Shown piece after piece: positions 1 to 64,000 of a stretch of 64,000 nucleotides of DNA (positions are counted from its first letter, which is position 1; each line of letters opens with the position of its first letter). The translations under genes were made by a program, and so were the position numbers. The stretch lies in NCBI RefSeq assembly GCF_000218625.1, contig NC_015672.1:1240001-1304000 (forward strand), read 5' to 3'. Under the pieces are notes generated by a model that worked only from the letters and a program-made list of their open reading frames with translations, ran no database searches and was not told where the DNA came from. The DNA is from Flexistipes sinusarabici DSM 4947. GTDB taxonomy: Bacteria > Chrysiogenota > Deferribacteres > Deferribacterales > Flexistipitaceae.

Positions 1-447
1 AGCATTTTTCTTTTTGAAAGATTTTAAAAAGCCATGAAATTTATTACCGGTGGCTTCGCTGTTTTTGTCGGGTATTTTATCAACATTGATTATTGGGGAG
101 ACAAAAGTTTCATTCATCCAGCCGATCGGAGTATATTCCCTGTCTTCAAACATTATTTCCTTTCTTTTTTTATAAGCCGGCAAATACAGCCGCAAATAAC
201 CTTCAGGAGGCTCTATATAAACAGCATGGCCTGACTTGAAAACCTCCATCCCGGCCTTTTCCGGATTATAAGCCAAAGGCAGTGTGTCTTCGAGAAAATT
301 AAGTTTTGTTTTTGAAGGTACGGCTTCCATTTCAAGTTCGTAAGGGACAGTCTCTAGATTTTCACTCCTGACCGTCATTTTAAGAGAAGGATGGTCGTAA
401 ATAACTCCCTTGTCATCGGCAAACAACAGTTTTGGTATATCATACAT
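1..447 (-). CDS. Unrecognised protein, 3' end cut by window edge
   Basis: An open frame of 149 codons runs from ATG at 447 to the left edge without a stop, so the C-terminus is missing. The protein begins MYDIPKLLFADDKGVIYDHP, is rich in charged and proline residues, and shows no signal peptide, membrane segment or cysteine motif in the visible part. A weak AAGG precedes the ATG by about six bases. It is read away from enolase, so the 363-bp gap to the right holds both promoters. I do not recognise the family; the visible part could be an N-terminal accessory domain of a larger protein. An alternative plus-strand frame over the same bases lacks a ribosome site and is judged a shadow. Confidence 0.6.
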   Translation of the reverse strand, partial: MYDIPKLLFADDKGVIYDHPSLKMTVRSENLETVPYELEMEAVPSKTKLNFLEDTLPLAYNPEKAGMEVFKSGHAVYIEPPEGYLRLYLPAYKKRKEIMFEDREYTPIGWMNETFVSPIINVDKIPDKNSEATGNKFHGFLKSFKKKNA

Positions 448-2100
<1,653 letters not shown>

Positions 2101-2190
2101 ATCTGGAAATTACTTCAGAATTGTTACATAACTTTTTGATAAAATGGATTCTTTATTGCAAAGCATCGTAAATTTTAAACAGGAGTATTT

Positions 2191-3294
2191 ATGTATTTTG
2201 AAAATAAAATGGCCGACCTTTTGTGTGAATACAGCCTCAATCTGAAAAGAGGGGACACCGTTGAAATCAGGGGTGAAGTTGCATCAGAGCCGCTGATAAA
2301 AGCTTGTTATATAAAACTGCTGAAAATGGGATGCTATCCGATAGTGCGAATGAGCTTCGCTGAGCAGCTTTATTCATTTTACAAATATGCAGAAAAAGAG
2401 CAGCTGGAATTTATACCGGATGCCCATATGACGGCAGCAAAAACGGTCAAAGCAATGATTAATATTGATTGTGAGATTAACACAAAGCAGCTTACAGGAG
2501 TGGATTCCGGTAAAATAGCCACAAACAGGAAAGCGCTGTCAGTTTTAAAAGACATAATGTTTGACAGGGAAGCCAAGGGTGATTTCAGCTGGGTGATTGC
2601 CCCTTATCCCACTTCTTCCATGGCACAGGATGCCGAAATGTCTTTTGATGAGTACGCCGAATTTGTTTTCGGAGCATGTAAGCTCAATGAAAGCGACCCT
2701 GTAAAATCCTGGAGAGAAGTTAGCGAATATCAGGAAAAAATCGTAAAACTTCTCAGTGGCACAAAAGAGCTCAGGATAACAGGCAAAAACACAGATCTTA
2801 CTTTGAATGTAGGCGGCAGGAAGTGGATAAACTGTAACGGCAGTCATAATATGCCTGATGGTGAGGTTTTTACAAGCCCGGTTGAAGACAGTGCCAATGG
2901 AGAGATGTTTTTTGATGTCCCGACATCTTTTATGGGAGTAAGCGCTAAAAATGTTCATTTAACTTTTAAAAACGGAAGGGTTATAAAAGCTGAAGCCGAA
3001 AAGGGTGAGGATTTTCTCAATAAAATGCTTGATACTGATGAGGGAGCCAGAGCCGCAGGTGAAATAGCTTTTGGACTTAATAATGCAATTAAAAAGGCCA
3101 CAGGAAATATACTTTTTGATGAAAAAATAGGCAGAAGTATGCACTTAGCTGTGGGTTCCTCTTATCCGGAAGCAGGGGGTAAAAACAAGTCCGGTCTTCA
3201 TTGGGATTTGATTAAGGATATGAGAGAAGATGCTGTTGTTTATGCTGACGGTAAAAAGATTTATGAAAACGGAAAGTTTCTTGGAATAGAATAA
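2191..3294 (+). CDS. M29-family (thermophilic) metallo-aminopeptidase
   Basis: The 367-residue protein matches the M29 AmpS/aminopeptidase T family, dimeric dinuclear-metal exopeptidases of the cytosol. Seen features: an N-terminal segment of the LLCEYSLNLKRGDTVEIRG type, the mid-protein GEVFTSPVEDSANG containing an expected metal-ligand Glu, and the C-terminal motifs GEIAFGLN, HLAVGSSYPEAGG and GLHWDLI with the expected His and Asp ligands. The ATG follows AACAGGAG. A strong terminator follows directly, so this closes the transcription unit that starts at or after eno. The substrate cannot be told from sequence. Confidence 0.88.
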   Translation: MYFENKMADLLCEYSLNLKRGDTVEIRGEVASEPLIKACYIKLLKMGCYPIVRMSFAEQLYSFYKYAEKEQLEFIPDAHMTAAKTVKAMINIDCEINTKQLTGVDSGKIATNRKALSVLKDIMFDREAKGDFSWVIAPYPTSSMAQDAEMSFDEYAEFVFGACKLNESDPVKSWREVSEYQEKIVKLLSGTKELRITGKNTDLTLNVGGRKWINCNGSHNMPDGEVFTSPVEDSANGEMFFDVPTSFMGVSAKNVHLTFKNGRVIKAEAEKGEDFLNKMLDTDEGARAAGEIAFGLNNAIKKATGNILFDEKIGRSMHLAVGSSYPEAGGKNKSGLHWDLIKDMREDAVVYADGKKIYENGKFLGIE

Positions 3295-3297
3295 GTT

Positions 3298-3336
3298 AGA
3301 CCGGGTGAGTTTTTACTCACCCGGTCTTTATTTTTA
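3298..3336 (+). terminator. Rho-independent terminator after the aminopeptidase
   Basis: GACCGGGTGAGT (3299-3310), loop TTTT, ACTCACCCGGTC (3315-3326) form a perfect 12-bp stem, extendable by one A-T pair, followed by a T-rich tract. It separates the aminopeptidase from the YihY-like gene. Confidence 0.93.
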
Positions 3337-3383
3337 AACTTATTTATTAAATTTCTTTGTTTATGAATAATTATAGGTGTGTA

Positions 3384-4580
3384 ATGTCAAAGCGTATTCT
3401 GGCCAGGATATACCTTTCCATTCATTATTTTTTTGCGAATAAACTTATGAATTTTGCCGCCAACCTGACTTTTTTCTTTCTGCTATCTTTTATTCCGATG
3501 CTCCTGATAATCTCGGTTGTGCTGACAAATCTCCCTGTTCCGGCAGAACTTGCTTCTGAAATTATTAAGACGATTAAATCTGTAAATCCGGATTTGATAG
3601 GTTATATACTAAAATCTGCGGGAGACACCCAAGTATTGACAAAAAACGCTTTAGATTTTGGTATTTTCGGTGCTGTATCACTCTTTTTAACATCCCTTTT
3701 ATTTGTAAGAGCCCTTAAGGCAGCTTTTAGTGTTATTTTTTCCAAGAAAGATCAGAAATGGGGCTTTTTGAATTTCTTTATACCGATAATTATGGAGATA
3801 ATGGCACTTATAATGTTAATTTCTGTAATCGCTTTAAAAATCACTCTTAATGTTGTATCGAAATTTTTTGATAAATCTTTTTTGGATGATTTTATATTTA
3901 TTATAAATGCATTGGAAAATATTATCTATATGCCCATTGTAATTCTGCTTGCCATTTCATGGCTTAGCTATTTCCTGATGAGCAGAGGTGGGATGAGCTC
4001 AAAAGTATCTTTGTATTCGTCTGTGGGATTTTGCACATCAGTTTATCTGCTGAATATAATTTTCACAAATGTATTTAATATGGCTTTTTACTCACTTATA
4101 TACGGTTCTTTAGGAACTCTTATCTTTGGTTTGCTATGGATATATGTTGTGTTTTGCCTTTATCTTTTTTGGGGGGAGTTCGGCTATGTTTTCGAAAAGG
4201 TCAGGTGGATTACAGTTAAAATGTACATCGAGTCAAAAATTACCGAAACAAATTTTATAAAAAATCTAATCCAGTCATTTCTTCTGCCCGATAAAATGGA
4301 TAAGATCAGAATTGTTGACAAAGAAACCAAAATTGAGTTTAGAGATAATGAAGACTTTCTCTTTGTAGGAGAGGGTATGCTGAGGCTTTTTGACAAAGAT
4401 GAAAAGCATGCAACAGAGTATAATAAGGGCAGCCTTATCAAAGCAGAAGACATTTCAGAGTATAATATTTTGGCAGACCGAAAAAGCACACTTATTTTTT
4501 TAAGTAAAGATGATATGAAAAAATTTATTAATGAATCGCACACCGCCGGTGATTTGTTGGCTGATAATTTTATCAAATAA
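3384..4580 (+). CDS. YihY/BrkB-family inner-membrane protein with extra C-terminal domain
   Basis: The N-terminal ~280 residues carry about six hydrophobic segments and the family's typical opening (FANKLMNFAANLTFFFLLSFIPMLL) and closing (GSLGTLIFGLLWIYVVFCLYLFWGEF) regions. The family was once called ribonuclease BN; its function is unsettled. The last ~115 residues are soluble and beta-rich, with a pattern (VGEGMLRLFDKDEK, EYNKGSLI, STLIFLSKDDMKKFI) resembling a cyclic-nucleotide-binding-like beta-roll. That resemblance is inference by eye. I start at ATG 3384 because AGGTG sits six bases upstream; an in-frame TTG at 3357 and ATG at 3363 would add nine or seven residues without a ribosome site. 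Confidence 0.85.
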   Translation: MSKRILARIYLSIHYFFANKLMNFAANLTFFFLLSFIPMLLIISVVLTNLPVPAELASEIIKTIKSVNPDLIGYILKSAGDTQVLTKNALDFGIFGAVSLFLTSLLFVRALKAAFSVIFSKKDQKWGFLNFFIPIIMEIMALIMLISVIALKITLNVVSKFFDKSFLDDFIFIINALENIIYMPIVILLAISWLSYFLMSRGGMSSKVSLYSSVGFCTSVYLLNIIFTNVFNMAFYSLIYGSLGTLIFGLLWIYVVFCLYLFWGEFGYVFEKVRWITVKMYIESKITETNFIKNLIQSFLLPDKMDKIRIVDKETKIEFRDNEDFLFVGEGMLRLFDKDEKHATEYNKGSLIKAEDISEYNILADRKSTLIFLSKDDMKKFINESHTAGDLLADNFIK

Positions 4581-4626
4581 TACCAATAACTTTAAAAGCA
4601 ATATCAAACATATTAAAAAATGTATA

Positions 4627-4672
4627 TTGTATACAAAAAAACTCTTTACAAATATTTTAAATTATCTATGAT
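4627..4672 (+). promoter_or_regulatory. Promoter and palindrome upstream of the TorD-like gene
   Basis: TTTACA (4645-4650), 16 bases, then TATGAT (4667-4672) make a good sigma-70-like promoter. Immediately upstream is the perfect palindrome TTGTATACAA (4627-4636), placed where an activator could bind. The regulator is not identifiable from sequence. Confidence 0.6.
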
Positions 4673-4714
4673 GATATATAAACATATTAATATTTGATTA
4701 AAGAGCAGGGTACT

Positions 4715-5437
4715 ATGCCGGATAAAACACAAGAAAGAACGTTGCTTCCAGAAAATTTTTCTAAGCTGTATGAAGCGATAGAATCTTATGGTTTTGAAAA
4801 TTTTATATCTGAGTTTACATTCTCTTATAATCCGGATATCCAGGCCTGTGAATCCCTTTCCAGTGTCTTCATGTTTTTGTCGGCTCTTTTCAGGTATCCG
4901 AATGAAGATATTTACAACACCATCCGTGAGATTACTCCTACATTCAAAGACTTTCTTGAAGAGTACTCAGACAGCAATCTGGAGCTGCCTTCAAAGGATG
5001 AAATGGAGACAGAATACGTAAAACTGTTTGTTGCAAATATAGGAGGGGTACCAGCACCGTTATATTCTTCTGTTTATACGGATTCGGAAAAGCTGGTTCA
5101 AAGGGATTCCACGGTGAAACTCAAAAATCTTATGGAATCCACTGGTTTTGCAGTTGAGAGTGAAATTAAAGAATTGGAAGACAATCTTTACATAATGCTT
5201 GAATATCTTTCACACTTGTTTTTAAGTTTCTCTGAAGATACGAATGAGATTGAAAAGCTGAAATATCTGTATGCAGCAATCAATGTGATTAAAAAATATA
5301 TACAGCCTATGTTTCCCGAATTTTACAATAAAATTACCGAACATGCTGGAATCAGTTTTTATAAAGAAAGCGCAACTATTTTATATAACTTTATTGATGA
5401 TATAGATAATATTTACAAAGAAGTTTTTGATATCTGA
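4715..5437 (+). CDS. TorD/DmsD-family molybdoenzyme chaperone
   Basis: The protein (about 240 residues, all-alpha, no signal peptide) has the layout of TorD-like cytoplasmic chaperones that hold twin-arginine-exported molybdoenzymes during cofactor insertion. The segment LSALFRYPNEDIYNTI, followed by EMETEYVKLFVANIGGVPAPLYSSVY, matches the usual E-Y-x-x-L-F...P..P..S core, and a C-terminal LSFSEDTNEIEKLKYLYAAIN region follows. ATG 4715 is preceded by AGGG; an in-frame TTG at 4694 adds seven residues. No molybdoenzyme gene is in the window, so its client is elsewhere. The next gene is a small cytochrome c. Confidence 0.82.
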   Translation: MPDKTQERTLLPENFSKLYEAIESYGFENFISEFTFSYNPDIQACESLSSVFMFLSALFRYPNEDIYNTIREITPTFKDFLEEYSDSNLELPSKDEMETEYVKLFVANIGGVPAPLYSSVYTDSEKLVQRDSTVKLKNLMESTGFAVESEIKELEDNLYIMLEYLSHLFLSFSEDTNEIEKLKYLYAAINVIKKYIQPMFPEFYNKITEHAGISFYKESATILYNFIDDIDNIYKEVFDI

Positions 5438-5510
5438 TTTTTTTTGAAGGCAATATTTGTTAATAAATATATACAAAAAGGCTCATAAAGCCAAAAAAGG
5501 AGGTAAAGGT

Positions 5511-5864
5511 ATGAACAAAAAGTTTGTTGGGTTTTTGATGCTGTTGTTTATTGTGGTCTTCAGTGTTTCCCTGGTATTTGCTGAAGGCAACGCAAGAAGA
5601 GGTAAAAGAATATGGAAAGCAGGATGCCGCCTGACATGCCATGATGGATCTGTTCAGGGAGCTCCGGCTTTAAGCCCTGTGTCAAAGACTCAGGCACAGT
5701 GGAAAATGTGGTTCGCAAACAATCATGAAAAGATTAAAGAGGTTCATAAAAAAGGCGAACTGGATAAAGCAAGAGTAAGAGGTGGAGCACAGGGATGGGA
5801 AGATATGTTCCAGTATCTTCACGATCACGCCCTTGATTCCGCACAACCAGAAACCTGCGGTTAA
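5511..5864 (+). CDS. Small periplasmic cytochrome c with CX3CH heme motif
   Basis: The 117-residue protein has a signal peptide (residues 1-24, ending VFA|EGN) and one heme-attachment motif, C39-R-L-T-C43-H44, which has three rather than two residues between the cysteines. The context GKRIWKAGCRLTCHDGS...APALSPVSKT is otherwise that of a class I monoheme cytochrome; a distal Met ligand could be M67 or M99. C116 near the end is an extra cysteine. The start is ATG 5511, seven bases after a perfect AAGGAGG. The gene lies 73 bp after the TorD-like gene, probably in its operon, which suggests an electron-transfer role. A terminator follows. Confidence 0.85.
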   Translation: MNKKFVGFLMLLFIVVFSVSLVFAEGNARRGKRIWKAGCRLTCHDGSVQGAPALSPVSKTQAQWKMWFANNHEKIKEVHKKGELDKARVRGGAQGWEDMFQYLHDHALDSAQPETCG

Positions 5865-5872
5865 AAATTAAT

Positions 5873-5904
5873 ACAGGGGGAGCTAAACTTCCTCCTGTTT
5901 TTTT
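5873..5904 (+). terminator. Rho-independent terminator after the cytochrome gene
   Basis: ACAGGGGGAG pairs with CTTCCTCCTGT around a short CTAAA loop (5873-5898, two G-T pairs), followed by seven T. It ends the chaperone/cytochrome unit ahead of the porin gene. Confidence 0.85.
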
Positions 5905-5973
5905 GTAAAGATTGTTGATTAACTTTGTATGATTTTATTAATGAAATAATTGTTATTTGATTTCAGGGTTTTA

Positions 5974-5990
5974 TTTGTCCACTGGACAAA
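5974..5990 (+). promoter_or_regulatory. Perfect palindrome upstream of porin gene, operator candidate
   Basis: TTTGTCCACTGGACAAA is an 8-1-8 perfect inverted repeat ending 24 bases before the porin ATG. It sits where it could overlap the promoter or the 5' leader. It does not match the FNR or Dnr cores I know (TTGATnnnnATCAA, TTGACnnnnGTCAA). The Rrf2 regulator 2 kb downstream is a possible but unproven partner. Confidence 0.6.
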
Positions 5991-6014
5991 AAATTTAATA
6001 AAGCGGAGGTAATT

Positions 6015-7832
6015 ATGAAGAAATTTCTGGTTTCGTTTTTGGCCGTTTTTTTGATGGCCGGTTTTACCTATGCTGCAGATGATGTAAACCTGCAGGAACT
6101 GAAAAAACAGATTCAGGATTTACAGCAGCAGGTTGACATGATGTCCAATTTTGTCAACAAAAACACAAGACACACTGCTCAGGACAAACTTAACCTGAGT
6201 GTAGAACTGAGAACACGTCTTGACAGCATCCAGTATAAAAATCTGAGAAGATTAAACGATTTTTCCAGTGATATGATGCAGCTCTGGATGAGTGACAGTT
6301 TAATCAACAGCAGTGGATCTGCTAATAGTTTTGATGCCAATAATGACATGTGGAATGATGCATTTACTTCCACATATATGGCAAATTTCGGATCACTTAT
6401 GCAGAAACCTGAAATAGTAGGCATGCTGGTCAATATGGGAGCACCTAATCCTCAAACCAACCCACAAGGTTATCAGCAATTTGCAATGACAGCTTTTGCC
6501 AATATGCTTGCCGACAGAAGTGTTACACCTCAGGAGCTTGGTGGCATAACAACTGCTTTTAACAACATTGATCCTGAAAAAGCGGACTCCAACAACGATG
6601 TAATGTTCACAAACAAACTCAGACTCCGTTTAAGCAGCAAAATCAATAATAATGTATCCTTTAACGGCCGTCTGACAATGTACAAGGCTTTCGGCGAGGC
6701 TACAAACATTCGTTTTTATAACGGCAATTTCAACAGTATGCATCTGGACGGCAATTCTGCCGCAGTTCCCACAGATGACAGTGTCCACGTTGAAAGGGCA
6801 TATTTTGTTTATAAGAATCGTTTAGGTCCGGTTGACTGGCACTTCTCTTTCGGACGCAGACCATCCACATACGGTCCTCCAATGGGAATGCACGAAAATG
6901 CTGTCCAGGGCGGCTCACCTCTGGCACACATTATTCAGTGGAATTTCGACGGTGGCTCACTTGGGTTTAATTATGAAAAATATTTCGATACATGGGATTT
7001 GGCTTCCATGCTTAAATTCTGCTATGGTCAGGGCTTTGAAGGACAGTGGGGAACAGCTAATCCTTTCAACGCACAGGCAGATGTTAATGACGTAAATATG
7101 TTCGGCATTATAGCAAAACTGGCTGTTAACGGAAAGTATGAACTGTGGTACAACTGGGCACATGCATACGGAGTAACAGACGGTTTCACCGGTCTTGTTG
7201 CAATGCCTTTTACAGTACACGGTACAGATTACACTCTTGACGGAAAATATGATGAATATACCCTTGAACCGAATTACAGCGGTTATGTTTCCAGATTTGA
7301 GCCTATGAGTAAAATCGGTGATTTGGATATGCACACTGTTTTATTCCAGGCTGAGAATTTTGGCTTTAAATGGTTTGTTTCCGGTGCTATGAGCAAGTCT
7401 AACCCTGACGGAAGATCTGAGAATGCAATGTTCCAGTTTATGGGACAGGACAAAATGGTTGACGATACACCCGGTTATTCGTTCTGGGCAGGTATTATGA
7501 CTCCTGAACTTCCCTTTACAAATGGTAAACTGGGCTTTGAATACAATCATGGTTCAAAATACTGGACAAGCATGACAGCCGGTGAAGATGCACTTGTAGG
7601 AAGTAAAATTGCAACACGCGGTGATGTATATGAAGTATATTATCACCAACCCATTGCCGGTGACAATTTTTTCGCAACACTGGGTTATATGCACTACGAC
7701 TATGAATATACAAACAGCGGCAGTCCAATAGGTCAGCCCAAGAAGATTGAAGATGCTACAGCTTTTGATACTATGGTACCTGTTGTAGATAAAGTTGACC
7801 AGTGGTATCTGCAGGCAACATACAGATACTAA
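6015..7832 (+). CDS. DUF3373-type outer-membrane porin-like protein
   Basis: The 605-residue protein starts with a signal peptide (MKKFLVSFLAVFLMAGFTYA|A), followed by a short coiled coil (LQELKKQIQDLQQQVDMM) that may form a trimeric anchor as in other OM channels. A long beta-rich region then ends in WYLQATYRY, a terminal aromatic typical of OM beta-barrel proteins. The block VHVERAYFVYKNR...HFSFGRRPSTYGPPMG resembles the DUF3373 family of putative porins in respiring anaerobes; that assignment is from memory. A strong GCGGAGG site precedes the ATG. The gene is flanked by terminators on both sides, so it is monocistronic, and a palindromic operator candidate lies just upstream. Substrate unknown. 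Confidence 0.8.
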   Translation: MKKFLVSFLAVFLMAGFTYAADDVNLQELKKQIQDLQQQVDMMSNFVNKNTRHTAQDKLNLSVELRTRLDSIQYKNLRRLNDFSSDMMQLWMSDSLINSSGSANSFDANNDMWNDAFTSTYMANFGSLMQKPEIVGMLVNMGAPNPQTNPQGYQQFAMTAFANMLADRSVTPQELGGITTAFNNIDPEKADSNNDVMFTNKLRLRLSSKINNNVSFNGRLTMYKAFGEATNIRFYNGNFNSMHLDGNSAAVPTDDSVHVERAYFVYKNRLGPVDWHFSFGRRPSTYGPPMGMHENAVQGGSPLAHIIQWNFDGGSLGFNYEKYFDTWDLASMLKFCYGQGFEGQWGTANPFNAQADVNDVNMFGIIAKLAVNGKYELWYNWAHAYGVTDGFTGLVAMPFTVHGTDYTLDGKYDEYTLEPNYSGYVSRFEPMSKIGDLDMHTVLFQAENFGFKWFVSGAMSKSNPDGRSENAMFQFMGQDKMVDDTPGYSFWAGIMTPELPFTNGKLGFEYNHGSKYWTSMTAGEDALVGSKIATRGDVYEVYYHQPIAGDNFFATLGYMHYDYEYTNSGSPIGQPKKIEDATAFDTMVPVVDKVDQWYLQATYRY

Positions 7833-7860
7833 TTTCCCCTGTAGTTAGTTGATAAACATA

Positions 7861-7890
7861 AAAAAAGCCGGGTTTTGCCCGGCTTTTTTT
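7861..7890 (+). terminator. Rho-independent terminator after porin gene
   Basis: AAAAAAGCCGGG, loop TTTTG, CCCGGCTTTTTT. The A-tract before and T-tract after make it work in both directions, so it can also serve the minus-strand Rrf2 gene that ends at 7937. Confidence 0.93.
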
Positions 7891-7936
7891 ATTAGATTAA
7901 GAAATTGCATCAAATCAAATAAAAAACAAACTAATT

Positions 7937-8341
7937 CTATTTTGCAGCCAAATCCTGCAGAGTATACTTCTGCATGTCTTTAACCAAATTTTCCCTTATG
8001 CTTCCAAGGATAGCCTGTATGTTGCAGTTAAAAGAGGATTCGCAAAATTCTTTATCCAGCAAACATTCATTTATCATCACATCCCCTTCCACAGCTTTTA
8101 TAATGTCATAAAGACTCACTTCGTCAGGAGATTTGCTGATTTTAAAACCGCCTTTTTTTCCCCTTTCAGACTCCAGTATATTTTCTCTTGCAAGAGACTG
8201 AAGAATTTTGCCCAGAAAACTGTCGGGTACCCCGCATATCCGGGAAAGTTCATTTCTCATAAAAACCTTACCTTTGTTTTGTTCGGAAGCCATATAACCC
8301 AGCACTCTAAGTGCATAATCGCCAGCTCTTGTAATTTTCAT
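7937..8341 (-). CDS. Rrf2-family regulator with three-cysteine cluster motif
   Basis: The 134-residue protein has the Rrf2 winged-helix N-terminus (MKITRAGDYALRVLGYMA, LSRICGVPDSFLGKILQSLARENIL, GKKGGFKISKSPDEVSLYDIIKAVEG). Its C-terminal cysteines, C93, C100 and C106 (CX6CX5C), resemble the iron-sulfur ligands of IscR/NsrR proteins, so a redox, NO or Fe-S sensing role is likely. An extra Cys lies in the HTH region (C36). I start at ATG 8341, five bases after GAGG; a GTG at 8347 has no spacing to a ribosome site. No isc/suf genes are adjacent, so this is not obviously IscR. A palindrome in its own leader suggests autoregulation. Confidence 0.88.
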   Translation of the reverse strand: MKITRAGDYALRVLGYMASEQNKGKVFMRNELSRICGVPDSFLGKILQSLARENILESERGKKGGFKISKSPDEVSLYDIIKAVEGDVMINECLLDKEFCESSFNCNIQAILGSIRENLVKDMQKYTLQDLAAK

Positions 8342-8356
8342 AGGCACCTCTTTTTA

Positions 8357-8371
8357 AGATTAAATTAATCT
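8357..8371 (-). promoter_or_regulatory. Palindrome upstream of Rrf2 gene, autoregulatory operator candidate
   Basis: AGATTAAATTAATCT (7-1-7 perfect inverted repeat) lies 15 bases upstream of the Rrf2 start codon. Its position would block early transcription or promoter clearance. It differs from the palindrome upstream of the porin. Confidence 0.5.
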
Positions 8372-8423
8372 GAAATAAAATTATGTCAATAGCTCGGTTT
8401 CCCAAGCAAGTTTATGAATACTA

Positions 8424-9212
8424 TTATTCAACAACCTTCACATTCCACTCTTTAAGTTTGCCAACAATATAATCAGCAACTTGTTCATGAATATAATTTT
8501 TGTTTTCAGAAGAGGGTACTAAAGGTTTGCCGAAAGAAATTAAAACATCCTTCTCGGGATAAAATCTGCCGAAGTCCTTATATTTTTTCCCGTTAGCCCA
8601 GGCATCGGTTTTCAAGGCTACAGGCACGATTGCCGTGTTGGTCCGTAAAGCCAGTTTGGCACCTATACTGTTAAAATGGTTGACATCAAAGACCGCTGAT
8701 CTGGTAGTTTGTGGAAAAACCACTATGGAATATTCATTTTCGATTCTGTCTTTGCCTTCTTTCATAACAATTTTAAAATCTTCTCTTGGATTACTTCTGG
8801 TTACAACAACAGGATTTCGGCTCTTCATTACGTGTTTAAAAACAGGATAATCCACCAAACTCTTTTTTACAACATATGTAAGTTTTTTATAAGGTGCAAT
8901 TATGGAGGGCAGAAGGAACGTTTCCAGTGTACTCATATGATTACCTATAAAAAGAACGGGTTCCTTTATAAACCTGAAATTATCTATACCCTCAATATAT
9001 ATTTTGACTCCTGAGCTTTCCAGTATGTTAAGGAAATCACAACTGCTGTTTATCCATTCGTTATCATCATAAGTTCCTTTTTTTGCTTTTCTGGACGCCT
9101 TGAAAACGAGTTTCACAAGCCTTCCATAAAAATAACCCGTGGGGAAAATTTTAGTTGTAAAAGCCTGTTTGGTATTCATCGTTTGGTAAGTATCTGAATC
9201 GATTTTATTCAT
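8424..9212 (-). CDS. PlsC-like lysophospholipid acyltransferase, variant catalytic motifs
   Basis: The 262-residue protein matches the PlsC fold of glycerophospholipid acyltransferases at the inner membrane. Where the family has HX4D it has H92-MSTL-E97, and the usual FPEGTRS block is F166-PQTTRS. Both motif positions are thus recognisable but altered; the spacing to NPVVVTRSN and to IVPVALKTDAWANG is normal. There is no clear N-terminal membrane anchor beyond weak hydrophobic stretches. The ATG follows AGAGGT. It is probably a divergent subfamily rather than a dead enzyme, since the overall protein is intact. Confidence 0.8.
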   Translation of the reverse strand: MNKIDSDTYQTMNTKQAFTTKIFPTGYFYGRLVKLVFKASRKAKKGTYDDNEWINSSCDFLNILESSGVKIYIEGIDNFRFIKEPVLFIGNHMSTLETFLLPSIIAPYKKLTYVVKKSLVDYPVFKHVMKSRNPVVVTRSNPREDFKIVMKEGKDRIENEYSIVVFPQTTRSAVFDVNHFNSIGAKLALRTNTAIVPVALKTDAWANGKKYKDFGRFYPEKDVLISFGKPLVPSSENKNYIHEQVADYIVGKLKEWNVKVVE

Positions 9213-9422
9213 AAATCTACCTCTTGAATTGTAATAATAAATGATTTGTTATTTTATGTCATTTTTATTTAATCGGCAAGTTTTGTTGTTATTAATTCAA
9301 ATACTCTTACATCTCAGAATATTAAAATAATCTTTTAAAGGCAGAATTTCACTCCGGAAAATTACGTGGTTTGTTTTGGATAAAATAGACTTGATAATAC
9401 ATTGACAGATATGAAAAAATAA

Positions 9423-9496
9423 TCGGGGCGAGAGGATTTGAACCTCCGACCACACGCGCCCCATGCGTGTGCGCTACCAAACTGCGCCACGCCCCG
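9423..9496 (-). tRNA. tRNA-Pro (GGG)
   Basis: The cloverleaf on the minus strand has acceptor CGGGGCG/CGCCCCG with discriminator A, a D-arm with GTTTGGTAGCGC, anticodon stem CACGC/GCGTG around ATGGGGC (anticodon GGG) and a T-arm GGAGG-TTCAAAT-CCTCT. The 3' CCA is not encoded. Confidence 0.95.
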
Positions 9497-9509
9497 AAAT
9501 GCAAAAAGC

Positions 9510-9537
9510 AATATAACAAAAAATGAATATAAATCAA
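9510..9537 (-). promoter_or_regulatory. Promoter of tRNA-Pro
   Basis: On the minus strand TTGATT, 16 bases, TATATT, with the predicted start a few bases ahead of the mature tRNA 5' end. Confidence 0.55.
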
Positions 9538-9620
9538 TATCAAAAAGCAAAAAATAAAATTAGTATTTGAAAATAAATATTTACAGGTTAGTATATATAA
9601 ATTTTTTATAAGGTGATTTC

Positions 9621-10748
9621 ATGGATAGGCTCGCAGATGTTACACCATTTATAGTAATGGATATTGTAAAAAAAGCAAACCAGATGGATGATGCAATCCA
9701 TTTTGAAGTGGGTCAGCCCGATATAAAACCATCAGAGAAAGTGATAAAAGCAATGGGTGAGGCAGTATATAAAGGAAATTTCCCCTATACGGAAAGTATG
9801 GGTATACTACCTCTTAGACAAAAAATATCAGACCACTATAAAAGAAAATATGGAATAGATGTGTCTCCTGAACGTATATTATTGACAACAGGTACATCAG
9901 GGGCGTTTCTCATTGCATATTCAATAGCTTTGAATGCCGGGGAAAAGTTGGCATTCAGCGATCCCGGGTATCCATGCTATAAAAATTTTGCACATATTCT
10001 TGATATAATTACGGAAACAGTAGACGTAAATGCTGACACTGATTACCAGATTACACCCGATCTGCTGGAACAGAAACATGATATAAAAGCTGTGCAAATA
10101 TCCTCTCCTGCCAATCCAACGGGTAATATTTACAGCAAAAGTAACATACTAAACATGATAAATTATTGCAAAACCAACAATATCACTCTTATTTCCGATG
10201 AAATATATCACGGTCTGGTTTATTCTGATACAAAAGAGAATTCTGCTTTAGAATTTTCTGATGATGTTATAGTAATTAACGGTTTCAGTAAATACTTTTG
10301 CCTTCCTGGAGCACGATTAGGCTGGATGATTTTGCCGGAAAAATATATCAGAAGGGCAGAAATCGTCATGCAGAATCTTTTTATAGCAGCTCCTGCAATC
10401 AGCCAATACGGAGCAATGGAAGCTTTTGACTATAATTTTCTTGAGCAGTATAAAAACGAATACAAAAAACGCCGCGATTTTCTCTATAATGAGCTTAAAG
10501 ATATTTTCAGAATCGACACTGCGCCAGTTGGTGCTTTTTATATCTGGGCAGACATATCCAAGTATTCCCATGACTGCTACTCTTTTGCCGAGGAACTTCT
10601 TGAAAAAACAGGAGTAGCGGTAACACCGGGTACAGATTTTGGCAAGAACAATACAAACAATTACATACGGTTTGCTTATACCCGTAATATTGAGCATATG
10701 AAAGAGGGTGTAAAGAGAATTAAAAGTTATCTAAAGTCAAGAAAATAG
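9621..10748 (+). CDS. PLP-dependent class I/II aminotransferase
   Basis: The 375-residue protein is a fold-type I aminotransferase of the aspartate aminotransferase superfamily. Key residues are visible: N165 in SSPANPTGNIY, D193 and Y196 in ISDEIYHGLVY, PLP lysine K224 in NGFSKYFCLPGARLGW, and a C-terminal Arg in NYIRFAYTR. It probably transfers amino groups between an amino acid and 2-oxoglutarate; specificity is not readable. ATG 9621 follows AAGGTG. It stands alone between tRNA-Pro and the RHH gene. An AT-rich hairpin at 10755-10777 (AGAAATAT/ATATTTCT) follows the stop but lacks a T-run. Confidence 0.9.
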   Translation: MDRLADVTPFIVMDIVKKANQMDDAIHFEVGQPDIKPSEKVIKAMGEAVYKGNFPYTESMGILPLRQKISDHYKRKYGIDVSPERILLTTGTSGAFLIAYSIALNAGEKLAFSDPGYPCYKNFAHILDIITETVDVNADTDYQITPDLLEQKHDIKAVQISSPANPTGNIYSKSNILNMINYCKTNNITLISDEIYHGLVYSDTKENSALEFSDDVIVINGFSKYFCLPGARLGWMILPEKYIRRAEIVMQNLFIAAPAISQYGAMEAFDYNFLEQYKNEYKKRRDFLYNELKDIFRIDTAPVGAFYIWADISKYSHDCYSFAEELLEKTGVAVTPGTDFGKNNTNNYIRFAYTRNIEHMKEGVKRIKSYLKSRK

Positions 10749-10892
10749 TTTTTAAGAAATATTTACATTATATTTCTAAACCTATGCTTCAAATCAGACT
10801 TGAACTGCTGAAAAACTCCGAAAAATTTCATCTCAAAATTTTTTCAAATGAAAATAGTCTGTTAACACCCATCAACTTTATTCAACCATTTT

Positions 10893-10940
10893 AACCACCT
10901 CAATTCCCTCAAATACCTCTAACTACCTCCTTTAAATGCA
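10893..10940 (+). repeat. Dispersed C/T-rich degenerate repeat, family A copy 2
   Basis: Units such as ACCTCAA, ATACCTCTAA and CTACCTCC end in TTTAAATGCA. The 12 bases CCTTTAAATGCA are identical (in reverse complement) to the start of the 34430-34490 copy. The repeat lies in the 283-bp gap before the RHH gene. Confidence 0.6.
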
Positions 10941-10996
10941 TTACTGTTATTTTATATAAGTGTGTAAATTTAAAATGTTTGGAGAGTTATATTTTG

Positions 10997-11027
10997 TTGA
11001 CAAGAATATAAATGTATATATTATAGT
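10997..11027 (+). promoter_or_regulatory. Promoter abutting the RHH start codon
   Basis: TTGACA at 10997-11002 is followed by AT-rich -10 candidates ATTATA (11020-11025, spacing 17) or TATAGT (11022-11027, spacing 19). Either would start the transcript at or next to the ATG at 11032, and no ribosome-binding site precedes that ATG, suggesting a leaderless mRNA. Confidence 0.55.
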
Positions 11028-11031
11028 ATAC

Positions 11032-11199
11032 ATGCAAACTACTAAGAGAGAATTAATTCATATAAGACTGGATAAAAAAACCCATTCAAAACTGAAAAAA
11101 TATGCGAAAAAAGACCACAGAAACATATCTGACACTGTAAGAATGCTTATAGACAGCTATATCATTGAAAAAGAAAAAAATTTAAAAGGTGACTTATGA
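11032..11199 (+). CDS. Small ribbon-helix-helix protein
   Basis: From ATG 11032 the product is 55 residues: MQTTKRELIHIRLDKKTHSK opens a beta-strand followed by two helices (LKKYAKKDHRNISDTVRMLIDSYI), the pattern of MetJ/Arc/CopG-type DNA-binding dimers. A longer frame from GTG 10960 would add 24 residues that are not RHH-like and would read through the promoter, so I reject it. The stop overlaps the next start as ATGA, so it is translationally coupled to the HD-GYP gene. It could be an antitoxin-like or transcriptional regulator; no toxin partner is adjacent. Confidence 0.72.
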   Translation: MQTTKRELIHIRLDKKTHSKLKKYAKKDHRNISDTVRMLIDSYIIEKEKNLKGDL

Positions 11200-12608
11200 G
11201 CAGCCATATCAATGTACTGATTGCAGGTGGCGACAATTGCCTTAAAGACAAAATTACTGAAATACTCAGAGAGGAAGGCTTTAATATATTTTCCGCTGAT
11301 CAAATCAATGATGTTATAAATTTGCTAAAGTATCAGTGTGTTGATATTATTTTGGCTGCATCCGGAAAGAATGATGCAAAGGTTGCTGCATTGTTAAAAA
11401 AATTAAAAGGTAGTGGAGCATGTTGGCCGGAAGTCATTGTTTTGGCAACTGAGCCGGATATAAATAAAGCAGTTGAATTTATAAGAGCTGGAGCATTTGA
11501 TTATCTTGTAAAACCTTTTAACAAATCTGACGTAGTCCGCAGGGTTTATGAAGCTTTTAATCACAATAAAGAGATGATACAGGTCTTAAATTCCAAACAA
11601 ATATCCTCAATTTACGAGTCTTCACAAATTTACTCAAAAACTCTACATCAGGATAAAATTTTTTCTCATTTACTTAAAACTGTTCAAAATGAATTCAAAA
11701 TATCTGGAGTTTATATTAAAACCTTCAAAAGAAACTATGTGAACACATACAACTTAGACTTCAATATTATCCAGTATATGGATTGTATCTTTGATTACAA
11801 TAAATCGTGGGAAATTTTTCAGAATGAAAAAGTGTTACTGGGAACTTACAAAGAAAACTCAAATTCTCATTATCTGGTATTACCTATGTTTAATAGTGAA
11901 GGTTTATGGGGGATTTTTGTGTTTTTCAGAAAAGGTGACTATAGGTTTAATGAAACAGAAATAAAAATTTTGAATATTCACATCAATCAATATTCGATAG
12001 CTTTACAGAACATTTTTAGATTTGAGCAGATGACAAAAGGCTATATGGAAACCATCGCTTCACTATCCAAAGCTGTGGACTCAAAGGATGCTTACACAAG
12101 AGGGCATTCTGAAAACGTAAAAAAATACTCACTTGAAATCAGCAGAGAAATGGGAATGAATAAAGAATTCAAGGATTTAATTCGATATGCCGGTCTGCTT
12201 CATGATATAGGGAAAATCGGGGTTTCGTCAGATATTATAAATAAATCCTCAAAACTTGATAATGCTGAATACCATGAGATGAAAAAGCATCCTCTTTACG
12301 GGCATGAAATATTGAAGCCAATCAAATTCCTGGAAGCCGCTTCAGATTTTGTACTGCATCATCACGAAAAAATGGATGGTTCAGGATATCCATATGGTTT
12401 AAAGAAAAAAGAAATCCCTTTGGGTGCCAGGATACTCCAGATTTCTGACGCTTTTGACGCTATGACGACAGATAGAAGTTACAGGCCAAAAAGACCGGTG
12501 CGCGAAGCTGTTGAAGAACTGGATTTCTGTTCAGGCGTCCAGTTTGACCCGGAAATTGTCAGTGCATTTAAAAGTGTCTTAAACAAAAAGCCTGGCGTTA
12601 TCATATAG
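11196..12608 (+). CDS. Degenerate receiver + GAF-like + HD-GYP protein (c-di-GMP phosphodiesterase)
   Basis: Residues 1-122 form a receiver-like domain. The conserved lysine is present (K107 in LVKPF), but the phospho-acceptor position after DIIL is Ala (A54/A55) and the N-terminal acidic pair is mostly lost (GGD). Phosphorylation is therefore unlikely. Residues ~140-275 look like a GAF-type sensor domain. Residues ~285-455 are a complete HD-GYP domain: HSENVKKYS, H336-DIGK340, HPLYGHEIL, and HHEKMDGSGYP (389-399), which is expected to hydrolyse cyclic di-GMP. AAGGTGA precedes the ATG, and the gene overlaps the RHH gene by four bases. Confidence 0.9.
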   Translation: MSSHINVLIAGGDNCLKDKITEILREEGFNIFSADQINDVINLLKYQCVDIILAASGKNDAKVAALLKKLKGSGACWPEVIVLATEPDINKAVEFIRAGAFDYLVKPFNKSDVVRRVYEAFNHNKEMIQVLNSKQISSIYESSQIYSKTLHQDKIFSHLLKTVQNEFKISGVYIKTFKRNYVNTYNLDFNIIQYMDCIFDYNKSWEIFQNEKVLLGTYKENSNSHYLVLPMFNSEGLWGIFVFFRKGDYRFNETEIKILNIHINQYSIALQNIFRFEQMTKGYMETIASLSKAVDSKDAYTRGHSENVKKYSLEISREMGMNKEFKDLIRYAGLLHDIGKIGVSSDIINKSSKLDNAEYHEMKKHPLYGHEILKPIKFLEAASDFVLHHHEKMDGSGYPYGLKKKEIPLGARILQISDAFDAMTTDRSYRPKRPVREAVEELDFCSGVQFDPEIVSAFKSVLNKKPGVII

Positions 12609-12670
12609 TTGAAATTGTTTGCAGGATCTTGCAGAAATATACTCAGCTTATGCAATTAAGCAATAAAGGA

Positions 12671-12744
<74 letters not shown>

Positions 12745-12826
12745 AAAGGGTGAAAATGTTCAACGTGAAGGGCTTATACGATTTTTTGTTCATGATGTCA
12801 AGTATTATAAAATCAGGAATTAAAAA

Positions 12827-12899
12827 CGGGCGATGCAGGACTCGAACCTGCGCACCGGGTTCCGGAGACCCGTGCTCTATCCACCTGAGCTAATCGCCC
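12827..12899 (-). tRNA. tRNA-Arg (CCG)
   Basis: Acceptor GGGCGAT/ATCGCCC with discriminator G, anticodon stem CGGGT/ACCCG with loop CTCCGGA (anticodon CCG), T-arm GCAGG-TTCGAGT-CCTGC. No encoded CCA. Its first ten bases are also the last codons and stop of the PrmA-like gene. It lies 82 bp upstream of tRNA-Arg(ACG) and is probably co-transcribed with it. Confidence 0.95.
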
Positions 12900-13519
12900 T
12901 TGATAAGAACTATAGTTGAAAACTCCTCCAGCATTTCATTTTTCACCAGTTCAAAAGCTCCATTATCAACAAACTTTTTTCTTACATCAAAGTTAAATTC
13001 GACAGGGATACCTGACAGTACAAGATATCCGTGCCTCGAGATACTCTCTTTCATAAATTGATAAAATGAAATAATAATATCATAATAAATATTTGCAACA
13101 ATAATATCATATTTGCCTTTTATACATGTATTATCCGAATTAACCACAAAGTTAATTTCAGTATTGTTTATAAAGAAATTTGTTTTTGCTGTCCGGCAGG
13201 CATTATAATAAATGTCAAATCCTAAAACAAAAGATGCGCCTGCCTTTTCCGCAGCTATCCCCAGGATTCCGGTTCCGCAGCCAACATCCAGAACTGATTT
13301 ATCTTTAAAATCCAATAACCTGAAATTTTTCAGGCAGCTTTTCGTTGTTTCATGTTCACCGCTGCCAAAAGCACCTTGTCTGATAAGGACAGCCTCATTA
13401 TTTTTCATATCAGGTATTGTTTCTCCGGCTCCCAGCAAATAAACAGGGCGGTCTGTATCTGCAATTTTAAGCATATTGCGGAATATCACTAACCTGAATT
13501 TTTTGCAAGCATTTAACAC
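12890..13519 (-). CDS. prmA: Short PrmA-like (ribosomal protein L11) methyltransferase
   Basis: The protein has the PrmA catalytic core: QGAFGSGEHETTKSCL, the SAM-binding VLDVGCGTGILGIAAEKAGA, and DIIVANIYYDII (the ANI motif). At 209 residues it is much shorter than canonical PrmA (about 290) because most of the N-terminal L11-recognition domain is absent. No remnant of that domain is visible upstream, so this is a short form rather than a frameshift. The likely start is GTG 13519; ribosome-site support is weak. It is divergent from asd. The final codons and TAG stop lie inside the 5' acceptor arm of tRNA-Arg(CCG), so mRNA and tRNA share bases. The substrate may differ from L11. Confidence 0.78.
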   Translation of the reverse strand: MLNACKKFRLVIFRNMLKIADTDRPVYLLGAGETIPDMKNNEAVLIRQGAFGSGEHETTKSCLKNFRLLDFKDKSVLDVGCGTGILGIAAEKAGASFVLGFDIYYNACRTAKTNFFINNTEINFVVNSDNTCIKGKYDIIVANIYYDIIISFYQFMKESISRHGYLVLSGIPVEFNFDVRKKFVDNGAFELVKNEMLEEFSTIVLIKGD

Positions 13520-13557
13520 TTATTTAAAATAATTGATAATATTTAAAAGAGTAGCTG

Positions 13558-13586
13558 TTGACATTTTTGTCTGCAGGGAATATCAA
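13558..13586 (+). promoter_or_regulatory. Promoter of asd
   Basis: TTGACA (13558-13563), 17 bases, TATCAA (13581-13586); predicted start near 13593, giving a leader of about 28 bases that includes ACAGGAG. Confidence 0.7.
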
Positions 13587-13620
13587 TATGACAAAATACT
13601 TTGACTACAGGAGTTGAAAA

Positions 13621-14640
13621 ATGTGCGCTTTTGAGAAAAAAGAAAAATATAATGTTGCCATTGCCGGCGTCACCGGTGCAGTTGGAGAAACTTTTCTAAA
13701 TATTCTTGCCGAAAGGAATTTTCCAATTAACAAGCTGAAACCTCTTGCATCGGCCAGATCTGCAGGCAAAAAAATAACTTATCAGGGCAAAGAGTACGAA
13801 GTCGAAGAGCTGGGGCACGATTCCTTTGAAGATGTGGATATTGCACTTTTCTCAGCCGGCGGAGGCAGAAGCCTTGAATTTGCTCCTTCTGCAGCTAAAG
13901 CCGGAGCAGTTGTAATCGATAACAGCTCTGCATACAGAATGGATGATGATGTTCCGCTGGTTGTGCCTGAGGTGAACCCTGATGATGCTTTTAAGCATAA
14001 AGGGATAATTGCCAACCCTAACTGTACCACTATTATAATGGTTGTTGCACTTAAACCGCTTTATGACTTCAGCAAAATCGAACGAGTCGTTGTATCCTCC
14101 TATCAGTCGGCTTCCGGTGCCGGAGCTCAGGGCATGTATGAACTTGAAGAGCAGGCCAAAGCCTGGGCTAAAGGTGAAAAACTGAATGTTGAGAATTTTC
14201 AATACCAACTGTTGTTTAATGTAATTCCTCATGTGGATAAGTTTATGGAAAACGGTTATACAAAAGAAGAAATGAAAATGTACAATGAAACAAAGAAAAT
14301 AATAGGCGACAACAATGTTCTGGTGAGTGCCACCTGTGTAAGAGTGCCCGTTCTTACTGCACATTCTGAGTCCATCTTTGTTGAAACAAAAGATAAAATT
14401 TCAGTGGAAAAGGCAAAAGAGCTTTTCAGCAATGCAAAAGGTCTGCAAGTCATGGACAATCCTGAAAAGAATGAGTACCCCATTCCTTTATTGGCTGCGG
14501 GAAAAGATGACTGCTATGTGGGAAGAATCAGAGAAGATATTTCCTGTGAGAACGCACTCAGTTTCTGGGTATGCGGTGATCAGTTGAGAAAAGGAGCAGC
14601 ACTCAATGCGATTCAGATTGCAGAGCTTCTCATTAAATAA
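13621..14640 (+). CDS. asd: Aspartate-semialdehyde dehydrogenase
   Basis: This enzyme reduces aspartyl phosphate to aspartate semialdehyde with NADPH, the branch point to lysine/diaminopimelate, threonine and methionine. The 339-residue protein has the NADP loop GVTGAVGETFL (16-26), the catalytic cysteine C135 in NPNCTTIIM, SSYQSASGAGAQGM for substrate binding and the C-terminal active-site His in VRVPVLTAHSES. ATG 13621 follows ACAGGAG. Monocistronic, with its own consensus promoter. Confidence 0.96.
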   Translation: MCAFEKKEKYNVAIAGVTGAVGETFLNILAERNFPINKLKPLASARSAGKKITYQGKEYEVEELGHDSFEDVDIALFSAGGGRSLEFAPSAAKAGAVVIDNSSAYRMDDDVPLVVPEVNPDDAFKHKGIIANPNCTTIIMVVALKPLYDFSKIERVVVSSYQSASGAGAQGMYELEEQAKAWAKGEKLNVENFQYQLLFNVIPHVDKFMENGYTKEEMKMYNETKKIIGDNNVLVSATCVRVPVLTAHSESIFVETKDKISVEKAKELFSNAKGLQVMDNPEKNEYPIPLLAAGKDDCYVGRIREDISCENALSFWVCGDQLRKGAALNAIQIAELLIK

Positions 14641-14718
14641 ATAACCTTATATATAGTGTTATTTTATTTGAAATAGGTTGGCAGATAGCAAGGTAGTGAG
14701 ATGGGGGGACAGAGGATA

Positions 14719-14750
14719 GTACTTAACGCTTAGTACTAAATACTAAGTGT
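14719..14750 (+). repeat. Degenerate heptamer array, family B copy 1
   Basis: Units ACTTAAC, GCTTAGT, ACTAAAT, ACTAAGT repeat with period 7 directly ahead of the ribosome site of hldD (AAGGAG, 14752-14757). Related arrays lie at 19711-19742, 19881-19930 and 34546-34595. The preceding bases 14672-14718 (GGTTGGCAGATAGCAAGGTAG-type) resemble the G/T-rich junk at 536-620. Confidence 0.65.
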
Positions 14751-14763
14751 AAAGGAGTAACCA

Positions 14764-15729
14764 ATGATAGTTATAACGGGAGCTGCAGGCTTTATAGGAA
14801 GCGTAATCCTGAAACATTTTAACGATAAAGGTCACGACAACATTTTGGCAGTGGATAAGTTGGGAGAAAAAACCAAATGGAAAAATCTAAACAACAAAAA
14901 ATTTACCGATTTTTGTGATAAAGACGACTTTCTTGCCAATCCGGATAAATTTAAAGGGATTGACACAATAATTCACATGGGCGCCTGCACTGACACAGCG
15001 GAATTCAATCTGGATTATCTGATTAAAAATAATTATGAATACAGCAAGATACTTTTTGAGTATTCCGTTAAGAATAACATACCTTTTATTTACGCCAGCA
15101 GTGCTGCCACTTATGGGGGCGGCGAAAACGGCTACAGCGATGAGATGAAAGATATTTACCTTCTGACTCCTCTTAACCCTTACGGATTTTCAAAACAGCT
15201 TTTTGATCAGTGGCTGCTTATGCAGACTGACAAGCCTCCATTCTGGGCAGGTTTCAAGTTTTTCAACGTTTACGGCCCTAATGAATATCATAAGGGCAGG
15301 ATGGCCAGCGTTATCTTCCATACGTTTAACCAAATTAACGAGACCGGCAAAGTGAAATTATTCAAGTCCCACAGACAGGACTGTAAACATGGCGAGCAAA
15401 AAAGAGATTTTGTATATGTTAAGGATGTTGCAGAAATAATCTATTACTTTTATGAAAACAGGCCTGAAAACGGCATATTTAATCTGGGCACAGGCAATGC
15501 ACGCACTTTTAATGCCCTGGCTGAAAATGTGATAAAAAACGCCAAAATTAAGGCTGAAATTGAATACATTGATATGCCTGAGGATATTCGTGATAAATAT
15601 CAGTATTTCACAGAAGCAAAAATGAATAAGCTCAGAAGTACAGGTTACGACAAAGACTTTCACTCACTTGAAGAAGGAATACAAGATTACGTAACAAATT
15701 TTTTGGTGCAAAATTACAAAATTTTATAA
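14764..15729 (+). CDS. hldD: ADP-L-glycero-D-manno-heptose-6-epimerase
   Basis: The enzyme epimerises ADP-heptose for the lipopolysaccharide inner core, which points to an outer membrane. The 321-residue extended SDR protein starts with the Rossmann motif GAAGFIGS, has the subfamily segment KWKNLNNKKFTDFCDKDDFL, the SDR Ser/Tyr/Lys residues in YASSAATYGGGENGYSD and NPYGFSKQLFDQW, and GFKFFNVYGPNEYHKGRMASV. AAAGGAG precedes the ATG. No other LPS gene is adjacent. The upstream leader contains a heptamer repeat array. Confidence 0.94.
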   Translation: MIVITGAAGFIGSVILKHFNDKGHDNILAVDKLGEKTKWKNLNNKKFTDFCDKDDFLANPDKFKGIDTIIHMGACTDTAEFNLDYLIKNNYEYSKILFEYSVKNNIPFIYASSAATYGGGENGYSDEMKDIYLLTPLNPYGFSKQLFDQWLLMQTDKPPFWAGFKFFNVYGPNEYHKGRMASVIFHTFNQINETGKVKLFKSHRQDCKHGEQKRDFVYVKDVAEIIYYFYENRPENGIFNLGTGNARTFNALAENVIKNAKIKAEIEYIDMPEDIRDKYQYFTEAKMNKLRSTGYDKDFHSLEEGIQDYVTNFLVQNYKIL

Positions 15730-15815
15730 ATTTTCCTTTAAAAGCCTCAAAAATTTTATCCTTGTAATTCAATATTCTTTTAACTTCATATATTTATAAT
15801 CCTTGAAAAAAGTTA

Positions 15816-15844
15816 TTGACATACTATTTTTTTTTACGTATATA
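15816..15844 (+). promoter_or_regulatory. Promoter of the polyamine operon
   Basis: TTGACA (15816-15821), 17 bases, TATATA (15839-15844; TATAAC at 15841-15846 is an alternative). The leader to the speD ATG is about 70 bases and A/T-rich. Confidence 0.7.
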
Positions 15845-15923
15845 ACTTCGGATTTTGAAGATATATAAAAAAAATTGGTATTTTCTGCAAAATTTGGAAA
15901 ATATCCTCTGAAAGGGGGCTAAA

Positions 15924-16313
15924 ATGCAAGCTTTAGGAAAACACATTTTGGTGGAGTTTTACGGCTGCAACCCGGAAAAACTCAAAGACACAAAAATGTT
16001 GCAGACAGAATTTGAAAATGCTGCCGATATGAGTGGAGCAACAGTTGTGGACAGTACTTTCCATACTTTTAGCCCCTATGGCGTGAGTGGTGTGGTTGTA
16101 ATTGCTGAATCACACCTTACTATACACACCTGGCCGGAATACGGCTACGCTGCTGTGGATTTATTTACCTGCGGAGATACAGTGGATCCCTGGAAGGCTT
16201 TTTCTTACTTAAAATCCGTTCTGGAGTCAAACAACACATCAACTATTGAAATGAAGCGCGGCCAATTGAATGATTTTGAAGGACAGCTGAGACACAAGCC
16301 GGCCTGCGCTTAA
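15924..16313 (+). CDS. speD: S-adenosylmethionine decarboxylase proenzyme
   Basis: SpeD makes decarboxylated SAM, the aminopropyl donor for spermidine. The 129-residue class 1b form self-cleaves between E62 and S63 ([25 protein letters not shown]), turning S63 into the pyruvoyl cofactor; H68 and C83 are the expected processing and proton-transfer residues. The ATG follows AAAGGGGG. It is first in the operon speD-pdaD-speE-speB. Confidence 0.95.
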
Positions 16314-16328
16314 ATCAGAGGTGAAATA

Positions 16329-16796
16329 ATGATTTTCAAAACCCCCACAAAACATTTCTTTGTTTTCGGAACATCTGAAGGCTATACCATGCTGAATGCA
16401 TTTGACGGAGCTTTGTTAGATGCCGGCATTGGTAATACGAATCTTGTTAAAATGAGCAGCATAGTACCGCCTCATTGCAAACTGGTGGATCATATAAAAC
16501 TGCCACAGGGCTCACTTGTTCCTGTTGCTTATGCCTCTATATGTCAGGCAGAACCCGGTGTTACTCTTTCTGCAGCAGTTGCCGCTGCTTACCCGGAAGA
16601 TGAATCCCAGGCAGGTCTTATTATGGAATACTCTGCTCCTGCCAGAAAAGATATTGTTGAAAAGCATGTCAGAGCAATGGCCGAAAAGGGGCTGGAAAGA
16701 AGAAACCTGAAAATAAAAGAAATAAGAAGCATAGCCGTTCAAACAATAGTTGAAAGCATAGGTGCAGCATTTGCCGCCGTTGTCCTATGGGATTGA
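16329..16796 (+). CDS. pdaD: Pyruvoyl-dependent arginine decarboxylase
   Basis: The 155-residue protein matches PvlArgDC, which converts arginine to agmatine. The self-cleavage serines are S43-S44 in [11 protein letters not shown], preceded by GIGNTNL, and the conserved segment GLIMEYSAP contains the expected catalytic Glu. The family is common in archaea and scattered in bacteria; most bacteria use the larger PLP-dependent SpeA instead. The ATG follows AGAGGTGA, 15 bp after speD. With SpeB downstream it gives putrescine through agmatine. Confidence 0.93.
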
Positions 16797-16864
16797 TTTT
16801 CCGGTAAATATTGATATTATAAGTCTGCATATTAATCATTACAAACTGTTTAATGGAGAGATTT

Positions 16865-17710
16865 ATGGATTTATGGTTTACAGAACTGTATGAAAATGCC
16901 TCTGGATATACAATAAAAATCAAGGAAACACTTTACAGCGGTAAAAGCAAATACCAGCAGCTTGATATCCTTCAAACAGAACAGCTGGGCAAAATGATGG
17001 TTCTTGATGGTTTAATAATGCTTACCGAAGCCAATGAGTTTTCTTATCATGAGATGATTGCGCATGTCCCGATGACAGCCCACCCCAATCCTGAAAGAGT
17101 TCTTATAATTGGAGGCGGAGACGGGGGCACTGCCAGAGAAGTGCTGAAGCATAATTGTGTAAAAGAATGTGTAATGGTGGAAATTGATGAGCTTGTTATT
17201 GAAAAATCAAAGGAGTTTTTCCCGCAGATAGCCTCAGCATTTGACAACACTAAATTAAATCTATTGGTACAGGATGGTTTTAAATACATAGAAGATAATA
17301 AGAACGCCTTTGATGTGGTAATAATAGATTCAACAGACCCTATCGGTCCGGCTGAGCCCCTTTTTAGTGAACATTTTTATAAAAATGTAAACGCCTGCTT
17401 GAAAAGCGACGGTCTGATGTCTGCACAATCTGAAAGCCCTTATTTATATAACGAAATAATCCGGCAGATGTACACAGATATGGGAAAGGCATTTCCTATT
17501 GTAAAAATGTATACAGGGTATGTACCGTTTTATCCCACCGGTATGTGGAGTTTTGCCTTCGCTTCCAAAAAATACCACCCGTACTCAAAGCCGCGAATTG
17601 ATATGATTGATAAAATAGATAATTTACAGTATTTTAACAAAGAAATCTACTGTACCTGTTTCGCTTTACCGAATTTTGCAAGGAAACTTCTTGATGAAGA
17701 CGATAAGTAA
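16865..17710 (+). CDS. speE: Spermidine synthase
   Basis: SpeE transfers an aminopropyl group from decarboxylated SAM to putrescine. The 281-residue form begins MDLWFTELYENASGYTIKIK and has VLIIGGGDGGTAREVLKH, the acidic VMVEIDELVIE, and the active-site segment VVIIDSTDPIGPAEPLF. I choose ATG 16865 because GGAGAG lies six bases upstream; ATG 16853 has none. It overlaps speB by 17 bases, indicating coupled translation. Confidence 0.95.
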   Translation: MDLWFTELYENASGYTIKIKETLYSGKSKYQQLDILQTEQLGKMMVLDGLIMLTEANEFSYHEMIAHVPMTAHPNPERVLIIGGGDGGTAREVLKHNCVKECVMVEIDELVIEKSKEFFPQIASAFDNTKLNLLVQDGFKYIEDNKNAFDVVIIDSTDPIGPAEPLFSEHFYKNVNACLKSDGLMSAQSESPYLYNEIIRQMYTDMGKAFPIVKMYTGYVPFYPTGMWSFAFASKKYHPYSKPRIDMIDKIDNLQYFNKEIYCTCFALPNFARKLLDEDDK

Positions 17711-18530
17711 CTGTTTTATAGGATGTGACAAATCTGTTGAAAAATCCGAGCTGCTTATTTTTGGCGCACCGTATGATGGCACGAGCAGTTTCCGCCCCGG
17801 CTCAAGATTTGCTCCGGATAAAATAAGAGAAGCCTCTTACGGGCTTGAAACATACAGCCCCGATTACGATATGGATATCGAAGATTTAAACGTTGGCGAT
17901 ATAGGCAATGTGGAATTTCCTTTCGGTGAAAAAGATAAAGTTTTTAAGGAAATAAGAAGTTGTACCGCTAATCTTTTGGATATGAATAAAAAAATATTAT
18001 GTCTCGGAGGGGAACATCTTATAACACTGCCCATTATTGAGGAACTCAGCAGGATACATGGTAATTTGAAACTGATACATATGGATGCACATGCAGATAT
18101 GCGTGATACATATATAAGTGAAAAACTTTCCCATGCTACAGTATTAAACAATATCACTGAACTAATTGGTCATAAAAACATTTTTCATTACGGTATTAGA
18201 AGCGGAACACGGGAAGAGTTTGATAAGATTGCCAAATTCAACAATCTAAACATGAAAAACGGCAAATTGTCTGAAAATATCGGGGATGATCCTGTTTACC
18301 TTACAATTGATTTGGACATCCTTGACACATCTGTTCTTCCCGGAACAGGCACACCGGAACCCGGCGGACTTACTTTTAAAGAATTATCGGAACTCCTTTT
18401 CTCCTTTAAAGGCTTTAATTTTGTCGGAGCTGATGTGGTGGAGCTGGCACCTGACTATGACATTACCGGAGTATCAAGTATAGTAGCTGCAAAAGTCGTT
18501 AGAAATGCTATCTGTACACTATTAAGCTAA
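17694..18530 (+). CDS. speB: Agmatinase (ureohydrolase family)
   Basis: The enzyme hydrolyses agmatine to putrescine and urea with a di-manganese centre. The metal ligands are seen in GGEHLITLPI, LIHMDAHADMRD and LTIDLDILDTSVLPGTGTPEPGG. The length from ATG 17694 (278 residues) is usual. AAGGAAAC precedes the ATG, and an earlier frame start at 17676 lies deeper in speE without support. The neighbouring arginine decarboxylase argues for agmatine rather than arginine as substrate. It is the last gene of the operon; no clear terminator follows. Confidence 0.93.
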   Translation: MKTISNCFIGCDKSVEKSELLIFGAPYDGTSSFRPGSRFAPDKIREASYGLETYSPDYDMDIEDLNVGDIGNVEFPFGEKDKVFKEIRSCTANLLDMNKKILCLGGEHLITLPIIEELSRIHGNLKLIHMDAHADMRDTYISEKLSHATVLNNITELIGHKNIFHYGIRSGTREEFDKIAKFNNLNMKNGKLSENIGDDPVYLTIDLDILDTSVLPGTGTPEPGGLTFKELSELLFSFKGFNFVGADVVELAPDYDITGVSSIVAAKVVRNAICTLLS

Positions 18531-18713
18531 AAAATATTTTAAAAAAGGCCGTATTGGTATTGTTTTGCAACTTATTGATAACAAAGAGTCTGAAATTTCC
18601 CAAAGTGGCAAAATAAAACAAAAATCCTTGTAAGTACTACAAAAAAAGAAAAAAATCAAAAATTGTATTTGAAATATTCCTGTTCTTAAGCTATAAAAAT
18701 ATTAACGTTCATA

Positions 18714-18736
18714 GCGCAGATGCGCACAATTATAAT
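18714..18736 (+). promoter_or_regulatory. Palindrome and -10 element upstream of HU gene
   Basis: GCGCAGATGCGC (18714-18725, 5-2-5 perfect inverted repeat) precedes TATAAT (18731-18736). The -35 is poor (TTCATA, 18708-18713). The palindrome sits between -35 and -10, where a repressor would interfere with the polymerase. Confidence 0.45.
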
Positions 18737-18754
18737 TGAGAATAGGAGGAAACT

Positions 18755-19027
18755 GTGAACAAAAAAGAATTGATTGAAAAAATGGCTGACAAAGCCGGTC
18801 TTAAAAAGACTGAAGCAGAAAAAGCACTGAAAGCTTTTGAGGAATCAGTAGTTGACACTCTTAAAAATGGTGACAAGGTTACTCTTGTAGGTTTTGGTAC
18901 TTTTGCTGTTTCCGAAAGAAAGGCCAGAAAGGGGAGAAATCCGCAAACCGGACAGGAAATCAATATACCGGCCAAAAAAGCTCCTAAATTTGTTCCCGGT
19001 AAACTTTTTAAAGATTCTGTGAAATAA
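18755..19027 (+). CDS. hup: HU-family nucleoid DNA-binding protein
   Basis: The 90-residue protein has the full HU/IHF fold: MNKKELIEKMADKAGLKKTE, then VTLVGFGTFAVSERKARKGRNPQTGQEI with the DNA-intercalating beta-arm, and KAPKFVPGKLFKDSVK. It bends and compacts DNA as a homodimer. The start is GTG 18755 after a strong AGGAGG. It is alone between its own promoter and terminator. Confidence 0.96.
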   Translation: MNKKELIEKMADKAGLKKTEAEKALKAFEESVVDTLKNGDKVTLVGFGTFAVSERKARKGRNPQTGQEINIPAKKAPKFVPGKLFKDSVK

Positions 19028-19037
19028 CTGTTTTTAT

Positions 19038-19066
19038 AAAGGCTTCCATATAATGGAAGCCTTTCT
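19038..19066 (+). terminator. Hairpin terminator after HU gene
   Basis: AAAGGCTTCCAT, loop ATA, ATGGAAGCCTTT (12-bp perfect stem), then CTTGTTT; the T-run is short. Confidence 0.8.
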
Positions 19067-19132
19067 TGTTTACAGCCATTCAATGATCATGTTTAACTTT
19101 CCAAATCCTTTTAAAAATATTATTTTGCCCTC

Positions 19133-19690
19133 ATGAAAAGAAAATTTTTGGGCAGCAAGATTAAAAGTTACAGAAGATCCCAGGGGCTGAGCCTGCAGAG
19201 TGTTGCCGAAAAAATAGGCAAGACAAAAAGCTATTTGTCCATGATAGAAAACTCAAAAGCCGTTCCATCTCTTTCTACGCTAAGAGATATTGCAACATGC
19301 CTTGGTATCACAATAGCCGATTTTTTTGACGAGGAGGCAAACAATAATTCAAAAGTTTTTAAAGAAACATTTCAATTCAATAACGATGCCAGAATAATCC
19401 ACTCCAAAAAAAATGAATACAATTTATACCTGTTAATTCAGAATCAAACATTTAAAATGAAAACATATATTGTTGAGCTGCTCCCTTTTGGAGGATATTC
19501 TCAGGAGTTGCGCCATGAAGGGCAGGAGCAAGGGCTGGTACTGGAAGGCCAAATCTCTCTTTATCTTGATGAACATGAATACACTCTTAACAAAGGCGAT
19601 TATTTTTATTTTTATTCCAATAAAAAACACAAAGTCACCAATAAATCCGAAGAGAAGGCGAAAATTTACTGGGTATATTTGCCTGAATAA
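19133..19690 (+). CDS. XRE-cupin transcriptional regulator
   Basis: Residues 1-66 form a lambda-repressor-like HTH (IKSYRRSQGLSLQSVAEKIGKTKSYLSMIENSKAVPSLSTLRDIA). Residues ~105-183 form a small cupin (GYSQELRHEGQEQGLVLEGQI...LNKGDYFYFYSNKKHKV), the typical effector domain of this group. PuuR-type members control polyamine or amino-acid genes; the neighbours here are the spermidine operon and the aryl-CoA ligase/Liv operon, so either could be the target (inference). No ribosome site precedes ATG 19133. A TATTAT at 19118-19123 would place the transcript start at or near the ATG. Confidence 0.88.
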   Translation: MKRKFLGSKIKSYRRSQGLSLQSVAEKIGKTKSYLSMIENSKAVPSLSTLRDIATCLGITIADFFDEEANNNSKVFKETFQFNNDARIIHSKKNEYNLYLLIQNQTFKMKTYIVELLPFGGYSQELRHEGQEQGLVLEGQISLYLDEHEYTLNKGDYFYFYSNKKHKVTNKSEEKAKIYWVYLPE

Positions 19691-19710
19691 AATTTTGTTA
19701 GCAATAAGGG

Positions 19711-19742
19711 CTAAGTGTTAAGTGTTAAGTACTAAGTTTTAA
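19711..19742 (-). repeat. Degenerate heptamer array, family B copy 2 (inverted)
   Basis: On the minus strand the array reads as AACTTAG, TACTTAA, CACTTAA, CACTTAG. It is the inverted partner of the 19881-19930 array. Confidence 0.65.
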
Positions 19743-19880
19743 TGCAAGATTTATTTATTTTAATAATATTTGAAATAATGTTCAATGTTAGTGAAAGTGG
19801 ACGTAAATAGTTATTTGTTGTTATTAGTGGCTATTTATTGGGAAAAGCCTCCCCGCCGAAATAACTAAAGTTGATGAAGG

Positions 19881-19930
19881 TACTTAAAACTTAGCTCTTA
19901 GCACTTAATGCTTAATACTAAACACTCAAA
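19881..19930 (+). repeat. Degenerate heptamer array, family B copy 3
   Basis: Seven ACTTARC-like units (ACTTAAA, ACTTAGC, TCTTAGC, ACTTAAT, GCTTAAT, ACTAAAC, ACTCAAA). The unique left flank (AAATAACTAAA...GAAGGTACT) is shared with the 34546 copy, so the element is more than a simple tandem repeat. Confidence 0.7.
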
Positions 19931-20054
19931 GGTTAAATAATATTTGACTTAAATTTTCAAGTTTGATATTTAATTAAAATAGAGTTTTAAGTTGGCAGAA
20001 ATGTTTTCAAACATCCGGCCGGTATAAATAAAAATTACAAATACGGAGTTATCT

Positions 20055-21353
20055 ATGATTTGGAATAACGAGTTCGAAACACTCCCGCCTGAAGCTCTGG
20101 AAGCATTGCAGTTAAAACGTCTTAAAAATATTGTGGAGAAAGTATACGCTACTGTTCCTTTTTACAGGAAAAGGTTTAACGAATATGGTATAACTCCCGA
20201 TGATATAAAATCTTTGTCTGATCTTCAGAAGCTTCCGTTTACCACTAAGCAGGATTTGAGGGATAATTACCCTTTTGGTATGTTCGCTGTACCGAAGGAG
20301 CAGGTTGTCCGGATACATGCATCCAGCGGAACAACCGGGAAACCGACAGTTGTAGGTTATACAAAGAGAGATATTGAGCACTGGGCAGAACTTATGGCCA
20401 GAACTTTTTCAGCAGCCGGTGTCAAGAAGGGTGATGTGCTTCAAAATGCTTACGGTTACGGCCTTTTCACAGGCGGTCTTGGCGCACATTACGGAGCGGA
20501 ACTCCTGGGAGCATCAGTGATACCGATTTCAGGGGGAAACTCCAAAAAGCAGATTATGATTATGAAGGATTTCGGTACCACCGCTATTTCCTGCACACCA
20601 TCTTATGCCTTAAGTCTCTATGAAGTAGCCCAGGAAGAAGGTATTGATCTTAAAGATCTTCCGGTAAAGGTAGGTGTATTTGGTGCAGAACCCTGGACAG
20701 ACAGCATGAGAAAGGAAATTGAAGATAAGTGGGATATAGATGCTGTGGACATATACGGTTTAAGTGAGGTAATCGGTCCCGGGGTTGCTTTTGAATGTTT
20801 GGAAGCCAAGAAAGGCATGCATATAAACGAAGATCATTTTATTGTAGAAATTATTGATCCTGAAACCGGAGAAGTTAAACCGTTCGGAGAAGAAGGGGAA
20901 ATAGTATTCACAACAATTACCAAAGAAGCTATCCCAATAATAAGATACAGGACAAGAGACATAACCCGTCTGATTAAGGAACCCTGCCGCTGCGGAAGAA
21001 CTTTTGCACGCATGGAAAAAGTGACAGGCCGTACGGACGATATGATGATTATAAGAGGGGTAAACGTATTCCCATCACAAATTGAATCGATACTGATGGA
21101 AACAAAAGGGACTCTGTCCCATTATCAGCTTGTGGTGGACAGGGTCAATAATCTCGATACACTGGAAGTTTGGGTGGAAGTTGGCGAAGAGTTTTTCTCG
21201 GATGAAATAAAAGTACTCCAGCAGTTTTCAAAATCTTTGGAAAGAAACATTAAAGATATTATAGGTGTTACTGCTAAGGTAAAACTTGTGGAACCGAAAA
21301 CATTGGAAAGAAGTCAGGGTAAAGCTCAGAGAGTAATTGACAAAAGGAAATAA
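20055..21353 (+). CDS. paaK: Phenylacetate-CoA ligase (aryl-acid:CoA ligase), copy 1
   Basis: The 432-residue adenylate-forming enzyme activates aryl acids such as phenylacetate to CoA thioesters with ATP. The P-loop-like motif is [41 protein letters not shown] and the C-terminal [20 protein letters not shown] match PaaK. It also carries the CRCG cysteine pair. It heads a run of nearly adjacent genes: ACT protein, two binding proteins, LivHMGF and a second PaaK. In anaerobes such sets often go with indolepyruvate oxidoreductase (not in this window) in aromatic amino-acid degradation. ATG 20055 is preceded by ACGGAG. Confidence 0.94.
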
Positions 21354-21369
21354 CGTTAAGGAGGAAATG

Positions 21370-21801
21370 ATGAAGATTAAACAGATTTCCGTATTTATAG
21401 AGAATATATCCGGCCGTTTGTATGAAGTCACAGAACTTTTGGGAGAAAACAACATAAACATAAGGGCACTGTCCCTGGCTGATACCTCAGATTTTGGAAT
21501 CCTTCGCCTGATTGTAAATGACCCTGACAAGGCCTATGACCTCTTGAAACAAAACGATTTTACGGTTGGCAGAACGGATGTGATTGCAGTTGAAGTGCCG
21601 GATGTCCCCGGTGGTTTGGCAAGTGTTTTAAAAGCCCTAAGGGATGCGGATGTTAATGTGGAATATATGTACGCATTTGTGGAGAGAAGCGGAGACTGTG
21701 CTGTTATGATTTTTCGTTTTGACGAAACTGATAAAGCAGTTGAAGCACTTAATAATGCCGGTTTTACAACAATTAAAGGTGAAAAAATATACGGTCTTTA
21801 A
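21370..21801 (+). CDS. Tandem ACT-domain protein
   Basis: The ~143-residue protein consists of two ACT modules: [32 protein letters not shown] and [29 protein letters not shown] domains bind amino acids, and stand-alone pairs like this commonly accompany paaK/ior genes. Two adjacent ATGs (21367, 21370) follow AAGGAGG; 21370 has the better spacing. It lies 16 bp after paaK. A role in sensing an aromatic or branched amino acid is likely but inferred. Confidence 0.9.
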
Positions 21802-21818
21802 TAAGAAGGGGGAGATAT

Positions 21819-22943
21819 ATGAAAAAACTAACATTTATTTTGCTTATTTTAGTAATTTCAACAGTTTGTTACGCAGAAATCCGTCTGGGAGCTCTTTTCT
21901 CAACCACAGGTCCTGCTTCCTTTCTGGGGATGCCGGAAAAACAAACCCTGGAAATGCTGGTGGAAGAAGCCAACAGTAACGGCGGAATTAACGGGGAAAA
22001 GATAGAACTGTTTTTATATGACACCAGGGGAATCGATGCCGAAGCAAGGAAAAAATTTATACGTCTTGTAAAAAAAGACAGGGTGGATGCTGTAATAGGC
22101 CCCACCAGAAGCGGATCTACACTTGCAATTAAAGAACTGGCAGGCAGATTTGAAATGCCTCTGATTTCTTGTGCATCAAGTGATCGTATCATAGAACCAA
22201 TCAATCCTTTTGTTTTTAAAGTAGCTCCATCAGATACACTTGCTGTTAGAAAAATTTACTCATATTTGAAAGGTAAGGGGCAGAAAAGGGTTGCCATAAT
22301 AACCGCTCAGAACGGCTACGGCGATTCAGGTAGGACAGCTCTTCTTAATGAAGCTAAAAAAATGGGTATCAATATTGTTGCTGATGAAAAATTCAGAGAT
22401 AATGACAGAGATATGACATCGCAGCTGACAAAAATAGCTGAAGCAGATCCGGATGCAATTATATGCTGGGGTGTAGGACCTGCACCGGCAATTGTTGCCA
22501 AAAATTACAAACAGCTCCAGTTGGATGCTACGCTGTTTATGAGTCACGGTGTGGCTTCAAAGAAATTTATAAAACTGGCTGGCAGTGCTGCTGAGGGTAT
22601 AATTCTTCCAGCAGGCAGACTGCTGGTTGCGGAAAAACTTCCGGACAGCAATAGATTCAAAAGTATGCTGTTAGAATATAAGAACGCTTACGAGAAGCGC
22701 TTTGACAGCTCGGTATCCACATTCGGAGGCCATGCATATGACGCATTTCAAATATTTAAAAAAGCATACAACAACTCTGTTGAGAAGAATATTAAAATAA
22801 CTGAAGCTATTGAGAATATAAAAGGTTATCTGGGAACATACGGAGAGTTTAACTTTTCTCAACATGACCATAACGGCCTTGATATGAATGCTTTTATCAT
22901 GCTTAAAATTCAAAATGGAGACTGGCAGCTGCTTAATAAATAA
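21819..22943 (+). CDS. livJ: Branched-chain/aromatic amino-acid-type ABC substrate-binding protein, copy 1
   Basis: The 374-residue protein has a cleavable signal peptide (ends TVCYA|E) and no lipobox, so it is a free periplasmic binding protein of the LivJ type I fold. IRLGALFSTTGPASFLGMPEKQ, VDAVIGPTRSGSTLAIKEL and DAIICWGVGPAPAIVAKN are conserved with its neighbour. It is a tandem paralogue of the next gene; most of the length aligns without gaps. A terminator between the two suggests that the upstream copy can be expressed separately. Ligand unknown; paaK context suggests aryl acids or aromatic amino acids. Confidence 0.92.
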   Translation: MKKLTFILLILVISTVCYAEIRLGALFSTTGPASFLGMPEKQTLEMLVEEANSNGGINGEKIELFLYDTRGIDAEARKKFIRLVKKDRVDAVIGPTRSGSTLAIKELAGRFEMPLISCASSDRIIEPINPFVFKVAPSDTLAVRKIYSYLKGKGQKRVAIITAQNGYGDSGRTALLNEAKKMGINIVADEKFRDNDRDMTSQLTKIAEADPDAIICWGVGPAPAIVAKNYKQLQLDATLFMSHGVASKKFIKLAGSAAEGIILPAGRLLVAEKLPDSNRFKSMLLEYKNAYEKRFDSSVSTFGGHAYDAFQIFKKAYNNSVEKNIKITEAIENIKGYLGTYGEFNFSQHDHNGLDMNAFIMLKIQNGDWQLLNK

Positions 22944-23041
22944 TCAAAAAGTCACTCAGTACTCAGATTATTGGTTTGGTTGATGAAAGGCAATAAATAC
23001 AATAGTTATTTAAAACAAAAACCGTATTAACAAGCTATTTT

Positions 23042-23070
23042 AAAGCGGTTGTATCAACAGCCGCTTTTTT
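23042..23070 (+). terminator. Internal terminator between the two binding-protein genes
   Basis: AAAGCGGTTGT pairs with ACAGCCGCTTT (one T-G pair) around ATCA, followed by TTT. It sits 19 bases ahead of the second livJ ATG, inside the presumed operon, so it probably acts as a partial terminator that favours the first half. Confidence 0.8.
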
Positions 23071-23088
23071 ATAAAACAGGGGGATAAT

Positions 23089-24210
23089 ATGAAAAAGTTG
23101 TTGGGAGTTGTATTGATACTTGTATTAGCCGTTCCTCTCTATGCAGAGATAAGGCTGGGAGCTCTTTTTGCTGTAACGGGGCCTGCTTCTTTTTTGGGTT
23201 TGCCGGAAAAGCAAACGTTGGAGATGTTGGTGGAAGAAGTTAACAAAGAAGGCGGAATTGCCGGTGAAAATGTCAAGTTGTTCCTTTATGACACAAAAGG
23301 CCTGGACAGTGAAGCGAGGAAAAAGTTTATTCGGCTGGTGAAAAAAGACAAAGTGGATGCTGTAATTGGTCCCACCCGATCAGGATCAACACTTGCAATC
23401 AAAGAACTGGCTGAAAGGTACAAAACTCCACTTTTGTCCTGCGCAGCCAGTAAAAGAATAGTGCAGCCGCTGAGCAAATATGTTTTCAAATCACCACAGT
23501 CTGATACACATGCCGTTGGGAAAATTTATAATTTCCTGCGTAAAAAAGGTAAGAGTAAAGTTGCAATTATTACTGCACAAAACGGCTTCGGCGATTCAGG
23601 ACGTACAGAATTGTTAGAGCTTGCAGACGAATATGGAATGAAAATTGTGGCAGATGAAAAATTCAGGGATACAGACAAAGATATGACATCGCAGCTGACA
23701 AAAATATCCGAAACAAACCCCGATGCGATTATCTGCTGGGGAGTGGGGCCTGCGCCTGCTTTGGTGGCAAAAAATGCGAGACAGCTTGGCCTTGACTCCA
23801 TGCTGATTATGAGTCACGGTGTGGCTTCCAAAAAATTCATTGGATTGGCAGGAGAAGCTGCAGAAGGCATTATTTTGCCTGCGGGAAGATTGCTGGTTGC
23901 AGACAGGCTTGATAAAGACAGTAAATACCGTAGTGTTCTTTTGAAATATAAAGAAGCATATGAAAAACGATATGATTCCTCAGTATCCACATTCGGCGGG
24001 CATGCATATGATGCTTTTATGATGTTTAAATACGGCATCGAAAAAGGCGGGAAAGAAGTGGATAAAATGATCTCTGCAATTGAAAGCAGGGGACCTTTTA
24101 TAGGTACCGCCGGAAAATTTAATATTACCGCAACCGATCACAACGGTCTGGATAAATCAGCTTTTGTTATGTTAAAAATACACAATGGAGACTGGGAGCT
24201 TATAAACTAA
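23089..24210 (+). CDS. livJ: Branched-chain/aromatic amino-acid-type ABC substrate-binding protein, copy 2
   Basis: The 373-residue paralogue of the preceding gene has signal peptide MKKLLGVVLILVLAVPLYA|E. The same blocks occur (LGALFAVTGPASFLGLPEKQ, SHGVASKKFIGLAGEAAEGI, DSSVSTFGGHAYDAF). Differences cluster in the middle lobe (for example SKRIVQPLSKYVFKSPQSD against SDRIIEPINPFVFKVAPSD), which may shift ligand range. The stop is followed directly by the livH ATG (no gap), so this copy is the one tightly coupled to the permease. Confidence 0.92.
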   Translation: MKKLLGVVLILVLAVPLYAEIRLGALFAVTGPASFLGLPEKQTLEMLVEEVNKEGGIAGENVKLFLYDTKGLDSEARKKFIRLVKKDKVDAVIGPTRSGSTLAIKELAERYKTPLLSCAASKRIVQPLSKYVFKSPQSDTHAVGKIYNFLRKKGKSKVAIITAQNGFGDSGRTELLELADEYGMKIVADEKFRDTDKDMTSQLTKISETNPDAIICWGVGPAPALVAKNARQLGLDSMLIMSHGVASKKFIGLAGEAAEGIILPAGRLLVADRLDKDSKYRSVLLKYKEAYEKRYDSSVSTFGGHAYDAFMMFKYGIEKGGKEVDKMISAIESRGPFIGTAGKFNITATDHNGLDKSAFVMLKIHNGDWELIN

Positions 24211-25074
24211 ATGCAGTTCATTTACTCAGGAATTACCAGCGGAAGTATATTTGCTTTGGTAGCGCTTGGATTTAACATAATTTACAATACCACCGGTATT
24301 ATTAATTTTGCCCAGGGCGAATTTGTTATGATAGGCGGGATGCTCATATATACACTGTTATCAATATATGGGCTCCCGTTTTTAATTGCAGCTCCACTCG
24401 CTTTAATGGCTGCACTTATACTGGGGGCAATTTTTGAACGTGTTTTTATAAAAAGTGTACGTTCCCCCAACGAAATAAAGCTGATTACAATTACGATAGC
24501 TGCCTCAATCATCTTAAGAGGGCTGGGAATGGTTATATGGGGGAGAAACTCATTAAGCGTTGATGCTTATGTGCCTTATAAAATACTGGAGTTACCCGCA
24601 GGCACCCTTACATCTAACAGCCTGCTCGTTATAATAGTTTCACTAATTACGGCATTTAGTCTTTCATTGTTTTTCAAAAGGTCGTCTTTGGGGAAAGCTT
24701 TCAGGGCGTGCTACGATGATAAAATTGCCGCTGGGATATGCGGTGTGGATGTCAGTAAAATAAGAATGCTTGCCTTTGCAATTGCAGCACTTCTTGGTGT
24801 TATAGCTGGAATCGTTACCACTCCTATCACTTATGTGACTTACACTGACGGTATCATGACAGGGTTGAAAGGATTTGCCGCAGCCATTCTGGGCGGACTG
24901 GGCAGCTTCTGGGGCGGTGTAGCCGGAGGTCTTTTGCTTGGTATCTTTGAAGGTTTTTTCGCCTCTGTGTTTTCATCAGGGTATAAAGATGCATTCGCTT
25001 TTCTGGTAATTCTTGCGGTTTTGTTTTTGAGACCGAAAGGCTTGTTCGGGAAAAAGAAGGCTGAACGTTTATGA
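24211..25074 (+). CDS. livH: LivH-type ABC permease
   Basis: The 287-residue inner-membrane protein has about eight hydrophobic segments and the LivH signature (SGSIFALVALGFNIIYNTTGIINFAQGEFVMIG, and the EAA-like ACYDDKIAAGICGVDVSKIRMLAF). It forms the transport channel with LivM. It begins directly after the binding-protein stop and overlaps livM by four bases (ATGA). Confidence 0.94.
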   Translation: MQFIYSGITSGSIFALVALGFNIIYNTTGIINFAQGEFVMIGGMLIYTLLSIYGLPFLIAAPLALMAALILGAIFERVFIKSVRSPNEIKLITITIAASIILRGLGMVIWGRNSLSVDAYVPYKILELPAGTLTSNSLLVIIVSLITAFSLSLFFKRSSLGKAFRACYDDKIAAGICGVDVSKIRMLAFAIAALLGVIAGIVTTPITYVTYTDGIMTGLKGFAAAILGGLGSFWGGVAGGLLLGIFEGFFASVFSSGYKDAFAFLVILAVLFLRPKGLFGKKKAERL

Positions 25075-26012
25075 GAAAGATAAATTACCCTTTTTTAATA
25101 TTTGTTTTGGTCGTTTTGATTGCTGCAAAGTTGCTGATAAAAAATGAATATTATTTAAGTATTGTTATCTTCGGGATGTTCAATGCTATAAACGCCTCAT
25201 GTTTCAACTTACTTTTAGGATATACGGGGATTATTTCTCTTGGTCAGGCTGCATTTTACGGAATCGGTGCCTATTTTGCCGTCATTGTCGCCGCTTCTTT
25301 CGGTATTAATCCTGTGCTTGCAATTTTTCTGGCAAGCTTATTCAGTGCACTTACTGCTTTCATAGTGGGATACCCCACTTTAAAACTTCACGGGCATTAT
25401 CTGGCTATGGCCACCCTCGGATTTGGTATGATTATTTATGTGCTTATGAATGAGATGGCTTTTATTACAGGGGGACCTTCCGGCTTTTTGGATATTAGCA
25501 AGTTTAGTTTCCTTGGAATTTCTATTTATGGCGAACACAGTTTTTATGTTTTTGTTGCAATAATGTTTTTTATTTTTACAGTATTATTTGAAATGTTTGA
25601 CAAATCATATTTATCTTACAAACTGAAGTTTATAAAAGAATCTGAGTTTGCCTCAAAATCTTTCGGTATTAACATATTTAAAACTAAATTACTGGTTTTT
25701 TCTATTGCAGCCGGCATAACTGCATTTAATGGTGGTATTTATGCATATTACTCAGGATTTATAAGTCCTGTATCTTTTAATTTCAACTATTCCATTGAGC
25801 TTCTGACAATGGCAATTGTAGGCGGGTTAGGGACAGTGCCCGGCGGAATTATAGGAGCAGCTGTTCTGACCGCTTTGCCAGAATTTATGGCTTCTATTGA
25901 AGATTATGAGATGATTCTTTACGGTTGTTTTCTTGCTATTACTATAATATTTTTACCGGGCGGTCTTACGGGACTTATAAAGAGGATACTTAATAAAAAT
26001 GCTGCAGATTAA
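25071..26012 (+). CDS. livM: LivM-type ABC permease
   Basis: The 313-residue membrane protein carries the LivM blocks NLLLGYTGIISLGQAAFYGIGAYFA, PTLKLHGHYLAMATLGFGMII, and AIVGGLGTVPGGIIGAAVLTALPE. The intracellular loop KFIKESEFASKSFGINIFKTKLLVF is the likely ATPase-coupling region. It overlaps livH by four bases and livG by 14. Confidence 0.94.
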   Translation: MRKINYPFLIFVLVVLIAAKLLIKNEYYLSIVIFGMFNAINASCFNLLLGYTGIISLGQAAFYGIGAYFAVIVAASFGINPVLAIFLASLFSALTAFIVGYPTLKLHGHYLAMATLGFGMIIYVLMNEMAFITGGPSGFLDISKFSFLGISIYGEHSFYVFVAIMFFIFTVLFEMFDKSYLSYKLKFIKESEFASKSFGINIFKTKLLVFSIAAGITAFNGGIYAYYSGFISPVSFNFNYSIELLTMAIVGGLGTVPGGIIGAAVLTALPEFMASIEDYEMILYGCFLAITIIFLPGGLTGLIKRILNKNAAD

Positions 26013-26751
26013 AAATACAGGTATTAACTTTGGTGGTGTGAAGGCTCTTGACAATGTAAGTTTTAACGTGTCATACGGCCGTATTACTGCGCTGATCGGG
26101 CCTAACGGAGCCGGTAAAACTACACTTTTTAATATAATCACCGGTTTTCTTAAAAGCAATACCGGCGAAATTTTTTTTGAAAATGAAAACATTACAAATT
26201 CACAGCCTTACCATATATTTGCCAAAGGAATCTCACGAACTTTCCAAAATTTAAATCTTATTTCAGAAGTAAGCCTGAAAGAGAACCTATTATTGGGAAT
26301 AATAGGTAAAGACAACCCTTCATCTGTAAAAAGTTTATTAAGACTGAACGGCAAATACTGGAAAAGAGTGGAAAAGAAGATCCACCACTGTATGGAAATT
26401 ACCGGTATATCAGAGTGGTGTGATAAAAAAACCGATGAAGTGCCTTACGGCATTCTAAAATATCTTGAGATAGCAAGAGCTATAATTAATGAGCCAAAGA
26501 TCCTGTTGCTGGATGAGCCTGCAGCGGGACTTAACAATGTTGAGAAAGAAAATTTAATGGAACTTATAAAATTTTTAACAAGCAAAAATATGACAATATT
26601 TATGGTGGAACATGACATGAATTTCGTATCCAATCTGGCTGATAATGTTATATGCCTTAATTACGGAAAAGTGATTGCCAACGGCAGCTACGGGGAAATA
26701 AGGAGTAATGAGGAAGTTATAAAAGCTTACCTTGGAGATTCGGATGCTTAA
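25999..26751 (+). CDS. livG: LivG-type ABC ATPase
   Basis: The 250-residue ATPase has Walker A GPNGAGKTTL, a LivG-type insertion region, a signature loop that reads VPYGILKYLEIARAI (a noncanonical form of LSGGQ), Walker B ILLLDEPAAGLN and the switch His in MVEHDM. The C-terminal helix is of the BCA_ABC type (EEVIKAYLGD). The Y-G-x-x-K-Y form of the signature is usual for LivG. It overlaps both neighbours. Confidence 0.94.
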   Translation: MLQIKNTGINFGGVKALDNVSFNVSYGRITALIGPNGAGKTTLFNIITGFLKSNTGEIFFENENITNSQPYHIFAKGISRTFQNLNLISEVSLKENLLLGIIGKDNPSSVKSLLRLNGKYWKRVEKKIHHCMEITGISEWCDKKTDEVPYGILKYLEIARAIINEPKILLLDEPAAGLNNVEKENLMELIKFLTSKNMTIFMVEHDMNFVSNLADNVICLNYGKVIANGSYGEIRSNEEVIKAYLGDSDA

Positions 26752-27469
26752 AGTTTCCTCGCTTAATATATATTATGGCGCCGTAAGAGCTTTAAATAAC
26801 ATTTCCATTCATGTTAAAGAGAAAGAATTTGTTTCACTAATTGGTTCAAACGGTGCAGGAAAAACATCACTTTTAAACGGGATTTTAAATATTGTTCCGC
26901 CGAAAAGCGGTGAAATTGTTTTTCAAAACAGAACAATTACCGGTCTTCCCACCAAGAAAAAAGTAAAAATGGGAATCAGTCTTGTCCCGGAAGGCAGACG
27001 TGTATTTCCCAATATGAGTGTTCATGAAAACCTTGAAATGGGCGGATATCAAAAATCATCAAAAATAAAGAACAGGCAGATGGAATTTGTCCTCGATCTT
27101 TTCCCTATTCTTAAGGAAAGAAACAAACAGTTAGCCGGGATGCTTTCCGGCGGAGAACAGCAGATGCTGGCCATTGGCAGGGCACTGATGAGTGATCCGA
27201 AACTCCTTTTAATGGATGAGCCTTCAATGGGGCTGGCTCCTCTTGTTATAAAAAATGTATACGAAAAATTAACAAAGCTGAAAGAAAACGGTCTTACAAT
27301 TTTCCTGGTGGAGCAGAATGCCTCAGTTGCTCTAAAATATGCTGACAGAGGCTATGTACTGGAAAACGGCAAAATTGTTTTGCAGGGTAAAAGCAGTGAA
27401 TTGAAGGATGACAATGAAATCAAAAGAGCCTATCTGGGAAAAGAATACAAAGAAAAGTGGGAGAGGTGA
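26744..27469 (+). CDS. livF: LivF-type ABC ATPase
   Basis: The ATPase (241 residues from ATG 26744) carries Walker [11 protein letters not shown], the signature [17 protein letters not shown], Walker [14 protein letters not shown] and VEQNAS. GGAG precedes ATG 26744 by six bases; an upstream in-frame TTG at 26732 lacks support. It overlaps livG by eight bases and is followed after four bases by paaK copy 2. Confidence 0.94.
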
Positions 27470-27473
27470 TCAA

Positions 27474-28775
27474 ATGCTTCTGTGGCAAAAAGAAGAACAG
27501 ACTATGCCTTTGGATGATATAAAGCAGCTGCAACTGGAAAGACTACAGTCTACAGTAAACAGAGCCTATGAGAATGTTGATTTCTACAAAAGTCAACTTA
27601 AATCACTGAATATAAAGCCTGAAGAAATATCAAAGCTTGAAGACATTTCAAAACTACCCTTTACAACCAAACAGGATTTGCGGGATAACTATCCCTACGG
27701 ACTTTTTGCCGTACCATTGAAGGATATTGTCCGCATTCACTCTTCCAGCGGAACCACAGGCAAGCCAACAGTTGTTGGATATACAAAAAGGGATCTGGAG
27801 ACCTGGAAGGATTTGGTGGCAAGGGTAATGGTAGCAGGCGGGGTTACCAAAGATGATATTGTACATATTGCTTTTACCTATGGTCTTTTTACCGGCGGCT
27901 TCGGGCTTCATTACGGAGCGGAACACATTGGTGCAAGTGTTATCCCTGTTTCCAGCGGTAATACCAGAAGACAGCTGCTTATAATGCAGGATTACTGGAG
28001 CAGCACTCTTATATGTACCCCTTCATACGCTTTACATATAGCAGAAATTATGGAAAAACAGGGGCTCACCGCCGATGACATCCATCTTAAATATGCACTT
28101 CTGGGGAGTGAACCGTGGGGTGAAAAAATTAGAGCTGAAGTGGAGGAGAAGCTCGGTGTTATCGCTACTGATAATTATGGTTTATCTGAAGTGATAGGTC
28201 CCGGTGTATCCGGAGAATGCCTGCAGAAAAACGGTCTTCATATAAACGAAGATCATTTTTACGCCGAAATTATAGACCCGGAAACGGGAGAAGTTCTTCC
28301 AGAAGGGGAATTGGGAGAACTTGTTCTTACAACTTTAACAAAAGAAGGGATGCCTCTTATCAGATACAGAACAAGAGACATTACCCGTCTTTTCAGGGAT
28401 AACTGCAAGTGCGGATGTACATTTGTCAAAATGGAGAAACCTTCCGGAAGAACTGACGATATGCTGATTGTCAACGGGGTAAATGTATTCCCGTCTCAGG
28501 TGGAGGAAGTACTCACCGAATTTGATCATGCCACACCGCATTATATGATATTCGTCAAAAAGAAAGGCCACCTTGATCAGATGGAAATAAATCTTGAAAT
28601 CTCAGAACATCTTTTTTTTGATGAAATGAAGAAACAGAGAGCACTGCTGGACAGTTTAACAGAAAAGATGTTTACCGTATTGGGTATAAAACCTAAGATA
28701 AAACTTGTCGAACCTAGAACCATAGAAAGGTTTGAAGGGAAAGCCAGTAGGGTGGTGGACACCAGAAATGAGTAA
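27474..28775 (+). CDS. paaK: Phenylacetate-CoA ligase (aryl-acid:CoA ligase), copy 2
   Basis: From ATG 27474 (preceded by GAGAGGTGA) the protein is 433 residues, close to copy 1. It shares [56 protein letters not shown] and [21 protein letters not shown]. Sequence divergence in the acyl-binding middle section ([19 protein letters not shown] against [19 protein letters not shown]) suggests a different aryl substrate. It overlaps the HD-domain gene by eight bases. Confidence 0.94.
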
Positions 28776-29361
28776 TAACGATAAAGAGCTCACCGGTATC
28801 GTTAATTTCTTTTTTGAAACCGGTATCTTCGAGAAAATCCCAAGAAGCGGTGATGCTTTTCTTGGTTCTGAGCAGCAGCTTCTATCATCACATATATTCA
28901 GAACTACCGTAATAGGTTTTTCTCTGGCAAATATCACCGATGCGGATATCTCCAAAGTAACTTTTATGTGCCTGTTTCATGATATTGAGGAATCCAGAAC
29001 GGGTGATTTGAATTATCTTCATCAGAAATATGTCAATTCTGATGACAGAAAAGCTCTTGAGGACATTACTGGCAGCTTGCCTTTTGGTGAATCGATAAAG
29101 TCATTGATCGATGAATATGAAGCTCAGAAAAGTTTTGAAGCAAAACTGGCAAAAGATGCGGATACACTGGAATTAATACTCCATATTAAAGAATCATTGG
29201 ATAAAGGTAATGAGCAGGCAGCAAACTGGCTGAAATTTGCGGAAAAAAGGTTGAAAACTATTGCAGCGAAAGATATTCTCAAGAATATAAAAAGTACAAA
29301 ATATTATCACTGGTGGTACAATCTGAGTAATGAATGGCAAAAAGGCAACAAAAACTGGTAA
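28768..29361 (+). CDS. HD-domain phosphohydrolase, YfbR/HDDC2-like
   Basis: The 197-residue cytosolic protein resembles the YfbR/HDDC2 group of 5'-deoxynucleotidases. Metal ligands: His in [16 protein letters not shown], the HD pair in [21 protein letters not shown], and a downstream Asp in [18 protein letters not shown]. The ATG at 28768 lies inside the paaK stop region (ATGAGTAA); earlier in-frame starts lie deeper in paaK. Substrate is not known; its link to the paaK/Liv operon may only be positional. Confidence 0.85.
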
Positions 29362-29869
29362 CTATACACCTCCCGGTCTTTTATACACATTTCTTTTGTG
29401 TCTGAGACTCATTTTTTTCAGTGATAAAGCTTTTTTTGAATTGTCTCATGACAAAAGACTCACCTATAATCTTATTACCATCTTTTTACTCATGCTGACA
29501 ATACCAGTAAAGGTTTTCACCACAGAAAAAATTATTCTTTTCAATCCCGGCAGATTTATCGAGAATATCCTTTTGTCACTAATATTCATCTCATTTCTAT
29601 ATCTTCTACTGCCCAAGAAGGAGACCACGTTCGCTGGTTATTTGAGAGTTTTTCTCGGCTTTGAAGCAGTTGATATATTTGGTGGTTTAACTTTGCTGCT
29701 TTCCGGGAAAATTCTGGATTTTTATACTGCTGTACTGCTGGGCTGGTATTTGAGTTTAGCAGTCTACGCTGTGGCAAAAATTGCCAAACTGGAGTATGTT
29801 GTGGGGTTTATGCTGGTGTTTTTTGCTTTTCTGGTAACAAACTTTGTTCCGGTATTCCTTGGCAGTTAA
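29330..29869 (+). CDS. Yip1-like multi-span membrane protein
   Basis: The 179-residue protein has a short basic N-terminus, then about five hydrophobic segments and the Yip1-type features GYLRVFLGFEAVDIFGGLTLLL and ILDFYTAVLLGWYLSLAVYAVAKI. It resembles bacterial Yip1-domain proteins of unknown function. The start overlaps the HD gene by 32 bases; no strong ribosome site is seen. It is last in the paaK/Liv transcription unit. Confidence 0.7.
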   Translation: MNGKKATKTGNYTPPGLLYTFLLCLRLIFFSDKAFFELSHDKRLTYNLITIFLLMLTIPVKVFTTEKIILFNPGRFIENILLSLIFISFLYLLLPKKETTFAGYLRVFLGFEAVDIFGGLTLLLSGKILDFYTAVLLGWYLSLAVYAVAKIAKLEYVVGFMLVFFAFLVTNFVPVFLGS

Positions 29870-30051
29870 TGTCTCCAGAATATTTTGTCAATAAACCTGT
29901 CGAACAGCCTTCCTGACAAACCTATTACGAACAAAACTATCCACAAAGGCTTTGGCAATACTCTGTAAAAAAAATAAAATATGTATCCAAAACTTTTTTT
30001 CAGAGTATAGAAATAATCATTAAATATTTCGTATATTTTTGAGCTTTTCAT
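29866..30051 (-). CDS. Possible small membrane protein
   Basis: A 61-codon frame encodes an aromatic- and Lys-rich peptide with one plausible membrane segment (PLWIVLFVIGLSGRLF). Its stop overlaps the Yip1 gene end by four bases. No ribosome-binding site precedes the ATG. The composition could equally come from A/T-rich noncoding DNA. Confidence 0.3.
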   Translation of the reverse strand: MKSSKIYEIFNDYFYTLKKSFGYIFYFFYRVLPKPLWIVLFVIGLSGRLFDRFIDKIFWRH

Positions 30052-30351
30052 CTGTATTAATTTGCCGACAATTATTTTTTAATAAATTAATTTTACAAAT
30101 ACTTTGTAAAATGGCAAGAATAAAAAATAAAAAAAACTTGTAAAATTTTTGTAAATTTTTTATTACATATGTGTGAAATTTTTTAAAAGGATAGACATTG
30201 ATAATTGATTCGCCATATACAAACAGTTCCCGTTTGCTCCGGTCACACACTGCATATAACTTTTTAATAATATCTTCATTGTTATTATTTTATCCAATAT
30301 ACTTTTCATATACATTTTTCAGTAATATTTATTTTTATCCGAGAGGGATGG
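30052..30351. other. 300-bp A/T-rich gap before the Na/Pi cotransporter gene
   Basis: I see no gene, repeat or strong hairpin here. The ribosome site GAGAGGG for the cotransporter lies at the right end. Poly-A/T tracts dominate, and several AT-rich -10-like sequences make the promoter ambiguous. Confidence 0.5.
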
Positions 30352-32004
30352 ATGGATTCTGTTAACTGGGTAGCACTTGTTTACGGACTTGTGGGAGGCT
30401 TAGGGCTGTTTTTATTCGGTATGAGAATGATGTCCGAAGGTCTGCAAAAATCAGCAGGTAACAGCCTAAAAAAAATTCTCGAAAAATTGACTACAAACCG
30501 CTTTATAGGCACTTTTGTCGGGCTGGGAATTACTGCAATTATTCAAAGCAGTTCTGCAACCACTGTTATGGTAGTGGGATTTGTCAACGCCGGCTTAATG
30601 AACATTACCCAGTCATTGAGCATTGTACTGGGAGCTAATATCGGCACCACCGTTACAGCACAGCTTATAGCATTTAAGATTACTAAACTCGCACTGCCGG
30701 CAATAGGGGTCGGTGTATTTCTAAGGCTTTTCACAAAGAAAAAGAAATATAACTACTATGGTGAAGTTTTAATAGGCTTTGGTCTTCTTTTTCTGGGACT
30801 TGCTACTATGAAAGACGGATTTGCCCCTTTGAGGAGCAGTGAAGAGTTCAGAAATGCTTTTATTCTTTTTTCATCAACACCCATTCTTGCTGTGGCAGCC
30901 GGTGCTATACTGACTATGATAGTTCAAAGCAGCTCAGCTACAATAGGTATAACCATAGCTCTGGCATCAACGGGTTTGATTGATTTTTACGGAGCCAGCG
31001 CATTGGTACTGGGTGAAAATATAGGTACCACGCTCACCGCCAACATTGCAGCAATAGGAACCAATTCTGCCGCAAGGAGAGCTGCATTGGGTCACATGAT
31101 TTTTAATGTAATTGGTGTGGTATATATGCTGATTCTTCTAAAACCTTTTGTGGGATTCATTGATTCAATAACGCCGGGAAATGCCAACATGGTAAATGCT
31201 GTAGGACAAAACCCTTATATAGCCAGACATATAGCCAACCTGCACACGATGTTTAATATAATCAATACAATAGTGTTTCTCCCAATCTTAGGTACACTGG
31301 CTTCCATATGCAAATGGCTGATAAAAGAAGATGAGGATGAGCAGGAACAGCGATTGAAATTTATCGATGACCGTTTGATCGATACCCCTGAATTGGCCGT
31401 TACGCAAGCGCAAAAAGAGGTTCAACGCATGTCGGATATTGCACTTGAAATGCTGAGAATGTCCAAAGAGGCTTTCTTTCAAAGGGATCAGAAAATTATA
31501 GATAAAATATACAGAAAAGAAGATGTTGTGGATTTACTTGAAAAAGATATTACTGATTTTCTGGTAAAACTTTTCCAGAAATCAGTAAGTGAAAAAAATT
31601 CGGAAGTCATTAATAACATTTTTCATGTTCTGCATGATATTGAAAAAATTGCTGATCATGCGGAAAATATTGCCAAATTTACAGAAAGGATTATTGACAA
31701 CAAAATTACCTTCTCCGAGGAAGCACTTGATGAGATGAATGAAATTTTCGATGTTACAATAAGATTTTCCAGTAATGTTCTGAATGAATACAACAAAGGA
31801 AACTTACCAAAAGATATCGACACCCAGGATGAAGATCTTATAGATAAATACAAACGAAAATTCAAAAACAATCATATGAGAAGATTTAATGAGGGCAAAT
31901 GTAATGTAGACGCTGGGATTGTGTACGTTGATATATTAAATAACCTGGAAAAAGCCGGCGACCACAGCTTTAATATAGCACAGGTCATTCAGGGAAGCGA
32001 GTAA
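30352..32004 (+). CDS. Na/Pi cotransporter family protein with C-terminal PhoU-like domain
   Basis: The 550-residue protein has two inverted Na_Pi_cotrans repeats, each with the QSSSAT motif (IIQSSSATTVMVVGFVNAGL near 64 and IVQSSSATIGITIALASTGL near 190) and GANIGTT/GENIGTT. Residues ~360-545 form a PhoU-like helical domain (VVDLLEKDITDFLVKLFQKS, HDIEKIADHAENIAKF). It likely imports phosphate or balances its efflux with sodium. The ATG follows GAGAGGGATGG. The next gene starts in its stop codon (TAATG). Confidence 0.92.
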   Translation: MDSVNWVALVYGLVGGLGLFLFGMRMMSEGLQKSAGNSLKKILEKLTTNRFIGTFVGLGITAIIQSSSATTVMVVGFVNAGLMNITQSLSIVLGANIGTTVTAQLIAFKITKLALPAIGVGVFLRLFTKKKKYNYYGEVLIGFGLLFLGLATMKDGFAPLRSSEEFRNAFILFSSTPILAVAAGAILTMIVQSSSATIGITIALASTGLIDFYGASALVLGENIGTTLTANIAAIGTNSAARRAALGHMIFNVIGVVYMLILLKPFVGFIDSITPGNANMVNAVGQNPYIARHIANLHTMFNIINTIVFLPILGTLASICKWLIKEDEDEQEQRLKFIDDRLIDTPELAVTQAQKEVQRMSDIALEMLRMSKEAFFQRDQKIIDKIYRKEDVVDLLEKDITDFLVKLFQKSVSEKNSEVINNIFHVLHDIEKIADHAENIAKFTERIIDNKITFSEEALDEMNEIFDVTIRFSSNVLNEYNKGNLPKDIDTQDEDLIDKYKRKFKNNHMRRFNEGKCNVDAGIVYVDILNNLEKAGDHSFNIAQVIQGSE

Positions 32005-32915
32005 TGCTTGCTGCCGGTGTAGATATAGGTAGTAACAGTTTCAGGCTTATCATTGCCGATATTGAAGATGACAAAATCTTAAAAATTGTTCATGAAGAGA
32101 GGACAATCACCAGACTTGCCGAAGGTCTTATCGAAACCGGCAGACTTAAAAAAGAAAATATCGATCATTCTGTTGAAGTACTCAGCTCTTTCAGGAAAAA
32201 AATCAATGAGTTTGGTGTCAATAAGTTTAAATTTGTAGCTACAAGTGCTGTCAGAGAAGCTGAAAACGCCTCTGAATTTTTGGATAAGCTTGCAAAAAAA
32301 GGCATATATATAAGTGTGATAGACGGTAAATATGAAGGATTACTTACTTTTAAAGGTGTAAATGCAGCTATTGATATAACCGGCAGAAACGTGCTGATTT
32401 TCGATATAGGGGGCGGTTCAACCGAACTTATTTTTGTTGATAACGGTAAAGTAAAAACTGTGGAAAGTACTGAGCTCGGTGTTGTCAAACTAAGCAATTT
32501 ATATGATTTCAAAAAAATTGTAGATGGAAAAACAATAGCAAAAGTTGAAAGCAATGTAAAAAAAGTGCTTGGTAATTTTTACTTTTCCAAAGAAGCTGTC
32601 CAAAAAGCTGCTGCAACTGCTGGTACAGCCACCACAGTTGCAGCTATCGATATGGGACTTAAAGATTACGACTACAGGAAAGTTAACGGATACACAATTG
32701 ATATTTCAAAAATTAAAAGTATATTAAAAGAGTTGGCCGGAATGCCTTTTGAAAAGCGAACATCTGTGACCGGCCTGGAGAAAGGAAGGGAAGATCTTAT
32801 AATAGGTGGTATTATCATAATGCTTAGCATTCTTGAGATTGCAGGTACAAATAAAGTAACAATAAGTGATTTTGGAGTGAGGGAGGGTATCGTAATTGCA
32901 GCTGCAAACGATTAG
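32004..32915 (+). CDS. Ppx/GppA family phosphatase
   Basis: The 303-residue actin-fold protein begins AGVDIGSNSFRLIIADIEDD and carries the phosphate-1/2 loops ATSAVREAENASEFL and VLIFDIGGGSTELIFVDNGK. The length matches the short form that lacks the C-terminal HD extension. The family degrades polyphosphate or pppGpp; which one cannot be told here. Coupling to a phosphate transporter fits phosphate or polyphosphate homeostasis. Confidence 0.9.
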   Translation: MLAAGVDIGSNSFRLIIADIEDDKILKIVHEERTITRLAEGLIETGRLKKENIDHSVEVLSSFRKKINEFGVNKFKFVATSAVREAENASEFLDKLAKKGIYISVIDGKYEGLLTFKGVNAAIDITGRNVLIFDIGGGSTELIFVDNGKVKTVESTELGVVKLSNLYDFKKIVDGKTIAKVESNVKKVLGNFYFSKEAVQKAAATAGTATTVAAIDMGLKDYDYRKVNGYTIDISKIKSILKELAGMPFEKRTSVTGLEKGREDLIIGGIIIMLSILEIAGTNKVTISDFGVREGIVIAAAND

Positions 32916-34425
32916 TTTATTAACAACTCCGCTGGTAACAGGTTTTGTCGGTTATTTCACCAACTATCTGGCTATAAAAATGCTTTTCCGCCCCCACAGA
33001 AGGCGTTGGTATTCAGCAGGCTGGCAGGGTGTCATTCCTAAAAACAGAAAGAAAATTGCCGGAGAGGTTGCCAATCTGGTGGGCAAAGAACTCATCAGAG
33101 AAGATGATATCAGATCTGCCCTACAGAGTGAAAATTTTCAAAATCTGCTTTCTTACACAGTCTCCGAAGAGGTGAAAAACTTTCTTCAGAGAGATTACGG
33201 CTCATTGTATGAAATCATGGATAACTTCGGTCTTGATATCGACGATGTCATAAACAGAACAGTTTTAAACACCACAGCCAACGATCAGGCTGTAACTGTG
33301 ATTAATGATCTGCTGCAAAGAGTGGCACGTGAAATACTCGACAGTTTTTTGCTGAAGTCCGTTTCTGAAATTGAAGGAATGGAAGACAAAATCAGCTATT
33401 TTGTTCGTAAAATTATGAGCAGAGGGAACTGGCAGGAGCTGCTCATTGATGAAATTTTTGCTAAATTAAATAATACTGTGTATTCGGGTAATTCTTTGCA
33501 GGACATACTGCCGGAAGAGTTGTTAAATAAAAAAACCGCTATCTCAAAACAACTCACTGACAAAGGAATAGCAATCTTAAAAAAACTGTTGAATGATGAA
33601 AAAACCAAGAAAGTGATAATACAAAAATTCATTGAACTGAAAAACAATTACTTCGGAAGCGGCTTCTTTGATCAGCTTAAACTGGGGATGCTTAATGTTT
33701 TCCTGAACGAAGATGCAATAACAGATATTGTTAATGATGAGCTTCCAAAGATTATAAATGCAATAAGTGAAAATGATGAAATTATTGCCAAACTTGAGCA
33801 GTCTGTTGAAAATTATATCGATCAGGCTTTACAGAAACCTTTTTACGAAATTGTGGAAATGATAGGCCCTAAAACATTTTATAAAATCCGTATGGATTTT
33901 AACAGCTGGCTGAAAAGCTATCTGAGATCAGACGAACTTATAAATAAAGTGGAATCCTATTTTGTCAGTAATTATCACAAATATTCCGGATTTACATTCG
34001 GTGGTATTCTTAAAACAGCAGGAGTGGACCCTTATGAGCTTCTCTCAAACAGTATAGATATAAGGGTGATACTCAGTGAAAGCAAAAGCAGCTCTGCCGC
34101 ACTAACTGACGGTATTGTCTCCATACTGAAAGATATCCGGGTATCGGAGATTTACAACAAAATTCCTGAGCCGACTTTTGAACAATTGAAAATAACATTA
34201 ACTTATAAAATCAACGAAATTCTCGACAAACACATAATCAATGTACTTGGAGCCATTAATCTTACCAGCATTGTAGAAGAGAAAGTAAACTCATTGGATT
34301 TAAATCAACTTGAAAATCTCCTTTTTTCTTTCATGAGGGATCAATTCCGCTGGATTAATATTCTTGGATTTATACTCGGCTTTATTTTTGGAGCAATCCA
34401 GAGCCTTCTGTTTTATCTGTATTGA
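32896..34425 (+). CDS. DUF445 family membrane-associated protein
   Basis: The 509-residue protein begins with the family signature TTPLVTGFVGYFTNYLAIKMLFRPHRR and WQGVIPKNRKKIAGEVANLVG, has a long alpha-helical middle, and ends with a hydrophobic segment (ILGFILGFIFGAIQSLLFYLY). Both ends are thus membrane-anchored. Function unknown. The start is TTG 32896, eight to nine bases after GGAGGG, and it overlaps ppx by 20 bases. Confidence 0.85.
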   Translation: MQLQTISLLTTPLVTGFVGYFTNYLAIKMLFRPHRRRWYSAGWQGVIPKNRKKIAGEVANLVGKELIREDDIRSALQSENFQNLLSYTVSEEVKNFLQRDYGSLYEIMDNFGLDIDDVINRTVLNTTANDQAVTVINDLLQRVAREILDSFLLKSVSEIEGMEDKISYFVRKIMSRGNWQELLIDEIFAKLNNTVYSGNSLQDILPEELLNKKTAISKQLTDKGIAILKKLLNDEKTKKVIIQKFIELKNNYFGSGFFDQLKLGMLNVFLNEDAITDIVNDELPKIINAISENDEIIAKLEQSVENYIDQALQKPFYEIVEMIGPKTFYKIRMDFNSWLKSYLRSDELINKVESYFVSNYHKYSGFTFGGILKTAGVDPYELLSNSIDIRVILSESKSSSAALTDGIVSILKDIRVSEIYNKIPEPTFEQLKITLTYKINEILDKHIINVLGAINLTSIVEEKVNSLDLNQLENLLFSFMRDQFRWINILGFILGFIFGAIQSLLFYLY

Positions 34426-34429
34426 AGGG

Positions 34430-34490
34430 TGCATTTAAAGGCAGTTAGAGGTGGTTAGGGGTAGTTGAAGGTATTAGAGGTATTAGGGGT
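34430..34490 (-). repeat. Dispersed C/T-rich degenerate repeat, family A copy 3 (inverted)
   Basis: Starts TGCATTTAAAGG, then GTTAGAGG, GGTTAGGGG, GTATTAGAGG-type units with irregular 7-8 base spacing. It is the reverse complement of the 10893-10940 pattern. Confidence 0.65.
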
Positions 34491-34545
34491 TTTATAAGTA
34501 TTAAAGATTAAATATTGTGTCCAGTTAAATAACCAAAATGGAAGA

Positions 34546-34595
34546 AGGTACTCAAAACTTAGCACTTAACACTTAGCACTTAACACTTAACACTA
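34546..34595 (+). repeat. Degenerate heptamer array, family B copy 4
   Basis: The most regular copy: ACTCAAA, ACTTAGC, ACTTAAC, ACTTAGC, ACTTAAC, ACTTAAC, ACTATCT. Its left flank (AAATAACCAAA...GAAGGTACT) matches copy 3. It ends 19 bases before the -35 of the site-2 protease gene. Confidence 0.75.
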
Positions 34596-34611
34596 TCTCA
34601 CTTATTTAAAT

Positions 34612-34643
34612 AGATTGACAGTGTAGGGACAATCTGATAATAA
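34612..34643 (+). promoter_or_regulatory. Consensus promoter placing the transcript start at the site-2 protease ATG
   Basis: TTGACA (34615-34620), 17 bases, TAATAA (34638-34643). The predicted transcription start is 34649-34650, the same as the ATG at 34650, so the mRNA should be leaderless. Inverted hexamers AGATTG (34612-34617) and CAATCT (34630-34635) flank the spacer and could be an operator. Confidence 0.75.
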
Positions 34644-34649
34644 CCATTC

Positions 34650-35285
34650 ATGGAATTTGACATTAATTCTTTTTTGAGAGAACTTTCTATAGCAGCTGTT
34701 CCTTTTCTCATGGCAATTACCGTGCATGAAGCCTCCCACGGCTACGCAGCGTATATGCTTGGAGATGATACGGCCAAGAGAGCAGGGCGTTTAACTTTAA
34801 ATCCCCTTAAGCATCTCGATCCGCTTGGACTGCTTGTTCTTTTTCTTACCAGGTTATTCGGATGGGCAAAACCGGTACCTGTAAATTTTACCAATCTAAA
34901 CAATAAAAAATACGGTCCTGCTATTGTTGCAGGTGCAGGCCCAACTGCCAATTTTATCACCGCAATATTGTCTTCGGGTTTATATAACATAATCATTAAT
35001 CTGAATGTGAGTCAGTCATTGCATTCGACGCTGATTGTACCCTTGGCACTGATGGCTCTTTTCTCCATCCAAATCAACATAGCTTTAGGTATTTTTAATC
35101 TTATTCCGATTCTTCCTCTGGACGGAGGAAGAATACTTCAATCTTTTCTGCCGTTAAATGCAGCCTATAAATTTTCACAAACAGAGCAGTACGGCTTTGT
35201 TATTATAATAATTTTGCTGCTTACAAACGTTATAGACAGAGTTGTATTCCCTATTATCAATGTTCTTGTAAATTTATTAACTTAA
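34650..35285 (+). CDS. Site-2 protease family (M50) membrane metalloprotease
   Basis: The 211-residue multi-span protein has the zinc motif H26-EASH30 in membrane segment 1 and the third-ligand motif NLIPILPLDGG (150-160), plus GPTANF in the middle. Such minimal S2P proteins cleave membrane proteins inside the bilayer; the substrate is unknown. There is no ribosome site upstream of ATG 34650, and the promoter suggests a leaderless transcript. It is the first gene of a dense operon through trpS, scpA/B, queD/E and the TPR protein. Confidence 0.92.
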   Translation: MEFDINSFLRELSIAAVPFLMAITVHEASHGYAAYMLGDDTAKRAGRLTLNPLKHLDPLGLLVLFLTRLFGWAKPVPVNFTNLNNKKYGPAIVAGAGPTANFITAILSSGLYNIIINLNVSQSLHSTLIVPLALMALFSIQINIALGIFNLIPILPLDGGRILQSFLPLNAAYKFSQTEQYGFVIIIILLLTNVIDRVVFPIINVLVNLLT

Positions 35286-35299
35286 GGAGTCTGCATCCA

Positions 35300-36280
35300 A
35301 TGACAAAAGTATTAAGCGGCATGCGCCCGACCGGCAAGCTACACATAGGACATTATTTCGGAGCACTTCAAAACTGGGTAAGCTTACAGGATAAATATGA
35401 ATGTTTTTATTTTATAGCTGACTGGCACGCACTCACAACCGGATATGAAACACCTCCAGATTTTCATACACTGAGAAGGGAAATGCTTCTGGACTGGCTG
35501 ACAGCAGGCCTTGATCCCAAAAAAAGTACTCTGTTTATTCAGTCAAAAAATTCTGCTCATGCTGAGCTTTACCTGCTGCTTAACATGATAACACCAATTG
35601 GATGGCTGGAGAGATGCCCCACTTACAAAGAAATGAAAGAGGAGCTGAACGATAAGGATCTTTCCAATATTGGTTTTTTAAGCTATCCTGTCCTGCAGAC
35701 TGCGGATATTATAATATACGATGCAAAATACGTCCCTGTGGGAAAGGACCAGGTTCCCCATCTTGAAATAAGCCGTGAAATTGTCAGGCGTTTTAATTAT
35801 CTTTATAACGCAGATGTTTTTGTTGAACCTGAGGCGTTGCTTACAAAGACACCCAAGTTACTGGGTACTGACGGAAGAAAAATGAGTAAATCATACGATA
35901 ATGCCATACTGCTTTCTGAAGATTTGAAATCGGTGGAGAAAAAAATAAAACAGATGAAAACTGACACAAACAGAAAAAGAAAATCCGATCCGGGGAATCC
36001 TTTTATCTGTCCTGTGTTTGGATATCATGAGGTCTTTTCCACAAAAGAAGAGCAGGAATGGGTAATAAACGGTTGCAAAAATGCCGAGATAGGGTGTATA
36101 GACTGCAAAAAAGTTCTCATTAAACATTTGTTTGAATTTTTGGAGCCGCTCCAGGAAAAGCGCAATAAGCTTGACAAAGAAATTGACAATATATACGAAT
36201 ATTTATCCGAATCCCAGGAATATGCCGAAAAAATTGCATCAATAAAATTAGAGGAAGCAAAAAAAGCAATGAACCTATGA
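35300..36280 (+). CDS. trpS: Tryptophanyl-tRNA synthetase
   Basis: The class I synthetase of 326 residues has MRPTGKLHIGHYFGAL (HIGH motif) and DGRKMSKSYDNAI (KMSKS), as well as DQVPHLEISREIVRRFN. An AAGGAG site precedes the ATG. The stop overlaps scpA as ATGA. Confidence 0.96.
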   Translation: MTKVLSGMRPTGKLHIGHYFGALQNWVSLQDKYECFYFIADWHALTTGYETPPDFHTLRREMLLDWLTAGLDPKKSTLFIQSKNSAHAELYLLLNMITPIGWLERCPTYKEMKEELNDKDLSNIGFLSYPVLQTADIIIYDAKYVPVGKDQVPHLEISREIVRRFNYLYNADVFVEPEALLTKTPKLLGTDGRKMSKSYDNAILLSEDLKSVEKKIKQMKTDTNRKRKSDPGNPFICPVFGYHEVFSTKEEQEWVINGCKNAEIGCIDCKKVLIKHLFEFLEPLQEKRNKLDKEIDNIYEYLSESQEYAEKIASIKLEEAKKAMNL

Positions 36281-36984
36281 AAGATCTTCTCGATGTAAAA
36301 ACAGCAAATTTTGAAGGTCCGTTGGATTTACTCATCCATTTAATCTACAAAAACGAAATGAATATATATGACATCTCAATCTCAACAATTGCCGATCAGT
36401 TTGTTGATACAGTGAGGCAGATGGAAAGACTGGATATGGAGGTTGCTGCAGAATTTATAAACATGGCATCGTATCTGACATATCTGAAATCAAAAATGCT
36501 TTTACCCAAGACTTCCACTTTTGAAGAGGATATCGACCCGGAAGAAGAAAAATATCATTTTACCCAGAGACTTATAGAATATTCTTTTTATAGGGATATT
36601 TCAGAGACACTCAGGCAGAAAGAATTTTTCAGCAAAAGATATCTGACACGCAGAGATACACTATATCTTCCCAAAGAGCATTCTTATCAAGAAGATCCTT
36701 TGAGTCTGGCCAAAGAATTTTTCAGACTTATAGAAAAGGAAAAAGATGATAATGTTGTTATCGAACATGACAATGTTGATATAGATGATTTGATTGAACA
36801 GATGAAAGATTTTGTGTTAAACAGAGACGAAATTTTCTGGTCTGAAATCCTAAAGGTCTGCAGGAGCAAAAGGGAAGTTGTTGTTGCGTTGCTTGCAATA
36901 TTGGAACTGGTAAGGATAAAAGTAATAACTGCTCTTCAAACTGAAAACTTTGGCGAAATACTGGTGAAAAAGTATGCAGAATAA
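36277..36984 (+). CDS. scpA: Segregation and condensation protein A
   Basis: ScpA is the kleisin that bridges SMC heads with ScpB in chromosome condensation. The 235-residue protein starts with the family motif FEGPLDLLIHLIYKNEMNIYDISI and has ASYLTYLKSKMLLP and a C-terminal winged helix (VVVALLAILELVRIKVITALQ...FGEI). It overlaps trpS by four and scpB by 11 bases. Confidence 0.95.
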   Translation: MKDLLDVKTANFEGPLDLLIHLIYKNEMNIYDISISTIADQFVDTVRQMERLDMEVAAEFINMASYLTYLKSKMLLPKTSTFEEDIDPEEEKYHFTQRLIEYSFYRDISETLRQKEFFSKRYLTRRDTLYLPKEHSYQEDPLSLAKEFFRLIEKEKDDNVVIEHDNVDIDDLIEQMKDFVLNRDEIFWSEILKVCRSKREVVVALLAILELVRIKVITALQTENFGEILVKKYAE

Positions 36985-37492
36985 AGAAAAACAGATGTTT
37001 TTTGCCTCGCTTTTCCTTTCAGGTAAACCTATCAACCTGAAATTTTTCAGAGAAATGTTTGACCCGATTAATATGGAAAACCGACTTGATGAGTTTGCAC
37101 ATGAATTCAATAGTATGCAGACAGGTTTGTTTATCAGGAAAGTTGCAGAAGGTTATCAAATGGTTACAGACACAGCAATATTCGATGAGTTGAGCACATT
37201 TTTTGGTGAAAGGGCAGAAAACCTATCAAAAGCTGCTATGGAAACCGTGGCAGTAGTAGCATATAAACAGCCGGTCACAAAAATTGAAATTGAGGAATTA
37301 AGAGGGGTAAATTCAGCAGGTGTAATCAGACAGCTTCTTGATAAAAATCTCATACGGGTAATGGGGAGAAAAGACGTACCGGGCAGGCCGATGCTGTACT
37401 GTACCACCAAATACTTTTTAGAGTATTTTAACTTGAAAACTTTGTCCGAATTACCTACTTTCAGAGAATGGCAGGAGTTAAAACAGAGCTGA
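36974..37492 (+). CDS. scpB: Segregation and condensation protein B
   Basis: ScpB, partner of ScpA. The 172-residue protein has two winged helices, with the family block ETVAVVAYKQPVTKIEIEELRGVNS and a LLDKNLIRVMGRKDVPGRPMLY segment. Overlaps scpA and the next gene (25 bases). Confidence 0.95.
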   Translation: MQNKEKQMFFASLFLSGKPINLKFFREMFDPINMENRLDEFAHEFNSMQTGLFIRKVAEGYQMVTDTAIFDELSTFFGERAENLSKAAMETVAVVAYKQPVTKIEIEELRGVNSAGVIRQLLDKNLIRVMGRKDVPGRPMLYCTTKYFLEYFNLKTLSELPTFREWQELKQS

Positions 37493-38190
37493 CAAAAATT
37501 CGCCTAAATAAATTCTTGGCTTCCAATACTTCTCTATCCAGGAGAAAGGCTGATGAAGCAATATTTTCACGTCGTGTTCGTTTAAACGGCGCAATAATTT
37601 CATCTCCGGCAACATATGTTGACAGCGATAACGATGAAGTCATGTTGGATAATCGTTTAATAGCAACCAAAACAAAAGAATATTGGGCTTTTTTTAAGCC
37701 AAAGGCAGTATTAACCTCATATGAGCGGGAAGGGGAAAAGCGATGCCTCTCCGATTTCGATAAATTAAACAGAAAAAAACCGGCTTATTCGGGAAGGCTG
37801 GATTATAACAGCGAGGGGCTCATATTGTTCAGTAATGACGGACATTTTATACAAAAACTTCAAAGACCCGATAATAAAATCCCCAAGGAATATTTAGTTT
37901 ATACCGATGAAAACTTGTCGGAAGCGGATATAAAACTCCTTGAACAGGGAATAACATTCAACGGAACAAACTATATGCCGTGCAAAATCGACAAACTTGC
38001 TGACAGAGAATACAGAATTGTACTTTATGAAGGGAAAAACAGGCAAATAAGAAATATGATCAATCACTGCGGGAAAAAAACCAGGAGATTAATCAGAACA
38101 AAAATAGGTTGTGTCGGTCTAAAAGACCTGAATCCAGGTGAATTCAGGCAATTAACAAAAAACGAAATCATGGAGATTACAAATGTATAA
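37468..38190 (+). CDS. rRNA pseudouridine synthase, RsuA/RluB family
   Basis: The 240-residue protein has an N-terminal S4 domain (IRLNKFLASNTSLSRRKADEAIFSRRVRLNG) and the catalytic domain with the active-site Asp in SGRLDYNSEGLILFSNDG, then IPKEYLVYT and YEGKNRQIRNM. It is probably RluB/RluE/RsuA-like; in Gram-positives the scpB neighbour is RluB. It starts at ATG 37468 inside scpB and overlaps queD by eight bases. Confidence 0.92.
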   Translation: MAGVKTELTKIRLNKFLASNTSLSRRKADEAIFSRRVRLNGAIISSPATYVDSDNDEVMLDNRLIATKTKEYWAFFKPKAVLTSYEREGEKRCLSDFDKLNRKKPAYSGRLDYNSEGLILFSNDGHFIQKLQRPDNKIPKEYLVYTDENLSEADIKLLEQGITFNGTNYMPCKIDKLADREYRIVLYEGKNRQIRNMINHCGKKTRRLIRTKIGCVGLKDLNPGEFRQLTKNEIMEITNV

Positions 38191-38542
38191 AGTTAAAGTA
38201 ACTGATAATTTTTCATCAGCCCACAATCTGAGGGAATATGAAGGAAACTGTGAAAAACTTCACGGTCACAATTGGCAGATTGAAGTCTCCCTGAAGGGGG
38301 AAGAGCTTGATGAACTGGGTATGCTCGTGGATTTCAGGGAGTTGAAAAAAGAAGTTAAAAACATCCTTAACACTCTGGATCATACATACCTTAACGATCA
38401 TGAATATTTTTCACGAGTCAATCCCACAAGCGAAAATATAGCACATTTTATTTATAAAAAATTAAAGTCCAGGTTTAAAGACAGGATGGATAGTGTAACT
38501 GTATGGGAGAGCAATAATTCTTCAGCGGAGTATTATGAATAA
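38183..38542 (+). CDS. queD: 6-carboxy-5,6,7,8-tetrahydropterin synthase
   Basis: QueD makes carboxytetrahydropterin for queuosine. The 119-residue protein has the zinc His residues H14, H27 and H29 (SSAHNL, KLHGHNW), catalytic C23, LDHTYLND and PTSENIAHFIY, and a Glu in VWESNNSSAEY. Overlaps queE by eight bases. Confidence 0.94.
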   Translation: MYKVKVTDNFSSAHNLREYEGNCEKLHGHNWQIEVSLKGEELDELGMLVDFRELKKEVKNILNTLDHTYLNDHEYFSRVNPTSENIAHFIYKKLKSRFKDRMDSVTVWESNNSSAEYYE

Positions 38543-39242
38543 TTCTTCTGGGTACATAAAAGAGATTTTTCCGTCGATTCAGGGAGAAGGCAAATATGTC
38601 GGAGCAAAACAGCTCTTTGTGAGGCTTGCCGGTTGTTCCATAAACTGTTTAAACTGTGATACCGATTACTCTGCGGAAGACTTTTTTATTATTAATGACA
38701 AAAGGATACAAAATCCTGTTTCACCAGTGGATTTAGCTGGTAATATTACTGAAGCCTTTGGTCTTAATTCATTCCACAGCATCTCCATAACAGGCGGAGA
38801 ACCACTGGATCAATTCGGTTTTTTAAAAGACTTTATTAAAGCTGTCAAAGAAATGTCCGGGATTAGAATCTTTTTGGAAACAAGTGGTTTTTACTCTGAT
38901 AAGTTATTGGCATTACAAGATATCGTGGATATCTTCAGTATTGATTTAAAGATTAAGAGCTCCTTTGGAGTAAACAATCTTCAGTCAGTTCAAAAAATTA
39001 TGAGATCAATTGACACAAGCAAAACATATGTTAAACTTATAATTAATAAAAATATAAGTGAAACGGAAATAGACTCTGTACTGAAAGTATTAATGGATTC
39101 AAAAATGAAAGAAATATACTTGCAACCTCTGAATAATATAAGTTATAATAATGAGCTGGAGCATATAATTGAGCTTTTACAAAAAAATAAAATTGATGCT
39201 TATTTTATCCCTCAAATACAAAAATTTATGGAGATAAGATGA
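38535..39242 (+). CDS. queE: 7-carboxy-7-deazaguanine synthase
   Basis: The radical-SAM enzyme QueE makes 7-carboxy-7-deazaguanine. The CX3CX2C cluster is C34-SIN-C38-LN-C41, after FVRLAG; the N-terminus has IFPSIQGEGKYVGAKQLF and there is a SITGGEPLDQ glycine motif. Together with QueD it is two of the four deazaguanine steps (QueC and QueF are not in the window). Overlaps the TPR gene (ATGA). Confidence 0.94.
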   Translation: MNNSSGYIKEIFPSIQGEGKYVGAKQLFVRLAGCSINCLNCDTDYSAEDFFIINDKRIQNPVSPVDLAGNITEAFGLNSFHSISITGGEPLDQFGFLKDFIKAVKEMSGIRIFLETSGFYSDKLLALQDIVDIFSIDLKIKSSFGVNNLQSVQKIMRSIDTSKTYVKLIINKNISETEIDSVLKVLMDSKMKEIYLQPLNNISYNNELEHIIELLQKNKIDAYFIPQIQKFMEIR

Positions 39243-41608
39243 AATTATTTAATAAACATAAAGCAGAAACATTGAGCCAGGCAAAATCTTTATATGCAAA
39301 GGGTCACTTTAAGAAAGCGCTGAGTGCCTGTAAAGATTTAATAAATAAAAATCCAAATGATTTCGAAGCATACAATCTTCTTGGTGATATACATTACAAG
39401 ATGGGTAACAAATCAAAAGCAATAGAAGTTTACAGGAATCTCGCGGAAAAACTCGAAGAAGACAAATTCACTGAAAGAGCTATAGCTGTCACCAGAAAAA
39501 TAATAAGATTTTTTCCCGACCAATTGGATTTATACCGTAAGATTTCGAAACTCTACAGCAAGAAAGGGCTGCTGGCAGAGCATGTTAATGTACTTTATGA
39601 ATTGAGTAACATATATGAAGAGCGTGGTGAGAAAGATAAAGCTGTAGATATTTTAAAAGAGATAGCCGAGTACAACAGAAGCAATGCTGAAAATTATTAT
39701 AATATTATCTTAAAATTCGACAAATACGGCAAACAGCAGGAAGTAAACAGATTTATTTACCATGCCTTTGAGCTGGCAGATAAATATAATAAAGAACAAC
39801 TAATAAACAATCTTGTGGATACAGCAATAAAAAATGATTGTGACCTGACAAATTGTATTAAATTTATTATACCCTACTACAAAGATACTGATGAGCATAA
39901 GGAGCTCTTCAGTAAATATGGAAAAAACTATCTTCATGAAAATTTTGATGAGTCCTTTTTCAGTGACTTTGTAGAATTTCTGGATTATGACGATGACCCG
40001 GAATTTTTCGAGGAAATTAAAGATAAATATAATCATATAGCCATTTACAATTATTTGCTCCAATACACGATAAATCACAGAAGTTATGATGAAACAGTGA
40101 AGCTTTTGGAAGAAATTGCTGATCTTCCTAAATATAATTTTGACAACTCAGTAATGAATATTATTGAAAAAAATTATAGTTCTTTAGACAACACAGAGAT
40201 TCTGGATGCAATGGCAATAATTTCCGAAAAGTGCGAAGACAGAGATACCATAATAAACTTATACAAACATCTTAAAGACATATACAATCAACGTGGAGAT
40301 AATGAAAGAGCAGACAACCTGGAGCAGTTTATTTCAGATCTTGAAAAAACAGGCTTTAACCATACTAATGATTTCGAAGTAGATGAAGAAGATGTGACAC
40401 AGTCCGATGATGTAAAAGATTTCGGGGACCTTTTGGAGCAGACATCTTTTGAAGATATGGGAGAAAAATCAGAAAACCTTCTGGATTCAATAGATGTGGA
40501 TCTTCAGGAAGAAATGGAAGATGAGGATATCTTCGGCTTGGAGCTAAATAATACAGATATTGGAGAAAGTACCGAAAAAGACAGCGAGGAAGAAGATAGT
40601 GATTTGGATATAGAATTTGATCTTAATGATCTGGACTCCGGCAGGAATTCAGGCGATGAAGATGAATCGGGATTTGACAACGAATCAGCTGAATCTTTAG
40701 ATAACATCAGTGGATTAGAGCACAATGAGCAAAGTTATTCTGATAAACAAACGTCCGAAACTGAAAAAAATGATGAGGAATCAGAATCTCTTGATGAGCT
40801 GGAAGATTTTGATTTGAATGAGATGAACGAGGGAAATATTTTCAGCGAAACACCGGTCGAGCAGGAGAGTGAGGATTCCAATGTTGAGGCAGCTTCAGAA
40901 AGTAAAGAGACAAAAATAGAAAAAATAAAGCAATTAATCGACAGAAATGATTTTGACACTGCTCACTCTGCTTTGGACGAACTTCTACAGAATTATCCTG
41001 ACGATGAGGAAATTAAAAATCTTGCTACAGAGCTTATTCTTTTCAGCGAAGAAGGAGAAAGTGAAGAAGTAATTGAAGAAAAAAGCGAGGATATAAACAG
41101 CTTAACTTCCGAATTTAAGGATGTTGCAAAATCTATTCGTGAAAGTATCAATGAAATGATAGACCCCGGCGATTATGAAACACACTATAATATGGCTATG
41201 GCTTACATGGAAATGGAGCTTTACGATGATGCCATAACTGAGCTTAAAAAATCAGCAACGAGTAATAAAAGATATGAAAGCCTGTATCTAATGGCAGAAT
41301 GCTATAAATTATTGGGGAATTACGATCAATCCATCAATATTCACAAACTTATTGTTGTAGATTATTCAGATAAGGAGAGGATGTTAAATTCTCTTTATGA
41401 AATTGCTCACATATACGAAATCAGCGGAAATGCTCCTGTGGCCTTAAATTATTACAAAAAAGTATTCTTTCTCGATGAAAGCTTTAGAGATGTTAAAGCT
41501 AAGATAGATAATCCTGATTCTTTGGGATCGTCCCCTTCATCTGAAACAAAAGTTGATAGTTCAGATGATAATAATTTGAAAGAAAAAAAGAAGATATCAT
41601 ATTTGTAA
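39239..41608 (+). CDS. TPR protein with long acidic central region
   Basis: The 789-residue protein has N-terminal TPRs (AKSLYAKGHFKKALSACKDLI, FEAYNLLGDIHYKMGNKSKA and others, to ~370), a low-complexity Asp/Glu/Ser stretch (~375-580: DEEDVTQSDDVKDFGDLL, LDELEDFDLNEM), then C-terminal TPRs (~640-755: THYNMAMAYMEMELYDDAI, LNSLYEIAHIYEISGNAPVAL). No signal peptide. Acidic TPR proteins of this type often occur near pilus or gliding genes in delta-proteobacteria; function here is unknown. It is the last gene of the trpS-queE operon and is followed by the ExeA-like gene after 31 bp. Confidence 0.85.
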   Translation: MKLFNKHKAETLSQAKSLYAKGHFKKALSACKDLINKNPNDFEAYNLLGDIHYKMGNKSKAIEVYRNLAEKLEEDKFTERAIAVTRKIIRFFPDQLDLYRKISKLYSKKGLLAEHVNVLYELSNIYEERGEKDKAVDILKEIAEYNRSNAENYYNIILKFDKYGKQQEVNRFIYHAFELADKYNKEQLINNLVDTAIKNDCDLTNCIKFIIPYYKDTDEHKELFSKYGKNYLHENFDESFFSDFVEFLDYDDDPEFFEEIKDKYNHIAIYNYLLQYTINHRSYDETVKLLEEIADLPKYNFDNSVMNIIEKNYSSLDNTEILDAMAIISEKCEDRDTIINLYKHLKDIYNQRGDNERADNLEQFISDLEKTGFNHTNDFEVDEEDVTQSDDVKDFGDLLEQTSFEDMGEKSENLLDSIDVDLQEEMEDEDIFGLELNNTDIGESTEKDSEEEDSDLDIEFDLNDLDSGRNSGDEDESGFDNESAESLDNISGLEHNEQSYSDKQTSETEKNDEESESLDELEDFDLNEMNEGNIFSETPVEQESEDSNVEAASESKETKIEKIKQLIDRNDFDTAHSALDELLQNYPDDEEIKNLATELILFSEEGESEEVIEEKSEDINSLTSEFKDVAKSIRESINEMIDPGDYETHYNMAMAYMEMELYDDAITELKKSATSNKRYESLYLMAECYKLLGNYDQSINIHKLIVVDYSDKERMLNSLYEIAHIYEISGNAPVALNYYKKVFFLDESFRDVKAKIDNPDSLGSSPSSETKVDSSDDNNLKEKKKISYL

Positions 41609-41639
41609 AATTTATTAAAACTGTTATCAGCAGGTGAAT

Positions 41640-42458
41640 ATGAGTGTAAAAGAGTTTTTCCAGATTAAAGAACTGCCCTTTAACAATGCCCCGGATTTGA
41701 AGTATTTTTATTCATCAAAACCACACCAGGAAACTCTTACCAGGCTCAGGCATGTCATTGAAAACCGTAAAGGGCTCGCCCTTGTAACCGGGCAAATCGG
41801 TACAGGGAAAACTACCCTTGCCCGATTACTTTTTGAAGAGCTGGATCCCCAGCAATATGAAACCGTATTAATGATTGTGGTTCATTCGGAGATTACTTCC
41901 GAATGGATACTAAAAAAAATATGCACCCAAATGGACGTTGAAAATATCCCCACAGATAAACCTGGAATGTTAACAGCTCTGTACAAAAGACTGTATGAGC
42001 TCAATGAGAAAGGGAAGAAAGCTGTCATTTTGATTGACGAAGCACAAATGCTTAAACACAGAGATGTCATGGAAGAAATCAGAGGTATCCTGAACTTTGA
42101 GGACGAATTTGGGAAATTGCTGACATTTATTTTTTTTGGGCTGCCCGAGCTGGAAACTAACCTTTCAGTAGATGAACCTTTACGACAAAGGGTTGCGCTA
42201 AAATGCGAACTAAAGCAGCTTGACTTTGAAAGCACCAAAAATTACATTATGCACAGGATAAAAGTATCAGGCGCTAAATATAATTTTTTTGCTGATGATG
42301 CATACAGATCCATTTTTGAGGCTTCCGGCGGCATACCTCGTATTATAAATACGATCTGTGATAACGCTATGTTTGAATCGTACTTAATAAAGGGAAAAGT
42401 AATAAAAAAAGAGACTGTAGATCAAGTCGTAAATGATTTGGGTCTGTTAGCCTTATAA
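41640..42458 (+). CDS. ExeA/GspA-like AAA+ ATPase
   Basis: The ~272-residue ATPase has the ExeA-type N-terminus (FFQIKELPFNNAPDLKYFYSS), Walker A GQIGTGKTTLAR, Walker B VILIDEAQML and an arginine finger-like LRQRV, ending with SGGIPRIINTICDNAM. It resembles the ATPase of type II secretion/type IV pilus assembly and the PEP-CTERM-associated ATPase; no peptidoglycan-binding or membrane segment is seen. ATG 41640 has AGGTGA four bases upstream (GTG 41634 is an alternative). It precedes an NtrY/NtrX pair. Confidence 0.87.
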   Translation: MSVKEFFQIKELPFNNAPDLKYFYSSKPHQETLTRLRHVIENRKGLALVTGQIGTGKTTLARLLFEELDPQQYETVLMIVVHSEITSEWILKKICTQMDVENIPTDKPGMLTALYKRLYELNEKGKKAVILIDEAQMLKHRDVMEEIRGILNFEDEFGKLLTFIFFGLPELETNLSVDEPLRQRVALKCELKQLDFESTKNYIMHRIKVSGAKYNFFADDAYRSIFEASGGIPRIINTICDNAMFESYLIKGKVIKKETVDQVVNDLGLLAL

Positions 42459-42502
42459 GTTTTTTATTACTTAAACGAAAAAACAGAAGGCCGGAGCAGT
42501 GA

Positions 42503-44668
42503 TTGATAAAATACATTGGTAAAAAAAGTAAAGTTTTATGGTATTCTTTATTTGCCATTATTTTAGTTATACTTAATTTCATTGCCAGCTCTCAGTTAGT
42601 CAATTCCGATTTCCCCTGGTATTCAAATATATCAATCTTTCTTTTAGTAAATATTAATATTATTTTGCTGCTTGTTCTTCTTATCGTTATTTTCAGAAAA
42701 ATGGGTAAATTACTTCTGGATCAACGAAAAAATGTATTCGGGACAAAACTTCAGAGCAAATTGGTAATATTTTCCATTATACTTACTGTGATCCCGGTAG
42801 CGGTTGTCTTCACCTTTTCAAATGCAATAATAAACAATTCCATAGACAAATGGTTCAATGCCCAGGTTGAATTAGCGCTAAAAAACTCTATAGATTTGAT
42901 GCAGCGATATCAAAACCAGGTTGAACAGGATATTATCGAACAAACAAGTATTCTTTCCAAACTTATAACCTCCAAAGGATTCCTTTTACACAAAAATTAT
43001 GATGAAATGGCTGAATTTGTAAGAGGCTATATGAAGGACAACAGGATTCGGGGAATTGGTATCTATAATAACCAAAAAACAGAGCTGATCAGCATAGACA
43101 AGAATATTTACCTGTCCATTATCATAGGAAATGAAGAGCTGAATAAGGTATTATCAGGCTCCCAGGTTGCCCAATATAAATTTTTCAGTAACAATCAGGT
43201 TTACTGGGTGGGGCAGCCGATTTCCTCCACAGTCAATAATAACATAATTCTTGGAGCACTTTTTGTTTATAAAACCGTTCCTGCACAACAAGCTGAAAAG
43301 GTTTCCCGTATTCTGGAATCCTATAACAACTACAGACAGATTAAATTTTATTCAAAACCTATAGAAAATTCATATAAAATTTTATTAGTTATGATGACCT
43401 TGCTTGTTGTATTTGCCGGCATATGGGGAAGCCTTCTTTTTGCAAAGAGCATTACAGACCCCCTGGAAAAACTTACCTCCGCATCTCACCAGGTTTCAGA
43501 AGGAAACCTTGATGTGGTACTCGATAAGGCAGGCAATGACGAAGTAGGTTTTCTGGTGGAATCATTCAACGATATGACACAAAAATTAAGGCTGCATAAT
43601 GAGGAATTAAAAAAGAAAAATGAAATACTTTCGGAAATGTATAACCAAATTTCCAAAGATAACCAATACATAGACACTATTTTTAAAAATGTAAAATCAT
43701 CAATTTTTCTTCTTAACAGCAAGCTTGAAATACTTAAAGTGAACAGAATAGGGGAAAAATTTGTAAATCCAGAGAACCAATTTACAAATGAAAAACTCAA
43801 AAAGTATCTTAACAACTTTATTAAAAGCGAAGATAGTTTTACTAATTTTCAGACAGAACTGTCTGTAAACGGAGACAACCGCACCTTTACCGTTACAATC
43901 TCAAAAATTTTAGACAGGAATAATTTAGAAAATATAGTTTTAGTGTTGGATGATATTTCAGAGGTTGTCAGGCTGCAAAGAATAAATATTTGGAGGGAAA
44001 TTGCTACAAGAATTGCCCACGAAATAAAAAATCCGCTTACTCCCATAAAACTTTCAGCAGAGCGGATGCTAAGAAAAGTGAAAAAACTTGATGATACAGA
44101 GATGAAACAAATGCTCGAAGAAAGCATGTCAACCGTTATAAACGAAGCAAATGAGCTGTATAATCTTGTCAATGAATTCAACAGCTTTGCACGGTTACCA
44201 GAAATTAAAAAAGAATATTTTAATATAAGTAAGCTGGTAGATTCAGTAGTTTTTATATATCAGCAGTCCCATCCCAATATAAATTTTCACAAGAATATTG
44301 ATGAATCATTAGAAATTTATGCGGACAAACAGCAAATCAAAAGAATGTTTCTGAATTTAATAAATAACTCCATTCATGCACTAAATGATAACGGAAACAT
44401 CTATATAGATGTTTTTAAAGACAAAAATTGGGTAAAGGTAGTATTTAAAGACGATGGTGCAGGAATAGACAAGAATGATTTAGAAAAAATATTCATGCCT
44501 TATTTTAGCAAAAAACCGGATGGAACCGGACTTGGCCTTGCAATTGTGAAAAAAATTATTGAAGAACATTCTGGAAGCATTAAAATAGACAGCGAAAAAA
44601 ATAAATATACAACTTTTAATATAAAATTACCGTACGCACAGGTGAGTAATGAAAATACTAATAATTGA
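42503..44668 (+). CDS. NtrY-like sensor histidine kinase
   Basis: The 721-residue kinase has N-terminal membrane segments (two in the first ~65 residues, one near ~90), an extracytoplasmic region ~110-290, a further segment near ~295-315, a HAMP domain (SITDPLEKLTSASHQVSEGNLDVVL), a PAS-like region (~385-490), and HisKA with REIATRIAHEIKNPLTPIKLSAERM. The HATPase domain has NLINNSIHALND, DDGAGI and GTGLGLAIVKKIIEEH. The topology and HisKA wording match NtrY rather than NtrB. The likely start is TTG 42503 after GGAG. It overlaps ntrX by 20 bases. Confidence 0.92.
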   Translation: MIKYIGKKSKVLWYSLFAIILVILNFIASSQLVNSDFPWYSNISIFLLVNINIILLLVLLIVIFRKMGKLLLDQRKNVFGTKLQSKLVIFSIILTVIPVAVVFTFSNAIINNSIDKWFNAQVELALKNSIDLMQRYQNQVEQDIIEQTSILSKLITSKGFLLHKNYDEMAEFVRGYMKDNRIRGIGIYNNQKTELISIDKNIYLSIIIGNEELNKVLSGSQVAQYKFFSNNQVYWVGQPISSTVNNNIILGALFVYKTVPAQQAEKVSRILESYNNYRQIKFYSKPIENSYKILLVMMTLLVVFAGIWGSLLFAKSITDPLEKLTSASHQVSEGNLDVVLDKAGNDEVGFLVESFNDMTQKLRLHNEELKKKNEILSEMYNQISKDNQYIDTIFKNVKSSIFLLNSKLEILKVNRIGEKFVNPENQFTNEKLKKYLNNFIKSEDSFTNFQTELSVNGDNRTFTVTISKILDRNNLENIVLVLDDISEVVRLQRINIWREIATRIAHEIKNPLTPIKLSAERMLRKVKKLDDTEMKQMLEESMSTVINEANELYNLVNEFNSFARLPEIKKEYFNISKLVDSVVFIYQQSHPNINFHKNIDESLEIYADKQQIKRMFLNLINNSIHALNDNGNIYIDVFKDKNWVKVVFKDDGAGIDKNDLEKIFMPYFSKKPDGTGLGLAIVKKIIEEHSGSIKIDSEKNKYTTFNIKLPYAQVSNENTNN

Positions 44669-46031
44669 CGATGAAATAAACATTTGTACCACTATCCAAA
44701 GCATATTAACCGATGAAGGCTATGAAGCTGAATATGCACTCAGCTTCAATGAAGGAATGAAAAAACTAAAACATGAAATATTCGATGTGATTTTTTTGGA
44801 TATCTGGCTGCCAGACCATGATGGTAGCGAAGGTCTTCATAAAATTAAAAAATATTTTCCAGAAACCGAAGTGATTATGATAAGTGGCCATGGGAATATT
44901 GAAAACGCTGTTGAAACAATAAAATACGGAGCATACGACTACCTGGAGAAACCTCTGTCCCTTGATAGAATAATCTTAATTATAAAGCACTTGGAAGACA
45001 AACTTAAACTCAAATCAGACTTAAAGGAATACAAATTCAATCTGTTGAAAAAATACGAACTGATAGGTACCAGCGAGCCTGTAAAGCAGCTGAAATCAAG
45101 AATAGAAAAGATTGCGCCCACAAACGCCTGGGTCTTAATAACAGGAGAAAACGGAACAGGCAAAGAGCATGTCGCCAGATTAATACATCTACTCAGTAAA
45201 AAGTCGAATAATAAATTTGTCGAAATAAACTGCTCAGCAATTCCAAGTGAGTTGATGGAAAGTGAAATGTTCGGCTATGAAAAAGGAGCATTCACCGGGG
45301 CTGCAAACAGAAAAATAGGTAAGCTGGAAAGCGGAAACAAAGGTACAATATTCCTCGATGAGATTGGTGATATGGACATTAATTTACAGGCCAAACTCTT
45401 AAGAGTTTTGGAAACAGGGGAATTTACTCGGGTAGGGGGGAATGAAGTAATCCGGTCCGATTTCAGAATTATATCCGCAACGAATAAAGATCTGGAAAAA
45501 GAGATAGACAGAAACAATTTTAGAGAAGACTTGTATTACAGGATAAACGTAATTCCCATTTATGTACCCCCGCTAAGAAAAAGAAAAGACGATATACCAC
45601 TTTTAACAAACTACTTTATTAAAGAATCCTGCCAAACAAACGGCCTACAGATAAAAAAAATTGATAAAAATCTGATGGATATTTTTATGGAGTACACATG
45701 GCCGGGAAACGTCAGACAACTTAAAAATATCATCGAGAGAATGGTTGTACTAACGGAAAATGACATATTAACAGTAAAAGATGCACCGGAATTTATAATG
45801 AAAAATTTTGCATCCAATAACAAAAAAGACGTCGAAAAAGAAATGGAAACAATAATTTACAGAAATGACAACCTGAAAAAAGCAAAAGAGCGCTTTGAAA
45901 AATATTACATATTAAAGACACTTCAAAATAAGAAATGGAACGTATCACAATCAGCCAAATATCTCGGCATAGAGAGAACATATCTTCACAAAAAAATTAA
46001 AGACTACAGTTTGGATCAATTCAGGGATTAA
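44649..46031 (+). CDS. NtrX-like sigma-54 response regulator
   Basis: The 460-residue regulator has a receiver with phospho-acceptor D51 (VIFLDIWLPDHDG) and MISGHGNIENAVETIKYGAYDYLEKP, then a sigma-54 AAA+ domain: Walker A TGENGTGKEHVAR, GYEKGAFTGA and GTIFLDEIGD. The Fis-type C-terminus is WNVSQSAKYLGIERTYLHKKI. It should activate RpoN-dependent promoters. It is cognate to the overlapping kinase; possible targets include pilus or nitrogen genes. Confidence 0.94.
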   Translation: MKILIIDDEINICTTIQSILTDEGYEAEYALSFNEGMKKLKHEIFDVIFLDIWLPDHDGSEGLHKIKKYFPETEVIMISGHGNIENAVETIKYGAYDYLEKPLSLDRIILIIKHLEDKLKLKSDLKEYKFNLLKKYELIGTSEPVKQLKSRIEKIAPTNAWVLITGENGTGKEHVARLIHLLSKKSNNKFVEINCSAIPSELMESEMFGYEKGAFTGAANRKIGKLESGNKGTIFLDEIGDMDINLQAKLLRVLETGEFTRVGGNEVIRSDFRIISATNKDLEKEIDRNNFREDLYYRINVIPIYVPPLRKRKDDIPLLTNYFIKESCQTNGLQIKKIDKNLMDIFMEYTWPGNVRQLKNIIERMVVLTENDILTVKDAPEFIMKNFASNNKKDVEKEMETIIYRNDNLKKAKERFEKYYILKTLQNKKWNVSQSAKYLGIERTYLHKKIKDYSLDQFRD

Positions 46032-46220
46032 CTCCCGCGAGAAGAGGAGAAGTTTTAAGTAAAATTCATCTGCATGATCCTTGTGTTAACTTAACATAAT
46101 ATATCTTATCGGACGTTATTGCGACAGGCTTTTTAGTTTCTTTATTTCAGCCCTATGTTTGAAGGTTTAATATTGGATTGTTATTTTACAGATTTACAAA
46201 TTAACCAATATGCCAATTCA

Positions 46221-47135
46221 TTAAACAATTATTCCACCGCTGAGCTGGGAAATATTAGCTATTTTATTTTCATTGCAATAGTTTTCCAGGTCTTTGATTA
46301 TCTCAAGGGTAATTTCAGGGTCTACGAAGTTTGCTGTTCCTATCTGGACAGCACTTGCTCCGGCTAAATAGAACTCTATCACATCTTTGTAGTTCATTAT
46401 TCCGCCTATGCCGATAATCGGTATACTGATTGTTTTATACAAGTCATAAACCATCTTTACTGCCACAGGCTTGATTGCCGGGCCGCTGAGCCCTCCTGTA
46501 ACGTTAGATAAAAAAGGTTTGCGTGTGTTTGTATTGATAGACATACCTAATAGCGTATTTATGGCGCTGACAGCATCTGCGCCGGCATCTTCAACTGCAC
46601 GACCAAATATACTTATGTCCGATACATTTGGAGATAGTTTTACAACTAATGGTTTATTATTTACTGCTTTTTTTACTTCACTGACCACATTAAAAGTCAT
46701 TTTCGGATCTGTTCCGAATGCTATGCCCCCTTCTTTTATATTGGGACATGATATATTCATTTCAAGCATGTCCACATCTTCTTTATCCAGAACCTCTGCA
46801 ACTTTAACATATTCATCAACGGTTTTACCCCAGAAATTTGCTATAATCCGTGTGCTGTATTTCTTAATATCCGGAAGTTTTTCTTTTATAAATTTTTCAA
46901 CTCCCACATTCTGCAGCCCTATGGCATTTAACATCCCGGCATGTGTTTCCATTATCCTGGGCATTGGATTACCCTGAACCTCATTCAATGATATTCCTTT
47001 TACCGAGATTCCGCCTATTTTGTTTAAATCTATTATTTCTGAATATTCCAGTCCGTAACCAAACGTCCCACTCGCCATTATGAGTGGATTGTTAAATTTA
47101 ACACCACAAATTTCAGTTATGAGCGGATTATTCAT
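46221..47135 (-). CDS. pyrD: Dihydroorotate dehydrogenase, type 1B catalytic subunit
   Basis: The FMN enzyme of pyrimidine synthesis oxidises dihydroorotate to orotate. Seen are NPLIMASGTFGYG, FIKEKL, MLEMNISCPNIKEGG with the class 1B active-site Cys, PLVVKLSPNV, INTLLG and PIIGIGGIMNYKDVIEFYLAGASAVQIGTA. It pairs with PyrK for NAD. The start is ATG 47135 (304 residues), preceded by AAGGAG and overlapping pyrK as ATGA; a longer frame to 47162 reads into pyrK without support. No clear terminator is seen before the convergent ntrX. Confidence 0.94.
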   Translation of the reverse strand: MNNPLITEICGVKFNNPLIMASGTFGYGLEYSEIIDLNKIGGISVKGISLNEVQGNPMPRIMETHAGMLNAIGLQNVGVEKFIKEKLPDIKKYSTRIIANFWGKTVDEYVKVAEVLDKEDVDMLEMNISCPNIKEGGIAFGTDPKMTFNVVSEVKKAVNNKPLVVKLSPNVSDISIFGRAVEDAGADAVSAINTLLGMSINTNTRKPFLSNVTGGLSGPAIKPVAVKMVYDLYKTISIPIIGIGGIMNYKDVIEFYLAGASAVQIGTANFVDPEITLEIIKDLENYCNENKIANISQLSGGIIV

Positions 47136-47932
47136 AACTGCTCCTTGCAGACCGTATCCCATACAATCTGTTTTCCATCAAAAACCGGTCCTTCTGCACA
47201 ACATCTTACCTGTTTTATTTTTTCGGTCTTTTCATCAATAATATATATTATGCAGCCAAGACATGCACCTACTCCACAAGCCATACGCTCCTCCAATGAT
47301 ACTTCAAAATCTATTTCGTCTATATCTTTTACCAATTCAAACGCAGCTTTTAACATAGGTTTGGGACCGCATGCATAAACTTTGTCATAACTGTCTATAT
47401 TTTCAACCAAATCCGTAACAAAACCTTTTTTCCCCACACTTCCGTCATTTGTGGATATTTTCATATTATTCGAGTATTTTTCAAAAACATGTGTAAGTAA
47501 AATATCTTTTTCCTCCGCTCCTCCGTAATACACATCCACACTATTATTCTCGTAAAGTGTTTTCGTCAAAAATAGCATAGGAGCTATCCCCACTCCGCCT
47601 CCAATAACAGCTATTTTTTTGTCCGCCGTCAGGTTAAAAGGAGTTCCCAATGGTTCAGAAAAGCTTATAACTGCTTCTTTAGCTATATTTGAGAGCAGTT
47701 TGGTTCCTTTTCCGACAATCATATACAGCAGGGAAAACGTACCTCTCTTCAGATTAACATCGCATATTCCCAGAGGACGCCTTAAAAGAGGGTCATACAG
47801 ATAATTGTGCAGTTGGGTTTTAATCATCAGAAACTGACCGGGGTTTGCATTCTTCACAAACTCAGGTGACTCAATACACATTAAGCCGTATTTGTCGTTC
47901 AACAGTCTGTTATCAACTACCACTCCTTTCAC
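47132..47932 (-). CDS. pyrK: Dihydroorotate dehydrogenase electron-transfer subunit
   Basis: PyrK carries FAD and a 2Fe-2S cluster and passes electrons from PyrD to NAD. The 266-residue protein has RRPLGICDV (FAD), IAVIGGGVGIAPMLFL (NAD), the CGPKPML motif and the cluster cysteines in MACGVGACLGCIIYI plus the distal VRCCAEGP. The start is GTG 47932, after AAGGAG. It lies 16 bp after carB. Confidence 0.94.
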   Translation of the reverse strand: MKGVVVDNRLLNDKYGLMCIESPEFVKNANPGQFLMIKTQLHNYLYDPLLRRPLGICDVNLKRGTFSLLYMIVGKGTKLLSNIAKEAVISFSEPLGTPFNLTADKKIAVIGGGVGIAPMLFLTKTLYENNSVDVYYGGAEEKDILLTHVFEKYSNNMKISTNDGSVGKKGFVTDLVENIDSYDKVYACGPKPMLKAAFELVKDIDEIDFEVSLEERMACGVGACLGCIIYIIDEKTEKIKQVRCCAEGPVFDGKQIVWDTVCKEQL

Positions 47933-47948
47933 AGCAACTCCTTAGGGA

Positions 47949-50900
47949 TTAATAATATTTTGTCTGCATCTGCCTATAATATTCCTGAAGCGATTTTGCT
48001 GTAAGCCCCTGGTCTTTATAAGCTTCTATTCCGTTAACAGAAGCCTCTGCTGCTTCAATTGTGGTAACATATGGAATATTATAACTTAAAATAGCTCTTC
48101 TTATAGAATGAGCATCCAACCGCGATTTTTTACCGGCAGGTACATTAATAACAAAATCAATCTGGCCATTTTTTATCAAATCAACAATATTGGGTCTTCC
48201 CTCCTGAACCTTCAGAACATGTTCAGCCTTAATATTGTTTCCAACCAGATACTTGTGAGTACCGCTGGTGGCAACGATTTCAAACCCTATATTACTCAGT
48301 TTTTCCGCCACAGTTACTATATTATCTTTGACAGAATCCTTAACACTGATAAAAACTTTACCTTTTTTGGGCAAAACGTTACCCGCGGCAAGCTGCGATT
48401 TATAAAAAGCTTTTCCGAACGTTGTATCTATACCCATAACCTCACCGGTGGATTTCATTTCAGGGCCCAGGATTGGGTCTGTATTTGGAAATTTTATAAA
48501 TGGAAACACAGACTCTTTCACTGTATAAAACTTATTCTTCTTAACATCTTCAATGCCTATATCTTTTAGTTTATAGCCGAGCATAACCTTTGCAGCAACC
48601 TTAGCCAGTGGTATACCAACAGATTTGCTGACATAGGGGATTGTTCGGGAAGCTCTGGGATTAACTTCAATAAGATATATATCTCCATCTTTTATTGCAT
48701 ATTGAATATTCATCAGTCCTATAACTTTCAGCTCTTCGGCTATCCGTTTTGTCTGTTTAATAATCTCTGATTCCATCTCTTTGGAAATACTTCTGGGTGG
48801 TATAGAGCATGCTGAATCTCCTGAATGGATACCGGCCTCTTCAATGTGCTGCATAATGCCTGCCACAATAGTATTTTCACCATCACTCAGCGCATCAACA
48901 TCTATCTCAACAGCATTTTCAAGAAACTTATCAATAAGAACAGGGTGCTCTTCACTCGCCTCAACGGCATATTTCATGTAATTTTCAAGAGAGTCTTCAT
49001 CATAAACAATTTCCATAGCCCTTCCGCCCAAAACATATGACGGCCTGACTACCACCGGATAGCCAATTCTTTCAGCAATACGAAAGGCACCTTCATAGTC
49101 CATAGCAATATCATTAGGTGGTTGTTTTAAGTCAAGCCTGTTTACCATATCCTTAAAACGCTCCCTGTCCTCAGCAATATCAATGCTGTCAGGAGATGTC
49201 CCCAGTATTTTCACTTCAGAATTTTCCAGGCTTCCGGCAAGTTTAAGGGGTGTTTGACCGCCGAACTGTACAATTACACCGTCCGGATTTTCTTTTTTGA
49301 TAATGTTTAACACATGCTCCCTTGTAAGAGGCTCAAAATAAAGCCTGTCGGATGTATCGTAATCTGTACTTACAGTCTCGGGATTGCAGTTAATCATTAT
49401 CGTCTCATATCCGATATCGGAAAGGGCAAAACAAGCATGTACACAGCAATAATCGAACTCTATCCCCTGCCCTATTCTGTTCGGTCCGCCTCCAAGAATC
49501 ACTACTTTCTTTTTATCAGTAACATCTGCCTCACATTCTTCTTCAAAAGTGGAATACAGATAAGGGGTATAGGATTCAAACTCAGCCCCACACGTATCCA
49601 CTCTCTTATAAACCGTTTCAACACAATGTCTTACCAACAATTCCTCTACTTCTGGTTCAGATTTTCCCAATAAATGAGCTAATCTTGCATTGGAAAAACC
49701 CAGCTCCTTAGCTTTTTTCAGAACATTATAATCGGGATTGCTGTTATTTTTCAGGATATATTCAAAGTCAATAATCTCTTTTGTATTATTCAAAAACCAC
49801 GGATCAATGTGTGAAAAATGATAAATCTGATCCACTGTAAAACCGGCTCTGAACGCCTCTGCAATATACCAGATTCTTTTGTCTGTGGGGCGCTTTAAAT
49901 AGTTGACTATTTCATCCAGCACATTTTCATCTTCCAGCATATTTTCTTCAAAAATCTCATCAAAACCTGTTTTGCCTATTTCCAGAGAATTTATCGATTT
50001 TTGCAGAGACTCCTTAAATGTACGCCCTATGGCCATTACTTCTCCCACCGATTTCATCTGAGTTGTTAATGTGTCGTTACTTCCCGGAAATTTTTCAAAT
50101 GTAAACCGCGGGAATTTAACAACACAGTAATCTATTGTAGGCTCAAAAGAAGCCGGTGTTTCCTTGGTGATATCATTGGGAATCTCATCAAGTGTATAGC
50201 CAACGGCAAGCTTAGCTGCAATCTTTGCAATTGGAAAACCGGTGGCTTTTGAAGCAAGAGCGGAGCTTCTTGAAACTCGGGGGTTCATTTCTATGATAAC
50301 CTGTCTGCCCGTTTTGGGATCTACGGCAAACTGAACATTTGACCCGCCTGTATCAACCCCTATCTCCCTGATAACATTTATTGCAGCATTTCTGAGTTCC
50401 TGATACTCTTTGTCGGTGAGTGTCTGCGCCGGAGCAACGGTAATGCTGTCACCAGTGTGGACACCCATTGCATCAAAATTTTCTATGGAACAGATAATCA
50501 CAACATTGTTGTTCAAATCCCTCATCACTTCCAGTTCAAACTCTTTCCACCCTATTATGGACTCTTCCACCAAAACTTCATGCACAGGAGAGGCTTCCAA
50601 TGCCCACGTTATATAATCCCTGTACTCTTCCATATTGTATGCAACATTTCCACCTGTTCCGCCCAGAGTGAACGAAGGTCTTATTATTACTGGAAAACCG
50701 ATTTCATCAATAGTATCCATGGCTGCCTGGTAGGATCTGATATATGCACTTTTCGGCATACCCAGACCTATTTTTGTCATGGCATCTTTAAAAAGTTCAC
50801 GATCTTCTGCCTTATTTATCGCCTCTATATTTGCACCGATCAGCTCAACTGAATATTTTTCCAGTATACCCTTTTTGTCCAAATCCAATGCAACATTTAA

Positions 50901-51185
50901 CGCGGTTTGTCCTCCCACGGTTGGAAGCAGTGCATCGGGTTTTTCTTTTGATATAATACTTTCCAAAGATTCGGAGTTAAGAGGCTCAATATATGTGGAA
51001 TCGGCAAGCTCCGGATCCGTCATAATTGTAGCCGGGTTGGAGTTAACAAGAATGACTTTATACCCCTCTTCCTTAAGTGCTTTAAGTGCCTGTGTTCCTG
51101 AATAATCAAACTCACATGCCTGACCAATCACTATGGGTCCTGAGCCTATTATCAGAATACTCTTGATGTCTGTTCTTTTGGGCAT
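47949..51185 (-). CDS. carB: Carbamoyl-phosphate synthase large subunit
   Basis: The 1078-residue enzyme makes carbamoyl phosphate for pyrimidines and arginine. It has two homologous ATP-grasp halves ([21 protein letters not shown] and [33 protein letters not shown] and [16 protein letters not shown]) and a C-terminal MGS-like regulatory domain ([35 protein letters not shown]). The length is normal. The ATG follows AGGAGG. carA is not in the window; the order carB-pyrK-pyrD is that of a pyrimidine operon fragment. Confidence 0.97.
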
Positions 51186-51271
51186 ATTTCCTCCTGGAAA
51201 GTATCAGCAGATTAACAGTAACAACTCAAAATTCTTATTTCTATATCAAAATATTAAGCAAAACACAATAG

Positions 51272-51301
51272 CTAACGATTTTTACCCAAACAAATCGTTG
51301 G
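51272..51301. promoter_or_regulatory. Hairpin between the PilS-like gene and carB
   Basis: AACGATTT (51274-51281) and AAATCGTT (51292-51299) form a perfect 8-bp stem with a ten-base loop, extendable by a G-T and a C-G pair. No T-run follows on either strand, so it is not a standard terminator. It lies in the 127-bp leader of carB and could act in pyrimidine control or simply end the kinase transcript. Confidence 0.45.
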
Positions 51302-51312
51302 TAACAGTCCAA

Positions 51313-52977
51313 CTAAATATAAAACTGGAAAACAAATCCGCTTCCATCACTTTCCACTTCATCAATGGAATAAAATCTACATGATAAACCATATTTATCC
51401 ATAATAGATTTGATAACATATAACCCGAGACCTGTGCCGGATTTTTTAGTGGTGAAAAACGGCTGGCAAATTTTATCCAGAATGTCTCTGCTCAAGCCGG
51501 TTCCTTTGTCCCTGTATTCCACAGTAACTCTTCCATTCTCTTTGCGGGATGAAATAGTTATTTCATTATCATTTCTGTTCTCATAACTATTCAGTACAAG
51601 ATTCCAGAACATCTGATAAAATTCTTCTTTGGTAAAGGGAATCTGAAAATCATCTTCCACTTCGTATTCAAACGTAATTTTTTCAAAAACCTCGTAATCC
51701 TCCATATAACTGCAGAACTCATCAAGAATTGTACTCAGGAAAGGCTTGGACTGACTTTTATCGCCCCCCAGGATATTGCCCACTGAGAATTCTCCGCTTT
51801 CAACACTTCTGTTTCTTGTAACAAACAATAAGTTGTTTAAAGCCAGCTCCAGGCGGGATATTTCTCTGTCCACAATCTGGATAAGCCGCTTATTCGTTTC
51901 CCCGCTCTTTTTTATAAGGTGAAAACTTCCCTTTATGGCACCTAACGGATTTTTAATTTCATGGGCAACAACTGCCGCAAACTCACCCAGGAAAGCAAGT
52001 TTTTCCTTTTCTATCAATTCTTTCTTGAGATGTTCACGCTCAGTTACATCTTGAAATATAAGAAGTGAGCCCAAATTGCCTTTATTTTCTGAAAATTCCT
52101 GAAATTTATAGCCAATGTACTTGTTTTTAAAGTGAACAATATCCATATCCCCTTTAATACCAGGGACCAGCTGCCACGGTTTTTTACCTATAATGGCGCT
52201 TTTGCCAAGCTTAAGAATTTCCCCAGAAGATCTGTTGCATGAAATTATGCTGCCAGCAGAATTTAAAACAAAGATTCCTATATTAATATTTTCAATTACA
52301 AGTTCGTGTAAATTTTCAAGCTCCCGTAATTTCTTTTCGAAAAAAGCAGTTTCCTGTTCCTTTTTTGCATATTTTTTATGTAAGAAATATGAGAAAAAAA
52401 GAACCACCAAAAACACAAGGCAATACTGACTTATGCTTAGTATAAAATCATAGTTGGATATGTTAACTTCTTTAACAAGATCATAATAAATAAACGTATA
52501 AACAACAAAAATCATAAAGGCAAGAATTATACTGATACCACCCCGAACACCCTCAAAAAAGCTTATGTAAATTACAATGAGGGCATAAAAAATAAGAAAA
52601 GGACTTTCTGTAAAACCCGTGTTTATCACAAGATAGCTTATAATAAAGAAATCAAAGATTGCCTGGACATAAAAAAGCAGCATTTTTGAAAGCAGTTTTG
52701 ATGCAAAAAAAACAAGAAGAGAAAAAAAAGCAATTAACAGCCCTATATTGAAGAAAACGCTGTTTTCAGTGGGAATAAAAACTTTCCCGCCAGTTATACC
52801 GGGGATATTTGTCTCAAAAAATGCATTAAGGATAAGAATAAAAAATATTACAAAAAAATATAAGGATAACCTGATAAGTATTAGTATGTTGTTGACATTT
52901 TCAGAAATAAGTGCGGAAGATTCGGAACGTGGTTCGCTGCTGTCATAGCTTAAAGACGGCATAATATTAAACACCAT
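51313..52977 (-). CDS. PilS-like sensor histidine kinase
   Basis: The 554-residue kinase has about six N-terminal membrane segments (~30-190), a coiled coil, a PAS domain (~230-320, IGIFVLNSAGSIISCNRSSGEILKLG), HisKA with FAAVVAHEIKNPLGAIKGSFHLI, and HATPase motifs NLVLNSYENR, DKGTG and TGLGLYVIKSIMDKYG. The layout matches PilS, which controls pilin transcription. No PilR regulator is adjacent; a cognate partner could be elsewhere. ATG 52977 has no good ribosome site, and ATG 52962 (residue 6) is an alternative. It is probably co-transcribed with the pilC-pilT-pilB group upstream. Confidence 0.87.
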   Translation of the reverse strand: MVFNIMPSLSYDSSEPRSESSALISENVNNILILIRLSLYFFVIFFILILNAFFETNIPGITGGKVFIPTENSVFFNIGLLIAFFSLLVFFASKLLSKMLLFYVQAIFDFFIISYLVINTGFTESPFLIFYALIVIYISFFEGVRGGISIILAFMIFVVYTFIYYDLVKEVNISNYDFILSISQYCLVFLVVLFFSYFLHKKYAKKEQETAFFEKKLRELENLHELVIENINIGIFVLNSAGSIISCNRSSGEILKLGKSAIIGKKPWQLVPGIKGDMDIVHFKNKYIGYKFQEFSENKGNLGSLLIFQDVTEREHLKKELIEKEKLAFLGEFAAVVAHEIKNPLGAIKGSFHLIKKSGETNKRLIQIVDREISRLELALNNLLFVTRNRSVESGEFSVGNILGGDKSQSKPFLSTILDEFCSYMEDYEVFEKITFEYEVEDDFQIPFTKEEFYQMFWNLVLNSYENRNDNEITISSRKENGRVTVEYRDKGTGLSRDILDKICQPFFTTKKSGTGLGLYVIKSIMDKYGLSCRFYSIDEVESDGSGFVFQFYI

Positions 52978-53028
52978 CGATCAGTGTAAACAAGCAGATA
53001 AATCCCTGAAAACAAACCATCTGAAAAA

Positions 53029-54240
53029 TTAGCCACCCACAACTGAACCAAGTTTAAAGATTGGCAGATACATTGCAATAATCACAAATCCAACCGCTCC
53101 TCCTACGAAAATCATCAGCATAGGCTCAATCATTTTTGTTAACCCATCCACTGCTCTGTCTACCTCATCATCGTAAAAGTCAGCAATTTTTGTCAGCATT
53201 TGATCAAGTGCCCCTGTTTCCTCACCTACTGAGATCATCTGTGTTACCATGGGAGGAAAAACTCCCGCTTTTTCCAGCGGTGCAACAACTGTTTTACCAC
53301 CTTCGATATCAGCCTTACTGCGCAACAAGTGTTTTTCTATCACTTTATTGCCGCTTGTTCGTGCAACAATATCCAAAGCATCGAGTATAGCCACCCCACT
53401 GCTCAAAAGCGTTCCGAATGTCCTTGTAAATTTAGATACCGAGACTTTTTTAATAAGATCGCCGATTTTGGGTACCTTCAGGAGCATCTGGTCAATAGCA
53501 TACCTTCCACGCTCGGATTTTTTATAAATTGTACCCACAGTAACAACCAGTGCTATTATCAACACCGCCAGCAAACCGCCTCCATACCAGCTTGAGAGAA
53601 AATTGCTTATTCCTATGGTAAACTGGGTAAGTGCGGGCAGAGTCCCTCCAAAACCTTCGTACATAGCTTCAAACTTGGGAATGATGAAAACCAGCAGCCC
53701 CCATACCACAAGCACTGCAACTGTTAAAACTATCGACGGATACATCATTGCGGATTTAACTTTTCTTTTTAGAGACATGGATTTTTCCATGTAGATGGAG
53801 AGTCTGTCCAAAATTGTATCAAGGAGACCCCCGGCCTCACCGGCGGCAACCATGTTTATATATAAAGTTCCAAAAACGTTTTTATGTTTTTCAAGAGCTT
53901 TGCTGAATGTTGAACCCTGTTCTATCTGGTTTTTCACATCTTCAAAAATTTGCCTCAATTTCTTTTTCGGTGCCTGACTTGCTACAATTTCCAAACACTT
54001 AACGATAGAAAGACCTGCATTGATCATAGTAGCCATCTGTCTGGTAACAATAACCAAATCTTCGTCTTTGATTTTCTCTCCAAACGATAATTCGATATTT
54101 TTCCAGTCCATTTTGAGTTGACTGACATTTATTTTACGGTTTTTAAGTACCTGCTCCGCCTCTGCTTTATTTTTGGCGCTGATCTGGCCGCTGGCAGGCT
54201 TGCCTGTCATATCAACACCACTATAAACATACTTAGGCAT
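53029..54240 (-). CDS. pilC: Type IV pilus inner-membrane platform protein
   Basis: PilC anchors the pilus motor in the inner membrane. The 403-residue protein has two homologous T2SSF repeats (DLVIVTRQMATMINAGLSIVKCLEIVA and VSKFTRTFGTLLSSGVAILDALDIVA) with three membrane segments, and the typical N-terminus MPKYVYSGVDMTGKPASGQI. The ATG follows AGGAGG. It is flanked by pilT (80 bp upstream in transcription) and by the PilS-like gene. Confidence 0.95.
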   Translation of the reverse strand: MPKYVYSGVDMTGKPASGQISAKNKAEAEQVLKNRKINVSQLKMDWKNIELSFGEKIKDEDLVIVTRQMATMINAGLSIVKCLEIVASQAPKKKLRQIFEDVKNQIEQGSTFSKALEKHKNVFGTLYINMVAAGEAGGLLDTILDRLSIYMEKSMSLKRKVKSAMMYPSIVLTVAVLVVWGLLVFIIPKFEAMYEGFGGTLPALTQFTIGISNFLSSWYGGGLLAVLIIALVVTVGTIYKKSERGRYAIDQMLLKVPKIGDLIKKVSVSKFTRTFGTLLSSGVAILDALDIVARTSGNKVIEKHLLRSKADIEGGKTVVAPLEKAGVFPPMVTQMISVGEETGALDQMLTKIADFYDDEVDRAVDGLTKMIEPMLMIFVGGAVGFVIIAMYLPIFKLGSVVGG

Positions 54241-54319
54241 TTAATCCTCCATTAATGTGTTCCACATATTCACCAGACTGCACTTCCTGCATGGATTCAA
54301 AGGAGGAGTAGTCCGGCTT

Positions 54320-55417
54320 TTAAAAACGTCCGCTTTTCTTTTTGTTGACAACATTTCCCCTTTCAATAAGCTGCCTAACTTCATCAGGATATACAGCTCT
54401 GTTAACAGCCTCTTCATATGAAATTAAATTCTTCCTGTACAAAGCATATAAGGACTGTGTCATTGTAATCATACCGTGTTCTGCCTGGCCTGACTGCATC
54501 ATAGAATATATCTGGTGAAGCTTATCCTCTCTTATAAGATTTCTAATACCTGAGTTTGGTACAAGTACCTCGCAAGCGAGCACTCTGCTGTTACCATCGG
54601 AAGTCTGAAGAAGCTGCTGACAGATGACACCCTCTAAAACAAAAGAAAGCTGAGCTCTGATTTGAGGCTGCTGATGAGGAGGAAAAACATCTATTATCCT
54701 GTTTATCGTTTGGACAGCACTGTTCGTATGAAGTGTACCGAAAGTAAGGTGTCCGGTTTCTGAAACAGTCAAAGCCGCTTCAATGGTTTCCAGGTCCCTC
54801 ATTTCACCGATAAGTGCGACATCAGGATCCTGCCTCAATATGTATTTGAGTGCTTTTGCAAATGATTTTGTATCTGAATTGACCTCTCTTTGATTAATCA
54901 GTGCTTTATCATGATTATGCAGGTATTCAATTGGATCTTCAACTGTAATAATGTGCACCTTTTTTTCGTGATTAATCTTATCAATCATAGACGCCAAAGT
55001 AGTTGATTTACCACTCCCGGTAGGGCCTGTAACAAGAACAAGGCCTCTTGATTTCTCACACAAGCTTTCCACAATTTTAGGTACGCCGAGCTGTTCAAAT
55101 GACATGACCTGGTATGGTATTCGGCGCATCGCTGCAGCCATAGCGCCCCGCTGCATAAAAAAGTTTGCCCTGAACCTGCTGAGCCCTTTTATACCGAAAG
55201 ACAGGTCCAGCTCCATCTCCTCTTCAAAAGTCTTTTTCTGAGCCTCTGTCATTATGCTGTAACACATCTTTTTGGTATCATTTACACTGAGTGCTTCACC
55301 TTCTGTTCTTACAAGCATTCCATTTACTCTGTAAACAGGGCTGGAACCCACAGTCAAATGAAGGTCTGTGGCGCCCATATCTATCATCTTTTGCAATAAT
55401 TCCTGCAAAGAATACAT
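54320..55417 (-). CDS. pilT: Type IV pilus retraction ATPase
   Basis: PilT powers pilus retraction as a hexamer. From ATG 55417 (preceded by AAAGGGGG) it is 365 residues: YSLQELLQKMIDMGATDLHLTVGSSP, Walker A VTGPTGSGKST, Walker B-type DVALIGEMRDLETI, HTNSAVQTINRIIDVFP and the C-terminal AIRNLIRE-type element (SGIRNLIREDKLHQIYSMMQSG). An earlier frame start at 55462 lacks a ribosome site. Confidence 0.96.
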   Translation of the reverse strand: MYSLQELLQKMIDMGATDLHLTVGSSPVYRVNGMLVRTEGEALSVNDTKKMCYSIMTEAQKKTFEEEMELDLSFGIKGLSRFRANFFMQRGAMAAAMRRIPYQVMSFEQLGVPKIVESLCEKSRGLVLVTGPTGSGKSTTLASMIDKINHEKKVHIITVEDPIEYLHNHDKALINQREVNSDTKSFAKALKYILRQDPDVALIGEMRDLETIEAALTVSETGHLTFGTLHTNSAVQTINRIIDVFPPHQQPQIRAQLSFVLEGVICQQLLQTSDGNSRVLACEVLVPNSGIRNLIREDKLHQIYSMMQSGQAEHGMITMTQSLYALYRKNLISYEEAVNRAVYPDEVRQLIERGNVVNKKKSGRF

Positions 55418-55509
55418 AAATTCCCCCTTTCCTCGCCCCGTCCACGGACGGGAACTGTTCAATCATCCTTTATTAATAATAACACTATTTTTCTAATTAT
55501 CAAAAAATT

Positions 55510-57207
55510 TTAATCTTCAAAAGTTACCCTTACAACCTCCTCTATAGTTGTAACCCCTTTTTTCACTTTTTCCAGTCCGCTTCTCCTGAGAGAGATCATA
55601 CCTTCTTCCATTGCCTTGGCTTTTAACTCGTTGGCATTAGCCCCTCTTAATACAAGCTCCTTTATACCTTCAGTAACTCCCATCACTTCATAAAGAGCCA
55701 CTCTTCCTTTGTAACCTGTGCCGTTGCACTTGTCACATCCTTTACCTTTTTTTGGATTAAATTTACCTATTTCCTCTTCTTTGAATCCCACCGACAACAA
55801 AGCCTCTTTGGGAAGCTTAATTTCTTCCGAACATGAAGGGCAAAGTTTCCTGGCCAGCCTTTGAGCCAGAATAATAACAGTGGATGATGCCACAAGAAAA
55901 GGTTCAATTCCCATATTTAGCAGTCTGTTTACCGTACTGGGAGCATCATTGGTATGGAGAGTAGATAAAACAAGGTGGCCGGTCAGAGCAGCTTTTATTG
56001 CTATCTCAGCAGTCTCATAGTCCCTGATTTCCCCTACCATAATAATATCGGGGTCTTGTCTTAAAAATGATCTCAATGCAGAAGCAAAATTAAGTCCTAT
56101 CTCTTCTTTCATCTGAACCTGGTTTATCCCGAAAAGATTATACTCAACAGGATCTTCAGCTGTCATAATGTTGACATCGTCCTTATTTAGTCTACTCAAC
56201 GCTGAATAAAGTGTCGTAGACTTACCGCTTCCTGTGGGGCCTGTAACAAGCACCATTCCATAAGGGCTTTCAATCCCTTTTATAAACTTATCAAGAGATG
56301 ATTGTTCAAAGCCGAGTTTCTCCATATCCAGCTGAAGACTGCTCTTATCAAGGATCCTCATAACAACTTTTTCACCAAACAGTACAGGAAGTGTTGAAAC
56401 CCTCATATCAACGGAATGTTTGCCAACTTTTAATTTTATTCTTCCATCCTGAGGCAGCCTTCTTTCAGCTATATCCAGATCCGCCAGAATTTTCAGCCTG
56501 GAAATAACTGCATTCCTAATCTTTTTAGGCGGTCTCATAAATTCATGCATAACGCCGTCGATCCTGAACCTTACCCTAAAAATTTTCTCATACGGCTCCA
56601 CATGTATATCAGAAGCTCCTCTTTTAACCGCCTCATTCATTATATGGTTCACAAGCTTAACGGTAGGGGTATCCTCAACTTCTTTTTTCAACACATCTAA
56701 CTTTACTTCTTCCTCTTCCTCCTGCTCATACTCCATATCAGCAATTTCCATATCTTCCAGTTCCGCCAGAGTATTATCAACAGATTCGGACTGCATATCC
56801 AGATATTCTCTGATTGAAGACTCAACTGCAACGTAAGGCTTAATATTAAACCCCGTAACAAACCTCAGTTCTTCGATTGCATAAACATTAGAAGGGTCTG
56901 CAATAGCCACCTTCAGAGTTTGGCCTTCCCTGTCAAACGGTATGACAAGAAATTTTCTGCTTAAGTCTGCGGGTATGCTGCTTAATGTCCTGTTATCAAT
57001 ATCAATTTCTTTGAGATTTACATAGGGAACATTATATTGTTTGCTCAAAAATTCAGCAATTTTCGACTCATCCACATAGCCTAGCTTTATAAGTGTTGAG
57101 CCTAATCTCCCCCCTTCTTTTTTCTGAACCTCGATAGCTTTTTCAAGCTGTTCATGGGTAATAAGATTTTCACTTAATAATATAGCACCGATTTTTCTTG
57201 CAAGCAT
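55510..57207 (-). CDS. pilB: Type IV pilus extension ATPase
   Basis: The 565-residue PilB/GspE-type ATPase drives pilus assembly. It has an N-terminal MshEN domain (residues ~1-150; LGSTLIKLGYVDESKIAEFLSKQY), Walker A VTGPTGSGKST, DIIMVGEIRDYETAEIA and the zinc tetracysteine CPSC...CDKC. An acidic linker (MEYEQEEEEEVKL) joins the domains. The start follows the aroE stop by one base (TGATATG), so translation is coupled. MshEN domains in other species bind c-di-GMP, a possible link to the HD-GYP protein (inference). Confidence 0.95.
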   Translation of the reverse strand: MLARKIGAILLSENLITHEQLEKAIEVQKKEGGRLGSTLIKLGYVDESKIAEFLSKQYNVPYVNLKEIDIDNRTLSSIPADLSRKFLVIPFDREGQTLKVAIADPSNVYAIEELRFVTGFNIKPYVAVESSIREYLDMQSESVDNTLAELEDMEIADMEYEQEEEEEVKLDVLKKEVEDTPTVKLVNHIMNEAVKRGASDIHVEPYEKIFRVRFRIDGVMHEFMRPPKKIRNAVISRLKILADLDIAERRLPQDGRIKLKVGKHSVDMRVSTLPVLFGEKVVMRILDKSSLQLDMEKLGFEQSSLDKFIKGIESPYGMVLVTGPTGSGKSTTLYSALSRLNKDDVNIMTAEDPVEYNLFGINQVQMKEEIGLNFASALRSFLRQDPDIIMVGEIRDYETAEIAIKAALTGHLVLSTLHTNDAPSTVNRLLNMGIEPFLVASSTVIILAQRLARKLCPSCSEEIKLPKEALLSVGFKEEEIGKFNPKKGKGCDKCNGTGYKGRVALYEVMGVTEGIKELVLRGANANELKAKAMEEGMISLRRSGLEKVKKGVTTIEEVVRVTFED

Positions 57208-57208
57208 A

Positions 57209-58048
57209 TCAGACAGCTCTCCTTAATTTTTTTTTCAGTATTTCAAGTTCCTTTTCGATGTTTAATTGTTTCGTCACAAAAATATTCTCTGCCCACCTGG
57301 AAAACGATTCGGCCCCCTGATAAATCAACATCATCAGCCCATCAGAACAAATAATATCCTGTTTATAGTACTCTTTCAGGAATGGTGTCAAGTTTACGGA
57401 ATATTGAAAATCAAAAGCAAACTCTCTGCATTTTATATTAGACATGTCCAAAAACCTTCCACCATCCAGCCCCATAGAAGTAGTATTTATAATTATATCA
57501 TATTCATTATATTTTTTCAAAGAGTCAATATCTTTTACCCTGCACTTATTCAAGCCAAAGTGTGCCAGCATTTCCTCTCCCTTAACCGGCGTTCTGTTTA
57601 CTATAGTTAAAGATTTATAACTCTGGCTCTTTAGATAATACAGCAAAGCTTTTGTTGAACCACCTGCTCCCAGTACGAGTATATCTTTACCCAAACATGA
57701 TATGCCATGATATTTAAAAGTTTTTTCAATCCCGAAAACATCGGTATTTAACCCTAAAATACCACTATCATCGAACAATAACGTGTTTACTGCGCCTATT
57801 TCTGATGCTGCAGAATCTGTTATATCAATATATCTCATAATGTCAGTTTTATAAGGCAGTGTAACATTAACACCAACGAACCCCGATTCTATTAAAAAGG
57901 AAAGTGTTTTTGGCAGATTATCAGCTTTGGAAACCTCAAAACAACAATAACCGCCGTTTACTTCAGCATGATAAATAAAAAAATTATGCAGCAAAGGTGA
58001 CAAAGAATGCCTTAAGGGAAAGCCGATTATTCCGGTGTTAAAAAACAA
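57209..58048 (-). CDS. aroE: Shikimate dehydrogenase
   Basis: AroE reduces 3-dehydroshikimate with NADPH. The 279-residue protein has GFPLRHSLSPLLHN, FVGVNVTLPYKTDIM with the catalytic Lys, AVNTLLF, NTDVFGIEKT and VLGAGGSTKALLYYL. The start is TTG 58048 after a strong AGGAGGTG. The gene is placed between DUF502 and pilB, an unusual but operonic location. Confidence 0.94.
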   Translation of the reverse strand: MFFNTGIIGFPLRHSLSPLLHNFFIYHAEVNGGYCCFEVSKADNLPKTLSFLIESGFVGVNVTLPYKTDIMRYIDITDSAASEIGAVNTLLFDDSGILGLNTDVFGIEKTFKYHGISCLGKDILVLGAGGSTKALLYYLKSQSYKSLTIVNRTPVKGEEMLAHFGLNKCRVKDIDSLKKYNEYDIIINTTSMGLDGGRFLDMSNIKCREFAFDFQYSVNLTPFLKEYYKQDIICSDGLMMLIYQGAESFSRWAENIFVTKQLNIEKELEILKKKLRRAV

Positions 58049-58074
58049 TATCCACCTCCTGGAACAATTTACTA

Positions 58075-58722
58075 TTATTTTGAGCCTGAATTTAATTTTT
58101 CTGCTGCTTCCGGAGAAATCAAGCCGGCAGAAATAACAAATCTTATACCCTCATCAATAGTTATATCAAGCTCTATAACCTCGCATTTAGGTACTATAAG
58201 TATAAATCCGGAAGTCGGGTTGGGAGTGGTTGGAACAAAAATGTTATAAGATTCATTATTGATTTTATTATTCAAGAATTCAGAGGTCTCTTTTGTTACA
58301 AACCCAATACTGTACTTTTTTTGCATGGGATATTCCAGAAGAACTACTTTCTTAAAACTCGTCCCGCCTGAAACCTGAAAAGTTTCCACCACTTGGCGGA
58401 TTGATGAATAAACCCCTCTGACCAGTGGTATTTTTACAAGAAGATATTCAAAAAAGCTTATGATTTTTTTGCCAAAATAATTTTTGGCGATTATCCCTAT
58501 AATAAAAAGTAAAAAAATTAACACTATTAACGAGAGAGACTGTTTAGCAAAGACAGTGAGTGTTATACCTGATTTAGAAGCTACAAAATCAATGAAAGGA
58601 ATTAGAAAGCCTGTGACTTTTTTGAAAATAAAACTTAGAAAAAAATATGTAATGATAATGGGTAAGGCAGTCAAAATCCCAAGTAAGAAAGTATTTCTTA
58701 AATACCCTTTAACTCTGTGCAT
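58075..58722 (-). CDS. DUF502 family membrane protein
   Basis: The 215-residue protein has two N-terminal membrane segments (~12-32 and ~57-80), then a soluble domain with the family features LVKIPLVRGVYSSIRQVVETF, VVLLEYPMQKKYSIGFVT and VFVPTTPNPTSGFILIVP. Function unknown. It probably opens the aroE-pilBTC transcription unit. GGAGC lies about ten bases ahead of the ATG. Confidence 0.9.
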   Translation of the reverse strand: MHRVKGYLRNTFLLGILTALPIIITYFFLSFIFKKVTGFLIPFIDFVASKSGITLTVFAKQSLSLIVLIFLLFIIGIIAKNYFGKKIISFFEYLLVKIPLVRGVYSSIRQVVETFQVSGGTSFKKVVLLEYPMQKKYSIGFVTKETSEFLNNKINNESYNIFVPTTPNPTSGFILIVPKCEVIELDITIDEGIRFVISAGLISPEAAEKLNSGSK

Positions 58723-58800
58723 ATTAAGAAGCTGCTCCTAAAACCAAATGTTGATAATTAACTGTATAAATATAGCATAATATAGGCAAAAATCTAATAC

Positions 58801-58832
58801 AAAATAAAAAAGCCTCCGTAAAGGAGGCTTTT
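58801..58832 (-). terminator. Rho-independent terminator after the acetate-type transporter
   Basis: On the minus strand AAAAGCCTCC, loop TTTAC, GGAGGCTTTT then TTATTTT. It is 26 bases past the transporter stop. Confidence 0.93.
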
Positions 58833-58858
58833 AATCTTTTAGGGACACTTTTGATTGA

Positions 58859-59518
58859 TTACAAATCTCCGAGAGGAAGCAAAGTCCTTCCGTAAACTTC
58901 ATTTAGAATCTGAGCAGCTCCGGCATATACAGCAGAAAGTCCGCATAAAATCCCTTCATATCCTGCTATCACTTTCAGCATTGGATTACCTGTAGCATCT
59001 GCAAATCCCAGCAAAAAGAAAAGTATAGTCAATAAAAAGAAGACTGTCATTAAAGCTTTATTCATCTTAAAAGTACCTATAAACATAATGAGGGTAAACA
59101 TTCCCCAGAAAAACAGATAAGCAGCCACCTCATGACTTGCCGGAGCACTAATCAAGCCGGCTTTCGGCAGCAAAATCATGGCCACCAGTGTAATCCAGAA
59201 GAGACCGTAAGATGTAAAGGCCACAGTTCCAAAAGTGTTTTTCTTTTTCCACTCCATAACACCTGCAATGATTTGCGCAAGCCCACCATAAAAAATACCC
59301 ATTGCAATAATCATACTGCTGAGGCCGAATAAACCAACGTTATGCATATTCAACAAAATAGTGGTCATACCAAAACCCATAAGCCCGAGTGGAGCAGGAT
59401 TTGCCGAAGTGTCTCTGATTATTGTTTCGGCTACATTTGAAGCTTTGTCGATAGTTTCTTTGACTTCACCCTTCCCTTTTCTGTCAACAATTACATCTGC
59501 AAATTTTCCGTTACTCAT
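58859..59518 (-). CDS. satP: GPR1/FUN34/YaaH family (acetate-type) transporter
   Basis: From ATG 59518 (preceded by AAAGGAGG) the protein is 219 residues with about six membrane segments. The family motif [23 protein letters not shown] appears near residue 40. It resembles SatP/YaaH acetate/succinate:proton symporters, but an unusual ~35-residue hydrophilic N-terminus ([21 protein letters not shown]) is present. An upstream in-frame ATG at 59566 has no ribosome site. The gene is monocistronic with a terminator. Confidence 0.85.
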
Positions 59519-60161
59519 AAAACCTCCTTTAATTTTAATAAAAAATGGTTCGTTATGCTTTATCATAAAACACCAAACAAAATTTAATAAAAACCTATAT
59601 ATAAAAATGTTTTATTTAACAGGATTATATATGTCAAACACTTTATTTTGTACATTAAAAATAAAAAAGTTTTATACTTGATAAAAATTGTAAATTATTT
59701 TCAACAAACATATATTATATATTAAAATTTTTACTAAAATTTTATAAACAATTATTTAAAAATATGTTATTTTTACTGAATTAATATAAAGAATATATTG
59801 CTCGATAATAAAATCAGGTTATGTATTTATAGTATATTAACTTTGTGAATCATATGTTAATTATCAGTTTTGCATACAATCCAAAATCTTTTAACAACTT
59901 TTTTCGGGGTTTTTGAATACTTGCTTTATTGTCACCCTGTAGCATCTGAGCATAGCGAAGATAAATTGGATGTTTTACAACATATTTGCCAGTCTAAAGG
60001 GCTGGTGCTAACTGAAGGCAAGCAGTTGTTTCAGAGTCTCCTAACATACTGATAATTATAGATATTGAAACAAGGCCGGTGTGACTTTTTTTAGTTATTC
60101 AAAGGTCTTGAAATGCCCGAAAACTATTCAATAAAGTCCCATACCGGCCAAAAATTATAAA
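59519..60161. other. 643-bp A/T-rich gap with repeat remnants
   Basis: 59519-59870 is very A/T-rich; it contains the promoter side of the satP-like gene and nothing else I can support. 59890-60050 is higher in G+C and reads like a degraded dispersed repeat (TGTCACCCTGTAGCATCTGA and GCATAGCGAAG on one side, GTTTCAGAGTCTCCTAACAT on the other). A 60-codon frame here has no ribosome site. 60074-60149 is an inverted repeat. Confidence 0.6.
60074..60149 (-). repeat. 76-bp element with GGCCGGT terminal inverted repeats
   Basis: GGCCGGTGTGACTTT at the left end and, in reverse, GGCCGGTATGGGACTTT at the right end match except for one base difference and two bases inserted. A smaller stem, TTCAA/TTGAA, lies inside. 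It starts 12 bases past the stop of the glutamate synthase gene on the minus strand. It could be that gene's structured 3' end or a MITE-like element. Confidence 0.55.
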
Positions 60162-62894
60162 TTATTCACTTATCCGTGAAATCCGTATACCGGATGAAAC
60201 AGGGATAATTTTGCAAAACTCATCCAATACAATTCTGGGTTCACTTTTATATCTGTCCGCAAATTCCCTGAGTTTTGAATCATACGCTTCATCAATATTT
60301 ATATTCAAAAACTTATCAAGAAAGTCCTCAATCTCTTTTTTGAGCATTGTTTTATCAGAGTCAGTAAGATATTCGATTTTTTTCACCCCAACACCAAGCT
60401 GTGAATCGGAAACATTACCACGTATATATGCAGCACCGGCTGTCATTCCGCTGCAAATATAGTATCCGATTGGATTATCTTTATTAACAACGTTTAATAC
60501 AATGCCGATTCCGCCTTGAGCGTATTCCATAAAATAATCACCCATACCCCTTTCTATGCCCACACCAAAAACCGCCACAGGAGGCTTACGATCATTGATT
60601 TTATCTTCCTGGGAACGGATAAATTTATTCCATCCCATTTTTCTCAATCTGGCCTTCCGCTCCTGGTAGTTCAAAAGTAAATCCTCAATAATCTTTTCAT
60701 CAGAATAATTTTCGTATTTGGTTAAATCTATTTTATTCCATTCCTCCGGTATACCGGCTTTCATTAGAAGCAGGTTCCTCACTCCTCCGCTTTTTGCAAC
60801 ACGGAATGTTCCGCTTACAGCGTATGCAGCAAACAAGTCACTTACATGTCCTGCAATATTAATTTCATGGGGATTGGAAGTGTTTGCAACCCCCACCTGT
60901 GTATTGCCGGGCACTTTAAAACCATCCACAGATGTGGGAACAACATTTATTTTAACATTCCGCACAAATGCAAAGGAATGGTTGCCCACCAACCCTTTTA
61001 CAGTTATCTCATCAGCCTTTACACCGGTACCTATTATCCGCTGACCGACAACATTTTCCAGAACAAACTTTTTCACCCCTCTCTCAGTTGCGTCCTTCAT
61101 TAAAACATTCAGGCTTCTGCTGTCCACCTGATCGACTCCCACATCTATAGTAATGGTATTATCTTCAATATTTTCTAATGATTCCTTGAAAAAGTCTTTA
61201 AATTGTATCCTCAATTCTTCTTTTGTCTTGAATATTTTGTGATAACGCTCTTTTATGGCCACTTCTTCAACCTGCTTATCAGCTTCCCCTCTGCCGAATG
61301 TTTCATACAAAAGTGGATCGCTTCCATGGTACCTGAATCGTCTTGCTCCAACCACATCGGTATGGCTGCTCATCCCCAAGCCTGCGGCCAAACCTTCCAT
61401 ATCTTCCACAAAGCTCTCAACCATTTTTACTATTCTTTCGCTTCCCATACCCGGATCAATTCTGGTACCGTAAGGTCTTGAGGTAATACCCCAAGCACAC
61501 TGTCCTGTATGACATCTTCTGCAAAGAGTACACCCAAGGGGGTGTAAAGTTCTCATTCCCATACCAACAAAATCAGCACCCGCCAGGAGAACCAGAAAAG
61601 CATGAAAACTATCCAATACTCCGCCTTCAGCAATAACTGAAATCTGTTCCCTTAAACCTTCTTTTCTTAAAGCAAGATCGGCTATATGAGTAAGATATAC
61701 GACATTGAGTCCTCTGTTCTGCATATCGACCAGGTGTGCAGCGCCTGTGGAACCATCTCCGGCTTTTACGGTTATGTAGTCAAAGCCGGCTTTGGCAAGG
61801 GCAACCACTATTTCCTGAAAATTCCATGCGGTGCCGTAAACATCGGCACCTATAAGTTTATCTTCTCCTAACAGTGCTCTCAAAGACTCCACCCGCATGG
61901 GGAGTTCTTCTATCGAATACTGCAAATGCTGGGGATTCGGTGCTGTAAGATTTCTTAACGCTTCAACACACCTTAACAGAGCAATTTCAATATCATTCTT
62001 TTTGGCCTGGAGTCTGCCCCCTTTTCCCTTTTTGGCATCCTGTCCGTATTTCATGGAAATTCCTGCAAATTTATCAAGCTCCACCCATGGACCGTATCCG
62101 CCAGAGCCAAATTGCAGTATACAGTGTTTTGCTGCAGGCATCATATCAGGATGAATATATCCCTCTCCGGTAAAAAAAGGCCTGCCAAGTTTTATACTGG
62201 CCATTATCCTTGAAAGAAAAGCCTCGTGGCTGTTCGAACCATAACTCATATGAACATCAAATATAGGTGTTTTACAGTGGAAACGGGCTTGTCTTTTCCC
62301 CAGATACATATTATCCATTCTTCCGGCATACTCATGCAGATGATCCCTTTGGGGGCTGAGTATCTCTGCAGCATCTATAAGCCAGTCTTCGCTTAATTTG
62401 GACGAAAATTTTCCAAGATGAGCACTGCTGACTGTGGATTTTCCGTCTGCTCTGGAGAGACAGTTGTTGATGATTTCAGCATTAGACAGATTTACCCCCA
62501 TATCATTATAATCAGGATTATCCGTTACTTTTATTGCCCTCTGGGGACACATCTTTACACATCTTTTACAGTTGCAGCATTCATCCGGGTTTATCCACAA
62601 TATTTTTTCGATAAAATTAATACTGTCATTGTCAGGCTGGACACGGTTTCCTTTCTCATCATAGTAAACGGTTTCCATATCAAAAACTCCGGTTTCACTG
62701 TCCGGATTTTTCAAATTGTGAGTGCAAGCTTCAACACATGTGGCACAATGTATGCACCCTCTGCCAGGCTCCTCTTTATCATCAGTAACTTTAACCCAAT
62801 ACTTTGCTCCCTGAGCGTAAATCCCGGTACTATCCGGTTCTACATATTTTATAGATCTTTTAACTGTAATTTCGTTACTATTAAACCTGTACAT
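60162..62894 (-). CDS. gltB: Archaeal-type glutamate synthase, ferredoxin/FMN/GXGXG subunit
   Basis: From ATG 62894 (910 residues) there are two N-terminal 4Fe-4S motifs (CIHCATCVEAC and CCNCKRCVKMCP), then the FMN synthase domain (ISMKYGQDAKKGKGG, AEGGVLDSFHAFLVLLAGAD, MGMRTLHPLGC), the 3Fe-4S cysteines in CTLCRRCHTGQCAWGI, and a C-terminal GXGXG domain (~590-850). It turns glutamine-derived ammonia plus 2-oxoglutarate into glutamate. The amidotransferase is the separate upstream gene. The start is chosen because GGTGG precedes ATG 62894, while ATG 62909 has no ribosome site. It overlaps its neighbour by 14 bases. Confidence 0.92.
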   Translation of the reverse strand: MYRFNSNEITVKRSIKYVEPDSTGIYAQGAKYWVKVTDDKEEPGRGCIHCATCVEACTHNLKNPDSETGVFDMETVYYDEKGNRVQPDNDSINFIEKILWINPDECCNCKRCVKMCPQRAIKVTDNPDYNDMGVNLSNAEIINNCLSRADGKSTVSSAHLGKFSSKLSEDWLIDAAEILSPQRDHLHEYAGRMDNMYLGKRQARFHCKTPIFDVHMSYGSNSHEAFLSRIMASIKLGRPFFTGEGYIHPDMMPAAKHCILQFGSGGYGPWVELDKFAGISMKYGQDAKKGKGGRLQAKKNDIEIALLRCVEALRNLTAPNPQHLQYSIEELPMRVESLRALLGEDKLIGADVYGTAWNFQEIVVALAKAGFDYITVKAGDGSTGAAHLVDMQNRGLNVVYLTHIADLALRKEGLREQISVIAEGGVLDSFHAFLVLLAGADFVGMGMRTLHPLGCTLCRRCHTGQCAWGITSRPYGTRIDPGMGSERIVKMVESFVEDMEGLAAGLGMSSHTDVVGARRFRYHGSDPLLYETFGRGEADKQVEEVAIKERYHKIFKTKEELRIQFKDFFKESLENIEDNTITIDVGVDQVDSRSLNVLMKDATERGVKKFVLENVVGQRIIGTGVKADEITVKGLVGNHSFAFVRNVKINVVPTSVDGFKVPGNTQVGVANTSNPHEINIAGHVSDLFAAYAVSGTFRVAKSGGVRNLLLMKAGIPEEWNKIDLTKYENYSDEKIIEDLLLNYQERKARLRKMGWNKFIRSQEDKINDRKPPVAVFGVGIERGMGDYFMEYAQGGIGIVLNVVNKDNPIGYYICSGMTAGAAYIRGNVSDSQLGVGVKKIEYLTDSDKTMLKKEIEDFLDKFLNINIDEAYDSKLREFADRYKSEPRIVLDEFCKIIPVSSGIRISRISE

Positions 62895-64000
62895 CTCTTT
62901 TCCACCCATAATTTAGTTTCTCAATTTTTTTATTTTTAACAGAAAACCCCTCAACTTTACCTGCATCCGGATCATAAATAGTGTCAAGTTCCTCCTGCAG
63001 GAAATAAGCCGCAGAAATTATTGCCCTCTGTTCGCTGGCCAAAAAGGCCGTTTTATCATTATAGCCTATGCTGAAAGATCTTAAATGATCCCTGTCGGTA
63101 AATCCTATAATCTCATCTTCCGACATTACAATTGAGGTGGCCGGGCCGCTCATTTTCATTTTTTTCAGGTAGGGATCGGATATGAGTTCATTGAAACGCC
63201 GTCGCTCATTTTCATCCATATTCTCCAGTTCGCATGGAAACTTTCTGCTGATTATCCACTCTATATCCTGTATCGAATAGCCGTTTCGAAGCAGATAATC
63301 AACTTCGAGAAAGATAGCTTCAGAGTCGGTACCCACATGAAGGTGTATCCCCAGCTGCTCAAGAGCTATAGCATTAACTTTGTCGCTGGAAAGATGGCCG
63401 TTATGAATTCCCGCTATTTCACCCACTGAAATAGGCTGAGGCCCCCACCACAGCCCTCTTCCGGAGCTTGTTGGCCATCTAAGATGTATAAGACAGGCTT
63501 CGTAATCGGCATCCTCAAATTGCTCCAAATCGTATATTCTCATTGTATCCAAAAGCTCAAAAGCAGTCAGAAATGTACCGTTTTCTTTGGAACTGGAAAA
63601 TATCCGGGCATCCTTAATAAACATCTTGTTAAATTTGGTAACCTGCTTTAAAATATAAAAATATTCATCATCTATGGTCTCCCTGTATCTGATTTCATCC
63701 AACGTCGGCGGAGCAACATAATACTTTTTGATTATAGGGATATCATACTCATAATAAAGTCTTCTGGGGACCATCTCCTGAGATTCCACAATATGAACCC
63801 CCCAGCTTTCTATAAAATTCTCCAGTTCATTGACTTTATGCTGGTTTCTGTACATGACATGAAAAACATAGAAATTATGGTCTTTGTAAATCCCTTTAAG
63901 CGTAACGCCGGCACCGGTTCTCCCTCTGTATTGAAGGCAGAGAGCACTCTTTAAAAGGGCACTGAGTTTGAAGTCACCAACTGCAGCCAGCAGACCGCAT
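62881..64000 (-). CDS. Glutamate synthase class II amidotransferase subunit, 5' end beyond window
   Basis: The frame is open to the right edge, so the N-terminus is missing. The first full codons encode CGLLAAVGDFKLS, placing a likely Ntn nucleophile Cys at 63999-63997. The codon before it ends in A, so it is not a Met; the protein must start further out. QYRGRTGAGVTLKG, HLRWPTSSGRGLWWGPQPI and IAGIHNGHLSS (the NG(H)LSS glutamine pocket) and VGTDSEAIFLEVDYLL match the class II amidotransferase domain. It feeds ammonia to the adjoining FMN subunit. About 373 residues are visible. Confidence 0.87.
   Translation of the reverse strand, partial: CGLLAAVGDFKLSALLKSALCLQYRGRTGAGVTLKGIYKDHNFYVFHVMYRNQHKVNELENFIESWGVHIVESQEMVPRRLYYEYDIPIIKKYYVAPPTLDEIRYRETIDDEYFYILKQVTKFNKMFIKDARIFSSSKENGTFLTAFELLDTMRIYDLEQFEDADYEACLIHLRWPTSSGRGLWWGPQPISVGEIAGIHNGHLSSDKVNAIALEQLGIHLHVGTDSEAIFLEVDYLLRNGYSIQDIEWIISRKFPCELENMDENERRRFNELISDPYLKKMKMSGPATSIVMSEDEIIGFTDRDHLRSFSIGYNDKTAFLASEQRAIISAAYFLQEELDTIYDPDAGKVEGFSVKNKKIEKLNYGWKRDVQV

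Follow-up and report, generated by a model that had tools for sequence, protein, structure and literature searches.

A predicted leaderless promoter of a site-2 protease operon conserved across five families of the Deferribacterales

The site-2 protease gene of Flexistipes sinusarabici, a heat-loving Red Sea bacterium (Deferribacterota), is preceded by a predicted sigma-70-like promoter that abuts its ATG codon and is retained at nearly the same distance from that codon in five families of the order Deferribacterales. We analysed a 64,000-nt window of the 2,526,590-bp genome (G000; NC_015672.1, positions 1,240,001 to 1,304,000 of the forward strand), to which unprefixed coordinates refer, and compared it with related genomes. 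The reading that we favour, at a probability of about 0.85, is that the site is the leaderless promoter of a protease-trpS-scpA operon, which would be old in the Deferribacterales and held by selection. Leaderless genes in general are already known; what is new here is a predicted leaderless gene with deep conservation.

An earlier note on this DNA had placed TTGACA-17-TAATAA directly before the ATG at 34650, and each element is found there on the plus strand: the −35 element TTGACA at 34615–34620, the −10 element TAATAA at 34638–34643 after a spacer of 17 nt, and, following a gap of 6 nt, the ATG at 34650–34652. TAATAA agrees with TATAAT at only three of six positions and lacks the final T of a standard −10, and for this reason the site is absent from the output of a standard promoter scan. 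The trinucleotide TGA at 34635–34637 provides the TGN that precedes the −10 and, together with the TTGACA −35 and the 17-nt spacing, gives the layout of a sigma-70 extended −10 promoter; the earlier note did not mention this TG. The weight of the promoter prediction lies on the extended −10 and on conservation, the bare consensus match not being strong. An alternative register, GATAAT (34636–34641) at 15-nt spacing, was rejected, as the comparative alignment favours TG-N-TA at 17 nt. The pattern TTGAC-N15-TGNTA followed by ATG after 9–12 nt has a single occurrence in the window, which is on the plus strand, and a slightly wider form occurs four times in the whole genome versus none in the reversed control.

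The ATG is predicted to be both the start codon and the start of transcription, its A being the seventh base after the −10. The residues that follow the N-terminal methionine are conserved among orthologs, and an in-frame TAA (34641–34643) rules out a start codon further upstream. No Shine-Dalgarno (SD) match of at least 4 nt precedes the gene in the window genome, in agreement with the earlier note, whose further statement that nearly every other gene here has a clear SD proved broadly right: 47 of 54 window genes have a match of at least 4 nt, but in 15 of those 47 it is only 4 nt long. RNA structure at the predicted 5′ end is unremarkable (z 0.17).

The gene (34650–35285, plus strand) encodes a short site-2 protease of 211 aa with a match to Peptidase_M50 (Pfam PF02163, E 9.9e-13), in which HEASH at residue 26 and NLIPILPLDG at residue 150 correspond to the HExxH and NxxPxxxxDG motifs of M50 proteins. 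It is followed on the same strand by an SD-led trpS (35300–36280; Pfam PF00579) and by scpA (36277–36984; Pfam PF02616), which overlaps the trpS end. In all 30 loci examined trpS lies downstream of the protease, with an SD at its start in 29 of the 30 and the leaderless motif in none. The upstream neighbour, by comparison, is variable, being a DUF445 gene in the window and other genes elsewhere, several of them on the opposite strand, so the promoter appears to travel with the protease gene. With its short chain and its HExxH and LDG motifs, this M50 protein resembles those site-2 proteases that lack PDZ or CBS domains (groups II/IV), which the sections consulted of PMC10202637 describe as not extensively characterised; the likeness is drawn without assignment to a subgroup, and promoters are not discussed in those sections. 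In the G039 ortholog (L019) an in-frame TAG lies within the HExxH motif, indicating either a pseudogene or an assembly error.

A protease match was found in 52 of 59 genomes searched (42 of 45 within the order), and upstream DNA was compared for the 42 in-order orthologs and four from outside the order. The motif TTGACN-N14-TGN-TANNNN, with a spacer of exactly 17 nt and 5–8 nt before the ATG, is present in every one of the 24 orthologs from five families (f1, 3; f2, 4; f5, 12; f7, 3; f8, 2), whereas shuffled upstream DNA gives a chance expectation of about 0.06 for these 24 and about 0.09 for all 46. The start codon is ATG in each of the 24, and the fully invariant columns are the first five bases of the −35 (TTGAC), the TG of the extended −10 and the TA that opens the −10; at the last −10 position 17 orthologs, among them that of the window genome and most of those from f5, have A, and the other 7 have T. 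In a sliding-distance control with 30 long-flank loci, 23 had the motif 4–9 nt before the start, and every 6-nt bin between 10 and 153 nt was empty in all 30. What has been observed is the site, how it is conserved and how constant its distance from the ATG is; a promoter locked to the start codon with identical spacing argues for the leaderless reading that the earlier note had proposed. The marks of a leaderless gene, namely a −10 placed for a start within a few nucleotides of the ATG, no SD and an ATG codon, are seen together in the window genome. An exception among the orthologs is a single f5 genus, where five genomes (G013, G026, G029, G035, G037) have the conserved TG embedded in an SD-like AGGTGAT, 8–11 nt before the ATG; because the two overlap, an SD-led reading is open for those five. 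Four f5 orthologs (L021, L022, L024, L025) have two tandem ATG codons at the start, directly after the −10.

The motif is absent from all 18 orthologs of the three remaining in-order families (f3, 2; f4, 2; f6, 14) and from the four of f10 and f11, outside the order. These 18 genes lie close behind another gene and mostly bear an SD. In the f4 and f6 loci listed, the upstream gene, whose product we take to resemble IspD, ends 3–19 nt before the aligned protease start, and an SD precedes the protease in many f6 loci. The protein tree calls for three state changes and would accommodate a single gain with later losses in f3 and f6; the hypothesis of one origin is not rejected (p-AU 0.19). Under a loose rule, no valid leaderless geometry was found for the same gene among 26 loci outside the order, a match at L051 being judged spurious as it sits at an internal GTG. 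Spacing that is fixed in five families, with the promoter missing from the same gene in three others, suggests that the arrangement is selected.

Comparison within the genus points the same way. The proteases of G000 and its congener G002 are 78% identical in protein sequence, and fourfold sites are identical at only 26 of 75 (35%), by which measure silent positions are close to saturated; from ATAGATTG through the ATG, by contrast, the two genomes have only two base differences, which suggests that the spacer is also constrained in this genus. The DNA further upstream is unalignable between them. This non-conserved intergenic stretch (34430–34600, plus strand) carries degenerate tandem repeats of a 9-mer (TTAGAGGTA/AACTACCTC) and a 7-mer (ACTTAAC/ACTTAGC) at 34445–34503 and 34557–34594. 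The same repeat types occur elsewhere in the window, at 672–700, 10893–10929, 19712–19742 and 19889–19907, and the 7-mer array near the protease promoter is not the same length in G000 as in G001.

Transcription might instead begin further upstream, from a promoter within 34426–34610 or by read-through from the DUF445 gene, and yield a leader without an SD. A simple scan does show a weak site, TTAACA-18-TAGATT, at 34587–34616, and 100 of 436 genes (23%) in the first 464-kb sample have no SD of at least 4 nt by the gene caller used. The divergence of the intergenic stretch from G002, whereas the promoter at the ATG is conserved, the turnover of upstream genes among relatives and the absence of the motif at other distances in the 30 loci nevertheless make such a start improbable. 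We consider it very unlikely that the block is a regulator binding site or an alternative sigma element rather than a sigma-70 promoter, in which case transcription may start elsewhere. The final −10 base, A in most of the 24 orthologs, and a spacer conserved beyond the hexamers between G000 and G002 could be read in that way, but TTGAC-17-TGNTA corresponds to the textbook form of an extended −10 promoter, and across families spacer positions sp2–sp11 carry at most 0.55 bits while the TG is invariant, a pattern that a promoter fits better than an operator does.

An operator could also exist in addition to the leaderless promoter. An imperfect inverted repeat, AGATTGAC-N8-GACAATCT (34612–34635, 7 of 8 pairs), spans the −35 and part of the spacer, and a genus-specific repressor bound there would block the −35. 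The repeat is identical in G000, G001 and G002 and occurs intact once per genome, in intergenic DNA; that it is unchanged in a congener with 35% fourfold identity makes an operator possible. As a palindrome, however, it is no better than chance, since shuffling the 60-nt stretch 1000 times gave an equal or better one in 322 cases, and no copy was seen in the other families. A search for a regulon by genome matches found none, the nine further near matches in G000 all lying inside ORFs of at least 80 aa. The regulation that the earlier note read from this repeat is accordingly kept as a tentative and rather doubtful suggestion, the repeat being present and conserved in the genus and its palindromy not exceeding that of shuffled sequence.

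Returning to the leaderless promoter, we infer from sequence how it would be used, where precisely the mRNA would begin and that translation would be leaderless. The block 34615–34643 would act as a housekeeping-type (sigma-70-like) promoter, in which the strong −35 and the extended −10 would offset the poor −10 hexamer for RNA polymerase with the housekeeping sigma factor. Transcription is predicted to start at the protease ATG or 1–3 nt before it, giving a leader of 0–3 nt, with A34650 as the most likely first base, as no purine comes earlier in the usual window, the three preceding bases being pyrimidines. A start at or near the ATG would leave the protease-trpS-scpA mRNA without a usable 5′ leader, and the 5′-terminal AUG of the protease would be recognised directly by a ribosome loaded with initiator tRNA, with the downstream trpS on the same mRNA being initiated via its SD.

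Leaderless genes of bacteria are marked by a TA-like signal immediately before the start codon in the account of Zheng et al. 2011 (PMC3160421), as far as the sections consulted go, and the protease gene resembles them in having a −10 a few nucleotides before the ATG, no SD and a TG preceding the −10, the last being described there in several low-GC genomes. It differs in that Deferribacteres are not among the phyla with leaderless genes in those sections, the main text of that paper containing no word that begins with Deferribacter, and in that the promoter of a single gene is followed here over five families, in all of which the −35 is intact and the spacing fixed. Deferribacteres are listed by anti-SD type in the portion consulted of a 2024 study (PMC10783764), and a literature search, with tables and supplements outside its scope, found no report of leaderless genes in Deferribacter, Deferribacteres or Deferribacterota. 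Mycobacteria, in the sources sampled, likewise combine leaderless and SD-led genes in one genome, but their leaderless transcripts are common and mapped by RNA-seq, whereas here a small class is predicted. As far as the literature search shows, the present case extends the list of phyla in which leaderless genes are predicted with good support. Most work counts such genes and rarely follows them; here one promoter is traceable over five families with its spacing unchanged, and the three related families that lack it, mostly with an SD, supply paired genes for testing the purpose of leaderless initiation.

On balance we lean towards the view that the Deferribacterales keep a small, selectively maintained leaderless set, made up of the protease operon, the gene of an XRE-cupin regulator and a few more genes, in which family-level switches between leaderless and SD-led starts would form a natural experiment on why such genes exist. 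In 864 kb of the window genome (34%; the window plus 40 stretches), promoter-like sites 5–9 nt before the chosen start were found at 8 of 163 SD-less genes, against 1.1 expected from mononucleotide shuffles, and at 1 of 169 weak-SD and 1 of 435 SD genes. Corresponding counts for SD-less genes in 400-kb samples of relatives were 5 of 79 in G008 (0.5 expected), 2 of 81 in G019 (0.15) and 2 of 72 in G014 (0.6). These numbers point to a small leaderless-type class in the window genome. The eight genes include the protease, one insertion-sequence transposase and the gene at 37468, presumably rluB; the site before rluB (TTGAAA-17-TACTTT-6-ATG, 37430–37468) lies within the end of scpB and may be due to chance. 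Counted over the whole genome irrespective of genes, the bare leaderless pattern shows only weak enrichment: 39 sites compared with 22 for the reversed control, a single insertion sequence accounting for 11 of the 39. An IS1634-family transposase gene (L089:12401-14233) has the stretch TTGACA-16-TATAAT-6-ATG, which occurs 11 times in the genome (here and at 10 further sites); the element thus seems to bring a leaderless-type promoter of its own.

Two further genes of this type were followed among relatives. The gene at L098:17166 (minus strand; orthologs L252–L254), whose product we take to resemble MnhE, has TTGACA-18-TATAAC-7-ATG, a geometry seen by eye in 3 of 14 orthologs (a fifteenth weak match, L266, being outside this count) and kept in its own genus only. 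The XRE-cupin regulator (L093:13876-14418; orthologs L222–L240) has distant similarity to PuuR, below the model cut-off. TTGAC-16/17-TA with 5–8 nt to the ATG precedes 10 of 10 of its f1, f2, f7 and f8 orthologs with a script-found start, and L227 is an eleventh case by eye; in f5 the geometry is absent, and 7 of 7 script-found orthologs start with TTG behind an SD, as does L233 by eye. The lambda cI mRNA made from PRM is the textbook leaderless mRNA of a regulator; both genes encode regulators, but gene and organism are different and no homology is claimed. A palindrome like TGTTCANTATAATGAACA lies upstream of the SD-led f5 orthologs, and is perhaps the XRE-cupin protein's own operator, which would overlap the −10 in the leaderless forms.
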